From the NCBI GenBank assembly GCA_035764005.1, contig DASTZZ010000110.1:1-49776 (forward strand): 49,776 nt of DNA. The letters are read 5' to 3'. The notes beneath the pieces were generated by a model that saw only the letters and a program-made list of their open reading frames with translations, was not told the DNA's origin and searched no databases. The position numbers and the translations under genes are program-made. Of this stretch, positions 1-49,776 are shown piece after piece. The first letter of the stretch is position 1; every line of letters begins with the position of its first letter. Source of the DNA: Terriglobales bacterium (lineage in GTDB: Bacteria; Acidobacteriota; Terriglobia; Terriglobales; Acidobacteriaceae).

Positions 1-1
1 T

Positions 2-244
2 GCGAGCGAATTTGAAATCGTCGCCGAAGGGCTTGCTTCCGCGCCAGACTTCGCTCGGGAAGCGCATCAGCAAAACGGTCGCTGCACATTCGTCGTCGAC
101 AAGCAGCATCAGCAGCAGGCGATTGAGAAGATTTGGAATGGAGGCGGAAGGGTCGTGAGCGTTACTCCGCGAACGCGAAATTTAGAGGATCTCTTCGTGC
201 AGCTAATGAGGCCATCTACGCCGTCCGACGGGACGCATCAATGA
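2..244 (+). CDS. ABC transporter ATP-binding protein, C-terminal end (partial)
   Basis: Reading frame 2 is open from the window edge to a TGA at 242-244 and gives about 80 residues. They run through an acidic helix, a β-strand (FVVDK), a helix, and the closing segment GGRVVSVTPRTRNLEDLFVQ. The pattern 'V..V.P...LEDLF' is typical of the extreme C-terminus of ATPases that partner ABC-2 type permeases. The Walker motifs lie outside the window. Its stop codon overlaps the start codon of the next gene (ATGA), so the two are translationally coupled and very likely form one exporter. The substrate cannot be told. Confidence 0.75.
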   Translation, partial: ASEFEIVAEGLASAPDFAREAHQQNGRCTFVVDKQHQQQAIEKIWNGGGRVVSVTPRTRNLEDLFVQLMRPSTPSDGTHQ

Positions 245-927
245 TTCCACTCCTGCTTCTGACAAGAAGCTTCATTCGCCAGAACCGCTGGTTGCTGCTC
301 GCGTTCGTCGTATGGCCGTTCCTGCTTGGAGCTTTCACCTGGTCTCCTGAGCATCGCGCGAACAGAGTCGAAGTCACGGAGATCGTGCAGCAGGAAGTTT
401 TCTACGGAGTCGCAGTCGTCGCGTTTCTCGCAAGCTCTGCTGTGTACAACGAAAAACGTTCTCGGCGGATTATCGGAGTGCTCTCCAAAGGCATCAGCCG
501 TGGCCAATATTTATGCGGACTGCTGCTGGCGTGTTCAGCATTCGCCGCAATCTACTTCGCCGCAGTTGCCGGCTCGGTGATCTGGCTGGTTGGAACTTCA
601 GGACCGACTTTGGCAGCGTGCATCTGCCTGCTCGCACAAGGATTCACCGCAGCATTCTGGGCAGCGGCACTGTCATTGTTATTTGCGACGTTCCTTCATC
701 CATTCCTGGCTGCAGCGGTCGCCGGAAGCGCGGCCTTCGCGCCGCTAGCTATGTCGAAACCGAATGCGGCGATCGCCTCGGCCGCCACACTCATGAGCTC
801 CGCCGGTGGACTCGCGCCCAACATTGTTTGGCCTGCAGTCTTTGCTGCGCTACTGGAGGGACTGGCTTTTACGTTCATCGCCATCCGCATCTTCGGCACT
901 CGCGATGTAACTGTAAGTATCGAGTGA
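241..927 (+). CDS. ABC-2 type exporter permease subunit
   Basis: A 228-residue integral membrane protein starting MIPLLLLTRSFIRQNRW. About six hydrophobic segments follow: near residues 17-32, 55-70, 90-115, 120-150, 155-185 and 195-220. The open frame extends upstream to 133, but the ATG at 241 overlaps the stop of the ATPase gene (ATGA), and residues before it are charged and do not look like a membrane protein. Layout and size match the ABC-2 permease partner of the preceding ATPase. The role would be moving a substrate, often a drug or polysaccharide, across the inner membrane. The exact family is inferred from topology and context, not from a diagnostic motif. Confidence 0.72.
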   Translation: MIPLLLLTRSFIRQNRWLLLAFVVWPFLLGAFTWSPEHRANRVEVTEIVQQEVFYGVAVVAFLASSAVYNEKRSRRIIGVLSKGISRGQYLCGLLLACSAFAAIYFAAVAGSVIWLVGTSGPTLAACICLLAQGFTAAFWAAALSLLFATFLHPFLAAAVAGSAAFAPLAMSKPNAAIASAATLMSSAGGLAPNIVWPAVFAALLEGLAFTFIAIRIFGTRDVTVSIE

Positions 928-1073
928 ACCGCTAACTTGCGACAGCACCTGCCGCCAGAGTCCGCCAACTTGTGCATCCGCTATAATCTCAAACAGAGAA
1001 GTTATCGCCGCTTCTGCGAATCCCCCGCTCCAGAGACTTCTTGCCTGGCCGGGAAACCAGGGAATCACCACTG

Positions 1074-1454
1074 ATGGCAGACAACAACAGCAATAAACAA
1101 AAACCCAAAGTTCTGGTCGTAGACGACGAGCGCGTGATCGCCGACACTCTAGCGATCATCCTCAACCAGAACGGATTTGCGGCGACGGCCGTCTATAGCG
1201 GCACTGGAGCGATTGAGAAGGCGCGCAGCGAGCGCCCCGATCTGATCATCAGCGACGTGATGATGGACGACATGAACGGCATCGACGCCGCCATCAACAT
1301 CCGCCAATTCCTGCCAAGCTGCAAAATTCTTCTTTTCTCAGGACAGGCAGCCACAGCGAAGTTATTAGAAAACGCCCGCGCCCGCGGACATCACTTTGAC
1401 ATCCTCGCCAAGCCGGTTCACCCGCAGGATTTGTTGGCTAAGTTGAGAGACTAG
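1074..1454 (+). CDS. single-domain response regulator (CheY-like receiver)
   Basis: 126 residues, a lone receiver domain. The acidic pair D17-D18 (VVDDE), the phospho-acceptor D61 (IISDVMM), the switch Ser S89 (LLFSG) and the conserved Lys K113 (LAKPV) are all present, so it should be phosphorylatable. No output domain follows, so it would act by protein contact or as a phospho-relay intermediate. The start at 1074 is chosen because residues further upstream (from 1041) are non-conserved and an AGGGA lies about ten bases before this ATG. A TATAAT at 982-987 is a possible -10 box with no good -35. No histidine kinase is adjacent. Confidence 0.88.
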   Translation: MADNNSNKQKPKVLVVDDERVIADTLAIILNQNGFAATAVYSGTGAIEKARSERPDLIISDVMMDDMNGIDAAINIRQFLPSCKILLFSGQAATAKLLENARARGHHFDILAKPVHPQDLLAKLRD

Positions 1455-1490
1455 CTCCGACAACTATTGTTCGGTCGGTACGGTTGTCGA

Positions 1491-1573
1491 GTCAGTACCG
1501 TTCCCGGTAGGGAATGGGTGTGTAAGTGTCGGGAGGGTTCGCTCACCCATTCGCTACCGCGAACGGTACTGAC
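1491..1573. repeat. palindromic element with GGTA-loop hairpins (short variant)
   Basis: An imperfect 83-bp inverted repeat. The left half reads GTCAGTACCG, stem TTCCC, loop GGTA, stem GGGAA, then TGGG. The right half, on the other strand, reads GTCAGTACCG, TTCGC, GGTA, GCGAA, TGGG. The same plan recurs at 5506-5644 and 11168-11306 with different stem sequences. It lies between the response regulator and the convergent SIMPL gene and could also act as a bidirectional terminator-like structure. Confidence 0.7.
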
Positions 1574-1597
1574 CAAACCGACGCCACGGCGCGCGGA

Positions 1598-2305
1598 CTA
1601 CTCAACCCCAAACACCGCATTCACATGAGCCGTAACCTTCACCTTGCTGGCGGCGAAGTCCTCCGTCGGAGCTTTGGCCACTGCTCCTTCCATCGCCATG
1701 GTGCGCGCGTAAGGCATCACAGGAATCGCCTGCTGGGTGTCGACTGAAGCTGACATCAACGCGCCAAGCTGTTTGCCACTCGCTTTCGCGAGAGTGTCCG
1801 CATACATGCGCGCGCGTTCATACGCTTTATCAATTGCTTTCTGCTTAGCTGCATCGACATCTTCGAGGTCGTAACTCATGTTCTGTCCCGTGATGCCATT
1901 CAGTCCGGCGAGTGCTTCGGTGACAGGAGCGATCTTCTCGAAGTTTTTCAGCTTAATCGTCACGCTTGTGCCCACGCGATAGCCGACTACCTTCTGCTTG
2001 GGATTCTTGTAATCGATCACTGGATAGAGGCTGTAGCGCGAAAGCTCAGCCGACTTCGGATCGATGCCGGCCTTGCGCAGAGCATCGCGCAACTGCTCGG
2101 CAAGCCGACTGGCGCTCTCGAAAGCGGCCTGCGAAGTATTTTCCTGCGCGGTGATTGAGCAGGTGATAACTGCGGTATCAGGAGCCGATTCGAATTCTCC
2201 ATCGGCGCCCACAGAAATGGAATTCGGCAGAAAGTTCGGGCCGCGATTCTCCTGCGCCGTCGCGACGACGCTGGCAAGCATGAGCAGAGCTATAGCGAGT
2301 TTCAA
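1598..2305 (-). CDS. SIMPL-domain (DUF541) secreted protein
   Basis: 235 residues: a short signal peptide (LKLAIALLMLASVVATAQ) followed by a SIMPL/BP26-like domain. Recognisable parts are the opening ISVGADGEFESAPDTAVI, the central helix with RLAEQLRDAL and the 'DAAKQKAIDKAYERARMYAD' helix. BP26-type members assemble into periplasmic or outer-membrane channel-like rings; the function here is unknown. The start is taken as TTG at 2303-2305 because GGAG stands five bases before it and the signal peptide begins exactly there. The open frame reaches 2530, but that extension runs through a palindromic repeat and has no signal peptide. The gene is monocistronic. Confidence 0.82.
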   Translation of the reverse strand: MKLAIALLMLASVVATAQENRGPNFLPNSISVGADGEFESAPDTAVITCSITAQENTSQAAFESASRLAEQLRDALRKAGIDPKSAELSRYSLYPVIDYKNPKQKVVGYRVGTSVTIKLKNFEKIAPVTEALAGLNGITGQNMSYDLEDVDAAKQKAIDKAYERARMYADTLAKASGKQLGALMSASVDTQQAIPVMPYARTMAMEGAVAKAPTEDFAASKVKVTAHVNAVFGVE

Positions 2306-2382
2306 ATTGCACTCCGTTCTGAAAGTAGCATTCAATTCTAGAACGCGAACACAGGCTCTTCTTGCGGAGTCAAACCGTTTCT

Positions 2383-2572
2383 CACCACGGAGACACGGAG
2401 AACACGGAGAAAACTTTGGAAGTGGCCGAATCGGCAAAACCTGGCAGTAAATCCTGAAACGTCGCTGCCGCAATCTGACCACCAAAAAACAGACGGAGCA
2501 CCAACCCTCGGTTGATGGACTAAGCGACAAACCCCGAATGCTTTTCTCCGTGTGCTCTGTGGCTCCGTGGTG
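2383..2572. repeat. dispersed palindromic repeat (CACCACGGAG type)
   Basis: Inverted arms at 2383-2413 (CACCACGGAGACACGGAG... ending AAAA) and 2542-2572 (TTTTCTCCGTGTG... ending CTCCGTGGTG) enclose about 130 bp. The arms match at about 90 percent. Repeats of this CCACNGAGACAC type are common in intergenic DNA of many soil bacteria. Here it fills the gap between the SIMPL gene and the symporter. No coding capacity of its own is seen. Confidence 0.75.
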
Positions 2573-2638
2573 AAAAATGGGGTTAAACGAACTTTCAACC
2601 TGCGGAGAACTCCTGTATCGTCATGAAGCATCTCCGGC

Positions 2639-4147
2639 ATGGGACTCAACGCTCTCGACCTCACACTGCTCGCGGTTTATCTGCTCGGCATCACCCTCTT
2701 TGGCATTCATTTCCGCTCCGCCGATCGCTCGCTGAAAAGTTACTTCCTCGCTGATCGCAATATCCCGTGGTGGGCAATTTCGCTCTCGATTGTCTCCGCC
2801 GAGACGAGCACGCTGACCGTGATCAGCATTCCCGGCCTCGCCTACGATCGGGATTTCGGTTTTCTGCAGCTCGTTCTTGGATATTTAGTCGCGCGCGTAG
2901 TGATCTGCATAATTTTTGTGCCGCAATATTTTCGCGGCGATTTCTTCACGGCCTACCAACTCATCGATCATCGCTTCGGACGCCGCCTTCATCGTGTCAC
3001 CGCCGGGTTGTTTCTAGCGACCCGGGCAGCAGCAGAAGGCGTGCGTGTCTGGGCGATCTCGATCGTCATCGCGATTGCGCTCAGCAGCATCTTTGCCCGT
3101 TTCGGGCTTTCTGGAGACAGTCGCGACATTCTTTCGGTCGCGATCATCACGCTGCTAACGCTGATTTATACGTTCGAAGGCGGCATGTCTGCAGTCGTGT
3201 GGACCGACGTGGTACAGATGAGCATCTACGTCGCCGGAACGGTCGTTGGATTTTTCACCATCCTTCATCTCATGCCCGGCGGTTGGAATACCGTGCACCA
3301 GATCGCCGGCAGCGCGGGAAAGTTTCGCATCTTCGATTTCAGCTTCAGCCCATCGAACAGCTACAGCTTCTGGGCTGGAGTGATCGGCGGAACGTTTCTT
3401 ACGACTTCGACGCACGGCACCGATCAGCTCATGGTGCAGCGTTTGCTGGCGGCCAGAAATGAACGCCAGTCGAAGATCGCGCTTCTCTCCAGCGGTGTTT
3501 TCATTTTTATTCAGTTCGGATTGTTTCTGTTGGTCGGAGCTTCGCTTTATGCGTTTTACAAGCTGTTCCCGCCAGTAACAGCGTTTGCGAGTTCCGACCG
3601 CATCTTCCCGTCATTCGTTGTCAATCGCATGCCGCACGGCATTTCAGGATTACTGATCGCCGCCATTCTCGCGGCAGCCATGTCAAACCTCAGCGCCGCG
3701 ATCAACTCTCTTTCCTCAACGACAGTTGTTGATTTTTACCTGCGTCGAAATCCGCAAGCGTCGGAGAAGCGCCGCGTAGCGATCTCCCGTTTTGCAACGA
3801 TCATCTGGGGCATCGTGCTCTTTGGACTGGCGCTGCTGTCGCGGCACGGCGGCCGCGTAGTCGAGATCGGACTCACGATCATCTCTGTCGCCTACGGTTC
3901 CCTGCTCGGCGTCTTCCTGCTGGGCATTCTCACCCGCCGCGCCACAGAGGGCGGCGCAATCGTCGGCATGATCTGCGGACTGGCGCTGAACCTATATTTA
4001 TGGCTGGGGGCCAAGCAATTCGCGACCTGGGCGGGATTCAGCATCGCGTATACATGGCTCGTAGCCATCGGCACAGTTGTGACGTTCGTTGTCGGGTACG
4101 GCGTCAGCCTGTTCACCACTCCCGCCGCGGAGCGGCAGCATGCATGA
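2639..4147 (+). CDS. sodium:solute symporter (SSS family)
   Basis: 502 residues with about 13 membrane segments. The N-terminus (DLTLLAVYLLGITLFGIHF... SLKSYFLADRNIPWWAISLSI) carries the SSS signature in which the 'YFLA.R..PWW...S' stretch and the following 'SAETSTLTVISIPGLAY' form the Na+/substrate site. The later segment AAAMSNLSAAINSLSS corresponds to the unwound TM8-type Na2-site helix, with its Ser pair. It would import a solute (sugar, amino acid or organic acid; not predictable) driven by sodium. The final eight bases overlap the next transporter gene, so the two are probably co-transcribed. Confidence 0.88.
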   Translation: MGLNALDLTLLAVYLLGITLFGIHFRSADRSLKSYFLADRNIPWWAISLSIVSAETSTLTVISIPGLAYDRDFGFLQLVLGYLVARVVICIIFVPQYFRGDFFTAYQLIDHRFGRRLHRVTAGLFLATRAAAEGVRVWAISIVIAIALSSIFARFGLSGDSRDILSVAIITLLTLIYTFEGGMSAVVWTDVVQMSIYVAGTVVGFFTILHLMPGGWNTVHQIAGSAGKFRIFDFSFSPSNSYSFWAGVIGGTFLTTSTHGTDQLMVQRLLAARNERQSKIALLSSGVFIFIQFGLFLLVGASLYAFYKLFPPVTAFASSDRIFPSFVVNRMPHGISGLLIAAILAAAMSNLSAAINSLSSTTVVDFYLRRNPQASEKRRVAISRFATIIWGIVLFGLALLSRHGGRVVEIGLTIISVAYGSLLGVFLLGILTRRATEGGAIVGMICGLALNLYLWLGAKQFATWAGFSIAYTWLVAIGTVVTFVVGYGVSLFTTPAAERQHA

Positions 4148-5525
4148 AATGACGGCAATGGCGCGGACCGAATCGGCTCAACTGCCGCGCGCGCTAGGCC
4201 TGCGCCATGCCATTGCAATCGTTGTAGGCACGATTATCGGCAGCGGAATCTTCCTCGTTCCCAAAGAAATGATGCAGGCGGTCGGCTCCGCCAAGCTGGT
4301 TTATCTGGCATGGATTGTCGGAGGAGTTCTTTCCGTTTTCGGCGCGCTCACGTATGCCGAACTGGGAGCGCTGAAGCCGCAAGCCGGCGGCGAGTATGTC
4401 TATGTCCGCGACGGCTACGGTCCACTCGCCGGCTTCCTGTACGCGTGGACATGGTTCGTAATCGCCAAACCTGCATCGATTGCGACCATCACGATCGGAG
4501 TGATGCGCATCCTCGGCACCTTCAACACCTTCAGCTTCCTGGGTAACGTCGCGATAGCCACGCCATTTACGATCACCTGGGCTCAAGTTGGAGCCATCCT
4601 GGTCACGATTCTCATTTCGGGACTCAACTACATCGGCGTGCGCAAAGCTGGAGACTTTCAATACATCTTCACCTGGCTCAAGGTGCTGATGATCGGAGCT
4701 ATCGTCGGCGTCGCATTCAGCTTTCGCGGCGGCACCTTCCACAATTTTTCGACCACTTTCGCGGGAGCCACGGGCGGCGTTAACGGTTTCATGATCGCTC
4801 TGGTTGCGGCGCTCTGGGCATATGACGGATGGAACGATCTGAATATGGTCAGCGAAGAGATCGAGCACCCCGAGCGGAATATCCCGCTGGGCCTCATCGT
4901 TGGAGTGCTCGCCGTTGCGGTGCTCTACATGGCCACGAACGCGGCCGTGCAGTACGTGCTTCCTGCTGCTCAAGTCGCGGCCTCGGATCGTCCTGCATCC
5001 GATGCCACGCTGCTCGCGATCGGAGCGGTGGGAGCCATGATCGTCTCCGCAGGCATGGCGCTCTCGATGGTCGTCGGCCTGAATGGGACGGTCATGAGTG
5101 GAGGTCGAGTGCCTTTCGCCGTCGCCCGCGACGGATACTTCTTCCGCGTCCTGGCCGAAGTTCATCCGCGCTTTCTCACGCCGGGAAATTCGCTGATCGT
5201 GCAAGCGATTTTGTCGTGCGCTCTGCTGTTGATGGTCTCGCGATTTCAGCAACTATTTTCCATCGCCATCTTCGCCGAATGGCTCTTCTACATGGTTGCT
5301 GCCAGCACAATCTTCATTTTTCGGAAGCGAATGCCGGACGCGCCGCGTCCATATCGCGCGTGGGGGTATCCGGTGGTGCCGGCGATCTTCATCGTCGCCG
5401 CGGCATTCCTGCTTTATTCAACCTTTGCGGAGAATCTCGGCCGTTCCCTAATTGGGAGCGCAGTGATTTTGGCGGGGATTCCAGTGTTTCTCTATTTCCA
5501 AACACAACAGAACCGGCGCCGGTAG
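4140..5525 (+). CDS. APC-family amino-acid permease (LAT/SteT-like)
   Basis: 461 residues, twelve membrane helices. TM1 carries the APC unwound motif GTIIGSGIFLVPKE (near residues 29-42), and TM6 contains AALWAYDGWNDLNMVSEE, the matching substrate-binding break. Together they point to a Ser/Thr- or broad amino-acid exchanger of the SteT/LAT type. The start at 4140 has GGAG seven bases upstream and overlaps the symporter stop by eight bases; ATGs at 4149 and 4158 are alternatives. The C-terminus is odd: its last codons and stop lie inside a palindromic repeat that begins at 5506, so the tail TQQNRRR is probably repeat-derived. Confidence 0.9.
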   Translation: MHEMTAMARTESAQLPRALGLRHAIAIVVGTIIGSGIFLVPKEMMQAVGSAKLVYLAWIVGGVLSVFGALTYAELGALKPQAGGEYVYVRDGYGPLAGFLYAWTWFVIAKPASIATITIGVMRILGTFNTFSFLGNVAIATPFTITWAQVGAILVTILISGLNYIGVRKAGDFQYIFTWLKVLMIGAIVGVAFSFRGGTFHNFSTTFAGATGGVNGFMIALVAALWAYDGWNDLNMVSEEIEHPERNIPLGLIVGVLAVAVLYMATNAAVQYVLPAAQVAASDRPASDATLLAIGAVGAMIVSAGMALSMVVGLNGTVMSGGRVPFAVARDGYFFRVLAEVHPRFLTPGNSLIVQAILSCALLLMVSRFQQLFSIAIFAEWLFYMVAASTIFIFRKRMPDAPRPYRAWGYPVVPAIFIVAAAFLLYSTFAENLGRSLIGSAVILAGIPVFLYFQTQQNRRR

Positions 5526-5644
5526 GCGCTGGGGCAGCCGCGTCTTGTGCGGCTGCGTTTCTCGAAATCGGCTGCAGCATCGTTGAACCCGGAGCTGGCC
5601 ATCCGGCCATCTCCGGCCCAGCGGCTACCGCCGCCGATTCTGTT
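5506..5644. repeat. palindromic BIME-like element, copy 1 (139 bp)
   Basis: Both ends read AACAGAA inward on opposite strands. Each half has CG, a five-base stem, loop GGTA, complementary stem and TGGG (GCGCC/GGCGC on the left, GCGGC/GCCGC on the right). A second hairpin follows each. On the left (Y-type) it is GCAGCCGC with a 7-nt loop at 5534-5556. On the right (Z-type) it is a 12-bp stem, CCGGAGCTGGCC with a 4-nt loop, at 5589-5616. The element supplies the stop codon of the preceding permease (TAG 5523-5525, inside the first GGTAG). It is homologous to 11168-11306 in reverse orientation. Confidence 0.8.
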
Positions 5645-5688
5645 CGCTCTCCCGCACCTGTGATTAATGGGAACTGGGCGAACATCGA

Positions 5689-6549
5689 CTAGGGTCTATC
5701 TGCTTCACCTTCCAACAACTTCCTTAAGTCGTTCGCAGCATACCGAATACCCACAAAGAAAGCCCCGAACAGCGCGTACACGGCACTGACTTCGTCGAAA
5801 CGCATTTCGTAAATCAATCTCTTGAACACCAGCGGATCATCGGCGAAGAGCGTGACGCCCCACTCCCAATCATCGAATCCAATCGAGCCAGTGATGATCT
5901 GTTTCACCTCGCCAGCATAGCGACGTCCGATAAGCCCGTGCTCATTCATCTGCCTCTGGCGTTCTTCAATGGAAAGCGTGTACCAGTTTTTGTCCTCGCC
6001 GCGACGACGATCCATTGGGTAGAAGCAGATATATCGATTCGGCGGCATGGCGGGATACAGTCGTGAATGCATTGCTTCGCGTTGTCGGGCCAGCGTCTCC
6101 TCGATCTCGCGTTTCCATTCAGGAGAATGCGGCTCGATCCCGCGCTCCATGAGAGCGCGATAGGCCTTCACCGTTGATTCGTAAAGTCCAAGTTCGATGA
6201 CTGACAAGTAAGAAGATGCAGGCTCGAGAAAATCGTTCAATCGCGAGCGCGAGAGCTGCAATTGCGCCTGGTTCAGCGCGTCGAACGATTCCCGAAAGTG
6301 AACCAGCAGCAAATCGCCCTTATGGCCAAGCAAAGAATAAAGAGCAGACTGCCCGTTGTGATTCTGCTCCATCGCAGAAAAAATCGCGCTGGCCTCGTCC
6401 GCGATCTCGCGCTTTTCGCTCCCGTTCAGCTTGCGCCACTCGCTCCAGCGAACCTTCATCATCTGATGAAGAACGCTGTAGCCTTCGATGGTGAGTGGCA
6501 CTTCCGGCATCGAGGCGACTTCAGAACGCGCAGTGCGAGCAACAGACAT
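5689..6549 (-). CDS. hemQ: coproheme decarboxylase (HemQ/ChdC, chlorite dismutase family)
   Basis: 286 residues. It would convert Fe-coproporphyrin III to heme b, the last step of the coproporphyrin-dependent heme pathway in the cytosol. The C-terminal half carries the family block: Y177-P178-M179 (the catalytic-tyrosine region), NWY at 188-190, the probable proximal heme ligand H204 in MNEHGLIGRRYAG, and the GSIGFDDWEWGVTLF stretch. The position that is Lys in many Firmicutes enzymes (YPM-x-K) is Arg here (R181). The first 14 residues are poorly conserved, so the ATG at residue 14 could be the true start. It is monocistronic; no other heme genes are nearby. The C-terminus ends 45 bases from the repeat at 5506-5644. 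Confidence 0.88.
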   Translation of the reverse strand: MSVARTARSEVASMPEVPLTIEGYSVLHQMMKVRWSEWRKLNGSEKREIADEASAIFSAMEQNHNGQSALYSLLGHKGDLLLVHFRESFDALNQAQLQLSRSRLNDFLEPASSYLSVIELGLYESTVKAYRALMERGIEPHSPEWKREIEETLARQREAMHSRLYPAMPPNRYICFYPMDRRRGEDKNWYTLSIEERQRQMNEHGLIGRRYAGEVKQIITGSIGFDDWEWGVTLFADDPLVFKRLIYEMRFDEVSAVYALFGAFFVGIRYAANDLRKLLEGEADRP

Positions 6550-6644
6550 AAAGCAATTCTACTCACTGGCTCTTATGAGAGCTGGTTCATCAGCGATCGC
6601 CGGAGCAGCCACAGCTCTAACCCACGGCACCGCAGCGATTTGCC

Positions 6645-6659
6645 GAGGGCCACGCCCTC
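6645..6659. repeat. short perfect hairpin GAGGGC-CAC-GCCCTC
   Basis: A perfect six-base-pair stem with a three-base loop in the 169-bp gap between divergently read hemQ and the small membrane gene. No T-tract follows on either strand, so it is not a standard intrinsic terminator. Its role is unknown. Confidence 0.5.
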
Positions 6660-6718
6660 GCATCTAAATAAGCATCACCAGCTCAAGTTGAAGAACGCGC
6701 CCTTCGATTGAGAAGCCT

Positions 6719-6940
6719 ATGAAGACTCTCTTCTGGTATGGACTTGTCTGTGTAGTACTCGGCCTGGTTTCGTTCCTGATTCTCGTGCCGCACTCCAGCC
6801 CGCAAAGATTTCAAACCGGCGGCATTGGCGTGGGTTCGTCGGAGCGGATTGAGCGACGCCCAATGCCGGGGGCAATCGGCTCCATCCTTATTGTGGGCGG
6901 CCTTTCGATGATGGTCGGCGGATGCCGTGAGCGGAAATAA
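6719..6940 (+). CDS. small two-helix membrane protein
   Basis: 73 residues. One hydrophobic segment covers residues 4-24 (LFWYGLVCVVLGLVSFLILV) and a second covers about 52-67 (GAIGSILIVGGLSMMVGG). A short polar loop containing Arg/Glu lies between them, and the end is charged (CRERK). A GAGAAG sits a few bases before the ATG. It is not a family I can name; this layout resembles the many uncharacterised small DUF membrane proteins. It converges on the Ig-like gene with only four bases between the stops. Confidence 0.55.
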   Translation: MKTLFWYGLVCVVLGLVSFLILVPHSSPQRFQTGGIGVGSSERIERRPMPGAIGSILIVGGLSMMVGGCRERK

Positions 6941-6944
6941 TGGC

Positions 6945-7622
6945 TTACTGCGACTGAACGACGAGTCCCTCAACTTCCCGCCGATCACGATAGATGGCCT
7001 TCTTCTCGGCGACTTCTCCGACCGCATCCACGTGTGCCACGTATTGTCCGATTGGTAAGGAGACGTCGAATGACAAATCGGGAGTTTCTTTCCCCGGCGG
7101 CAGATTCAGCCGTTCGTAGCGGAGCGCTGTTGCCCGGCCATATTCGTTCACTGCGACGACAAATACAGTCATGTCCACGGTGTCATGACTTCCATTCACT
7201 ACGCGTACTGCGCCTGCAATATTGTTGGCCACGACGTGCGGACGAACGGTCCAGCGCACGGTTAACGGAGCGCCGCTTTGAGCGACGAGCAATTTGCTGT
7301 GCGTCAAAGGCGGTTCGAGCGAGTCGGCAACCTGCACGAGTACAGAAAACTCATCGCTGGATGTCGGCGTACCGGTGATCCGTCCCGAATTGGCATCGAG
7401 ACTGAGGCCGGAAGGTAATGCCTTTTGCCCCTCGATAGTCCAGCGATACGGAGGATGTCCTCCGATCGCACGCAATTGGACATCGTACTTTTCACCGGCG
7501 ACTGGCGCCGGCAGAGCCGGAGTGACGATCTGAAGCGGTGGCCGCCGGCGCGCCTGCGCAGATACAAATGGTGCAGCACACAGCATAGCAACGAGGCAGA
7601 CAACGGCTGCGGTTCTGCGCAT
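6945..7622 (-). CDS. secreted protein with one putative Ig (He_PIG-type) domain
   Basis: 225 residues from the chosen start MRRTAAVVCLVAMLCAAPFVSAQA, a good signal peptide with cleavage after the alanines. Next comes a bacterial Ig-like fold with the hallmark 'G..Y...L.A.GG.PPY.W.I....LP.GL.LD..SG.I.GTPT' (residues about 42-95). A second β-rich domain follows without an identified family. It is likely exported to the periplasm or surface and involved in binding. The open frame begins at 7676, but the first 18 residues are charged and would bury the signal peptide. The ribosome-binding site is only two bases away (GGAG-CG-ATG), so the start is uncertain. Confidence 0.7.
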   Translation of the reverse strand: MRRTAAVVCLVAMLCAAPFVSAQARRRPPLQIVTPALPAPVAGEKYDVQLRAIGGHPPYRWTIEGQKALPSGLSLDANSGRITGTPTSSDEFSVLVQVADSLEPPLTHSKLLVAQSGAPLTVRWTVRPHVVANNIAGAVRVVNGSHDTVDMTVFVVAVNEYGRATALRYERLNLPPGKETPDLSFDVSLPIGQYVAHVDAVGEVAEKKAIYRDRREVEGLVVQSQ

Positions 7623-7706
7623 CGCTCCAATATACCCTCGGAACCTGAACGATGTTTCCATCTCGTCTTGCAACATTTGTGTTCCGCCAGGCCCTCGAAC
7701 ATGCAG

Positions 7707-10136
7707 CTACTCTTCTCGCAGCAAGTCGATCGGATGGATCGCGAGTGCGCGACTCGCGGGGATTGAGGCCGAAATGACTCCGACCAGCGCCATCGTGAAT
7801 GCGACTCCGAGCAGCACCAGCGGATCGCTAGCCGACGCGTGATACACAATGCTCTCCAGAAGCCTGCTCGCAGCTACGCCGAGCACGAGTCCCGAAATGG
7901 AACCGACTGCCAGGAGTAGGAGGGTCCGTGAGAGGGCAGCTTTCAGGACTTGCATTTGCTGAGCGCCCAGAGCAACTCGTATGCCAAGTTCTCTCAGCCG
8001 CTTGCTCACCGTGTAAGAGGCCATCCCGAACAGTCCGGTCACCGCCAGGATGATTGCCAGCGAGCCGAAGACGCTCAAGGCTACGGTCGCTGCCATCGTG
8101 GGAAGCATCATGAAACCGAGCGAGTCCGGCCAGGCGCCAAGTTCAAATATGGGAATGTCTTGGTCCACGTGATTGATCGCCGCGTGAATCGCGGCAATCA
8201 TCGCCGCAGCAGGTGCGGTTGAGCGCACTACTAACGTTGTAGAACTGTTCGGCGACTGCAGAATGGGGTAAAAGATCGCGGGGCGCGCGTCTTCGGTGAG
8301 CTGTTCATATTTTCCATCTTCGACTATGCCAACGATCTCCCACGGCTTGCTTCCGTTCGCTCGGAACTGCTTCCCGAGGGCATGCTCGCTTCCAAACAGC
8401 TTGCGGGCAAAGGAAGCGTTCACCACGGCTACCTGAGGCGAACTCATGTCGTCATGCCAGGTGAATTCGCGTCCTGCGAGCACCCGCGTGCCTGCCGCCG
8501 CGAAATATTCAGGAGAAACCTGGTAGTAGCTGGCGTTGAATCTCCTGTTCGATTCGCGAAAATCGATTTCGTCCGCTTTGAAAACGTGCGTGCTCGACTG
8601 ATCGAGCGCCAGTGGCGTGGTATTGCTGTAGGCCGCAAGAGTCACTCCGGGCAGATGCGAAACCGACTCGAGGAGCTGTCGCTGGAGCGCCGGCACCTCG
8701 GCGTCGCTGTAGCCGGCGAGGTGAAGATCAAAATTCGCAAGCGTAACGCCTTGTGGCTCAAATCCGAGGGGGGTTCTCAGTGCGCCTTGCAGACCACGCA
8801 GTGCAACGAAGCAGGCCGTGACCAGCAAGCAGCAGACGGCGATCTGCACTCCAAGCAAGATGTCGCGGAATGCGAACCCTGTCGAACCGATCTGTGTTCC
8901 CCCGCTTCGCAGGACGTGATTGGGATCGGTCTTCCAGATTTGTCGAATGGGCGTACAACCAAAGAACAGGCCGGTCGCGATGGACATCAATAGCGCGAAC
9001 ACATACAGCCGGCTGTCAGGCCGCACAAGAAACTGGATCGGAAAATCTGCAACCGGACGCCATTGCGTAATCGCGCGCAACAAAGCTGCCGCCAACAACA
9101 GCGCCAGCGCGCCTCCGCAAACGGCGACCACCACCGACTCCGCCATAAGCTGGCGCAGAATGCGCGAGCGGCTCGATCCAATGGCAACGCGGATGGCCAA
9201 CTCGCGCGATCGATCGGACGTTCGCGCCGCCAGCAGCCCTCCCAAATTGGTACACGCTGCCAGCAGCACCAGCACCGCCAGCAGCATCACGCCAAACATG
9301 AAGCCGCGCACCGGCCCGCCGAGCATGTCTCCCAGAAATCCAGGTCGATTCAGATGGAACTTCAGCCCTTCATCGGTTCGTGGATACTCCTTCGCCAGTT
9401 GCGCGCCGATGTTGTCAAGGTCCGCTTCGGCCTGCTGCGGCGAGACGCCATCATTCAGTCTCCCCACCAGCCAGGAGTTTTGATCGTTGCGCTGATTCAG
9501 GAACGCGTAACCTTCGATTGCCGCCTCGTTGAGAATCGGCACCCACACTTCCGGCCAGAACATTTTTTCCGTTCCTTGGAAGTCCGCGGGCGCGACTCCG
9601 ATCACCGTGTAGGGCTGCTTGTTGATGCGAACGCTCTTGCCGACGATGTTGGGATCGGCGTCGAAGCGCGACTTCCAGCATCCATAGCTCAGCACGGCCA
9701 CGTCGGCGGCGTGGTCTCCCTTTTCGTCGGAAGGATCGATGAATCTTCCCAGAATGGGACGGATGCTCATCGCTTGAAAGTAATTGCCGGTAATCTCGTA
9801 ACCCCACACCGGCTGCGCTGCGCCCTGCGCCTCCAGGCCAACGCGCATCACGCGATCGGCTGCCAAATCGGAAAAGACGTGATTGCGATCGCGCAAATCA
9901 CGATAGGCCGGGAAGGAACTGTTCAACGGGTTATTTCGACGAACGTGCTCGATGGTATACACGCGCTCCGGCTGCCGCACCGGCAGTGGGTTTAACAGCA
10001 GCGAGTTCAAAACGCCAAAGACGACAACGTTGGCGCCGATGCCAACGGCTAACGTCAACAAGGCTGTGACCGCAAACGAGGGTGACTTGAGCAGTTGCCG
10101 GACGGCGTAGCGTACGTCCTGGAAAACGTTAGTCAT
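7707..10136 (-). CDS. ADOP-type ABC permease (duplicated MacB/FtsX), no prefix domain
   Basis: 809 residues. The order is TM1 (about 20-48, SFAVTALLTLAVGIGANVVVF), first MacB-like periplasmic core (about 50-240), FtsX block with three TMs (about 285-410, including RELAIRVAIGSSRSRI), second TM and core (about 425-650), and a final FtsX block with LRELGIRVALGAQQMQV, ending IDLLREE. This is the acidobacterial duplicated orphan permease plan. No ATP-binding partner is adjacent, as is usual for ADOPs. Unlike two of its relatives here it begins directly with 'FQDVRYAVRQLLKSPSF', without the N-terminal helical prefix. It is divergent from the PadR gene at 10832. The substrate is unknown; MacB relatives export peptides, macrolides or lipoproteins. 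Confidence 0.9.
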   Translation of the reverse strand: MTNVFQDVRYAVRQLLKSPSFAVTALLTLAVGIGANVVVFGVLNSLLLNPLPVRQPERVYTIEHVRRNNPLNSSFPAYRDLRDRNHVFSDLAADRVMRVGLEAQGAAQPVWGYEITGNYFQAMSIRPILGRFIDPSDEKGDHAADVAVLSYGCWKSRFDADPNIVGKSVRINKQPYTVIGVAPADFQGTEKMFWPEVWVPILNEAAIEGYAFLNQRNDQNSWLVGRLNDGVSPQQAEADLDNIGAQLAKEYPRTDEGLKFHLNRPGFLGDMLGGPVRGFMFGVMLLAVLVLLAACTNLGGLLAARTSDRSRELAIRVAIGSSRSRILRQLMAESVVVAVCGGALALLLAAALLRAITQWRPVADFPIQFLVRPDSRLYVFALLMSIATGLFFGCTPIRQIWKTDPNHVLRSGGTQIGSTGFAFRDILLGVQIAVCCLLVTACFVALRGLQGALRTPLGFEPQGVTLANFDLHLAGYSDAEVPALQRQLLESVSHLPGVTLAAYSNTTPLALDQSSTHVFKADEIDFRESNRRFNASYYQVSPEYFAAAGTRVLAGREFTWHDDMSSPQVAVVNASFARKLFGSEHALGKQFRANGSKPWEIVGIVEDGKYEQLTEDARPAIFYPILQSPNSSTTLVVRSTAPAAAMIAAIHAAINHVDQDIPIFELGAWPDSLGFMMLPTMAATVALSVFGSLAIILAVTGLFGMASYTVSKRLRELGIRVALGAQQMQVLKAALSRTLLLLAVGSISGLVLGVAASRLLESIVYHASASDPLVLLGVAFTMALVGVISASIPASRALAIHPIDLLREE

Positions 10137-10368
10137 TAGGAGACCTCGAGTCTTCTTCCAGGTCGGGCACTTTCAGTGCCAACAGCTTGCCTGATATCGG
10201 CTGGGTCGCGGTCCCCAATTGTGCAGAACTCACTTCTCCACCCCCTAAAACGCTAAAAGTTGCCCGAATCTTGATTCATGCGAGCACATCCAAACCAAAG
10301 AAACTATGAAGGTTTCGGCAGATTTCTGAGGGCATTTCAGTGCAAAACTCTTCAAATTGTAGCTTGGG

Positions 10369-10464
10369 GTTAACGCCGAAATTTCCACGGGGTTAACCCG
10401 TCTTTTTCCACGGCGTTAACCCCGAATTTTCCACGGCGTTAACCCCAGAGCTTTCGGCGTTAAC
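10369..10464. repeat. GTTAAC tandem array, 23-bp period (five units)
   Basis: GTTAAC occurs at 10369, 10392, 10415, 10438 and 10459, so the steps are 23, 23, 23 and 21 bases. Between the palindromes most units read CCGAATTTTCCACGG or a close variant. Each GTTAAC sits in a wider partly palindromic context (GGGGTTAACGCCG, CGGCGTTAACCCC, CGGCGTTAACGCCG). The array lies in the 695-bp divergent region between an ADOP on the minus strand and padR on the plus strand. It is too short and its spacers too alike for a CRISPR array. Confidence 0.75.
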
Positions 10465-10772
10465 GCCGAATTTTGGAAGAGCCGTGCGCCGCGTGAAATT
10501 CGCATTCCGGAATTGGGAAACAGCCATACTTCTGTGCTATCCCGAAAGCAGGCGAAAGTCAAGCGAAATATTTTGCGTTCATGCAGACCCGGCTCTAGTG
10601 TCCGACTCTTTGACTTGATCACGAACATCCGCGCACAATATCTCCCTCTTTGAACCGCACGCTATGTTCACATTCACACGCGAGTGTCCGAAAGCGAACA
10701 CGCACATTCGCATAGCGAGCCACTCCTACACGCCCTGATCGTCCCAAAGTGCCGTTCCGAAAAATTCTCCTA
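10465..10772. other. non-coding gap with one GTGTCCG palindrome
   Basis: About 300 bases without a credible gene. A near-perfect inverted repeat GTGTCCG-AAAG-CGAACAC lies at 10684-10701, and a single GTGTCCG half-site at about 10598. This may be a regulator-binding site for either divergent transcript. Nothing else is recognised. Confidence 0.4.
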
Positions 10773-10824
10773 TTGACGTTCTATACGTCTGCTAACCTAT
10801 GCTCCTACAGAACGTCGATAGGAG
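10773..10824 (+). promoter_or_regulatory. padR promoter and candidate PadR operator
   Basis: A -35 like TTGACG is at 10773-10778. A TATGCT at 10798-10803 is a weak -10 with a 19-base spacer. Inside is the perfect palindrome GACGT-TCTAT-ACGTC (10775-10789). Downstream, CTCCTA (10802-10807) and TAGGAG (10819-10824) form an inverted repeat whose right arm is the ribosome-binding site. Regulators of this family usually repress their own promoter, so these palindromes are the likely operators. Confidence 0.5.
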
Positions 10825-10831
10825 CATGCAC

Positions 10832-11164
10832 GTGGGACAGGAGCAAACGGCGCTGTTGCAGGGAACGCTCGATCTACTCATTTTGAAGTCGCTCGCGCTC
10901 GAGCAAATGCATGGACTGGGAATTGCAAGACGAGTAGAGCAGATCACCGGAGGAACGTTTCAAGTGAAACCGGGATCGCTCTTCCCTGCGCTGCACCGCA
11001 TGGAAGAGGAAGGCTGGGTGAGTTCCGTTTGGGGAGAGTCGGAAAATAATCGTCGCGCGAAGTACTACCGACTTACCAAATCGGGAAAACGACAACTTGA
11101 GACGGAGAGCGAGCGCTGGAGCCGAATCTCACTGGCGATCTCGCAAGCATTGGCAAGTTCGTAG
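10832..11164 (+). CDS. PadR-family transcriptional regulator (ADOP-associated)
   Basis: 110 residues. The N-terminal winged helix reads LLQGTLDLLILKSLALEQMHGLGIARRVEQITGGTFQVKPGSLFPALHRMEEEGWV, followed by the wing 'WGESENNRRAKYYRLTKSGKRQL' and a C-terminal dimerisation helix. GTG at 10832 is preferred. AGGAG stands seven bases before it, and the N-terminus then aligns with the other PadR in this window (MGKPTDLVQG). The ATG at 10826 is only one base from AGGAG. It is probably a ligand-released repressor of its own gene and the neighbouring permease genes. Confidence 0.88.
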   Translation: MGQEQTALLQGTLDLLILKSLALEQMHGLGIARRVEQITGGTFQVKPGSLFPALHRMEEEGWVSSVWGESENNRRAKYYRLTKSGKRQLETESERWSRISLAISQALASS

Positions 11165-11167
11165 CAC

Positions 11168-11306
11168 GACAGAACCGCCGCCGATAGGCCGTGGGTCGGA
11201 GATCGCCGAATGGCGAGCTCCGAGCGCGACGACACGGTGAGCAGTAGGAAAAAACGCAGCCGCAACACGCGCGGCTGCCCCACCGGCTACCGCCGGCGGT
11301 TCTGTT
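11168..11306. repeat. palindromic BIME-like element, copy 2 (139 bp, reversed)
   Basis: Exactly the same length as copy 1 and collinear with it after reverse complement. The left half carries the Z-type hairpin (TCGGAGATCGCC with its imperfect partner around a four-base loop). The right half carries the Y-type hairpin (GCAGCCGC, 7-nt loop, GCGGCTGC). The small inner hairpins are CCGCC-GATA-GGCCG on the left (one mismatch) and, read on the other strand, CCGGC-GGTA-GCCGG on the right. It begins four bases after the padR stop and ends just before the ribosome-binding site of the next gene. Confidence 0.8.
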
Positions 11307-11322
11307 GGTGCAAGGAGGACAC

Positions 11323-12252
11323 ATGAAAAGACGCGATCTACTCAAAGGCGGAGCGGCACTAGGATGCATCTCCGCGTTTCCATTTGGAGCAAAGTCCTGG
11401 ATGGCGATCGGACTCGATAATACAAGTTCATCGTCAGCTCCACTCAAGCCTCCTGCCGAGGGCGGTATTCCGGTAGCTTTCGTACTTTCCGACGGCGCCG
11501 TCATGATCGACTTTGCCGGACCATGGGAAGTCTTTCAGGATGCAATGAGTGGCAATGGCATGAACATGAAGATGGGCATGTTCACTCTCTTCACGGTTGC
11601 TGAAACAACCAAGCCCATTCGCGCCAGTGGCGGAATGAAGATCATTCCCGATTACAGCTTTGCCGACGCTCCTGCTCCGAAAGTGATCGTAATCCCGGCT
11701 CAATCGGCGCAGAAGCATCCGAGCGAAGCGATGCAGAACTGGATTCGCCAATCTGCAAAAACAGCCGACGTGACCATGTCGGTTTGTACCGGAGCGTTCC
11801 TGCTGGCGAATACCGGTTTGCTTTCTGGAAAAGCGGCCACCACGCATCATTCCTCTTACAAGCAGATGGCGATGGACTATCCCAACATTCAACTCAAGCG
11901 CGGAGCGCGGTTTGTCGATAACGGCAACATCGCGACAGCTGGCGGGCTCTCGTCGGGTATCGATTTGGCACTGCACGTCGTTGAGCGATATTACGGGCGT
12001 GAGACAGCCGAAGCCACCGCCTATCAAATGGAGTATCAGGGCAAAGGCTGGACCGATCCCAATTCGAATCAGGTCTATGCGGCGAAGCTGGTTTCGACCG
12101 CCGAGCACCCGTTATGCGCTGTATGCGATATGGACGTTGATCCCAAGAGCGCTCCTAAATCGGAATTCAAAGGCAAAACTTACTACTTCTGCTCAGACGA
12201 CCACAAGGAAGTGTTCGATAAGTCTCCACAGAAGTGGGTCGATGCGATGTAA
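11323..12252 (+). CDS. Tat-exported DJ-1/PfpI (GlxA-type) protein fused to a YHS domain
   Basis: 309 residues. A twin-arginine signal (MKRRDLLKGGAALG) is followed by a DJ-1/PfpI domain (about 48-225). The nucleophile elbow is MSVCTGAFLLANTGLLSG with C155, and ATTHH lies downstream. Classic GlxA proteins continue into an AraC helix-turn-helix; here a YHS metal-binding module takes its place (about 262-309), with C265, C268 and C290 and the FKGKTYYFCSDDHKEVFDK hallmark. It is likely a periplasmic protein that binds a metal or small molecule. The start has a perfect AAGGAGG five bases upstream. It sits between padR and an ADOP gene, on the same strand as both. Confidence 0.85.
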   Translation: MKRRDLLKGGAALGCISAFPFGAKSWMAIGLDNTSSSSAPLKPPAEGGIPVAFVLSDGAVMIDFAGPWEVFQDAMSGNGMNMKMGMFTLFTVAETTKPIRASGGMKIIPDYSFADAPAPKVIVIPAQSAQKHPSEAMQNWIRQSAKTADVTMSVCTGAFLLANTGLLSGKAATTHHSSYKQMAMDYPNIQLKRGARFVDNGNIATAGGLSSGIDLALHVVERYYGRETAEATAYQMEYQGKGWTDPNSNQVYAAKLVSTAEHPLCAVCDMDVDPKSAPKSEFKGKTYYFCSDDHKEVFDKSPQKWVDAM

Positions 12253-12262
12253 CCGTGGCCAT

Positions 12263-12347
12263 TCGATTTCGTGATTTCCTGATTTCGCGATTTCGTGATT
12301 TGGTCTTTCCCATCGCGAAATCACGAAATCACACAATCACGAAATTA
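12263..12347. repeat. inverted repeat of ATTTCGTG octamers
   Basis: The left arm (12263-12301) is four near-tandem copies of ATTTCGTG-like octamers. The right arm (12313-12347) is the reverse complement with a few changes, around a loop of about a dozen bases. It can form a long stem and may end transcription of the preceding gene, though no T-tract is present. Confidence 0.65.
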
Positions 12348-12403
12348 CAAGAAAGCCGGCAAGCGCAATGAAATCTAGTGAGTACTTAACCTTGAGGTAG
12401 CCG

Positions 12404-15049
12404 ATGACGACGACCCGAGTTCGCAGCTTCTTTCGCAATCTGTTTCGCAAGCAGCAGGTGGATGCGCAGCTTGATCAGGAAGTCTCGTCCTATCTGGCCA
12501 TGCTGATCGACGAGAAGATGGAGCGCGGCATGACTCGTGAGAAGGCAACGCGCGCGGCGAAGATCGAACTCGGCGGATCGGATCAGGTGAAGGAACAGGT
12601 GCGCGATGTGCGCTCGGGAGCGTGGCTGGAAACTTTGATTCAGGACTTGAGATTCGGCGTGCGCATGATCTCGCGCAATCCCGGATTTTCTGCGCTCGTA
12701 ATTCTTACGCTCGCCCTGGGAATCGGCGCAAATACCGCGATCTTCAGCGTCGTCTATGGCGTGCTGTTGCGGCCCCTGCCTTATCCGCACGGAGAGGACC
12801 TCATTGTCCTCCATCAATACGCCAAGAAGATCAACATTCCCAACGTTCCCTTTTCGGTAAAGGAACTCGACGATTACCGCCAGAACCATACGCTTTCGGG
12901 AATCGTCGAGTATCACAGCATGGCGTTTCTGCTGCTGGGGAACAATTCCGCCGAGCGCGTGCAGACGGGCGTTGTCTCACACAACTTTTTCGATGTCCTC
13001 GGCGTGAAGCCTCTGCTCGGGCGCAACTTTCTCGAGAGCGACGAATCGCCGAATGCGGATGCCGTCCTGATGCTCAGCTACGACTACTGGCAGCATCATC
13101 AGGGTGGCGATCCCAATATTGTCGGCAAAGTGTTTCGCATGAACAATCGGCCGCACACGGTGATCGGCGTGCTGCCGCCGATTCCGCAATATCCGGCCGA
13201 GAACGATGTGTACATGCCGACGAGCGCCTGCCCGACCCGTTCATCCAAAGCGTTTCGCGAAAATCGAGACGCGCGCATGATGATGGCATTCGGGCGCATG
13301 AAGCCGGGCGTTCGGCTGGAGACAGCTCAGGCCGATCTTTCTACGATCGCGCATCGACTCGAAGCGACATATCCGAAGAGCTACAAACCCGAATACGGAT
13401 ATGGACTCACCGCCGCTCCACTTCAGTCAGAGCTCACGCGGCGAGCTCGCATGACGCTGCTCATCCTGCTCGGCGCCTCCGCATTCGTACTGCTGATCGC
13501 CTGCGCCAACGTGGCCAACCTGATGCTCGCTCGAGTCCTGAAACGGGAAAAAGAACTGGCTGTACGCAGCGCACTCGGCGCGAGCAGGTTCCGCATCGCC
13601 CGGCAACTCCTGACCGAGACCGTTCTGCTGGCTCTCGGCGGAGGAGCGCTTGGATTGGTAATCGCTCCGCCGGTGCTCCAGCTTCTGGTGAAGTTTGCCG
13701 CAAGGTTTACTACGCGAGCCGCCGAGGTGAAGCTCGATTGGCACGTGCTCCTCTTCACCTTTCTGGTTTCAGTCGGGGCCGGACTGCTCTTCGGCATGGC
13801 TCCTGCTTTCTCATCGACTGGGCACCTGAATGACGCTCTTAAGCAGGCAGGAAATCAAAGCTCCACCAATCTTGGCGGCCAGCGCCTTCGTGCCGGGTTG
13901 GTCGTTGCGCAGGTGACCGTCTCATTTGTGCTGCTGATCGGCGCAGGATTAATGATGCGCAGCATTCTTACGCTCGAACGTGTCGATCCGGGATTCCGAC
14001 CGGATCGGCTGCTGACCATGCGGATAAGTCTGAATTTCACGAAATACGATACGGCAGCAAAAGCCACCGCTCTGATCAACCAGGTGCTGCTTCGCGTGAA
14101 TAACACCAGCGGCGTTGAGTCCGCGGCATTGGCCAGCAATTTCCCGTTCAATCCTGGTGGGATCGTCAATGGACCAAACACAAACCTGATTCGCATCCAG
14201 GGTCGATCTGGGCGCGAGGAATCCGCGACCGTCGATACCCCAACTGTCGACAAGGATTACTTTGCAACACTGCGGCAACCGCTCATTGCAGGCAGAACTT
14301 TTACCCAGCAGGAAGATGAAGACAACACGCAACGCGTGGCTGTAATCAACGAGACTTTTGCACGCCACCGCTGGCCTAATCAAGATCCGATCGGCCAACA
14401 TATCAGCCTCGACGATGGGAAAAACTGGGCGGAAATCGTAGGAATCGTTGGCGACGTACGCGAATACGGTTTGGCGAAAGCTCCGGAAGATCAGTTGTAC
14501 CTTCCTGGATTGGCGAACTGGCTCATCGTCCGGACAGCCGGAGATCCCTCCAGCGTCTCGAGTCTCATCAGCTCTACCATTCACTCCATCGATCCGCAGA
14601 TTGCAATTGACCGCGTGAGTTCGATCGAGCGGCTGCAGCAGGAGTCGGTGGCTTCGCCGCGAATCACAACCATCCTTCTCGGCATCTTTGCTGCATTGGC
14701 TCTAGCCATCAGTGCGACTGGCATCGCCGGTGTTATGGCTCTTTCTGTAAGCCAGCGCTCTCACGAACTTGGAATCCGTATGGCCCTCGGACAGTCCCGC
14801 AGCTCCATCGTGCAGATGCTCTTGCAGCAGGGGCTCTCGCTGGCGATCGGTGGTACTATTTTGGGAATTCTTGGAGCACTCGCGCTCGGACGCCTGCTCG
14901 CCTCGCTGCTTTACAATACCAGCACGCGCGACGTTCTCACCTTCGTCGGTGTTTCATTCGTATTTCTATTCGTCGCCAGCCTGGCATGCATGCTTCCTGC
15001 GCACCGCGTCACGTTGATCGATCCGTCAAGCGCGCTCAGACAGGAGTAA
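12404..15049 (+). CDS. ADOP-type ABC permease with N-terminal prefix domain
   Basis: 881 residues. An amphipathic prefix (about 1-75: FFRNLFRKQQVDAQLDQEV... ALGG-like DQVKEQVRD) comes before the usual ADOP body. TM1 is at about 95-122 (GFSALVILTLALGIGANTAIF), the first periplasmic core at about 125-345, and an FtsX block with KELAVRSALGASRFRIARQL follows. The second core is at about 520-730, and a final FtsX block with HELGIRMALGQSRSSIVQM ends in DPSSALRQE. GAGG stands about seven bases before the ATG. It probably belongs with the upstream padR and DJ-1/YHS gene. No ATPase gene is adjacent. Confidence 0.9.
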   Translation: MTTTRVRSFFRNLFRKQQVDAQLDQEVSSYLAMLIDEKMERGMTREKATRAAKIELGGSDQVKEQVRDVRSGAWLETLIQDLRFGVRMISRNPGFSALVILTLALGIGANTAIFSVVYGVLLRPLPYPHGEDLIVLHQYAKKINIPNVPFSVKELDDYRQNHTLSGIVEYHSMAFLLLGNNSAERVQTGVVSHNFFDVLGVKPLLGRNFLESDESPNADAVLMLSYDYWQHHQGGDPNIVGKVFRMNNRPHTVIGVLPPIPQYPAENDVYMPTSACPTRSSKAFRENRDARMMMAFGRMKPGVRLETAQADLSTIAHRLEATYPKSYKPEYGYGLTAAPLQSELTRRARMTLLILLGASAFVLLIACANVANLMLARVLKREKELAVRSALGASRFRIARQLLTETVLLALGGGALGLVIAPPVLQLLVKFAARFTTRAAEVKLDWHVLLFTFLVSVGAGLLFGMAPAFSSTGHLNDALKQAGNQSSTNLGGQRLRAGLVVAQVTVSFVLLIGAGLMMRSILTLERVDPGFRPDRLLTMRISLNFTKYDTAAKATALINQVLLRVNNTSGVESAALASNFPFNPGGIVNGPNTNLIRIQGRSGREESATVDTPTVDKDYFATLRQPLIAGRTFTQQEDEDNTQRVAVINETFARHRWPNQDPIGQHISLDDGKNWAEIVGIVGDVREYGLAKAPEDQLYLPGLANWLIVRTAGDPSSVSSLISSTIHSIDPQIAIDRVSSIERLQQESVASPRITTILLGIFAALALAISATGIAGVMALSVSQRSHELGIRMALGQSRSSIVQMLLQQGLSLAIGGTILGILGALALGRLLASLLYNTSTRDVLTFVGVSFVFLFVASLACMLPAHRVTLIDPSSALRQE

Positions 15050-15382
15050 GTCAGGTACTGGCAAGTTAGTCATATCTTTAAGTCATCGGTCGTGCGATTT
15101 ATGTATTTTATGGCGCTCAGGACCGCGTAAGTTTCTTGCGCAGAGCTTGCCGCCCGCCTACGAGAGGCGTTCATCACACTGTCCCCTAAATCGAGCGTCG
15201 TGTCCCATGAATCTTGCTGCGAGCGCGTATTTATTGGCTCGGAGTCTGGATTTCGCCGCTGGGACTAACAGACAATCACGCCAAATCGCGAGTAGAACGC
15301 ATTGAGCCTCTGCTTCCCTGTGCGAGGCGAGTTACTTGATGAAACCTACGCTCGCGCAACTTACTAAGTAGGAGAAAGAGGC
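15050..15382. other. 333-bp gap, upstream region of the Oar-like gene
   Basis: No open frame of coding character and no RNA gene is recognised. AGGAG at about 15371-15375 serves as the ribosome-binding site of the next gene. No convincing -35/-10 pair stands out. Confidence 0.4.
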
Positions 15383-18300
15383 ATGTGTAGAAAGATATCT
15401 CAATGGTTGCTTGGCCTGCTATTTGCGTCTACAAGTTTGGCTTTCGGTCAGGTGACTGCCAGCTCTACGTTGCAAGGCACCGTGACAGATAAGACCGGAG
15501 CCGCAGTGGTGGGAGCCGATGTGACAGTCACAAACGCCGCTACAGGCGCAAGCCGTACCGTGAAGACAGGATCCGACGGCAGCTATCGCGTCGATCCGCT
15601 GGCAGTCGGCTATTACAACGTCAGCGTCGGGATGCAGGGCTTTGATACCGCGAAAGCGCAACGCGTTGAAACGCTCGTGGGTGCCGCGACCACTCAAAAC
15701 TTCACGTTGAAAATTGGATCGGCCACGGAGTCGGTCGAAGTGAGCGCGGAAGCTCCGCTGCTCGATTCCCTCAAGACTGATGTGAGTCAGAACATCACGC
15801 CGCGACAGGTGGAAGACCTGCCGATGATCGGCCGTGATGTTGCGAACCTCGCATATCTCGCGCCCGGTGTGAAAGCCGCGGACTCATATGACCCGACGAA
15901 GAATCGATACGCGATTCTGTCCGTGAACGGCAGCGGCGGGCGCAATGTGAACGTCACCGTGAACGGCGTCGACAACAAAGACAACACGGTTGGCGGTCCG
16001 GTGATGCAGCTTCCTCTCGAAGCCGTACAGGAGTTCGCGATCTCGACGCAGCGCTTCTCCGCAGCCAACGGGCGCTCCGAAGGCGCGGCCATCAACATGA
16101 TTACCAAATCGGGATCGAACAACTATCACGGATCATTCTTCAGCTTCTTCCGCGACCAGACGTTCAATGCCGACCAGCATCCGCAACCGGGCGAGACCGC
16201 GAATCCGCCTTATAGCCGGCAGCAGTTCGGCGGCAGCGTCGGCGGACCGTTTGTAAAAGATAAGTTTTTCGGCTTTTTCGCCATCGAGCGCCAGCGCGAG
16301 CACACCAGTATCCAGGAGAGCCCAGACACATTTACCGAGCTGTCGCTGGCGAAGTCAGTCGGAGCGCAGCCACTGTCGGTTATCCCGACGCCGTTTTTCG
16401 AGACCCGCTATAACGGCCGAGCGGATTACATCATCAACTCGAAGAACAGCGCCTATCTCGTCTACAACTCCCAGGCGAACAACAGCCTGAATGATCAGTC
16501 CGACGGCTTCCAGGACGCGACGGCAGGAAACTTTACATTGAACCACCTGCAACTGGCGAACCTGACGCTCAACAGCACGCTCTCCAATACGACTGTGAAC
16601 ACCTTCACGTTCGGCTTCCAATACTGGAACAACACGATCGACAGCAAGGTTCGCGTTCCGCTGCTTACGTTTCCCAGCGGCGGCAGCGCGAATTGCGGTC
16701 CCGGCGGTTCCTGTTTTGGAACCAACACCAACGTGCCACAACAGTCGTTTCAGCGTAAGTGGCAGTTCAAAGACGATGTCTCTAAGACGTGGAACAACCA
16801 CACTTTCAAAGCGGGAGTGGACTACATCTTCAATCCCACTCTAGGTGGATACTTCGAGTTTAACGACACGCTGGAAGTAGACTTCGGACTCGATCCCAGC
16901 CAGATCGTCGCGCTGCCCCAGGGATTCGCAACTCCCGGCATCGTGACCGGCATGTCGATCTCGAACGGTGATCCTACAACCACGGTTCCCGGAGGCACCA
17001 AGCAGTTCGGCACCTACTTCCAGGATGACTGGAAGGTAAACCGGCGTCTGACACTGAATCTCGGCCTGCGATGGGATCGCGACTTTAACTTCGTCGGGGG
17101 CTCAGCCATCGACAACAGCCGCACGTACCAGGAAATGGTTGCGATCTCGGCGATCAGTCCGCTCGCAAAGCAGTTCACTTTTAAGAAGCCGAGCGACGAC
17201 AGCCGAAATTTCAGTCCTCGTGTTGGCTTCGCCTACGACCTCACCGGCTCTGGACGCCATCTGCTACGTGGCGGTTTCGGACTCTACTACGGCAACATCT
17301 TCCAGAACATCCCGCTGTTTATGGAGCAGATGGCTAACGCAACCATCTTCCAGACGCAGTTTTCGATCGGTGTTCCGACCGACGTGGTTCCCGGAACGGG
17401 AATTCAACTCCAGAACTATCGTTATGGAATCGATCCTCTGCCAACCGTGGGTGCGCCATCGAGTCAACTGCTCGACGGCAGCACTGGTCGGCTGATGGAT
17501 CCCCTTTATCGCAATCCGCAGACCGAAGAATCGAACATTGGCTACAGTTGGCAACTGAGCAATTCTTCAGTGCTCGAGGCCGAGTACGTCCACGTTTTGG
17601 GGCTTCATCTGAACAAGACCATCAACATCAATCCTCAGCTTCCTCTAGTTGGTGATGGCACGAGCCGCGGGCTCGATGCAGCTTTTGCTGCCGCTGGAGT
17701 TCCCGTTCTAGGCAGTGTTCGCGACGAGCAGTCGATCGGACGTTCGCGCTACGACGGAATGAACATCAGCTATCGTCAGCAAATGGTTCGTCATTTCTCT
17801 CTCCAGGCGAACTACACACTGGCCCGAGCGTACTCGTATGGCGATACCGGAACATCATTCCGGAATTACCCGCGCGATCCGCACAATCCGTTCTCGCCAT
17901 TCGAGTGGGGTCCGACGTTTAACGACGAACGGCATCACGTAACGATCAGCGGCGTGGCGAGTCTGCCGTGGGGGATTGCATTTGCTCCGATCCTCCAGTT
18001 CGGCTCCGCACGGCCTTACAACGCGAGTGCTCCGAGTGACACGCTTGGATTCGGCTCCGGCGATGACAATCGCGCCGTGGTCGTTCCGAACGGCAGCTCA
18101 ACGACGTACATGACCGGAGCAGCAGGACAAGCCTGCTACTTCGCGGGTCAGTGCCACCTCGTTCCGTTTAACGCGCTGCGCGGCGATCCGTTCTTCCAGT
18201 TGGACACGCGCCTGAGCAAGAACTTTAAGTTCGGCGAAAAAGCCAACTTGCAGATCATGGCGCAAGCCTTCAACCTCACGAACCGGGCGAACTACGGCAA

Positions 18301-18421
18301 CGACTTTACCGGCGTCGTCACCTCTGCTGATTTCCAGAAACCGGCTGGATTTATTAATCCAACCAGCACCAACATTCCGCGCTCGCTTACCGGTGAGTTC
18401 GGCTTCCGCTTCAGCTTCTGA
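15383..18421 (+). CDS. Oar-like TonB-dependent outer-membrane protein with N-terminal regulatory-like domain
   Basis: 1012 residues. A signal peptide (cleavage near SLAFGQ) is followed by a carboxypeptidase-regulatory-like Ig fold (about 28-110: LQGTVTDKTGAAVVGADVTVTN...GSYRVDPLAVGYYNVSV). Then come a TonB plug-like domain (about 115-235, with NVTVNGVDNKDNTVGG and the GRSEGAAINMITKSGSNNYHGS segment) and a long β-barrel ending in the outer-membrane signature FGFRFSF. This is the architecture of the numerous acidobacterial Oar/SusC-like receptors. It may import or bind large ligands or act in adhesion. No SusD partner or TonB gene is nearby. A strong terminator follows. Confidence 0.9.
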   Translation: MCRKISQWLLGLLFASTSLAFGQVTASSTLQGTVTDKTGAAVVGADVTVTNAATGASRTVKTGSDGSYRVDPLAVGYYNVSVGMQGFDTAKAQRVETLVGAATTQNFTLKIGSATESVEVSAEAPLLDSLKTDVSQNITPRQVEDLPMIGRDVANLAYLAPGVKAADSYDPTKNRYAILSVNGSGGRNVNVTVNGVDNKDNTVGGPVMQLPLEAVQEFAISTQRFSAANGRSEGAAINMITKSGSNNYHGSFFSFFRDQTFNADQHPQPGETANPPYSRQQFGGSVGGPFVKDKFFGFFAIERQREHTSIQESPDTFTELSLAKSVGAQPLSVIPTPFFETRYNGRADYIINSKNSAYLVYNSQANNSLNDQSDGFQDATAGNFTLNHLQLANLTLNSTLSNTTVNTFTFGFQYWNNTIDSKVRVPLLTFPSGGSANCGPGGSCFGTNTNVPQQSFQRKWQFKDDVSKTWNNHTFKAGVDYIFNPTLGGYFEFNDTLEVDFGLDPSQIVALPQGFATPGIVTGMSISNGDPTTTVPGGTKQFGTYFQDDWKVNRRLTLNLGLRWDRDFNFVGGSAIDNSRTYQEMVAISAISPLAKQFTFKKPSDDSRNFSPRVGFAYDLTGSGRHLLRGGFGLYYGNIFQNIPLFMEQMANATIFQTQFSIGVPTDVVPGTGIQLQNYRYGIDPLPTVGAPSSQLLDGSTGRLMDPLYRNPQTEESNIGYSWQLSNSSVLEAEYVHVLGLHLNKTININPQLPLVGDGTSRGLDAAFAAAGVPVLGSVRDEQSIGRSRYDGMNISYRQQMVRHFSLQANYTLARAYSYGDTGTSFRNYPRDPHNPFSPFEWGPTFNDERHHVTISGVASLPWGIAFAPILQFGSARPYNASAPSDTLGFGSGDDNRAVVVPNGSSTTYMTGAAGQACYFAGQCHLVPFNALRGDPFFQLDTRLSKNFKFGEKANLQIMAQAFNLTNRANYGNDFTGVVTSADFQKPAGFINPTSTNIPRSLTGEFGFRFSF

Positions 18422-18437
18422 GCTGAACTTCTCCTCG

Positions 18438-18467
18438 AGGCCGGCATGAAGATGCCGGCCTTTCTTT
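18438..18467 (+). terminator. intrinsic terminator after the Oar-like gene
   Basis: A perfect ten-base-pair stem, AGGCCGGCAT-GAAG-ATGCCGGCCT, runs into TTTCTTTGTT. It begins 17 bases after the stop codon. It also shows that a possible ATG at 18446, inside the stem, is not the start of the next gene. Confidence 0.9.
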
Positions 18468-18529
18468 GTTCCATGAGCATCTTCTCTGAGCAACTGTTCC
18501 GAATGATCGTCCGTCCAATCAGAGCAGGT

Positions 18530-18952
18530 ATGAGAACTAAGATTGGCATTACGATTCTGTCTGCGGTAGCCCTGATTTCAGTGGCTTGCTCCAATGATCC
18601 TGCAACCACCCGCAAGCAGGCAGCAAACGCAACCGAGCAACTAAAGCAGGACGCACGCGAGGCTGCTGGCAATATCAAGAAGGGCGCCAGTGTTGCCAAG
18701 ACCGACCTCACGGCAGCCGCTCAAGGCGTGAAGGAAGGAATGAACGACAAGAGTTCGTCACAGGTGAACGTGAACACCGCCAGCAAAGCCGAGCTGATGG
18801 GATTGCCCGGCATCGATGAAGCACGAGCGAACGCCATCATTGCCGACCGCCCGTATCGAAGCGCGCACCAGATTGTCAGCAAGGGCGCGGTGAGCGAAGA
18901 CGAGTATCAGAAGATCGCACCGCATCTCACCGCCAGCTCGGCATCACAATAA
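18530..18952 (+). CDS. helix-hairpin-helix (ComEA-like) lipoprotein
   Basis: 140 residues from ATG 18530. A lipoprotein-like signal peptide (MRTKIGITILSAVALISVAC, lipid Cys at residue 20, lipobox SVAC is not ideal) is followed by an Ala/Lys-rich helical linker. The C-terminal helix-hairpin-helix pair has the ComEA hallmark VNVNTASKAELMGLPGIDEARANAI followed by ADRPYRSAHQIVSKGAVSEDEYQKI. Such domains bind DNA non-specifically; surface forms serve in DNA uptake, but no other com genes are in view. The frame is open from 18446, where it overlaps the terminator, so that longer start is rejected. Confidence 0.82.
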   Translation: MRTKIGITILSAVALISVACSNDPATTRKQAANATEQLKQDAREAAGNIKKGASVAKTDLTAAAQGVKEGMNDKSSSQVNVNTASKAELMGLPGIDEARANAIIADRPYRSAHQIVSKGAVSEDEYQKIAPHLTASSASQ

Positions 18953-18992
18953 CCGTCGTCCATCTCTTTGAGCCGCCATCCTTCCTAAACCA

Positions 18993-19158
18993 CTGTCATC
19001 CCTCGCTCCGCCGCGAAACAAGCTGGTGCCACCATCGCATTGATTCTGCGGAGCGGGGGATCTGCTTTTGTTGCCCTGGGCCGGAAAACAGGTTCGCCGC
19101 GCAGCAAAACAAAGCTGTGACGGTCCTAAACGGCTCGCGGCTGCGCGAGGAATGACAG
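18993..19158. repeat. 166-bp element with CTGTCATYCCTCGC inverted ends
   Basis: The ends at 18993-19006 and 19145-19158 are 14-bp inverted repeats with 13 matches. The interior is non-coding. It fills most of the gap between the lipoprotein and glycosylase genes. GTCATCC/GGATGAC-ended dispersed elements of this size are typical small non-autonomous (MITE-like) repeats. No target-site duplication was established. Confidence 0.6.
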
Positions 19159-19219
19159 CGGCTAAAGAATACAAAGATGTGAAGAAGTACCGTTCTGGAT
19201 TGGCTACAATCTAAGAACA

Positions 19220-19885
19220 TTGAAAGCTGCAACCAAGCAAAAACTGAGCTCTACTGCGGCACTCGCAGCAACGCTGGATGGCGCGGAAGCCGCACTCGCT
19301 CACTTGCGCGCCGGCGATCCGGTGCTCGCTTCCATCATCGAGCGCGTCGGTCCCTATGCTATGCAGTACCACGAGCCCACTTTCCGCGCGTTGGTGCGCT
19401 CGATTGTCTTTCAGCAGCTGCACGGCAAAGCCGCGCGGGCGATCTTCGATCGTCTGCAGGCGAAAGCCGGCGGCGAGATTACACCCGATTCCATTCTGAA
19501 ACTGCGGCCTCAGCAAATGCGCTCGCTCGGTCTCTCCAGGCAGAAGCTCACCTACATCCGCGACCTTGCGCGCAAGACGCGGGATGGACTTGTGGAGTTC
19601 GAACGTTTTCCGCAAATGGCCGATGAAGAAGTGATCGCCGAGCTTACGCAAGTAAAAGGGATCGGCGACTGGACTGCGCACATGTTCCTGATGTTCGCTC
19701 TGCGGAGGCCGAATATCCTGCCGACCGGCGATTACGGTGTGCGCAGCGCCATACGGAAGGCATATGGAATGAAGGTAATGCCTAAGCCGAGGACGATGGA
19801 GCGCATCGCCAAATCCTGGCGTCCCTACTGCTCAGTCGCAAGCTGGTATATGTGGCGCTCGCTCGACGTTCCGGTAGAGCTGTAA
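19220..19885 (+). CDS. AlkA-like DNA-3-methyladenine glycosylase (HhH-GPD)
   Basis: 221 residues. It would excise alkylated purines in base-excision repair. The helix-hairpin-helix is at 143-154 (TQVKGIGDWTAHMF), and the catalytic Asp D171 follows in NILPTGDYGVRSAIRKAYG. The N-terminal half has the expected LVRSIVFQQLHGKAARAIFDRL helix. The start must be TTG at 19220: no ATG or GTG lies between the upstream in-frame TAA at 19163 and residue 48, and the residues just after TTG fit the family. No good ribosome-binding site is seen. It converges with the TPR gene. Confidence 0.88.
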   Translation: MKAATKQKLSSTAALAATLDGAEAALAHLRAGDPVLASIIERVGPYAMQYHEPTFRALVRSIVFQQLHGKAARAIFDRLQAKAGGEITPDSILKLRPQQMRSLGLSRQKLTYIRDLARKTRDGLVEFERFPQMADEEVIAELTQVKGIGDWTAHMFLMFALRRPNILPTGDYGVRSAIRKAYGMKVMPKPRTMERIAKSWRPYCSVASWYMWRSLDVPVEL

Positions 19886-19923
19886 TCCCCTTGTTACCGA
19901 ACTTCACAGGTGCTGCGCTGAAT

Positions 19924-21159
19924 TCATTGCTGCTTGGCCGGCGCGGCGCTGAGTTGTTCGAGTTGCTTCAACTTTTCTCGCACGCCTGGTGAATTCGGAG
20001 CGTTCGGAGCCAGTGCGAGATACGCCTTAGCCTGTTCGACAGCTCCGGCGTAGTCCTGCTTGCGCGCAAGAATGTCGCCCAGGTAAAGCGCTGCCACCGG
20101 ACGACGGTGTTCATTGTCGAGCGAGATATATTTGCGCATGTTGCGCTCGGCGTCGTCCATGTTGCCGAGGTTGTAACTGGCGACACCGCCGAAGAAGTAC
20201 GCCTCGGGATAAGCGAGTGGGGCGAGTCGATTCACCTGCTCGCTCATGCGCACCGTGTCCTTCCAATTCTGTTGCGTGGCAGCGATAACCGCCAGACCAA
20301 AATAAGGCTTCGCATATTGCGGGTCCGCATTAATGGCCTGCTGGAAGTCCTTCGACGCCTCATCGTTCTGCTTGTTTTGCTGGTGGATCATTCCCAAAAG
20401 AGCCCAGGCGGCGGCGAATCGCGGATACTGCTCTACGGCCTTCGTCAGCTCCTTCTCGGCGTCTTTGAGATTGTTTTTCGTAATATCTTTTTGCGCTTTG
20501 TCGTAGGCTTTGCGCGCGTCCTTCGGGGCCTGCATCGTGGTCAGGCTGATGGTTGTGCCCTCGCCGCCGCCCAGACGCTGCAGCGTGATGGTGTCCATGC
20601 GAATCTCGCCAAAGGCTCCTTCGACGCGGATCATCGCTGTAGTCGATTGAAAGCCCGGGAGCATGGCACGAACCTCGCAACCGATAAGGTCGCGCGGACT
20701 CACGCCGCCCATCCCCATACCCCCCGGCCCCCCAAATCCGGAACCGCCATTCATGCCGCCCAAACCGCTGCTTACATTGCTGCTTTCGGAAACATCCTGC
20801 AGCTCAAAGTTTTGCCCGAGTTGGATTTGGTAACGACCCTTCGAATCCGTATACCCCTCTTTGTGCGCCGCGCCGCCGCAGACACGCTCGATGGCCACCG
20901 GCTCCGGAGGCGGTGTGCCGTCCTGCATGACCACAGAACCGGAGATGTAGAGGATCTGGCGCTGCGTCTGCGGATTCGGGAAATTCGTGCCCGGAGACGG
21001 AATGCTGGGCTGCACGCTGGGAGTCGAAGGTCTGCTGCTGGGAGCACTTGTGCTGCCACCGCCGGTGCTGCCTCCAGAAGTGCGCTGGGCAACAGCGGGC
21101 AGGCACATCGCGAGAACCAATATGGAACCTGTCGAAACGATACGGGTGGAGCTTTTCAT
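19924..21159 (-). CDS. secreted TPR protein with carboxypeptidase-regulatory-like region
   Basis: 411 residues. A signal peptide ends at VAQ (residues 1-24). A Ser/Gly/Pro-rich linker (25-65) follows, then a β-rich regulatory-like segment (about 68-185: LYISGSVVMQDGTPPPEPVAIERVCGG... and SKGRYQIQL) with a Gly/Met-rich insertion. At least four TPR helices pairs lie at about 215-400 (ARKAYDKAQKDI, AWALLGMIHQQNKQNDEASKDF, AKPYFGLAVIAATQQNWKDT, AEAYF-like units). It is a periplasmic scaffold of unknown partner. AAGGAG is eight bases before the ATG. This domain pairing is common in acidobacterial genomes. Confidence 0.85.
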   Translation of the reverse strand: MKSSTRIVSTGSILVLAMCLPAVAQRTSGGSTGGGSTSAPSSRPSTPSVQPSIPSPGTNFPNPQTQRQILYISGSVVMQDGTPPPEPVAIERVCGGAAHKEGYTDSKGRYQIQLGQNFELQDVSESSNVSSGLGGMNGGSGFGGPGGMGMGGVSPRDLIGCEVRAMLPGFQSTTAMIRVEGAFGEIRMDTITLQRLGGGEGTTISLTTMQAPKDARKAYDKAQKDITKNNLKDAEKELTKAVEQYPRFAAAWALLGMIHQQNKQNDEASKDFQQAINADPQYAKPYFGLAVIAATQQNWKDTVRMSEQVNRLAPLAYPEAYFFGGVASYNLGNMDDAERNMRKYISLDNEHRRPVAALYLGDILARKQDYAGAVEQAKAYLALAPNAPNSPGVREKLKQLEQLSAAPAKQQ

Positions 21160-21371
21160 ACGCCGTGCTCCTTACAAAGATCGGGATCAACTCCGGGCCG
21201 TGCAGGGCTTATGTTACGCCTCTCCACAGTTTTTGCCGCAATGAAACTGCGTCCACCTCGGGACACGGCGGACAAAGCGATTGAACCAGAGATGCCGGGC
21301 AGAGTGGGAATGTTTGCTTACTTACAAAGAGGTCGACCAGTGAGATTGAAGGACCGCGTTTCGCGCTCTGT

Positions 21372-21377
21372 TATAAT
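21372..21377 (+). promoter_or_regulatory. -10 box of the tRNA-Arg gene
   Basis: A perfect TATAAT, 38 bases before the tRNA. TTGAAG at 21346-21351 is the only -35 candidate, with an over-long 20-base spacer. Confidence 0.5.
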
Positions 21378-21415
21378 TTTTTCTGTCTCCGCTGTTCTTT
21401 CCTTGCGCAATTCTC

Positions 21416-21492
21416 GCGCCCTTAGCTCAGTTGGATAGAGCGTCTGACTACGAATCAGAAGGTCGGGAGTTCGAATCTCTCAGGGCGCGCCA
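21416..21492 (+). tRNA. tRNA-Arg (anticodon ACG)
   Basis: The full cloverleaf can be drawn: acceptor GCGCCCT with AGGGCGC, D-stem GCTC/GAGC, anticodon stem TCTGA/TCAGA around loop CTACGAA, T-stem GGGAG/CTCTC with TTCGAAT, discriminator G and encoded CCA. ACG reads CGN codons after A34-to-inosine editing. Its 3' part (21449-21493) is repeated at 22621-22665, which marks the gene as an integration site. Confidence 0.96.
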
Positions 21493-21740
21493 TGTTTTCA
21501 ACAACTTGCAATCTTCTGCTGTGCCCGAATCTGCGCATTGTGCCCGTTCGCAAGACATCATTCGATCCGCCAAAACCTGAATCCAGGCTTACGGTTCTCA
21601 TCGGCGCGTTCATATCGCAGGTCGCTACGGTCTGCAATCATGCGGGCGAGATCTTCTGGATTGCCTGTGCTCGAATCCATGCGCACCAGCTTTCAGGGCA
21701 CTGCAAACGACATCCTCTGGGAACACGATGAGTTCTCAGT

Positions 21741-22334
21741 TCACTTCGCCTGGATGCTTGCATCGCTTAATGCAGCATTAAAGGTGGCCGTGGCCTTGGA
21801 GATGTACTGCGCATAGGCAGCGTCCGACATATTTGTCGGCTTTTGCGCATGTGCTAAGACCCTCAAGCCTCGCTTCGCCAGATCAATGGCATCGGAATGT
21901 AGCTGGGCAGCTTGCTCCTCGCTTTTGGTCTCTTTCGCCACTGTCTCTTTCTCGTCGACCATAAGCACAAGCGCTCGGAGGTTGTCAGGATCCACATATA
22001 AGAGACTGTTCGCGGTAAGCATCATCTGGAATAGAACTTTCTGTGTAGCCGGGCCGCTGTGAGGTGGCTTGACTGTAGACCAGTAGGCCATAAGCAGCTC
22101 CTCGAGTGCCTGTTCCTTCACTGCTGATCTCGGATACTGCCTGAGATATTGTCTCAACCCGTCGATCTTCAAGTAGATGTCATTCTGGGCCAGCGCCTTC
22201 GTTATAGCGCTATATTCTGCCGGATCCCTCTTGAGTTGTTGCAGAGCTTGCGCCGAAGGTGGACCCGTTGGTTGCTGGGCAGTACTTGTTATGGTGAAAG
22301 CGATTGTGAGCAGGAGTATCGGCAATCGGTTCAT
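21741..22334 (-). CDS. secreted helical (TPR-like) protein, probably shortened
   Basis: 197 residues. A signal peptide ends at TAQ (residue 19), followed by an all-helical region: RLPILL..., QQLKRDPAEYSAITKAL, LRQYLRQYPRSAVKEQALEELLMAYW and NPDNLRALVLMVDEKE-like repeats. This resembles acidobacterial secreted TPR proteins. From memory, those usually continue past the 'AYAQYISKATATFNAAL' helix with more TPRs, while this one stops 11 residues later. It may therefore have lost its C-terminus. It lies within the interval bounded by the tRNA and its partial copy. Its function is unknown. Confidence 0.65.
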   Translation of the reverse strand: MNRLPILLLTIAFTITSTAQQPTGPPSAQALQQLKRDPAEYSAITKALAQNDIYLKIDGLRQYLRQYPRSAVKEQALEELLMAYWSTVKPPHSGPATQKVLFQMMLTANSLLYVDPDNLRALVLMVDEKETVAKETKSEEQAAQLHSDAIDLAKRGLRVLAHAQKPTNMSDAAYAQYISKATATFNAALSDASIQAK

Positions 22335-22365
22335 TCGCGGGATTGTAGCTTTATTCAGGACATAG

Positions 22366-22390
22366 AAAAAGCCCGCCGATGATGGCGGAC
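22366..22390 (-). terminator. minus-strand intrinsic terminator
   Basis: Read on the minus strand: GTCCGCC-ATCATC-GGCGGGC followed by TTTTTC. It lies upstream of the 21741-22334 gene and so must end a transcript coming from higher coordinates (for example read-through from vapBC, or a gene now lost). Confidence 0.7.
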
Positions 22391-22516
22391 CTGAGTTTCG
22401 TTTCCTCCTTTAAACTGGTTGGGCGAGACATTCTGCGGTATTTCTTGATGGTGTACAACGGCATTCATTCTGACGTTCCGCCGTCGTACTAGTGTGCCTG
22501 TTCTGTGCCCGAAAGG

Positions 22517-22546
22517 GGTACAACTCAGGGCAAAACGGTACAACTC
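22517..22546. repeat. two direct GGTACAACTC repeats, 20 bp apart
   Basis: Copies are at 22517-22526 and 22537-22546, about 75-100 bp inside the tRNA-copy boundary. Direct repeats at this distance from an attachment core resemble arm-type integrase or excisionase sites. That reading is inference. Confidence 0.4.
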
Positions 22547-22620
22547 GACAGGACGTAAACGCCTTGATTTCTTAGCACCGCGAAACACCGCGATTGCCCG
22601 CCATACTCCGCAAGTCCCCT

Positions 22621-22665
22621 TACGAATCAGAAGGTCGGGAGTTCGAATCTGTCAGGGCGCGCCAT
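22621..22665 (+). repeat. partial tRNA-Arg copy (attachment-site repeat)
   Basis: It matches 21449-21493 (from the anticodon to CCA plus one base) with a single C-to-G change. The change breaks a T-stem pair (CTCTC becomes CTGTC). It has no 5' half, so it is not a functional tRNA. Confidence 0.9.
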
Positions 22666-22690
22666 ACCCTTTCATCCAGAGCTTTTGAAG

Positions 22691-23050
22691 TCAAGGATGC
22701 GCAGCTAACCCGAGCGCTTCTGCGACTTCCGCAAGGCGCCCATCCCGCGTCAATAGTGTCGTCCGATCCATGGCAGTTGAAGCCAGCAGATGGACGTCGA
22801 GCCATCCGATTCCCCGACCAGGCAATTGGTGCGCATCGACGAAGCTCAGGACCTCGTCATGACTGGCCAAACGCACGTGTGGGAGCCGCTTCAGCAGCCG
22901 CAAGATTTCAGAGCCACGCCGCAGGCTGCCCAGCGACAACTCCCCGACGATAAAGGGGTGACACTCTACTTCTCCTTGACTCAGAAGTCGCGTCAGAATC
23001 GGATCGCTCTGTCGCAAGTGGTCGACCCATACTGAGGTGTCAATCAGCAT
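22691..23050 (-). CDS. vapC: VapC-type PIN-domain ribonuclease toxin
   Basis: 119 residues. The PIN-domain acidic residues are all present: D4 (MLIDTSVW), E37 (IVGELSLG), D85 (IGWLDVHLLAS) and D103 (LLTRDGRLAEVA). They would hold Mg2+ for RNA cleavage, usually of tRNA or rRNA. The ATG at 23050 overlaps the vapB stop by 11 bases, which is the normal coupled arrangement. A longer frame to 23140 lies fully inside vapB in another frame and is rejected. It ends 25 bases from the partial tRNA-Arg copy. Confidence 0.93.
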   Translation of the reverse strand: MLIDTSVWVDHLRQSDPILTRLLSQGEVECHPFIVGELSLGSLRRGSEILRLLKRLPHVRLASHDEVLSFVDAHQLPGRGIGWLDVHLLASTAMDRTTLLTRDGRLAEVAEALGLAAHP

Positions 23051-23258
23051 GCAAATGGGATTTGCGCGGCTGGAGGCGCCGCCGATGCACGCGCCGAATA
23101 CGCGGTTCACTGCCTCCCATGGCGGCGAGGCGCTTTGCACTCTCTCGCGCGATGAGCGCCTCCAGGCCCGCTCGAACTACGGCAGTCTTTTCTCCAATGC
23201 CGCTGAGCCGGGCCGCTTCTTCGAGTAACGCATCATCAATGTTGAGTGTTGTGCGCAT
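23040..23258 (-). CDS. vapB: VapB-type antitoxin (ribbon-helix-helix)
   Basis: 72 residues beginning MRTTLNIDDALLEEAARLSGIGEKTAVVRAGLEALIARES, the classic VapB/DUF2191 N-terminal strand and two helices that dimerise and bind DNA. The C-terminus (RIRRVHRRRLQPRKSHLH) is Arg/His-rich and would thread into the VapC active site. A perfect palindrome lies seven bases upstream of its start, as expected for autorepression by the VapBC complex. Confidence 0.92.
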   Translation of the reverse strand: MRTTLNIDDALLEEAARLSGIGEKTAVVRAGLEALIARESAKRLAAMGGSEPRIRRVHRRRLQPRKSHLHAD

Positions 23259-23265
23259 ATGTATT

Positions 23266-23288
23266 GATATGCATTATCCATGCATATC
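23266..23288 (-). promoter_or_regulatory. vapBC operator palindrome
   Basis: Perfect nine-base arms, GATATGCAT-N5-ATGCATATC, just upstream of the vapB ATG (23258). Size, symmetry and position fit a VapBC autoregulatory site. Confidence 0.75.
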
Positions 23289-23852
23289 TCGACAAGCGCA
23301 AGCGCAAACACAAGGAGCACCGGGACGGCGCTTAGCAGAATTGAGAACAGCAGATGCGACCAATGAAACGGACGAAAAGGACACAGACGCGATCACCGCA
23401 ATGATGCAGGTCTGTTACGTCTTTGCTGCGTAACGCATAAAGAACAAAGAACAGAGCAACGCTTCCGACAGTTTGTCTCTAACGTATTTCGTGATTTGAA
23501 AATTTAGCACTCAAGAGAATCACCGGAGAGTGCCCTATCGATGGTGCTCTCCTAACCGTGCCCACTGGGACGCCCAAGGCAACCTGCAACATACCTTGTG
23601 CAGCGTCGGGCAAAAGCTACACTACGGGACTTTGGAGTCAGAAAAGTTTACCCGCCGGGAAGGCGGGCAGAGGGGCTAAGTCCTGTGTTTTGAGTCGGCG
23701 CAAGGATGGCAAGGAGGATGCTCTATCCCATAGCAGACGAAGTGGCGCGCAACTGGGACGCTCTTGAGACTTACTCGGCCAGAGGATCTCTTGAGCGTCT
23801 CGTTGCATTTAGGCAACTTTTTGGCGCGCAACCCTGCAGCTTAGCAGCAATT
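23289..23852. other. 564-bp intergenic region with hairpins, no clear gene
   Basis: Two hairpins can be drawn: GGAGAGTGCC with GGTGCTCTCC (about 23524-23551, 8 of 10 pairs) and CCCGCC-N5-GGCGGG (about 23652-23668). A frame at 23706-23900 encodes 64 residues (MARRMLYPIADEVARNWDAL...) but has a weak ribosome-binding site, runs into the 3' end of the opposite gene and matches no family I can name. It may be a gene fragment. No tRNA or known riboswitch is recognised. Confidence 0.35.
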
Positions 23853-24080
23853 TCAAACGAGTTCCACTTTTTCCTTCAAGTCCAGTCCAGCACGCCGTAA
23901 TACGCCTGCCACGATGTCATCATTGAGGCGCGTGGCGTCATATTCCACTCGGACCGTCTGCTGCTCCTCATCGAACTCTATCCTGCGAATGCCATATACT
24001 TCGCGCGCATAGGTGACTGCGCGCAATTCGTTTTCTCCCGGCGGCGTGCCATAGCGAAATACCACGTCGAGCTGGGTCAT
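23853..24080 (-). CDS. small HMA-fold protein without metal-binding cysteines
   Basis: 75 residues whose pattern (strand LDVVFRYG, helix NELRAVTYAREVYG, strands IRRIEFDEEQQTVRVEYDATR, helix DDIVAGVLRRAG, last strand LKEKVEL) fits the βαββαβ heavy-metal-associated fold. There is no cysteine at all, so the CxxC copper site is absent. GAGGAGGG lies upstream of the ATG. It is divergent from the EVE-csoR-copA operon and shares the CsoR-type operator region, so a copper-linked role is likely. The family assignment is by fold pattern only. Confidence 0.6.
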   Translation of the reverse strand: MTQLDVVFRYGTPPGENELRAVTYAREVYGIRRIEFDEEQQTVRVEYDATRLNDDIVAGVLRRAGLDLKEKVELV

Positions 24081-24142
24081 GCGATCGGTCTTCCCTCCTC
24101 GGAGTTCTTTTACGAGAGTACCAGCATCGCAGCTCGGCCGGT

Positions 24143-24171
24143 TTGACGTATATACCCATTGGGGGTATAAG
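24143..24171 (+). promoter_or_regulatory. promoter with CsoR-type operator
   Basis: -35 TTGACG (24143-24148), 17-base spacer, -10 TATAAG (24166-24171). The palindrome TATACCC-N5-GGGTATA (24151-24169) fills the spacer and overlaps the -10. It closely resembles known CsoR operators (TACCC...GGGGGTAT class). It drives EVE-csoR-copA and probably also affects the divergent HMA-fold gene. Confidence 0.85.
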
Positions 24172-24198
24172 GTATATGAAAGCGAGGCGTAATTCCCG

Positions 24199-24579
24199 AT
24201 GAACTATCTCCTGAAGACCGAACCCAGCTCTTACTCATTCGCCGATCTGCAACGTGACAAGACAACGATTTGGGACGGCGTTACCAATCCGGTTGCACTC
24301 AGGAACATGCGAGCGATGAAGCCGGGCGACCGTCTGGTGATCTATCACACTGGCGATGAGAAGACCGCGGTGGGGACAGCGTCGGTGGTATCTGTCGATC
24401 CCTCTGACGCAAAGAATCCGAAAGTACAGATCAAAGCGGGCTCAGCGATCGCCAAGCCAAGATCGCTGGCTGAAATCAAGCAGCAGAAATCATTCGCCGA
24501 TTCGCCTCTCGTGAAGCAGGGGCGCCTCAGCGTTGTTCCTCTCAACGAGGCGCAATATAAGTACCTGGCAGGCGAATAG
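24199..24579 (+). CDS. EVE-domain protein
   Basis: 126 residues, an EVE/PUA-like fold: MNYLLKTEPSSYSFADLQRD, then IWDGVTNPVALRNMRAMKPGDRLVIYHTG, AVGTASVVS and a C-terminal KQGRLSVVPLNEAQY. EVE domains recognise modified nucleic-acid bases; free-standing ones are widespread and mostly uncharacterised. It is slightly shorter than the common 140-155. It is the first gene after the CsoR-controlled promoter, and its stop overlaps the csoR start (TAGTG), so it is co-translated with csoR and should be copper-induced. A role in metal stress (for example RNA handling) is inference. Confidence 0.88.
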   Translation: MNYLLKTEPSSYSFADLQRDKTTIWDGVTNPVALRNMRAMKPGDRLVIYHTGDEKTAVGTASVVSVDPSDAKNPKVQIKAGSAIAKPRSLAEIKQQKSFADSPLVKQGRLSVVPLNEAQYKYLAGE

Positions 24580-24896
24580 TGGTCATGAAACCCAAATCAG
24601 AGCATGCTCACGGCTCCGCCGAGGATCCGGAGATAAAGAAGAATCTGCAGGTTCGCCTACGCCGCGTCGAAGGCCAGGTGCGCGGATTGCAGAAAATGGT
24701 GGAAGACGAGCGCTATTGTCCGGAGATTCTGGAACAGATGTCGGCTGTCCACGCCTCACTCCGTTCGATCGAGCGCGTCCTCTTGCGCGGACACCTGCAG
24801 CATTGCGCGACCGAGGCCTTGCGTTCGGGCGATGAAAGGAAAGCCCAGCGCACTTACGAAGAGTTGACGGAGCTGTTTTACAAGCACTCACGGTAA
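24579..24896 (+). CDS. csoR: CsoR-type copper-sensing repressor
   Basis: 105 residues, all-helical DUF156 family ([40 protein letters not shown]). The Cu(I) ligands follow the CsoR spacing: C47, H72, C76 (C-x24-H-x3-C). This points to Cu(I), not to the nickel/cobalt RcnR or formaldehyde FrmR subgroups. GTG at 24579 overlaps the EVE stop and has AGG six bases upstream; the ATG at 24585 is an alternative. It should repress the palindrome at 24151-24169 and release it when Cu(I) binds. Confidence 0.92.
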
Positions 24897-24918
24897 GGCT
24901 GTCTCGCAGGAAGAACAG

Positions 24919-27408
<2,490 letters not shown>

Positions 27409-27552
27409 TGCCATCGACAGGCCTTCTTCCGCTGTCCCAAGTTTGGCGGAGTTCATCGCCGACGCACTCACCCTTTGGCCAGCCGCACGTCTGATTGCAG
27501 AAGCACCCTTTTGCGACCATAATGCACGCCATCACGCATTCCGGAGCAGCGC

Positions 27553-30138
27553 GTGACGTGGATTGGAGAACAGCTTGTTGTGAGCGTTGATCATCCCAGC
27601 ACCGCCGGCAATAAAGATGATTCCCGCAAACCTGCGGCCAACACCGAGCGCGTGTGGGAAAGCCGTTCGTTTTCCTGGCTCGAAGATGCCGGACGCGATT
27701 TTCGTTTTGCGCTGCGCTCGCTTGCGAAGGTACCGAGCTTCGCCGTGATTGCGGTGCTGGTAATCGCGGTTGGTATCGGCGCGAACACCGCCGTCTTTTC
27801 GGTGATCAACACCGTGCTGCTGAAGCCCCTGAGCTATCCGGATCCGCAGTCGCTGGTAATGCTCATGAACACTGGCCCGCAGGGATCGTTTCCCGGCGCC
27901 AATGTTCCGAAATTCAACATCTGGCATCAGCAGACGGGCATTTTCGATGCTGTCGCTGCCTTCGACCAGGCCGGCGCCGGACTCAATCTGACCGGCGGCA
28001 GCGATCCTGAACAACTCGAAGCAGTACATGTAACGCAAGACTACTTTCGTCTCTTCGGCGCGCCGATTATTAATGGCCGTGTATTTACCGCAGCAGAGGA
28101 TAGCCCGAACGGTGGTCGCGAAACGGTCCTTAGCTATGGACTCTGGAAGCGACGCTTCGGCGCGAATCCTGGTATCGTCGGCACTAACATTCAACTCGAC
28201 GGGCAGCCATACCTCGTAGTCGGCGTTGTTGGACCAAAGTTCGAGACCGAAACTCCCACAGATCTTTGGTTGCCTTATCAATTCGACCTCAACTCGCGCG
28301 ACATGGCCCATTACTTCCGCGTCGCCGCAAGATTGAAACCAGGCGTCACAGTGGAGATGGCGAACGCCGAACTGAAGCTGGCCGCAGATCAATTCCGCCG
28401 AACGTATCCCGGCGGATTAGGACCAAAGGGCGGTTTCGGTGTTGAGAAACTGCAGGATGTCATGGTCGGTGACACGCGTCTCTCGCTGCTCGTTCTGCTC
28501 GGCGCCGTCACCTTCGTACTGCTGATCGCGTGCGCAAACGTCGCTAACCTTCTTCTTATTCGGGCCTCCGCGCGTCAGCGCGAACTAGCTACGCGGGCCG
28601 CGCTGGGCGCCGGCCGCGGGCACATCATTCGGCAGTTGCTCACCGAGAGTTTGGCTATTTCGCTTTTGGGAGGATTCTTCGGACTTATCTTCGGATTCAT
28701 CGGAGTGCGTCTGCTGCTGGCCGTCAGCCCCGGAGGCATTCCTCGCATCGGTCCCGACGGCTCGGCAGTGAGCCTCGATCTCAACGTTCTGCTGTTCACG
28801 TTCGGCATCTCCGTACTCACCGGCATTCTCTTCGGTCTCTTCCCCGCCATCGGCACTTCGCGTATCAACCTGGCGAGCGCGCTCAAGGAGAGCAGCAGTC
28901 AGGCAGGAGTAGGACTGCGGACCGGCAAAGTCCGTTCCATATTGGTAATCGGCGAAGTTGCGCTTGCGCTGGTGCTGGTTGTGGGCGCCGGTCTGCTGAT
29001 TCGGACGTTCATGAAGCTGCAGGCAGTCGATCCTGGATTTGACACGCATAACGTGCTAACGATGGCAATGTCGCTCAGCGGCGAGCGTTTCCAGAAGACT
29101 GCCGGCGTTGCCCAGATTGTTCGCGATGGCACCGAGCGTCTGCTGAATGTTCCCGGCGTGAGCACCGCCGCTGCGGCCTGCTGCCTTCCGCTTCAAGGCG
29201 GATTCGGCTTGCCTTTCGACATCGTGGGCCGCCCAAAAGGGAAGGATCCGAACAGCGGCGGCGCTGGATACACGCCGATCTCGTGGAGCTACTTCGATGT
29301 TTTCAAAGTTCCCATTGTGCGCGGGCGCAGCTTCACCGAACACGATGACGGCTCGGCGCCGGGCGTCGTAATCATCAATGAGGCAATGGCGAAGAAGTTC
29401 TGGCCAAATAGCGATCCGCTTAGAGACCGTCTGCTCATCGGCGCCAATGTCGGACCAGTGTTCGTCGAGCCGGCGCGCCAGATCGTCGGCGTCGCAGGCG
29501 ACATGCGTGGCAACGGCCTCGATCGCAATCCCGCTCCGACCATGTATATCCCCATCGCGCAGATGCCGGACAAAGTCACTGCCCTCAACTCGCGCATCAC
29601 CCCGCTCTGGTGGATCGTGCGCAGCCCGCAGGAGCCGCATCCGCTGGCCAAGGCGATCGCGATCGCTCTGCGCGACGCCAGCGGCGGTCTCCCCATCGCG
29701 CACATTCGCAGCATGGACGAGATCGTCGTCACCACCACTTCTCGCCAGCGCTTCAACATGCTCCTGCTCACGATTTTCGGAGCATCGGCGCTGCTGGTAG
29801 CGGCGATCGGAATCTACGGACTCATGGCGTACTCGGTGCAGCAGCGTACGCAGGAACTGGGAATCCGCATGGCACTGGGTGCGCAAACATCGACCATCCG
29901 CAATATGGTCATCCGCCAGGGCATGCTTCTGGCCGGTATAGGAATCGTAATTGGAATTGCTGGAGCGCTGTGGCTCACGCATTTCCTCGCGACCCTGCTC
30001 TTCGGCGTCAAAGCGCTCGATCCAGCCGCGTTCGTAATCACGCTGCTGTTGTTGAGTGCAGTCGCATTCGTAGCTGTGTGGTTTCCTGCACGGCGCGCAA
30101 CGAAGGTCAGCCCGATGACTGCTTTGCGCTTTGAATAA
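27553..30138 (+). CDS. ADOP-type ABC permease (GTG start)
   Basis: 861 residues. A polar N-terminal stretch of about 50 residues (TWIGEQLVVSVDHP...) leads to WLEDAGRDFRFALRSLAKVPSF and TM1 with the VLVIAVGIGANTAVF motif. The first periplasmic core is at about 85-300. An FtsX block (RELATRAALGAGRGHIIRQL), a second core at about 470-720 and a last FtsX block (QELGIRMALGAQTSTIRNM) end in SPMTALRFE. GTG at 27553 has GGAG six bases upstream. This copy has no adjacent PadR gene; it follows the copper operon after 144 bases, and there is no evidence that it belongs to it. Confidence 0.88.
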   Translation: MTWIGEQLVVSVDHPSTAGNKDDSRKPAANTERVWESRSFSWLEDAGRDFRFALRSLAKVPSFAVIAVLVIAVGIGANTAVFSVINTVLLKPLSYPDPQSLVMLMNTGPQGSFPGANVPKFNIWHQQTGIFDAVAAFDQAGAGLNLTGGSDPEQLEAVHVTQDYFRLFGAPIINGRVFTAAEDSPNGGRETVLSYGLWKRRFGANPGIVGTNIQLDGQPYLVVGVVGPKFETETPTDLWLPYQFDLNSRDMAHYFRVAARLKPGVTVEMANAELKLAADQFRRTYPGGLGPKGGFGVEKLQDVMVGDTRLSLLVLLGAVTFVLLIACANVANLLLIRASARQRELATRAALGAGRGHIIRQLLTESLAISLLGGFFGLIFGFIGVRLLLAVSPGGIPRIGPDGSAVSLDLNVLLFTFGISVLTGILFGLFPAIGTSRINLASALKESSSQAGVGLRTGKVRSILVIGEVALALVLVVGAGLLIRTFMKLQAVDPGFDTHNVLTMAMSLSGERFQKTAGVAQIVRDGTERLLNVPGVSTAAAACCLPLQGGFGLPFDIVGRPKGKDPNSGGAGYTPISWSYFDVFKVPIVRGRSFTEHDDGSAPGVVIINEAMAKKFWPNSDPLRDRLLIGANVGPVFVEPARQIVGVAGDMRGNGLDRNPAPTMYIPIAQMPDKVTALNSRITPLWWIVRSPQEPHPLAKAIAIALRDASGGLPIAHIRSMDEIVVTTTSRQRFNMLLLTIFGASALLVAAIGIYGLMAYSVQQRTQELGIRMALGAQTSTIRNMVIRQGMLLAGIGIVIGIAGALWLTHFLATLLFGVKALDPAAFVITLLLLSAVAFVAVWFPARRATKVSPMTALRFE

Positions 30139-30284
30139 TTAAGGAAGAAACAGAATCTCAAGCTTAGAGACACACCTCATAAGGCGGCTACCCAACTTCG
30201 GCCTTCGGGCTCCGTCCGCTGAAAGCGAACGAGTTGCTGGCGCGGTAAAGCCTTGCGCTATACTCAGCCCTCAGTGCTGAATAC

Positions 30285-31010
30285 ATGTTTATCGATAAAG
30301 CTGTGGTATTTCTCGCTGTTCTGCTCTTGTTCCCTTTAGGGTCGTTTAGCCAGACGAATGCAGTTGCTCGCGGACAATACTCCGCGCTTGGACAAGACGC
30401 CAGCTGGACCGATAGCTGGACACTCAGCCTGGATTCGAAGGGAAATTACGAAGTTACCACCGCGGTTGGGAAGAAACCCCAGGAAGGGTCTCTGGGGCAA
30501 ACCGTCCAACAGACGTTCGGTTTCGATCGCAAATGGCAGCCTCTCGCATTTCGAGTCCGCTTAGGCAAGCAGCCTCGTCAGATCGCGTTGGATTGCACAT
30601 TTTCCGACACATTGGCCGACTGTCAGTCCGATTTCAACGGGACGCAGTCGAATGCTAAGCTCTCGATCGAGCGTCCCTACTGCTTCATGCCGAATGAATT
30701 TTATGGTTTAGACTTTGCGTGGTTTTTGGCCGGCATCGGCAACCAGGTACTGAAGGCTTCCGTTTCTTCCGTCGACGTGCCGTTAGTTTGGTTGGACGAG
30801 GACGATACAGACAAAAACAAGATCAAGCTCACCATACCGGAAAAACAAACGGTACGCGTGATCGGTACAGAGAAGATCGCGATTTTAGGACACGAAGTTC
30901 AAGCCAGAAAACTGCAAACCAGCGACAACTTCAAACTCTGGATTTCTCAATCCGGACTCCTGGTCGCATTTGCAGTGAGCGAGAATGGTGAAGACGCAGA
31001 TCTGCATTGA
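30285..31010 (+). CDS. secreted protein of unknown function
   Basis: 241 residues. The signal peptide is MFIDKAVVFLAVLLLFPLGSFSQ; a mostly β mature part follows (GQYSALGQDASWTDSWTLSLDSKGNYEVTT... KLSIERPYCFMPNEFYGLDFAWFLAGIG... EKIAILGHEVQARKLQ). The pattern recalls lipocalin-like or DUF3108/6134-type periplasmic β proteins, but no diagnostic motif is seen. TATACT at 30259-30264 could be its -10, with TTGCTG 19 bases upstream. It stands alone between an ADOP gene and the DUF481 gene. Confidence 0.65.
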   Translation: MFIDKAVVFLAVLLLFPLGSFSQTNAVARGQYSALGQDASWTDSWTLSLDSKGNYEVTTAVGKKPQEGSLGQTVQQTFGFDRKWQPLAFRVRLGKQPRQIALDCTFSDTLADCQSDFNGTQSNAKLSIERPYCFMPNEFYGLDFAWFLAGIGNQVLKASVSSVDVPLVWLDEDDTDKNKIKLTIPEKQTVRVIGTEKIAILGHEVQARKLQTSDNFKLWISQSGLLVAFAVSENGEDADLH

Positions 31011-31133
31011 CAAAATATCAGGTGCTGGACAATCGCGCTCCCGAATTGAAATAGAGACCACTACTGCGCACCGTGGCAACTCGCGAGTGCAATTCAGCAA
31101 CTTAGGTGCTAAGGGTTGTGCTTGTGAGGTCCT

Positions 31134-32168
31134 GTGTTTACGCGCGCTTGCTTCGTCTTCGTCTGGCTTTGCTGTGTTTCTACGTTTGTCCTGGCAGGTC
31201 AAATCACGCTCAAGAATGGAGATCGGCTCACCGGCACGATCACCACTGCGGATAGCACGAGTCTGAATCTCAAGACCGATTACGCCGGCGATCTCACCAT
31301 CAAGTGGGACGCCATTCAGTCCATCTCCTCCGATCAGCCGCTGTATGTCACGCCGAAGACAGGTTCGATGGTCGTGGGACCGGTCACGACTTCGGATGGC
31401 AAGCTTCAGGTTGCGACCTCGACGGGCGGTACCGTCAGCGTCGACAAAGACGCCGTGAAGACCGTGCGTTCCGAATCGGAACAGCGAGCCTACGGCGCCT
31501 GGGGAGGCTTTCTCGACTCTGGCCTGAGCCTCTCGCGCGGGAACTCCGACACTACCAACTTCACCATCGGCGCCACCGCAACGCGCATCACCGACAAGAA
31601 CAAAGCCAGCGCCTTTATCAACTCTATTTATTCTTCCGGCACAACCAACGGAGTCTCGCTGACTACGGCCAGCGCCATTCACGCCGGCTTGCGCTTCGAT
31701 TTCAATCTGAGCGACAGGACATTCGCCTTTGCCTTCACCGACTTCGACCATGATCGCTTCCAGCAACTCGATCTGCGCAACGTACTTGGCGGCGGCCTTG
31801 GCTACCACCTGGTCAAGACCGACATTACTAACTTCGATATCTTCGCCGGCGGATCGCTGAACCAGGAGTACTTCTCCACGCTCACGCGCCGCTCCGGCGA
31901 AGCGCTGCTCGGCGAGTCATTCGATCACAAACTCTCGAGCGCATTTTCGGTGAAGGAACGCCTCGAGTTCTATCCCGACCTGAGCAGCATGGGAGACTAC
32001 CGCGTCGTCTTCGACACCGCCGCAATTACGAAGATCAGCAAATTCTTAAGCTGGCAAGTCGACGCGAGCGACCGCTACATCACTGATCCGGTAAATGGAC
32101 TCAAAGGCAATGACCTGCTGTTCACCACAGGAGTCCGCGTGGCATTTGGAGCGAATAAGGGACTGTAG
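31134..32168 (+). CDS. DUF481 (YdiY-like) outer-membrane β-barrel protein
   Basis: 344 residues. A signal peptide (cleavage near VLAGQ) is followed by a small N-terminal repeat unit (ITLKNGDRLTGTITTADSTSLNLKTDYAGDLTIKWDAIQSI), as seen in many DUF481 proteins. From about residue 115 a predicted 12-strand-like barrel begins with AWGGFLDSGLSLSRGNSDTTNFTIGATATR and ends TTGVRVAFGANKGL. The GTG start has GAGGT four bases upstream. It is a salt-stress-induced porin-like family of unknown substrate. Confidence 0.85.
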   Translation: MFTRACFVFVWLCCVSTFVLAGQITLKNGDRLTGTITTADSTSLNLKTDYAGDLTIKWDAIQSISSDQPLYVTPKTGSMVVGPVTTSDGKLQVATSTGGTVSVDKDAVKTVRSESEQRAYGAWGGFLDSGLSLSRGNSDTTNFTIGATATRITDKNKASAFINSIYSSGTTNGVSLTTASAIHAGLRFDFNLSDRTFAFAFTDFDHDRFQQLDLRNVLGGGLGYHLVKTDITNFDIFAGGSLNQEYFSTLTRRSGEALLGESFDHKLSSAFSVKERLEFYPDLSSMGDYRVVFDTAAITKISKFLSWQVDASDRYITDPVNGLKGNDLLFTTGVRVAFGANKGL

Positions 32169-32313
32169 TCAACCTCGCATCGTAGGCGTTAATCCTGCGA
32201 GGAAAGCGGCCGACCGGCAGGTTCAGCGATACGAAGATCGGTTGCATCGTAGCGCTTGGATATGAGAAGCGAGTTCGATTCTGTACCATGTTCGGGGAAC
32301 CTACTCATCGATC

Positions 32314-34590
32314 ATGCGAAACAGAACTTGCGCTTTAACAATGCCTCGTTTGCTCGCCGGTTTGGTGTTTCTCTCCGGCGTCTTCACCGTCGCTCAAACT
32401 GCTTCGATTTCAGGAAACCTCGCGGACGACGCGCGCGCGTTCGTCGAGACCCCCGCGGTGGCCGGCTATGAGCAGCAATTAGCCACCGCAATCGCGGCCA
32501 GGCTGAAGACGTTTTCTCCGCGAGTCGATAACCAGGGCAATGTTGTTTTTACGTTGGGAACGGGCACTCCTCATCGTCTGATCGTCACCGCAATTGACGA
32601 ACCCGGATTCGTGGCGAGCGGCATCACTTCCGACGGTTATGTGACCGTGCAACGATTGCCGCAGATGGGCAATCTTCCGTTGTTCAACGAGCTTTACTCC
32701 GCGCAGCCAGTGAAGATCGGCACGCGCCAACATTCGTGGATCAATGGATCGGTCGCAGGCCTCTCCATTCACCTCGAACCCCAGCGGCAGCACTCGCCAT
32801 CTCCGGCCGATCTGGACAACATCTACGTCGACGTCGGCGCAAGCAGCGCGAGCGAAGCGCGCTCCGCCGGAGTCGATCTTCTGAATCCGATCGCGATCGA
32901 TCGCAAGTTTTACCAGATGGGCAACGGCGGATGGACAGCTCCAGCCATTGGAGACCGCTTCGGCGCCGCTGCTCTAATCGAAGTCATTCGCAACCTGGAT
33001 CCCACACGGCTCACCGGATCGGTGACCTTCGCGTTCGTCACGCAACAATGGCTGGGCGCCCGCGGACTGCAGCGCGTAATCCATGAAACCAATCCCGACG
33101 AAGTCATTTATATCGGCCGCCGCATGCGAGCGCCGGCAATTCCCGGACAGCGCGGGACGAGTCCATCATTCCAGCACCGCCCGGGCGACGGCGTGCTGCT
33201 AGCCGGCGAAAACCCCGAGAGCGATGCCACCGGCCTGGCCGCAGAACTTACAAAGCTCGCCGCCGAACATCAGATCAAAATCGCTACCGACTACTCGGCG
33301 CCGCTGCTGCCGCGAGGCGGCTACATGCTGCAGCCGAGGCTGCCGGAGCGAACTGTGCATCTTGCGGTCGCAACCGAGTGGCCATCCACGCCCGGCGAGA
33401 TCCTGCAATCGGCGGACGTCGTCTCACTGGCATCCCTTATCGATTTGCATCTCGGCTCCACGCCTCAGAATCACGCGCAATCTGCGCCCACTTTGCCCGA
33501 ACCGCCCGCTCCCACTGGCCCGAAGACAACTCCCGCAGTCGAGCGCGTTCTGCGTGAGCTGGTCGAGACCTACGGCCCCAGCGAGCACGAACAAAATGTG
33601 CGAGCCGCCGTGACGCAACTGCTGCCGCCATGGGCCAAGCCGGTAACGGACGATGCCGGAAACCTGGTCGTACATCTTCCGGCGGCTTCTCCCAATCCGG
33701 CACAGAGGATCGTCGTCGTCGCTCACATGGACGAGATCGGCTACGAAGTTCGTTCTGTCCTCGATGATGGCCGACTCGAACTGAAGGAAGAAGGCACGGG
33801 CGTGCTCGCATATTTTCTCGGCCACGCTGCGCTGGTGCATTCGTCGAACGGCATGCACCCCGGCGTGCTGGAACTTCCTGACGGATGGGACAAGCCCGAC
33901 TTCCAGTGGCCGCGTGGCCGCAATCAGGTCTTTCACATGGACGTCGGCGCAACCAGCCCCGAGCAGGTGGCGCAGTTGGGAATCAAAGTAGGAGATTTTG
34001 TCACGATTCCCAAGACCTACCGCAAGCTGTTCGGTACGCGGGCAAGTGCGCGAGCTTTGGATGACCGCGTCGGCTGCGCGGCACTCGTCGAGGCCGCATG
34101 GGCGCTCGGCGGACAATCCTCCGCTCCGAAGTTTTCCGACCGCGACGTAACCTTGATCTGGTCCACGCGCGAGGAACTCGGTCTGTTCGGCGCCGCCGGA
34201 GCCGCCAAGGATTTTGCCGCAAGCGGAAAAACTCCAACCGTCGTCTTCGCGATCGACACGTTTGTGAGCGCAGACTCGCCACTGGAATCGAAGCGCTTCG
34301 CCGACGCCCCCATCGGCCGCGGCTTCGTGATTCGAGCAGTCGACAACTCAAACATCGTGCCGGAAAAGTCGGTCGATCGAGTGCTGAGCATAGCCCGGAC
34401 CAACAACATCGCAGCTCAATACGGCGTCACCGGCGGAGGAAACGATGGCGCAACTTTCCTTTTATACGGAACAACTGACGTGGCCCTGGGCTGGCCTCTG
34501 CGTTACTCGCACTCGCCCGCCGAGGTTATCGACGTCCGCGACGTAGATGCGCTCGGCAAAATCATCGCCGCCGTCACGCGAAACTGGTGA
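32314..34590 (+). CDS. secreted tandem M42-type aminopeptidase (inactive half + active half)
   Basis: 758 residues with a signal peptide (start 32314, or ATG 32341 at residue 10). The C-terminal half (about 405-758) has a full M42 set: H471 and D473 (VVAHMDEIG), D583 (ALDDRVG), E620-E621 (STREELGLFG), D648 (FAIDTF), H733 (YSHSPAE). It should be a dinuclear zinc/cobalt aminopeptidase. The N-terminal half (about 35-385) has the same fold order, but the matching positions are A93 (VTAIDEPG), G213 (IGDRFG), Q245-W246 (VTQQWLG) and a Trp-containing stretch (TEWPSTPGE), so ligands and catalytic Glu are lost. A Pro-rich linker (390-405) joins them. Ordinary M42 enzymes are about 350 residues, single-domain and cytosolic. 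Confidence 0.85.
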   Translation: MRNRTCALTMPRLLAGLVFLSGVFTVAQTASISGNLADDARAFVETPAVAGYEQQLATAIAARLKTFSPRVDNQGNVVFTLGTGTPHRLIVTAIDEPGFVASGITSDGYVTVQRLPQMGNLPLFNELYSAQPVKIGTRQHSWINGSVAGLSIHLEPQRQHSPSPADLDNIYVDVGASSASEARSAGVDLLNPIAIDRKFYQMGNGGWTAPAIGDRFGAAALIEVIRNLDPTRLTGSVTFAFVTQQWLGARGLQRVIHETNPDEVIYIGRRMRAPAIPGQRGTSPSFQHRPGDGVLLAGENPESDATGLAAELTKLAAEHQIKIATDYSAPLLPRGGYMLQPRLPERTVHLAVATEWPSTPGEILQSADVVSLASLIDLHLGSTPQNHAQSAPTLPEPPAPTGPKTTPAVERVLRELVETYGPSEHEQNVRAAVTQLLPPWAKPVTDDAGNLVVHLPAASPNPAQRIVVVAHMDEIGYEVRSVLDDGRLELKEEGTGVLAYFLGHAALVHSSNGMHPGVLELPDGWDKPDFQWPRGRNQVFHMDVGATSPEQVAQLGIKVGDFVTIPKTYRKLFGTRASARALDDRVGCAALVEAAWALGGQSSAPKFSDRDVTLIWSTREELGLFGAAGAAKDFAASGKTPTVVFAIDTFVSADSPLESKRFADAPIGRGFVIRAVDNSNIVPEKSVDRVLSIARTNNIAAQYGVTGGGNDGATFLLYGTTDVALGWPLRYSHSPAEVIDVRDVDALGKIIAAVTRNW

Positions 34591-34636
34591 CAACCACCAA
34601 CGGCAAAGTGCGACGAGCAGTGTCGGCCAACTGTTC

Positions 34637-35893
34637 TTAATCGAGAAGTTCCAAAGCCTCGGCATTCACCCAATTCTTCTGCGGGAATCCGCGGGCCCAC
34701 TCGGCGGGAGTTACATTGCGCGCCTCGTGCCAATGTGGATTCTCGATCCAGTCGAGAAACTTCCGTAGACTCGCTCGTGTACTTCGTGCAGCGCCACGCT
34801 CAAGCAGAGAGCGTGTCATTGCCGTGTCCTGCCACGGTCCACACACCACGGCGTTGAATAATGAAGTGTGTCCGCCGAAACCATCTCGATCGACGGTCGC
34901 GCGGGCATTAATATCCGCGCCGCGGGCGAGCAACCAGTCGAAAATCTCGCGCTCACAAAAATCAATCGCCAGGTGCAGCAATGTGGTGCCGTCGATTGGC
35001 GTCCAGTGCAATCCCGATTGCCCATTTTTTGCGCAGCCACACTCTGTCGGATAAATTTCGCTCAAGCTGAACCGGCGTTCCATCAATTGCGGATCGGCAC
35101 GTAGATGCTTCTCTAATTGCGAAAGATCTCCGCAATGGAACGCCATCATCGGCGCGTCCGGCAACTCGTACCCGCGATCAATGAAGAGTCGCAGAATCTC
35201 GTGCTTTCCGGCAGGATTACGCGCATAAGTTTCGAGCACCAAAGCCAATGGAGCGAGACGATCGCCATCCGCATTTGTAAAAGGTGCGTTCAATTCCACC
35301 AGCAACCGAATGCCTGCCGCGTTGAGAGTTTCACACGCTCCCATGATGATGCCCGGCATAACTTTCGCGCCGTGCTCATGCAGCCAGCGCGCGCACTCGA
35401 TTTTTCCCTGAAGCACCGCACGATCGAAAGCGTGCTGATAGTCGCGCGCGCCAAGCTCGGCACACGCGCGAATAATTTCCAGCCGTCCGAGATTGGCGGC
35501 GTGGCTCATCGGAGGTCCCCAGTTGCCGCTCCACAGCGGCAGATGCAGCATCTCAGGATTTGCGCGCAGGATCGCGACTACCTTCTCGCGATCATCGTCC
35601 TGAATGGCGACGCGGAGCGCACCTGCAACACCGTGTGCTTCAATGCGCCGCTTGAGCACAGCCCAGTTTGATAAGCCATATTCGCGCGCGATAACGAGTT
35701 GCGCGTCGCTTAACTTAAGATTAGCGGCAATTGCCGAGTCGTCGGCAAGATCCTTGAATTTAGGATGGCGGCGCCGAATGCGCTCCAGCGCGTCACGATG
35801 ACCTTGCCGGCATTGGTCGAGAAGCTCGCGCGCTTCCCGTTTCGGAACATCGAGATGAGGCCGCTCAGGCAGACCTCGCGAGACTGTAGCCAT
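34637..35893 (-). CDS. ankyrin-repeat protein
   Basis: 418 residues from ATG 35893, which has AGGAGGAAAGG just upstream (the frame continues to 35929 without a ribosome-binding site). The helical N-terminus contains REARELLDQCRQGHRDALERIRRRHP and LSDAQLVIAREYGLSNWAVLKRRIEAH. Ankyrin-type repeats follow (VAIQDDDREKVVAILRANPEML, HAANLGRLEIIRACAELGA, AVLQGKIECARWLHEHGAKV, GTTLLHLAIDFCEREIFDWLLARGADINA). No signal peptide, so it is likely cytosolic. The same 'SNW..LK..IE' N-terminus is common in bacterial ankyrin proteins of soil species. Its partner is unknown. Confidence 0.85.
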   Translation of the reverse strand: MATVSRGLPERPHLDVPKREARELLDQCRQGHRDALERIRRRHPKFKDLADDSAIAANLKLSDAQLVIAREYGLSNWAVLKRRIEAHGVAGALRVAIQDDDREKVVAILRANPEMLHLPLWSGNWGPPMSHAANLGRLEIIRACAELGARDYQHAFDRAVLQGKIECARWLHEHGAKVMPGIIMGACETLNAAGIRLLVELNAPFTNADGDRLAPLALVLETYARNPAGKHEILRLFIDRGYELPDAPMMAFHCGDLSQLEKHLRADPQLMERRFSLSEIYPTECGCAKNGQSGLHWTPIDGTTLLHLAIDFCEREIFDWLLARGADINARATVDRDGFGGHTSLFNAVVCGPWQDTAMTRSLLERGAARSTRASLRKFLDWIENPHWHEARNVTPAEWARGFPQKNWVNAEALELLD

Positions 35894-36139
35894 AACCTTT
35901 CCTCCTGGAAATGCGCCCATGGTCCGCACGCGTTGGGCAGGAAGTCAGGTTGACTCACTTGAAACGAAAGGCCGGTGGGCTAAGCCCATTTCCGCGGACA
36001 GGATGCTTCCGGTAAGCCCGGACATCATCTCCCAAATCCGACGCTCTGCGCAAGGCCGCCGGAGTGGTGAAGGAAGGCGCAGTTAACCCTGCTCGCAAAC
36101 TGGGGAACTTTCATCGCCAAATCGTGCCCGTGAAGTAGG

Positions 36140-38797
36140 TTATTGCCTCAAAGCTCGTACCGGATCAGTGCGCGTTGCGCGCCATGCCGGCAATAGGCAA
36201 GCTGTCACGGATGCAAGCAGCATGATCGCAAAGGCCGAGATGAACGCCAGCGGATCGCGCGGGCTCACTTCATATAGCAAATACCCGAGCAGACGAGTGC
36301 CTGCACATGCGATGATGCCGCCGAGGATGACTCCTGCGCCCAGCAAGCCCAGGCCCTGAGACACAACGATGCGCAGCAGGTCGGCTGCGCGCGCGCCCAA
36401 CGCCATACGCACTCCCAGCTCGCGTGCGCTTTGCGATACTGCGTATGACATCACGCCATAGAGGCCAATGGCGGCCAGCAGCACGGCGAGTCCACCGAAA
36501 ACGCTGAGCAGCGTTACTGCTACGCGCTGCAATTGCGTCGCGCGCTCGACTTGCTCCCGCATGGTGATTACTTCATAGGGCGCAAGGTTAGGATCGAGCG
36601 CATGAACTTCGCGAGCCAGCGCCCGTGCGATCACGTCGGGCGGCTGCTGGGTTCGAATATTCAATCCAACGGTTGGCGCGAAATGCTGGCGCAACGGCAC
36701 GTAGAAGAGCGGCTGCGGCGTCTCCACAATGCTGCGGTACTTAGAGACCTTTGCCACGCCGACTATCTCTAACCAGTGGCCATTTGCCTGAAGACGCTTG
36801 CCCATGGGGTCTTCGCCATGCCAGTACTGCGTGACCATCACGTCGTTGACAATCGCGACCGGCAGCGAGCTTTCGTTGTCAGCACGGGTAAACTCGCGGC
36901 CGGAGATCAGCGGAATCCCGACCGTCTGAAAATAATCGGGGCCAACTTCGTTGTACTCCACCGCCGGCTGCTCGTTGGGCGCAGCCTGATATCCATCGAC
37001 CGCAATCGGAGCGGATGCGTAAGTGCGGTAACTGAACGGCGTCACGCGCGCATAGGCTGCCGATTCGACTCCTGGGAGCGCCCGCACGCGCTCCATAAAT
37101 GCATCCTGAAAGTTCTTTGCCCGCTGCGTGTCGTATCCTGAGGCCATCAGGTTCACGGCGGTGTTCAACACGCCGTCCACGGAGAAGCCCAGGCTTCCTG
37201 TACGAATCTTATTGAGGCTCAGAAGAACGAGACCTGCTCCCACCAGAAGCACAAAGCTGAGCGATACCTGAATAATGACCAAACCGGCACGGATGCGCGC
37301 TCGTCCGCCGGCTACAGTTCCCGATTCGGATTTGAGCGCCGAAGCGATATCTACCTTGCGGCTTTCGAACGCCGGGACGAGCGCGAACAACACGGTAGTG
37401 ACCAGACAAACGCCGACAGTCAGGACGAGCACTCGCCAATCCATGCGTCCAGGCATAAAAACAGGGACGCCGCGGGAAGGAATAAGGAAAGCCATCAGGT
37501 TTCGGCACCAGTAGGCCAGCACGATTCCTCCGGAAGCTCCGATGAGGGAGAGAATCAGGCCTTCGGTCAAAAGCTGCTGCAGAATGCGGCTGCGCGCAGC
37601 ACCCAGCGCGAGACGGGCAGTGATCTCGTGCCGTCGCGCGATGAATTTGACCAGAAGCAGATTGCTGACATTCGCACACACGATCAGCAGCACAAACGCG
37701 CCGATGCCCAGCGCGATGCCCAAAGTGGGAAGCATAAGAGAAGAGCCGTTGAACGGCGCCTTCCACAAAGGCAACAGCTTAATGCCCTGTCCCTTGTCGG
37801 TTGTGGGATAGCTGTTCTCCAGATGCTGCGCAATCGCAGACATTTCAGCCTGAGCTTGCTCCACCGTGAAACCCGGCTTCAATCGAGCGAAGCCTTCGAT
37901 CCAGCGTTCGCCGCGATTTTCCATCTTGTATCCACCGGGTTCGAAGCGCTCCTGCATGGAGATGGGAACCCAGAATTGCCAGGAATATCCCACGAACGTT
38001 CCATAAAAACCTTTCGGCGCAACACCAACGATCGTGTGCGGCAAGCCATTCAGCATCTGCGTTTTACCGATGATGTTGGGATCGCCGTGAAACCGAGTCT
38101 GCCATAGCTGATAGCTGATCACTGTTACCGGATGCGCATTGCGGCCGTAGTCTTCCTCCGGCCTGAAGCCGCGTCCCAGAATGGGAGACACGCCCATTGC
38201 ATCGAAATAGTTGGAGGAGACAAGACTGCCCGTATCCCACTCCGCGCGATCGCCAATGCTAAGCGCGGCGCCCATGATCTTCTCGGCGATGAGCGATTCA
38301 CAAAGTGTGCAACTTCTCCGGAAGTCAAGAAAATCGGGCCAGGAGACAGCATCAAAGCCAGGCGTGCCGCGAGCGGTTCCAGCGAGCACGAACAATCTAT
38401 CCTGGTGAGCTACTGCCGGATAGGGACGCAGCAGAAGACCTTCGATCCAGCTAAACACCGCCGCATTCGCGCCAATTCCCAATACGAGACAGAGGATCGC
38501 CAGCGCCGAGAATCCCGGACTGCGCCGCAGCATGCGCAGGCCAAAACGCAGATCTTTGAGGACATTCTCAATGAAGTTCACGTTGCGCGCCTCGCGGCAT
38601 TCCTCCTTCATTGGCTCAAGATGTCCCATTTCATGGCGAGCGGCGATACGAGCAGCTTCCAGCGTCATTCCCTGTGCGCGATACTGCTCGACTAAACTTT
38701 GGAGATGAAACTCGATCTCCTCGTGAAGCTCGTGCTCAGCTTGTTCTCTGCGGAAGAGCGAACGCATCCGAAGCGGGACTTGGTAATACCAGCGCAT
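36140..38797 (-). CDS. ADOP-type ABC permease with prefix domain, padR-linked
   Basis: 885 residues. The amphipathic prefix domain is at 1-75 (RMRSLFRREQAEHELHEEIEFHLQSLVEQY... ARHEMGHLEPMKEECRE). TM1 is at about 98-122 (GFSALAILCLVLGIGANAAVF), the first core at about 125-345, and an FtsX block with HEITARLALGAARSRILQQL follows. The second core is at about 510-740, and the last FtsX block (RELGVRMALGARAADLLRI) ends in DPVRALRQ. It starts 15 bases after the padR stop on the same strand, so the two are an operon. No ATPase is present. Confidence 0.92.
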   Translation of the reverse strand: MRWYYQVPLRMRSLFRREQAEHELHEEIEFHLQSLVEQYRAQGMTLEAARIAARHEMGHLEPMKEECREARNVNFIENVLKDLRFGLRMLRRSPGFSALAILCLVLGIGANAAVFSWIEGLLLRPYPAVAHQDRLFVLAGTARGTPGFDAVSWPDFLDFRRSCTLCESLIAEKIMGAALSIGDRAEWDTGSLVSSNYFDAMGVSPILGRGFRPEEDYGRNAHPVTVISYQLWQTRFHGDPNIIGKTQMLNGLPHTIVGVAPKGFYGTFVGYSWQFWVPISMQERFEPGGYKMENRGERWIEGFARLKPGFTVEQAQAEMSAIAQHLENSYPTTDKGQGIKLLPLWKAPFNGSSLMLPTLGIALGIGAFVLLIVCANVSNLLLVKFIARRHEITARLALGAARSRILQQLLTEGLILSLIGASGGIVLAYWCRNLMAFLIPSRGVPVFMPGRMDWRVLVLTVGVCLVTTVLFALVPAFESRKVDIASALKSESGTVAGGRARIRAGLVIIQVSLSFVLLVGAGLVLLSLNKIRTGSLGFSVDGVLNTAVNLMASGYDTQRAKNFQDAFMERVRALPGVESAAYARVTPFSYRTYASAPIAVDGYQAAPNEQPAVEYNEVGPDYFQTVGIPLISGREFTRADNESSLPVAIVNDVMVTQYWHGEDPMGKRLQANGHWLEIVGVAKVSKYRSIVETPQPLFYVPLRQHFAPTVGLNIRTQQPPDVIARALAREVHALDPNLAPYEVITMREQVERATQLQRVAVTLLSVFGGLAVLLAAIGLYGVMSYAVSQSARELGVRMALGARAADLLRIVVSQGLGLLGAGVILGGIIACAGTRLLGYLLYEVSPRDPLAFISAFAIMLLASVTACLLPAWRATRTDPVRALRQ

Positions 38798-38812
38798 ATT
38801 CCACCTGTACTG

Positions 38813-39142
38813 TTAAGAAGTCTCGAGGATGAGATCGATCGCCCCAGAGAGTCGTTTCCACTGTGCCTGCTGTTGGCGTAAATACTTGGCTCCATCGCGC
38901 GTGAGCGAGTAGTACTTTGCGCGACGATTGTTCTCTGATTCGCCCCACTTGGCCTGTATCCAACCATGCTGCTCAAGCCGGTGTAACGCGGGATAGAGCG
39001 CGCCTTGCCCGACTTGCAGGACTTCGTTGGAAATCTGGCGGATACGCTGCGCAATGCCCCATCCATGCATCGGCTGCAGCGCGACCGTCTTCAGAATCAG
39101 GACGTCCAACGTCCCCTGGACGAGATCTGTTGGTTTCCCCAT
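38813..39142 (-). CDS. PadR-family regulator of the downstream ADOP gene
   Basis: 109 residues from ATG 39142 (AGGAG-TGAT before it; the longer frame to 39190 runs through the operator). The winged helix is TDLVQGTLDVLILKTVALQPMHGWGIAQRIRQISNEVLQVGQGALYPALHRLEQHGWI with wing WGESENNRRAKYYSLTRDGAKYL. It is close in sequence to the PadR at 10832. Short PadR proteins of this type repress themselves and an adjacent transporter and are released by a toxic ligand. Confidence 0.9.
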   Translation of the reverse strand: MGKPTDLVQGTLDVLILKTVALQPMHGWGIAQRIRQISNEVLQVGQGALYPALHRLEQHGWIQAKWGESENNRRAKYYSLTRDGAKYLRQQQAQWKRLSGAIDLILETS

Positions 39143-39146
39143 ATCA

Positions 39147-39169
39147 CTCCTGTCAATAATCGACAGGAG
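39147..39169 (-). promoter_or_regulatory. PadR operator palindrome overlapping the ribosome-binding site
   Basis: Perfect eight-base arms CTCCTGTC-N7-GACAGGAG. On the minus strand the right arm contains the AGGAG ribosome-binding site of padR. The palindrome lies at or just after the predicted transcription start, an ideal place for autorepression. Confidence 0.7.
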
Positions 39170-39197
39170 GATACCTTGGACTCCTATCAACCGTCAA
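39168..39197 (-). promoter_or_regulatory. padR-ADOP promoter
   Basis: On the minus strand: -35 TTGACG (39192-39197), 18-base spacer, -10 TATCCT (39168-39173). The -35 is identical to that of the other padR gene at 10773. Confidence 0.5.
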
Positions 39198-39237
39198 GGG
39201 AAGCAAAGAAGTCAGATTTTTTGCTGCTGAAGGTGGC

Positions 39238-39285
39238 AAATCGGGGACGGGAAACCCGGGCATAGCCTCAGGCTATCGCCGATTT
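39238..39285. repeat. nested inverted repeat
   Basis: Outer arms AAATCGG/CCGATTT (39238-39244, 39279-39285) enclose a perfect hairpin ATAGCC-TCA-GGCTAT (39262-39276). It is located in the 316-bp gap between the padR promoter and the DUF3999 gene, where no gene or other signal is recognised. Confidence 0.5.
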
Positions 39286-39513
39286 TCCGGAAGAGCGTTT
39301 CGCGATAAGGAAATGACATCGATGTGAGATGTGCCTCGCGGAACAGGTGCAGGCCGAAGTCGGGCGTCGCGGAAGGTTCAGCCGCGACTGAAAGTCATCA
39401 AATGGACGGTGGTGCACGCTGATCCTGATCACAATCTGGATTTCGTGCGAGATACCTAGGTGTTGGTACTGGATGCACAAAAGAAGAGGCTACCGCAGTG
39501 ACGACATTGGACT

Positions 39514-40719
39514 CTACGCCGTGGCGGTTCTCATTGAGCGGATCGCGACGGCTCCCAATCCGAGAACTGCGAGGACAATGGCAATCCACAATACGAACTG
39601 ATGCCGTTCCGACCAGGGGCGTTCATCTGGGCGTTGCGTAAATGCAGCGTTTAACGTTTCTGCTCCGAGCTGCGCCGCTACCGCGTTCTTGCTCTGCTGA
39701 AAGAGCTTGGCGTAGTCGTACACCGGGGAATTCAGCTTCTCATCGCCGTAATAGATCAACAGTCGCGCCGGCGCTGATGCGTCGAAATAGATTCGGCGTT
39801 CCAACTGTTGCAGTCGCGCGCCGCTGATGTCGAGCGGGCGATCGTCGCCGTTGTGCACGATGACTTTGACCGTGGTATGCCCATTTGCGGAAAACGCTAC
39901 ACTCTGCTGCTCGGAATCGATCTTTTGTCCGGCACGGACCATGTGGACTCGTTCGATCTCGCCTGAACCAAGCCATCCGTCTTTTTCGTCGCGAATCTCG
40001 ACATCGCGGCGGAAGTTCTGCGCCGACGGTGCGATCGAGAAGCTTACGCGTTCCACCGGCACCGTTTCGGGCAGTGAGAAGGTGAATACTGTATCTTTCC
40101 CGGATTGGGCTGGAGCATTCAATGACGCCACATCGCGCCAGACGGCAGGTTGCTCTTCGGCCATCTTTGAGACGGCGCCCTGTACGTCGCTCGGCTGTAC
40201 CGGGCCGTCAACGGTAATCCGCAGATACTTGTATGTGGAGCGTGGAATTCGCAGCGTGGTATTAGAACCCAGATTCTCGCGCGAGAGATCGTAGATGATG
40301 GTGCTGCCCAGGCCAGCCCAGGTTTTTGCGTGGGGATCGTCCTGGCCTTCGACGCGTGCATGCGCGACGAAGTTTTTCGTCGCAAGCTTCAATTGCACGT
40401 GGTCATACTCGGCCAGTCCAGACATATCAATCAGGAACTGCGTCTTGCCCTGTACTGTGGCTTGCTGGAAGACGGTGAGATCTTTGCGGTCTTCCTCAAG
40501 GCTGCCACGTTGAACCGAGATCGCGTAGGGGATTTCGGAATCACCTGAAAGCAAACGTAGGTCGCCAAGATCCGGACGCGCGTGCTTCCAGATGACTTCA
40601 TCGACTGCGATGTAGTTCTGCCCCGCAGCAGAGACCTGTATCGGACGCTGATACTTTGAATGCGATACGGACGGGCTTAACAGAAGGATGAAAGACAGCA
40701 GCACCAGGAAATTGTTCAT
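39514..40719 (-). CDS. DUF3999 exported membrane protein
   Basis: 401 residues from ATG 40719. The signal peptide is MNNFLVLLSFILLLSPSVSHS; a large β-rich extracytoplasmic region follows (RPIQVSAAGQNYIAVDEVIWKHARPDLGDLRLLSGDSEIPYAI... VERVSFSIAPSAQNFRRDVEIRD... ARLLIYYGDEKLNSPVYDYAKLF). The C-terminus has one membrane helix (FVLWIAIVLAVLGLGAVAI) and a short tail. The start overlaps the stop of the DUF2339 gene (ATGA). DUF2339 and DUF3999 genes are regularly paired; their function is unknown, probably in the cell envelope. Confidence 0.85.
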   Translation of the reverse strand: MNNFLVLLSFILLLSPSVSHSKYQRPIQVSAAGQNYIAVDEVIWKHARPDLGDLRLLSGDSEIPYAISVQRGSLEEDRKDLTVFQQATVQGKTQFLIDMSGLAEYDHVQLKLATKNFVAHARVEGQDDPHAKTWAGLGSTIIYDLSRENLGSNTTLRIPRSTYKYLRITVDGPVQPSDVQGAVSKMAEEQPAVWRDVASLNAPAQSGKDTVFTFSLPETVPVERVSFSIAPSAQNFRRDVEIRDEKDGWLGSGEIERVHMVRAGQKIDSEQQSVAFSANGHTTVKVIVHNGDDRPLDISGARLQQLERRIYFDASAPARLLIYYGDEKLNSPVYDYAKLFQQSKNAVAAQLGAETLNAAFTQRPDERPWSERHQFVLWIAIVLAVLGLGAVAIRSMRTATA

Positions 40720-42563
40720 GCGGACGCTGCCCGACTCGGTTTCGCTTCTCCCCCAGGACCGAGCTTTAGCCAATCGCGATGATAGACGTACGAGATTCCC
40801 ATCAGGACCGCTCCAAGAGCGATGAAGCTGATGATGCGATATCCCTGCTGGAGTTCCGAGACGTCGTACAAGAACACTTTGGCGATCGTCAGCGCGATCA
40901 ATACCAGCGCTTGCCAGCGCACGAATGACGAGCGGCGCTTGAATCCGAACAGCATTAATCCTGCGCCGTAGGCGAGCCAGATGAGCGAATAGCTGAAGCG
41001 GCGAGCCAGTTCGATCTGGTGTATCGCCGTGTATGAGTAATTGTGCGCCGCGTAGAACGGCATTATCTGTCGAGTGAAATAGTCCGAGGCTTCTAGCGTA
41101 AGTGCGATCAGCGCGAGCACGTTGAGGAGAACGCCCGCGACCCGAATGGCTGGACGCTCGCCTTCACTCGCATATCGGTCAGCGGCTGCGACGATGCTGC
41201 CTAGAATCGCGATTGCCACAAGATAAGTGGCAAAGCGAGCATTAAGAATCAACGTCTCAACGCGGAAGTTATCGAAAACGAGTAGGCGAATGATGCCGAG
41301 GCTCAGAGTTGTGGCAGCAAAGTAACGCAGAAAGTTCGTCTTCGTGCGCACCGATACATACAGAAGCACGGCCGACTCGACGAGCCATCCCAGGGTAATC
41401 CAGTGTGAGTTGAGCTTCAGTGGAATCGCGATGGTGATGAACGCGACCGCAATGGCGATGTGGAGCATGTTGATCGTCTTCACCACGTTGGCATTGCTGC
41501 CCGCGCGACGCTTGAATTGGCCGCTCAAAGCTAGGTAAACGGCTGCCAGCGCTAACGCATACCAGGTCAGCGTGTCGTTGGAGTACATCTCGTTCAGCGC
41601 GAGGAACGCGGCGGCGGCGTTGAGCAACGGCAGGAATGTCAAAGTAGCTGAGAATCCAGATCGCCATCTCGAAGGCGTAAGAGGCGTGAGCAGGGGAATC
41701 ACGGCGAAGATTGCCGCAAAAAGAATCGTGAATATTGTCGTCGTAATCCGCTGTTCTTTGGTGTAGTACTCGGCGAACCATCCGATGTAGAGAATGATGG
41801 TGCCGGTAAAGGCGCCGACCAACAAGCGTCGCCATGGCTTGAGGGTTACTACGGCCAGCATCGCCAAATCCAGCAGCGCTACGTAGGAGAAGAGAACGAT
41901 CTCGTGGTTCTGTCCTGTAGAGAGAAGGACAGGAGTACTGAAGCCGCCAATCATCGCGAAAGCAGCGAGAATCTCCGCGTCTTGAGTGAGTGCCAGCGTT
42001 ATCGTTGAAGCACTCACGATAATCATGGAGACGAAGGCCACCGCCGAAGGCACAAGGTGGTAAACCTGGAACGCTCCCCAAAGCGACAAGTAAAGGATGC
42101 CGATGCCGACAGCCTTCATTGAATAAGAGAACGGCCCCTGACCACGAGTGCGGAAGCGCTCGCTCCAGAAAATGAGAGCGATGCCGGCGAGCAGGCCCAG
42201 TGCGACTCGTCCCGCGGGACCGATCCAACCGTTGTCAAAGGCGTATTTGATGAAATACGAGACGCCGGTGAGGATCGCGATAATCCCAATTCGGTTCAGC
42301 CACAACTTCCCAATCTTGCCCTCAAGCTCGTCCTCTTCCTTCGCTGGAGTGACTGAGAACGTTGTCGGTATCGGCGAAATTGGAGCGACATCCAATGGCC
42401 GAGGCGGTGAAGGCACCGCCGGCGCGGCAGGACGAGCGACCTCTAGCTTTCGTTCCGCAGGCGCGAGCCCAAGGCCTGTTCGCTGCTCTATGCGTTCCAT
42501 GCGCGCTTTCATCGCTGCCATCTCTGCGCGGAGAGCGGCGAGTTCTCGTTGGAGATCGGCCAT
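40716..42563 (-). CDS. DUF2339 polytopic membrane protein
   Basis: 615 residues. The N-terminal coiled coil is at 1-30 (DLQRELAALRAEMAAMKARMERIEQ) and a Pro/Ala-rich linker at 45-75. EGKIGKLWLNRIGIIAILTGVSYFIKYAFDNGWIGPAGRVALG, the DUF2339 entry motif, then opens about 20 membrane segments through to the end. It is coupled to the DUF3999 gene by an ATGA overlap, so the two proteins likely act together in the inner membrane. No catalytic motif is seen. Confidence 0.88.
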   Translation of the reverse strand: MADLQRELAALRAEMAAMKARMERIEQRTGLGLAPAERKLEVARPAAPAVPSPPRPLDVAPISPIPTTFSVTPAKEEDELEGKIGKLWLNRIGIIAILTGVSYFIKYAFDNGWIGPAGRVALGLLAGIALIFWSERFRTRGQGPFSYSMKAVGIGILYLSLWGAFQVYHLVPSAVAFVSMIIVSASTITLALTQDAEILAAFAMIGGFSTPVLLSTGQNHEIVLFSYVALLDLAMLAVVTLKPWRRLLVGAFTGTIILYIGWFAEYYTKEQRITTTIFTILFAAIFAVIPLLTPLTPSRWRSGFSATLTFLPLLNAAAAFLALNEMYSNDTLTWYALALAAVYLALSGQFKRRAGSNANVVKTINMLHIAIAVAFITIAIPLKLNSHWITLGWLVESAVLLYVSVRTKTNFLRYFAATTLSLGIIRLLVFDNFRVETLILNARFATYLVAIAILGSIVAAADRYASEGERPAIRVAGVLLNVLALIALTLEASDYFTRQIMPFYAAHNYSYTAIHQIELARRFSYSLIWLAYGAGLMLFGFKRRSSFVRWQALVLIALTIAKVFLYDVSELQQGYRIISFIALGAVLMGISYVYHRDWLKLGPGGEAKPSRAASA

Positions 42564-42839
42564 GCGTTAACTATCCCATTGTCGGCGTAGCGAATAACAG
42601 ATAGTAGGGGTCCGCTGTACCACCGTAATAACGCACCGGATTACATGAACAAAGGTAACCTGCGTCTGTCTCCCTCCCTCGATTCCGCAGGCTCGATATC
42701 AGCCAAGAACAGCAACGTGCAACCGCAAAAAGAAGCGACTGCTCCACCGCCTATCTCGCCACCAGTGATCGCAAAATCGGCGTTTGCCAGGACCGCGGTA
42801 CCGGCAGCGCTTCTGTTTGGCGATTCTGGAGTATCTTAG

Positions 42840-44105
42840 GTGGCCATGACTACCGCGCCGGTCGCGCAGGTTCGGGCTCCGCAGAGGCATTCGGTGCTCA
42901 TCCTGATGCTGACGCTCTCGATGATCATCGCCTATGTCGATCGTGGAAACTTGTCGATTGCGGCGCCGATTATTAAGGACGAGCTTCACTTGAGCGCGTC
43001 CCAACTTGGGATTTTGCTTTCGGCGTTTTTCTGGTCGTACACCCCGTTCCAAATTTTGTCGGGATGGCTCTCGGACCGATTTCATCCGGGATGGATACTC
43101 GCCGGCGGCTTCGCGCTCTGGTCGGTGGCAACTTCGGTGACGGGTCTTGTCCATGGCTTCACCATGCTGCTGGTAATGCGCGTGCTGCTGGGCATCGGAG
43201 AATCGACGCCGTGGCCTTGCTTTGGGACGATTCTCGCGCGTGATTTGCCCAACGAACGGCGAGGCCTGGCAAACGCGGCGACTATGACCGGTACGGCTTT
43301 GGGACCAGCGATCGGCACTCTGCTGGGCGGAACGTTGATTGCGCGCTTCGGATGGCGTCCTTTCTTTATCGGACTCGGCTTTGTCACGCTGGCCTGGTTG
43401 ATTCCGTGGATGATCTCGATGCCGTGTTCGGCGCCTGCAAACACGGCGCGCAGGAGCTCAGGGCCGCCGGTGTGGGCGATTCTGCGGCATCGCTCGTTTT
43501 GGGGCGGAGCAATTGGGCACTTCTGCATCAACTATCTGGCCTACTTCGTGCTGACCTGGATGCCCTTCTACCTGGTCCGCGAGAAGCAGTTCTCGCTTCC
43601 CACCATGGGAAAACTGGCGGCGCTCTTCTATTGCGTAGAGTCGGCGTTTACCGTGATCACCGGCGCGCTTACCGATCGCGCGGTGCGCGGCGGGCAGACG
43701 ATTACACGCGCGCGCAAGACGGCGATGATTGTCGGCCACACACTGGCTGCAATTGGATTGCTGTGCTGGATGCTGGCCGGTTCGAACTGGTTCATGGTCT
43801 GCATCGTCTTCACCTTCGCGGCTTGGGGCATTGCGGCGACGGGAATCTTTGCCTTCCCGCAGGACCTTGGCGGACACGACGCCTCAGGAAAGTGGAGCGG
43901 ACTGCAGAACTGCGTTGCCAACTTCGCCGGTATTCTTGCGCCGGCGATTACCGGCTTCCTGCTCGATCGCACCGGAAACTTTGCCGTCACTCTGGCGACG
44001 ACGGCGACGGTCATGCTGGTGGGCGGATTTGCCTGGGTCTTTCTTGTGGGCGAGCTGAAGCCGGTTTCGTTTGCCAACACCTCTGGCGCGACCAGCGCGA
44101 GATAG
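42840..44105 (+). CDS. MFS transporter, anion:cation symporter (ACS) type
   Basis: 421 residues, twelve membrane helices. TM1 reads LILMLTLSMIIAYVDRGNLSIAAP, the ACS-family signature; loop 2-3 holds the MFS motif GWLSDRFHPG, and the TM4-5 area is RVLLGIGESTPWPCFGTIL. Relatives carry hexuronates, glucarate, phthalate or other organic acids; the substrate here is not predictable. Start: GTG 42840 (GGAG about eight bases before) or ATG 42846. It is monocistronic; no catabolic genes adjoin. Confidence 0.88.
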   Translation: MAMTTAPVAQVRAPQRHSVLILMLTLSMIIAYVDRGNLSIAAPIIKDELHLSASQLGILLSAFFWSYTPFQILSGWLSDRFHPGWILAGGFALWSVATSVTGLVHGFTMLLVMRVLLGIGESTPWPCFGTILARDLPNERRGLANAATMTGTALGPAIGTLLGGTLIARFGWRPFFIGLGFVTLAWLIPWMISMPCSAPANTARRSSGPPVWAILRHRSFWGGAIGHFCINYLAYFVLTWMPFYLVREKQFSLPTMGKLAALFYCVESAFTVITGALTDRAVRGGQTITRARKTAMIVGHTLAAIGLLCWMLAGSNWFMVCIVFTFAAWGIAATGIFAFPQDLGGHDASGKWSGLQNCVANFAGILAPAITGFLLDRTGNFAVTLATTATVMLVGGFAWVFLVGELKPVSFANTSGATSAR

Positions 44106-44231
44106 TTCGTGCAAACGAGAGGGATTTCGCAGATCGGAGGATGGTGATCGGCAGTACACAGGAGGCGGTAGGCAATAAGAAATAGTCGAGCTTCGTCGTC
44201 CTGACTGCTGGGTAAATTTACTGTTTGGTAA

Positions 44232-44606
44232 CTATCGTTTATTCCCGTTGGCTCTCTTCTTCAGCAACGCCTTTACTTGCGCAACCAGCTTCTCGGTCGC
44301 ATCGCCTTTAACAAGGTAGGCGTCGACGTTCTTCAGTACCTCTTTGGGAAGATCGGTATAGGCGGATTCCATGAGGATCGGAATTTCGGGATGCTGGCTG
44401 CGGATGAGCGCTGCAACTTTGTCTCCAGTCATCTCCGGCATTCGGTAATCGAGAACAACCAGATCGATGTGGTCGCCTTCAAGCAGGCGCAGGCCTTCGG
44501 GACCGCTGTTGGCGACAAGCACACGATATCCGTTCACCTCAAAGAGCAGCTTGTGGAGAGCGCAGATTGAGGGCTCGTCGTCGATACAGAGCAACGTATG
44601 TTGCAT
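44232..44606 (-). CDS. single-domain response regulator
   Basis: 124 residues, receiver domain only: D9-D10 (CIDDEP), phospho-acceptor D53 (VVLDYRMPEMTG), S81 (LMESAY) and K100 (YLVKGD). The frame is open to 44837, but that 77-residue extension has no domain and the ATG at 44606 begins exactly at the first strand (MQHTLLCIDDE). It groups with the MEDS, STAS-like and Ser/Thr kinase genes nearby as possible signalling partners. Confidence 0.87.
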   Translation of the reverse strand: MQHTLLCIDDEPSICALHKLLFEVNGYRVLVANSGPEGLRLLEGDHIDLVVLDYRMPEMTGDKVAALIRSQHPEIPILMESAYTDLPKEVLKNVDAYLVKGDATEKLVAQVKALLKKRANGNKR

Positions 44607-45144
44607 GGAGGCCTGGTTGTGGGGGAATGTATCGCGACAGCATATCAGTGAATGCTCGATCTGGGTACGCCAGAGTGCGCAGGAAGCGTCGCCCCCCTGC
44701 ACAGGCAAGTTCAGAGATGAGCTGCTCCCTGAGCGGGCAAGCCCCCTTCCCAGCAAGGCGTTCGAGCCGCCTCTTTCAACCGAAGCTGGACGGTCTTTCT
44801 GAGGGTCTGGTCGGCGTCGGAAGGCATTCAGGGTCACTTATGAGGTCTGCCCCTCGGCCTGGCCGGACGCACGCGGAATGCCTCTGCGACCAGCAGAGCA
44901 TCGCCCGATCAGCCAGTCCAGGGGAGTTCGGCCCTAGACCTTAGCGGGACCCGGGTGTCCTTTGGGGGGAACATGTCCGCCGAGCGTCGGCCAAACTGCG
45001 GGCTTCAGGGCCCGAGCCGCCGTTGTGGGACCAACTTTGTTAAAGGAGGGAGGAGCGCGGATATAGGGGCTACGTCGAGCCGAAATGTTGCTGCTCGTAC
45101 CCGGCTGGCTAGGCGCGAAGGCCTTCTACAACCAAAGTAGCAGG
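44607..45144. other. 540-bp gap with hairpins, no gene recognised
   Basis: The GC-rich sequence between divergent signalling genes holds short hairpins, for example CTCTGC-N5-GCAGAG near 44892-44908. Reading frames exist but their composition is not protein-like. A non-coding RNA or a long regulatory region is possible; I see no known RNA family. Confidence 0.35.
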
Positions 45145-45173
45145 TTTGACATCGTATAATCTTAACCGTCAAA
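45145..45173 (+). promoter_or_regulatory. -10 box framed by TTTGAC/GTCAAA inverted repeat
   Basis: TATAAT at 45155-45160 lies inside TTTGAC-N17-GTCAAA (45145-45150, 45168-45173), placed about 14 bases before the TTG start of the MEDS gene. The arms could bind a dimeric regulator over the transcription start. The -35 is not clear (TTGACA is only three bases from TATAAT). Confidence 0.45.
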
Positions 45174-45186
45174 GGGCGAGGTGTAG

Positions 45187-45750
45187 TTGGTCGTTAGCGC
45201 GACATCTTCGGTGATCCACTCCGTGCACTTCTACGAGCACGACGAGGCGCTGATCCAGCGACTGCGCTCGATCATTGTGCCTGCGATTGACGTGGGGAAT
45301 TCCGTTATCGTCGTAGCCACGGAACCACATCGCCAGCAGCTTAAGTCCGCGCTGGCAACGAGTGATGTGCAAACCTCGATCCTGGAACAGCAGGGACGGC
45401 TGATCCTTGCGGATGCCGACGAGATGCTGGCGACATTCATGGTCGAGGGCTTCCCCGACCGCGAACGCTTCTTTTCCGTTTTGGGGAATGTGGTCGCGCG
45501 CGCTCGACAGTCGGCCTGGAACGGTCAAAGAGGAATCACTGTTTTCGGGGAGATGGTCGCAGTCCTCTGGGAGCAGGGAAACCGTATTGCCGCCTTGCAG
45601 CTTGAGAGCCTCTGGAACGACCTGCTCTACGATCGTGAATTTCACCTGCACTGCGCCTATCCGCGAAACATGTTCCGCACCAACGCGGAAGCCGCTATGA
45701 TTCGCGCTATCTGCGACGTCCATTCCCACGTGGTCGGGCGGGCGGCGTAA
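45187..45750 (+). CDS. MEDS-domain sensory protein
   Basis: 187 residues. MEDS (DcmR-type sensory) fold, a RecA-like degenerate domain: SVHFYEHDEALIQRLRSIIVPAIDVGNSVIVVATEPHRQQL, RLILADADEMLATFMVEGFPDRERFFSVLG, ITVFGEMVAVLWEQGNRIAALQLESLWNDLL, FHLHCAYPRNMF. Such domains are usually fused to kinases or sit beside anti-sigma and response-regulator genes; here it stands alone. The start is TTG 45187 with GAGGTG three bases before it. Confidence 0.85.
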   Translation: MVVSATSSVIHSVHFYEHDEALIQRLRSIIVPAIDVGNSVIVVATEPHRQQLKSALATSDVQTSILEQQGRLILADADEMLATFMVEGFPDRERFFSVLGNVVARARQSAWNGQRGITVFGEMVAVLWEQGNRIAALQLESLWNDLLYDREFHLHCAYPRNMFRTNAEAAMIRAICDVHSHVVGRAA

Positions 45751-45846
45751 ATCGTCTTACCTCCACTTCTGTGTGATGTTAGTGCTGCTCGTGTGCGTGT
45801 AACGTGAGGCTGAGGAACGTTGCAGCGTTCTCGCTGCAGAGTGGCC

Positions 45847-46245
45847 ATGAGCATCAGGTACCAGATTGACGGGAAACGGCGGATCGTGTTCACCGCAATG
45901 GCCGGAACTCTCAGCTTTCGGCAACTGGTCTCTCATGCCGTAGCTCTGCAGTCTGACCCATGCTTCCATTCGTCGTTCTGCGAGCTTCTGGACGTTCGCG
46001 GTGTCACCGAATCAGATCTCAGCTTTCGCGAAATGATCGAATTGGCGCAGACAATCGATCCTTTCTCTCCTGCTGCGCGGCGAGCCATCGTGGCAGGGAG
46101 CGAGCTGATGTACGGCAGCAGCCGCATGTATCAGTCTATTCGCGCCGATGAGAGCAATATCCAGGTCTTCCGGAGCATGGAAGAAGCGCGAAAGTGGCTG
46201 GACATCACATGGGATTCGGACCTTCCGGACCGCCAAAGCGCGTAA
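45847..46245 (+). CDS. STAS/SpoIIAA-like protein
   Basis: 132 residues from ATG 45847. The pattern RYQIDGKRRIVFTAMAGTLSFRQLVSHAVALQSDPCFHSSFCELLDVRGV... RRAIVAGSELMYGSSRMYQSI...IQVFRSMEEARKWLDI matches SpoIIAA-like (STAS-fold) proteins that end in 'F....EA..WL'. TTG at 45820 with GAGGAA upstream is an alternative start that adds nine residues. It follows the MEDS gene by 96 bases on the same strand, so the two may share a transcript. Likely a protein-protein switch. Confidence 0.65.
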   Translation: MSIRYQIDGKRRIVFTAMAGTLSFRQLVSHAVALQSDPCFHSSFCELLDVRGVTESDLSFREMIELAQTIDPFSPAARRAIVAGSELMYGSSRMYQSIRADESNIQVFRSMEEARKWLDITWDSDLPDRQSA

Positions 46246-46286
46246 TCTTTGCCCCGCATGCACAGCGCGGGATTGGTGAGTGTTGA

Positions 46287-48113
46287 CTACCGATCTGTTC
46301 CTGACGGTTTCAAAGTGGGATTCAAGATCGCTGCCTTATTCTGCGGCACGGTCACGTCGCTCTCCGCCGCATCGAAACCATCAAGCTCCAGTTTGACGTG
46401 ATGTTTGCCAGGTTTGAGAGGAATCACCGCCGGTGAGGTTTGGCCGCTGTCTGTCCCGTCGATCACGATACTTGCGCCCGGAGGCTTACTCTCTATCACC
46501 AGCTTTGGACCTCGACCAACCTGGTGTCCTGCCCACTTCTGCCAAAACTGCTCCTGAAAAGCCTGGTCTTTCGATAATTCCTTCAGCTTCGACAAATCGG
46601 GCATGTTGATGTTTGGGACATTTGGCATCGCAACCGTCAGGTCAGGTGAGTACTCGAATTCCTCTCCACCTGCGACCTTTACTGTCACGCTCGACGTCTG
46701 GAAGCCGGGCATGCGAATACTCACGTGGTGGCGTCCGCGACCGACCTGAAGCTCGGTTGGAGTGCGCTTGCCAGTCGGCTTTCCGTCGAGGTCGACCTCG
46801 GCCTGCGGCGGATTGCTGTTGAGCCTCATCGTCGCGGTGGTTGAATTTTTGGTGGCATTCTCGCGCTTTACCAGCGCAGGAGACCCCTGTTGTAACCCCA
46901 GCTGCGCTTGCGAATTATCGGTCGGTGGAGTCGGCGGCGGTGGAGCTGCAACCGTCGATGCCGGCGTTCCGCTGTCTTTCTCATCATTGTGTGACTTCGA
47001 AGAATGTCGCTGAAGGCGCGAATAGATCAAGAACGCTGCAAGCACCAATAAGACCGCCACACGACGACGCGATTTCGACGAAAGATCCCATGGGCGGCGC
47101 CGCTCCGATATCTGGGTCGGCGGCGGAGTTGGAATACCTATCGAGTGTGATTGCTGAGCCGGTGATCCGCCGGGAACAGGTTGGGAGGGCACTGACTGCG
47201 ATGGCCGCGGCCGCGCATCGTAAGTCGCGTTCGTATCGACTAGTCCGGGAAAATCTCCCGTGGGCTGCCCCAAGGTATTTACGTTTGACAGACTTGCGGT
47301 TTTGTATTCCTGAAGCGCGCGAACCAGAGTTTCCCCATTCGGGAATCGGTCGTCGGCAGATTTTGAGAGTGCCTTCTCAATTACCGCACTCAGGCCGGGG
47401 TGAATGGTGGCATCGAGCTTGCGCGGAGGGATCGGCGTTTCATGCACGATCTTGTACATGATCGTGGTGATGCTCTGGCCCTCGAACGGACGCTCTCCTG
47501 TAACCATCTCGTACAGAATCACGCCAACGCTGAATAGATCACTGCGGCCGTCGAGCTGCTTGCCCAGCACCTGCTCCGGAGACATGTAGTTGGGCGTGCC
47601 TACGACTTGTCCCGTAATGGTCATGGCTTCGCCGGCGCGAGCAATGCCGAAGTCGGTGATCTTTACCAAACCATTGCCGGCGAGCATGATGTTTCCCGGT
47701 TTGACATCGCGATGGATGATGCCCTTTGCGTGTGCGAAGTCCAAACCGGCACAGACTTGCCGGATGATGTCGATGGTCTGAGAAGTGGCAATCGTGCGCT
47801 GCTGGCGAATCAAGGCTTCCAGCGTGGAACCCTCGATGAATTCCATCGCGAGGTAAAGAATGCCATTGTCCTCGCCGGCGTCATAGACGGTGACAATGTT
47901 CGGATGATTCAGTCCGCCGGCTGCTCGCGCCTCGTTCTTGAATCGGCGGGCTGCTTCATCGGCGGTGGTGCCGATTCCATCGAAACGAATGGCTTTCAGT
48001 GCGATCCTTCTGGCAATGGTTGGATCGAGCGCTTCATAGACCACTCCCATAGCCCCGTGCCCGATTTCGCGCACGATCTCGTATCGTCCAAATCTTTGTG
48101 GAAGCGATGACAT
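46287..48113 (-). CDS. membrane Ser/Thr protein kinase with two PEGA repeats
   Basis: 608 residues. The PknB-type kinase domain is at 9-270: glycine loop G18-G23, K40, HRDVKPGN 134-141, DFG 154-156, and the activation segment ending GTPNYMSPEQ. A Pro/Ser-rich juxtamembrane region (280-345) and one membrane helix (351-365) follow. Outside are a low-complexity linker and two PEGA modules (about 430-480, NPPQAEVDLDGKPTGKRTPTEL; about 548-598, SKPPGASIVIDGTDSGQTSPAVI) that may bind envelope polymers. All catalytic residues are present, so it should be active. It converges with the STAS-like gene. Confidence 0.93.
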   Translation of the reverse strand: MSSLPQRFGRYEIVREIGHGAMGVVYEALDPTIARRIALKAIRFDGIGTTADEAARRFKNEARAAGGLNHPNIVTVYDAGEDNGILYLAMEFIEGSTLEALIRQQRTIATSQTIDIIRQVCAGLDFAHAKGIIHRDVKPGNIMLAGNGLVKITDFGIARAGEAMTITGQVVGTPNYMSPEQVLGKQLDGRSDLFSVGVILYEMVTGERPFEGQSITTIMYKIVHETPIPPRKLDATIHPGLSAVIEKALSKSADDRFPNGETLVRALQEYKTASLSNVNTLGQPTGDFPGLVDTNATYDARPRPSQSVPSQPVPGGSPAQQSHSIGIPTPPPTQISERRRPWDLSSKSRRRVAVLLVLAAFLIYSRLQRHSSKSHNDEKDSGTPASTVAAPPPPTPPTDNSQAQLGLQQGSPALVKRENATKNSTTATMRLNSNPPQAEVDLDGKPTGKRTPTELQVGRGRHHVSIRMPGFQTSSVTVKVAGGEEFEYSPDLTVAMPNVPNINMPDLSKLKELSKDQAFQEQFWQKWAGHQVGRGPKLVIESKPPGASIVIDGTDSGQTSPAVIPLKPGKHHVKLELDGFDAAESDVTVPQNKAAILNPTLKPSGTDR

Positions 48114-48226
48114 GCTCTTCTAGAGATTAAACCGCAGTGCTGAGTGGGTCGAGCCGCCCATCGTTGGCTGATCAGTCGCATCGGCCTGCATCATTACAAT
48201 GCCGCGTACGTGGTAGGATTCACTGC

Positions 48227-48238
48227 GAATACGTTTTC
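48227..48238 (+). promoter_or_regulatory. candidate LacI-type operator
   Basis: GAATACGTTTTC is a near-palindrome centred on CG, typical for LacI/GalR proteins, 14 bases before the start of the LacI gene. TACAAT at 48195-48200 may be the -10. It is possibly autoregulatory. Confidence 0.45.
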
Positions 48239-48252
48239 TCTCCTGATTTTTC

Positions 48253-49335
48253 ATGGATATCAGGCAAATCGCGAGCCGAGCCAAGGTCTCGACTGCCACA
48301 GTATCGCGCACGATTAACCGCGTACCGACCGTTGATCCTCAGCTTGCCAAGAGAGTCTGGAAGGTGGTCGAGGAACTCGGCTACTATCCGAACTCCGCCG
48401 CGCGTTCCCTGGTCTCCGGCCGAAGCCGCGTGTTCGGGTTGATCGTTTCGGAAATCACCAACCCATTTTTCCCCGAACTCGTCCAGACGTTCGAGAATCT
48501 GGCGGTCCAGCACAACTACGAAATTCTTCTGACTTCCACCATCTATGACGCGAAGCGGATGGAGCTGTCCGTACGCCGGATGATCGAGCGGCGTGTGGAC
48601 GGTGTGGCCATCCTGACCTTCGGCATGGAAGATTCTCTGATTGAGGATCTGCGTTACCGAAAAGTTCCACTTGTGTTCGTCGACGTCGGGCCCAGACTTC
48701 CTCGCGTAAGCAACATCACCATCAACTACAGGGATGGAATTCGGCAAGCGGTGCAACATCTGGCAGCTCTCAGGCACACGCGGGTTGCATTTGTAGCCGG
48801 CCCTCCGCACTTGAAATCAGCCTGTGCACGACGCGAAGCTTTCGAGCAGTCGATGAACGAGATTGGCCTCGATGCGTCCTCGATTGTCGTCGGCGACCAC
48901 ACAGTCGAAGGTGGCATGAAGGCGTTTCGCGACCTGTCGCAGCGCACGCAGCCCACAGCAGTGCTCTGCTCAAACGACATGACGGCCATCGGCGTGATGC
49001 GTGAGGCGTATCAACGCGGCATCCACGTTCCGCGCAATTTGTCAGTAGTGGGCTTCGATGATATTCGGCTCGCTCAGTTCGTAATCCCGCCACTGACAAC
49101 TGTACAGATGTCGCAGCAGGAACTCGCAAGGATCGCATTTGAAGCTTTGATGAAAGACGTCGAAAGGCGCGAGCCCTCCCCAAATGGGACTCAGTATGTG
49201 ATGAATACGAATCTTGTAATTCGCAACTCCACCGCAATGGCGGCGAAGCATCGGCCGCCAAGACGACCTGGTAGCTCACAGACATTCATCCAGCTCTCCT
49301 CGCGCGCAGAAACATCCAGAGCAAGAAGGCCATAA
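48253..49335 (+). CDS. LacI-family transcriptional regulator
   Basis: 360 residues. The N-terminal helix-turn-helix is IRQIASRAKVSTATVSRTIN (residues 3-22) and the hinge helix is NSAARSLVSGRSRVFGLIVSEITNPFF. The periplasmic-binding-like domain includes VDGVAILTFG, RVAFVAGPPHLKSACARREAF, TAVLCSNDMTAIGVMREAYQRG and LSVVGFDDIRLAQFVIPPLTTV. The last 40 residues (KHRPPRRPGSSQTFIQL...) go beyond the usual LacI end and overlap the opposite small membrane gene. The effector is unknown, and no sugar operon is adjacent within the window. Confidence 0.92.
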   Translation: MDIRQIASRAKVSTATVSRTINRVPTVDPQLAKRVWKVVEELGYYPNSAARSLVSGRSRVFGLIVSEITNPFFPELVQTFENLAVQHNYEILLTSTIYDAKRMELSVRRMIERRVDGVAILTFGMEDSLIEDLRYRKVPLVFVDVGPRLPRVSNITINYRDGIRQAVQHLAALRHTRVAFVAGPPHLKSACARREAFEQSMNEIGLDASSIVVGDHTVEGGMKAFRDLSQRTQPTAVLCSNDMTAIGVMREAYQRGIHVPRNLSVVGFDDIRLAQFVIPPLTTVQMSQQELARIAFEALMKDVERREPSPNGTQYVMNTNLVIRNSTAMAAKHRPPRRPGSSQTFIQLSSRAETSRARRP

Positions 49336-49519
49336 AAACTAATCGCAGAGTTAGTGCCGTCCCAAGCTGCCACGGTGCAAGACCGGCAGCGTATTGACTC
49401 CAGTGCGCGAGCTTCCACGCCAGGTCTGCGCAGTAAAGGACGAATAGGATGAACGCAATCCATTTCGCCGCCCGGCGGAGGCTGGGATCGGCTGCGGGTG
49501 TTCCCTGATCCGGACTCAT
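49286..49519 (-). CDS. small two-helix membrane protein
   Basis: 77 residues. One membrane segment is at about 19-37 (WIAFILFVLYCADLAWKLA), a second at about 50-70 (LGTALTLRLVFMAFLLWMFL), and the end is basic (RARRAG). Its ATG overlaps the stop of the upstream dehydrogenase gene (ATGA), which supports it as real and co-translated. Its 3' end overlaps the LacI gene by 50 bases. The family is unknown. Confidence 0.62.
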   Translation of the reverse strand: MSPDQGTPAADPSLRRAAKWIAFILFVLYCADLAWKLAHWSQYAAGLAPWQLGTALTLRLVFMAFLLWMFLRARRAG

Positions 49520-49776
49520 GGATTGAGCACGATCTTTCCGAACTGCTCGCCTTTTTCCAGACGCTCGTGCGCCGCTCGTGCCTCGCTCAGCGGGAAGACT
49601 CGGTCAACCACCGGTTTGAGTTTGCCGGTGAAAACATGTTTCAACACCTCGTGGAGATCTCCCATCGTTCCCATATAGGAACCGAGAAACGAAAGCTGCC
49701 GACTGAAGAGCACGCGAAGATCAAACTTCGCCTCAGGCCCGGTGGTCGCGCCGCAGGTGACGAGTGTTCCGCCCGG
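49516..49776 (-). CDS. zinc-type alcohol dehydrogenase / quinone oxidoreductase, C-terminal part (partial)
   Basis: 87 residues are visible; the gene enters from beyond the window end. PGGTLVTCGATTGPEAKFDLRVLFSRQLSFLGSYMG is the end of the Rossmann domain of medium-chain dehydrogenases. 'HVFTGKLKPVVDRVFPLSEARAAHERLEKGEQFGKIVL' is their closing motif. It would oxidise or reduce an alcohol, enone or quinone with NAD(P)H. The cofactor and zinc residues lie outside the window. Confidence 0.88.
   Translation of the reverse strand, partial: PGGTLVTCGATTGPEAKFDLRVLFSRQLSFLGSYMGTMGDLHEVLKHVFTGKLKPVVDRVFPLSEARAAHERLEKGEQFGKIVLNP

Follow-up and report, generated by a model that had tools for sequence, protein, structure and literature searches.

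The window analyzed here, a 49,776-nucleotide stretch of a Terriglobales bacterium genome, contains three elements, each with a pair of inverted arms. The first (1491–1573) is a REPIN-like element of a short family (T, CAGTACCG), with a 27-nt spacer between its arms and the ends GTCAG...CTGAC. Its arm 1 (1493–1518, plus strand) consists of the foot CAGTA, an 8-pair stem and the loop GGTA, with TTCCC/GGGAA in the stem, and arm 2 (1546–1571, minus strand) keeps this design with a different stem, TTCGC/GCGAA, each of the two being self-paired. We set the end of the element from the T-family profile, in which position -1 is T in 57 of 57 cases and position -2 is G in 53 of 57, with no more than 0.32 bits beyond position -2.

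The other two elements belong to a long family (A, CAGAACCG) and have two extra hairpins inside, one of the GCAGCCGC type and one of the TCGGAG/CCGGAG type. At 5506–5644, arm 1 (5508–5533, plus strand; GCGCC-GGTA-GGCGC) is followed by the GCAGCCGC-type hairpin (5534–5556, plus strand), the CCGGAG-type hairpin (5589–5616, minus strand), whose central loop, read on the minus strand, is GGAT, of the d(cGNABg) form, and arm 2 (5617–5642, minus strand; GCGGC-GGTA-GCCGC). The third element (11168–11306) comprises arm 1 (11170–11195, plus strand; CCGCC-GATA-GGCCG), a TCGGAG-type hairpin (11196–11223, plus strand; central loop GAAT), a GCAGCCGC-type hairpin (11256–11278, minus strand) and arm 2 (11279–11304, minus strand; CCGGC-GGTA-GCCGG). 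A first-pass annotation of this DNA had described six half-elements of the form CAGWAYCG-N5-GRTA-N5-TGGG in these three elements, and all six match that pattern with 0 mismatches; five of the stems are perfectly paired, as it had stated, and the sixth (CCGCC/GGCCG) forms 4 of 5 pairs. Scanning the window at up to 2 mismatches returned the six halves and one unrelated site (34009), and each of 100 window shuffles gave at most 1 match. With its flanks included, the arm stem is predicted to have 8 pairs, one of them G.T.

The insertion site could be resolved for the third element. In three relatives (G001, G003 and G004) the equivalent site shows a clean absence: the end of the upstream gene and the leader of the next gene lie within a few bases of each other, whereas in the window the 139-nt element separates them. 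The element is missing from G002 too, but other intergenic sequence stands at that place. In G005, the ortholog of the gene preceding the element is followed by an imperfect inverted arm pair of its own (L200 1862–1928, 2 mismatches in each arm), and the sequence beyond that pair differs. Several deletions in the relatives would be a less simple account than one insertion.

The window holds other repeats as well. The 3' part (21449–21493) of a tRNA gene at 21416–21489 is repeated with 98% identity at 22621–22665, 1172 bases downstream, and might be the trace of an element integrated at the tRNA gene. Arrays of GGCGTTAACGCC-like palindromes, a second short repeat family, occur at 10365–10474 and on contig C70 (L042 ~2370–2500). 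Inverted repeats made up of CACGGAGACACGGAG-like units lie at two places in the genome (2375–2413 / 2542–2580 in the window and ~480–600 in L042), and ATTTCGTG-like units are arranged in tandem and inverted at 12266–12345.

Genome-wide copies and stem covariation

The genome (5.10 Mb, 131 contigs) contains 116 exact halves, 56 on the plus and 60 on the minus strand, compared with none for a reversed control pattern; the more detailed counts below rest on 106 of these 116. Across 61 genomes searched, all 6 members of the genus carry pattern matches (2 to 116), none were found in 31 other members of the family or 14 other members of the order, and 2 of 10 more distant members of the class match once each; for the reversed control, all 61 genomes together yielded 1 match. 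Close neighbors (<260 nt apart) are in plus/minus order in 48 of 51 cases, these and the following pair counts admitting halves with up to 2 mismatches and leaving out the match at 34009. Assigning families by the fourth base, we found 23 inverted pairs of the short family, GT|CAGTACCG-N5-GGTA-N5'-TGGGT, with arms 11–91 nt apart, and 24 of the long family, (A)A|CAGAACCG, with arms 46–149 nt apart (80–86 nt in 20 of the 24); one more inverted pair is mixed short/long. The 83-bp copy at 1491–1573, initially suspected of representing a sub-family, is indeed one of the 23 short-family pairs, distinct from the long family. Beside the 68 long-type arms, the next hairpin is of the GCAGCCGC type in 29, of the TCGGAG type in 27 and something else in 12. 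Only 13 of the 106 halves overlap an open reading frame (as called by a simple codon model) by at least 12 nt, compared with 10,461 of 16,000 random positions at the same loci. As extragenic inverted doublets with a cognate transposase, the elements are REPIN-like.

The first-pass annotation had read the stem differences as compensatory change, and the genome-wide data bear this out: 497 of 530 stem cells are Watson–Crick (106 of the 116 halves), and a covariation test against shuffles and slid partners, used in place of R-scape, was passed. Because the ten stem letters were left free in the search pattern, the pattern gives pairing no advantage. Stems are perfect in 78 of the 106 halves and fall into 32 distinct types; with the 3' stems re-dealt among the distinct types, the observed 137 of 160 paired cells compare with a shuffled mean of 91.2 (sd 5.6, maximum 113 in 5000). 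The slid-partner test used the 38 of 106 halves that were aligned (35 distinct). Here, 87.4% of cells were paired, compared with 28–64% with partners slid 1–3 columns; 45 cells had changed on both sides, compared with 1–11 after sliding and a shuffled mean of 16.9; and the covariation score was 0.584 versus 0.207 for shuffles. Two of five covariation measures on these 38 halves, the number of double-change pairs and the number of pair types, were not above shuffles.

In 42 of 48 inverted pairs the two arms differ in their stems, and for these 42 the Watson–Crick cells number 388 of 420 within an arm versus 309 of 420 between arms. At 39 of the 69 stem positions that differ between arms, both sides had changed and the pair is Watson–Crick in both arms. 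Since the arms of one element usually diverge yet each stays self-paired, the local hairpin is what evolution keeps. Predicted energies favor the long arm-with-arm form instead, at -31 to -54 kcal/mol for the whole element as a long inverted repeat versus -6.7 to -9.6 kcal/mol for a single arm.

We considered whether the arms might be degenerate terminal inverted repeats, their covariation being a legacy of a few founder copies rather than something maintained. A few stems are common to many copies (the commonest T stem, TCCGC/GCGGA, occurs in 24 of 57 T halves), the cell counts tally copies rather than events, and one of the two cognate genes described below is broken. However, the signal persists on distinct stem types and also in comparison with slid partners, a control that preserves relatedness, and arms within an element differ but stay paired; we give this explanation very little credence.

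Transposase genes bracketed by the arms

Two of the 12 Y1_Tnp matches in the genome, on contigs C25 and C70, are bracketed by these arms. The C25 gene is enclosed by two short-family arms in inverted order, 711 nt from start to start; a frameshift precedes its tyrosine motif, which can still be read in a different frame, so the short family may be immobile now. The C70 gene is intact and lies between two long-family elements, with its stop codon within the imperfect arm of one of them. That the folded form may be recognized by an enzyme, as was first proposed, is well supported by this association, each family bracketing one HUH/Y1 gene.

In an alignment of 40 proteins (A1, which took in 39 of the 80 relatives described below), H94/H96, Y155 and Q160 are invariant. 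The enzyme scores above the gathering cutoff of Y1_Tnp (PF01797; 24.2 bits versus 23), and below the curated cutoffs of both the RAYT family (NCBIfam NF047646; 25.1 versus 80 bits) and the IS200/IS605 family (NF033573; 23.4 versus 55 bits), models that are matched at E ≤ 0.001 by 31 of 40 and 37 of 40 aligned members, respectively. Sequence searches gave no convincing relative among solved structures, a profile search returning only 2f4f_A (E 0.94), and we therefore predicted the structure. The AlphaFold2 model of the C70 protein (mean pLDDT 85) has 19 Foldseek matches, including ISDra2, IS608 and the RAYT 4er8, with E-values of 3e-5 to 8e-4, a probability of 1.00 and 10–14% identity.

Among six proteins compared, the C25 protein is 81% identical to that encoded on contig C22 of G001, and the other 14 pairs are 47–60% identical. 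The C22 gene has two arms of C25's type (CAGTACCGT[C/T]CGC) at its 3' flank and none at the other; in this comparison, as in both GNNA scans and the stem test of relatives below, gene ends are approximate for some short-contig loci. As C25 and C22 share both arm type and 81% identity, enzyme kinship follows arm family in this one judgeable case. Matches to the C70 protein at E ≤ 1e-10 are patchily distributed in the order, occurring in 2 of 200 sampled genomes, both of this genus. Within the genus, G002 has one match and G005 two pieces; none was found in G003 and G004, which carry 25 and 2 halves, respectively, without a transposase match (the G003 genome is 88% complete).

Two further genes were noted. 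The Y1_Tnp gene on contig C72 has two arm-like sequences (L035 340–365 and 635–660, with 3 and 1 mismatches) ~0.9–1.2 kb to one side, perhaps a third family. Contig C62 of G000 (L102/L103) holds a third C70-transposase relative in two pieces, and an arm-like sequence lies close to them.

The GNNA loop beside relatives of the transposase

Scanning public bacterial genomes, we obtained 295 stretches that encode a relative of the transposase. We kept the best 80, most of them from Acidobacteriota, the rest from Planctomycetota and a few other groups. Within these best 80 of 295, the HxH motif is present in 79 and Y....Q in 76, and a flank-versus-flank comparison that assumed no structure revealed inverted arms scoring at least 19 in 72. 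The best hairpin, on either strand, has a GNNA loop in 53 of the 72 inverted-repeat arms, compared with 159 of 1209 shuffled arms, and the foot C[ACG]G[AT][AG] stands directly 5' of it in 49 of these 53. When both this foot and pairing were required, GNNA was the loop in 178 of 210 near-gene candidates versus 22 of 78 in control sequence, which contains some true dispersed copies; the feet of the 178 include CAGAA (73) and CAGTA (65). Distinct near-gene candidate hairpins number 112, of which 83 have GNNA loops and 80 of those 83 are closed by C-G, the commonest loops among the 83 being GGTA (19), GTCA (14), GTAA (12), GATA (11), GTTA (10) and GTGA (9). The GRTA loop seen in the window is one case of a wider loop rule. 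Patterns built from the arms of 16 chosen relatives were present in 15 of 15 genomes, 1 to 252 times, compared with 0 for the control.

By the scan requiring foot and pairing, a GNNA hairpin was present at 66 of 80 loci (best 80 of 295), on both sides in 56, and was not detected at 14. This bears on the possibility that the arms are duplex-DNA palindromes bound by a dimeric protein, such as gyrase or a nucleoid protein, and that their association with a transposase is incidental. The arms are palindromic, and Escherichia coli REPs are described as gyrase targets in passages of PMC3733652. Nonetheless, sequence-specific duplex binding keeps letters, whereas here the letters change and the pairing stays; the loop is not palindromic; and both families bracket a transposase gene, with a similar design at those 66 loci. 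We consider this explanation very unlikely.

Pairing also holds in arms of the relatives that were picked out by inverted repetition and anchored on the foot and GNNA loop only. Across 40 distinct stems (L112, L123 and L175 were omitted for masked letters), 200 of 320 cells are Watson–Crick, compared with a mean of 129.1 in 5000 shuffles (sd 6.5, maximum 157), an excess that argues against covariation merely inherited by degenerate repeats; 11 of these 40 unselected stems form at most 3 of 8 pairs. An earlier class-wide stem test (489 of 632 versus 318.1) was discarded as circular, its hairpins having been preselected for pairing, and was replaced by the unselected arms, a weaker test. Among the relatives' paired hairpins, only 13 of 79 are Watson–Crick at the third position from the loop, which often forms a GA/GA tandem mismatch with the fourth, or a T.G in the stem; the halves of this genome are mostly paired there.

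These observations suggest that a class of HUH/Y1 enzymes in Acidobacteriota, Planctomycetota and other phyla may read a shape, namely a free-sequence paired stem with a C-G-closed GNNA loop, of particular stability in single-stranded DNA, and a short CNG[A/T] foot beside it, a generalization that we put forward tentatively as plausible but somewhat short of probable. If true, such a code, made up of the foot and a DNA tetraloop, would leave the stems free to drift and still tie each enzyme to a repeat family of its own.

The loops also bear on whether the hairpin is read as DNA or RNA. In 2002, Nakano et al. reportedly named four stable tetraloop motifs of DNA, d(cGNNAg) and d(cGNABg) being two of them. 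A passage in the later literature citing that work (PMC5090098; PMC8373063) describes such loops as forming stably in DNA. The TCGGAG-type hairpins add to this: 19 of 27 fit, and 8 do not fit, a loop pattern that demands a G in first position and a closing C-G pair, and 17 of the 19 have the loops GAAT (13) or GGAT (4). By their fit to stable DNA tetraloops, the loops point to single-stranded DNA as the form that is probably read. Both the DNA and the RNA parameter set make the CAG strand the more stable one in 36 of 38 distinct arms, and these energy models do not separate DNA from RNA hairpins.

Selection might instead act on RNA-level elements (terminators, mRNA stabilizers or a structured RNA family), with mobility being past history. 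The hairpins are indeed predicted to be stable in both RNA and DNA form, and their location is intergenic. Against this, Rfam at its gathering threshold lists a tRNA alone in the whole window, and 58 of the 83 distinct GNNA loops beside the relatives' genes do not fit the RNA motif GNRA. Imperfect stem cells show no G.T excess (3 T.G, 8 C.A and 22 other), and this scarcity of T.G relative to C.A, small as the numbers are, lends no support to RNA pairing. Moreover, the arms are inverted, so one of each pair would be antisense in any transcript. We regard selection as RNA as very unlikely.

Proposed mechanism and relation to known systems

Taken together, the covariation, the REPIN arrangement, the extragenic location, the association with genes, the predicted enzyme fold and the one presence/absence site make it quite probable, in our judgment, that these are REPIN-like non-autonomous elements whose hairpins are recognized in single-stranded DNA by class-3-like transposases cognate to them. 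Each arm would act as a single-strand DNA hairpin with a 5' foot CAG[T/A]A, an 8-pair stem that may vary in sequence provided that it pairs, and a C-G-closed GNNA tetraloop. Its reader would be a cognate HUH/Y1 transposase of class 3 TnpA_Y1 type, that of C25 for the short family and that of C70 for the long. By analogy with TnpA_REP and IS200/IS605, the mechanism we consider most likely is that the enzyme would bind the hairpin once the strand becomes accessible, as at a replication fork, and make two cuts, one next to the foot and one at the far end; the single strand thus released would then re-insert between genes. Binding, cleavage beside the foot, the single-stranded intermediate, re-insertion and the timing of these steps are all carried over from those systems. 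IS608 has a comparable guide and cut site. Our guess is that the left foot CAG[T/A]A and the right end T[A/T]CTG, being complementary to each other, might serve as guide and cut site. Having two families, each with its own enzyme gene and covarying stems, together with a presence/absence site, makes the recognition rule directly testable.

Several known systems invite comparison. According to passages of PMC8266576, the TnpA_REP enzymes studied cleave REPs as single strands, at CT or CA, and in some of these systems the letters of the loop make a difference. The GTAG-footed REPs and REPINs with RAYTs (for example, subclasses 2.2, 2.4 and 2.5) share with our elements the extragenic inverted hairpin doublets and a cognate HUH/Y1 enzyme. 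They differ in the foot, which is CAG[T/A]A here, with GTAG found in the loop plus first stem base, and the enzyme described here falls below the RAYT cutoff. The GTAG-type rule given in passages of PMC6006769 places GTAG or GTGG 0–2 nt 5' of a stem with a loop of 2–5 nt; we rejected a GTAG-footed REP because GTAG lies in the loop and not at the foot, and a stem so footed would loop out the spacer (11–91 nt in the short family and 46–149 nt in the long).

IS200/IS605 elements such as IS608 and ISDra2 resemble ours in predicted enzyme fold and subterminal hairpins, and their Y-motif is described as related to that of class 3 (passages of PMC6006769). They differ in that the arms here are inverted and the enzyme is below the IS200 cutoff. 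TIRYTs, or TIRtrons, are RAYT-like genes between inverted repeats, with an Acidobacteria group that includes Koribacter versatilis, and the likeness, compared by description, is that their inverted repeats can be dispersed families, some partly self-complementary (passages of PMC3733652).

The closest resemblance by description is to class 3 TnpA_Y1, for which we drew on passages of PMC6006769. These enzymes have a Y----Q motif and occur in Acidobacteria, Planctomycetes and Proteobacteria; their genes are flanked by atypical hairpins with the foot CnGA, found by manual inspection, with ~600 copies in Solibacter usitatus. In 2018 they were seen as possible intermediates between insertion sequences and REPtrons, for which experiments were still called for. 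The passages give class 3 neither a loop rule nor covariation, the words 'tetraloop' and 'covari' being absent from the main text, and no paper in the library searched joins GNNA, transposase and hairpin. A GNNA loop rule would offer a cheap finder for elements that were identified manually in 2018 (passages of PMC6006769). The transposases described here combine HUH with Y----Q, their gene-flanking hairpins likewise occur in many copies (116 exact halves here) and the phyla, Acidobacteria and Planctomycetes, are the same. With regard to the foot, the CAGA of the long family fits CnGA, and the CAGT of the short family does not. By the published description of class 3 (passages of PMC6006769), both families fit this REPtron-like group of 2018 in the other respects.
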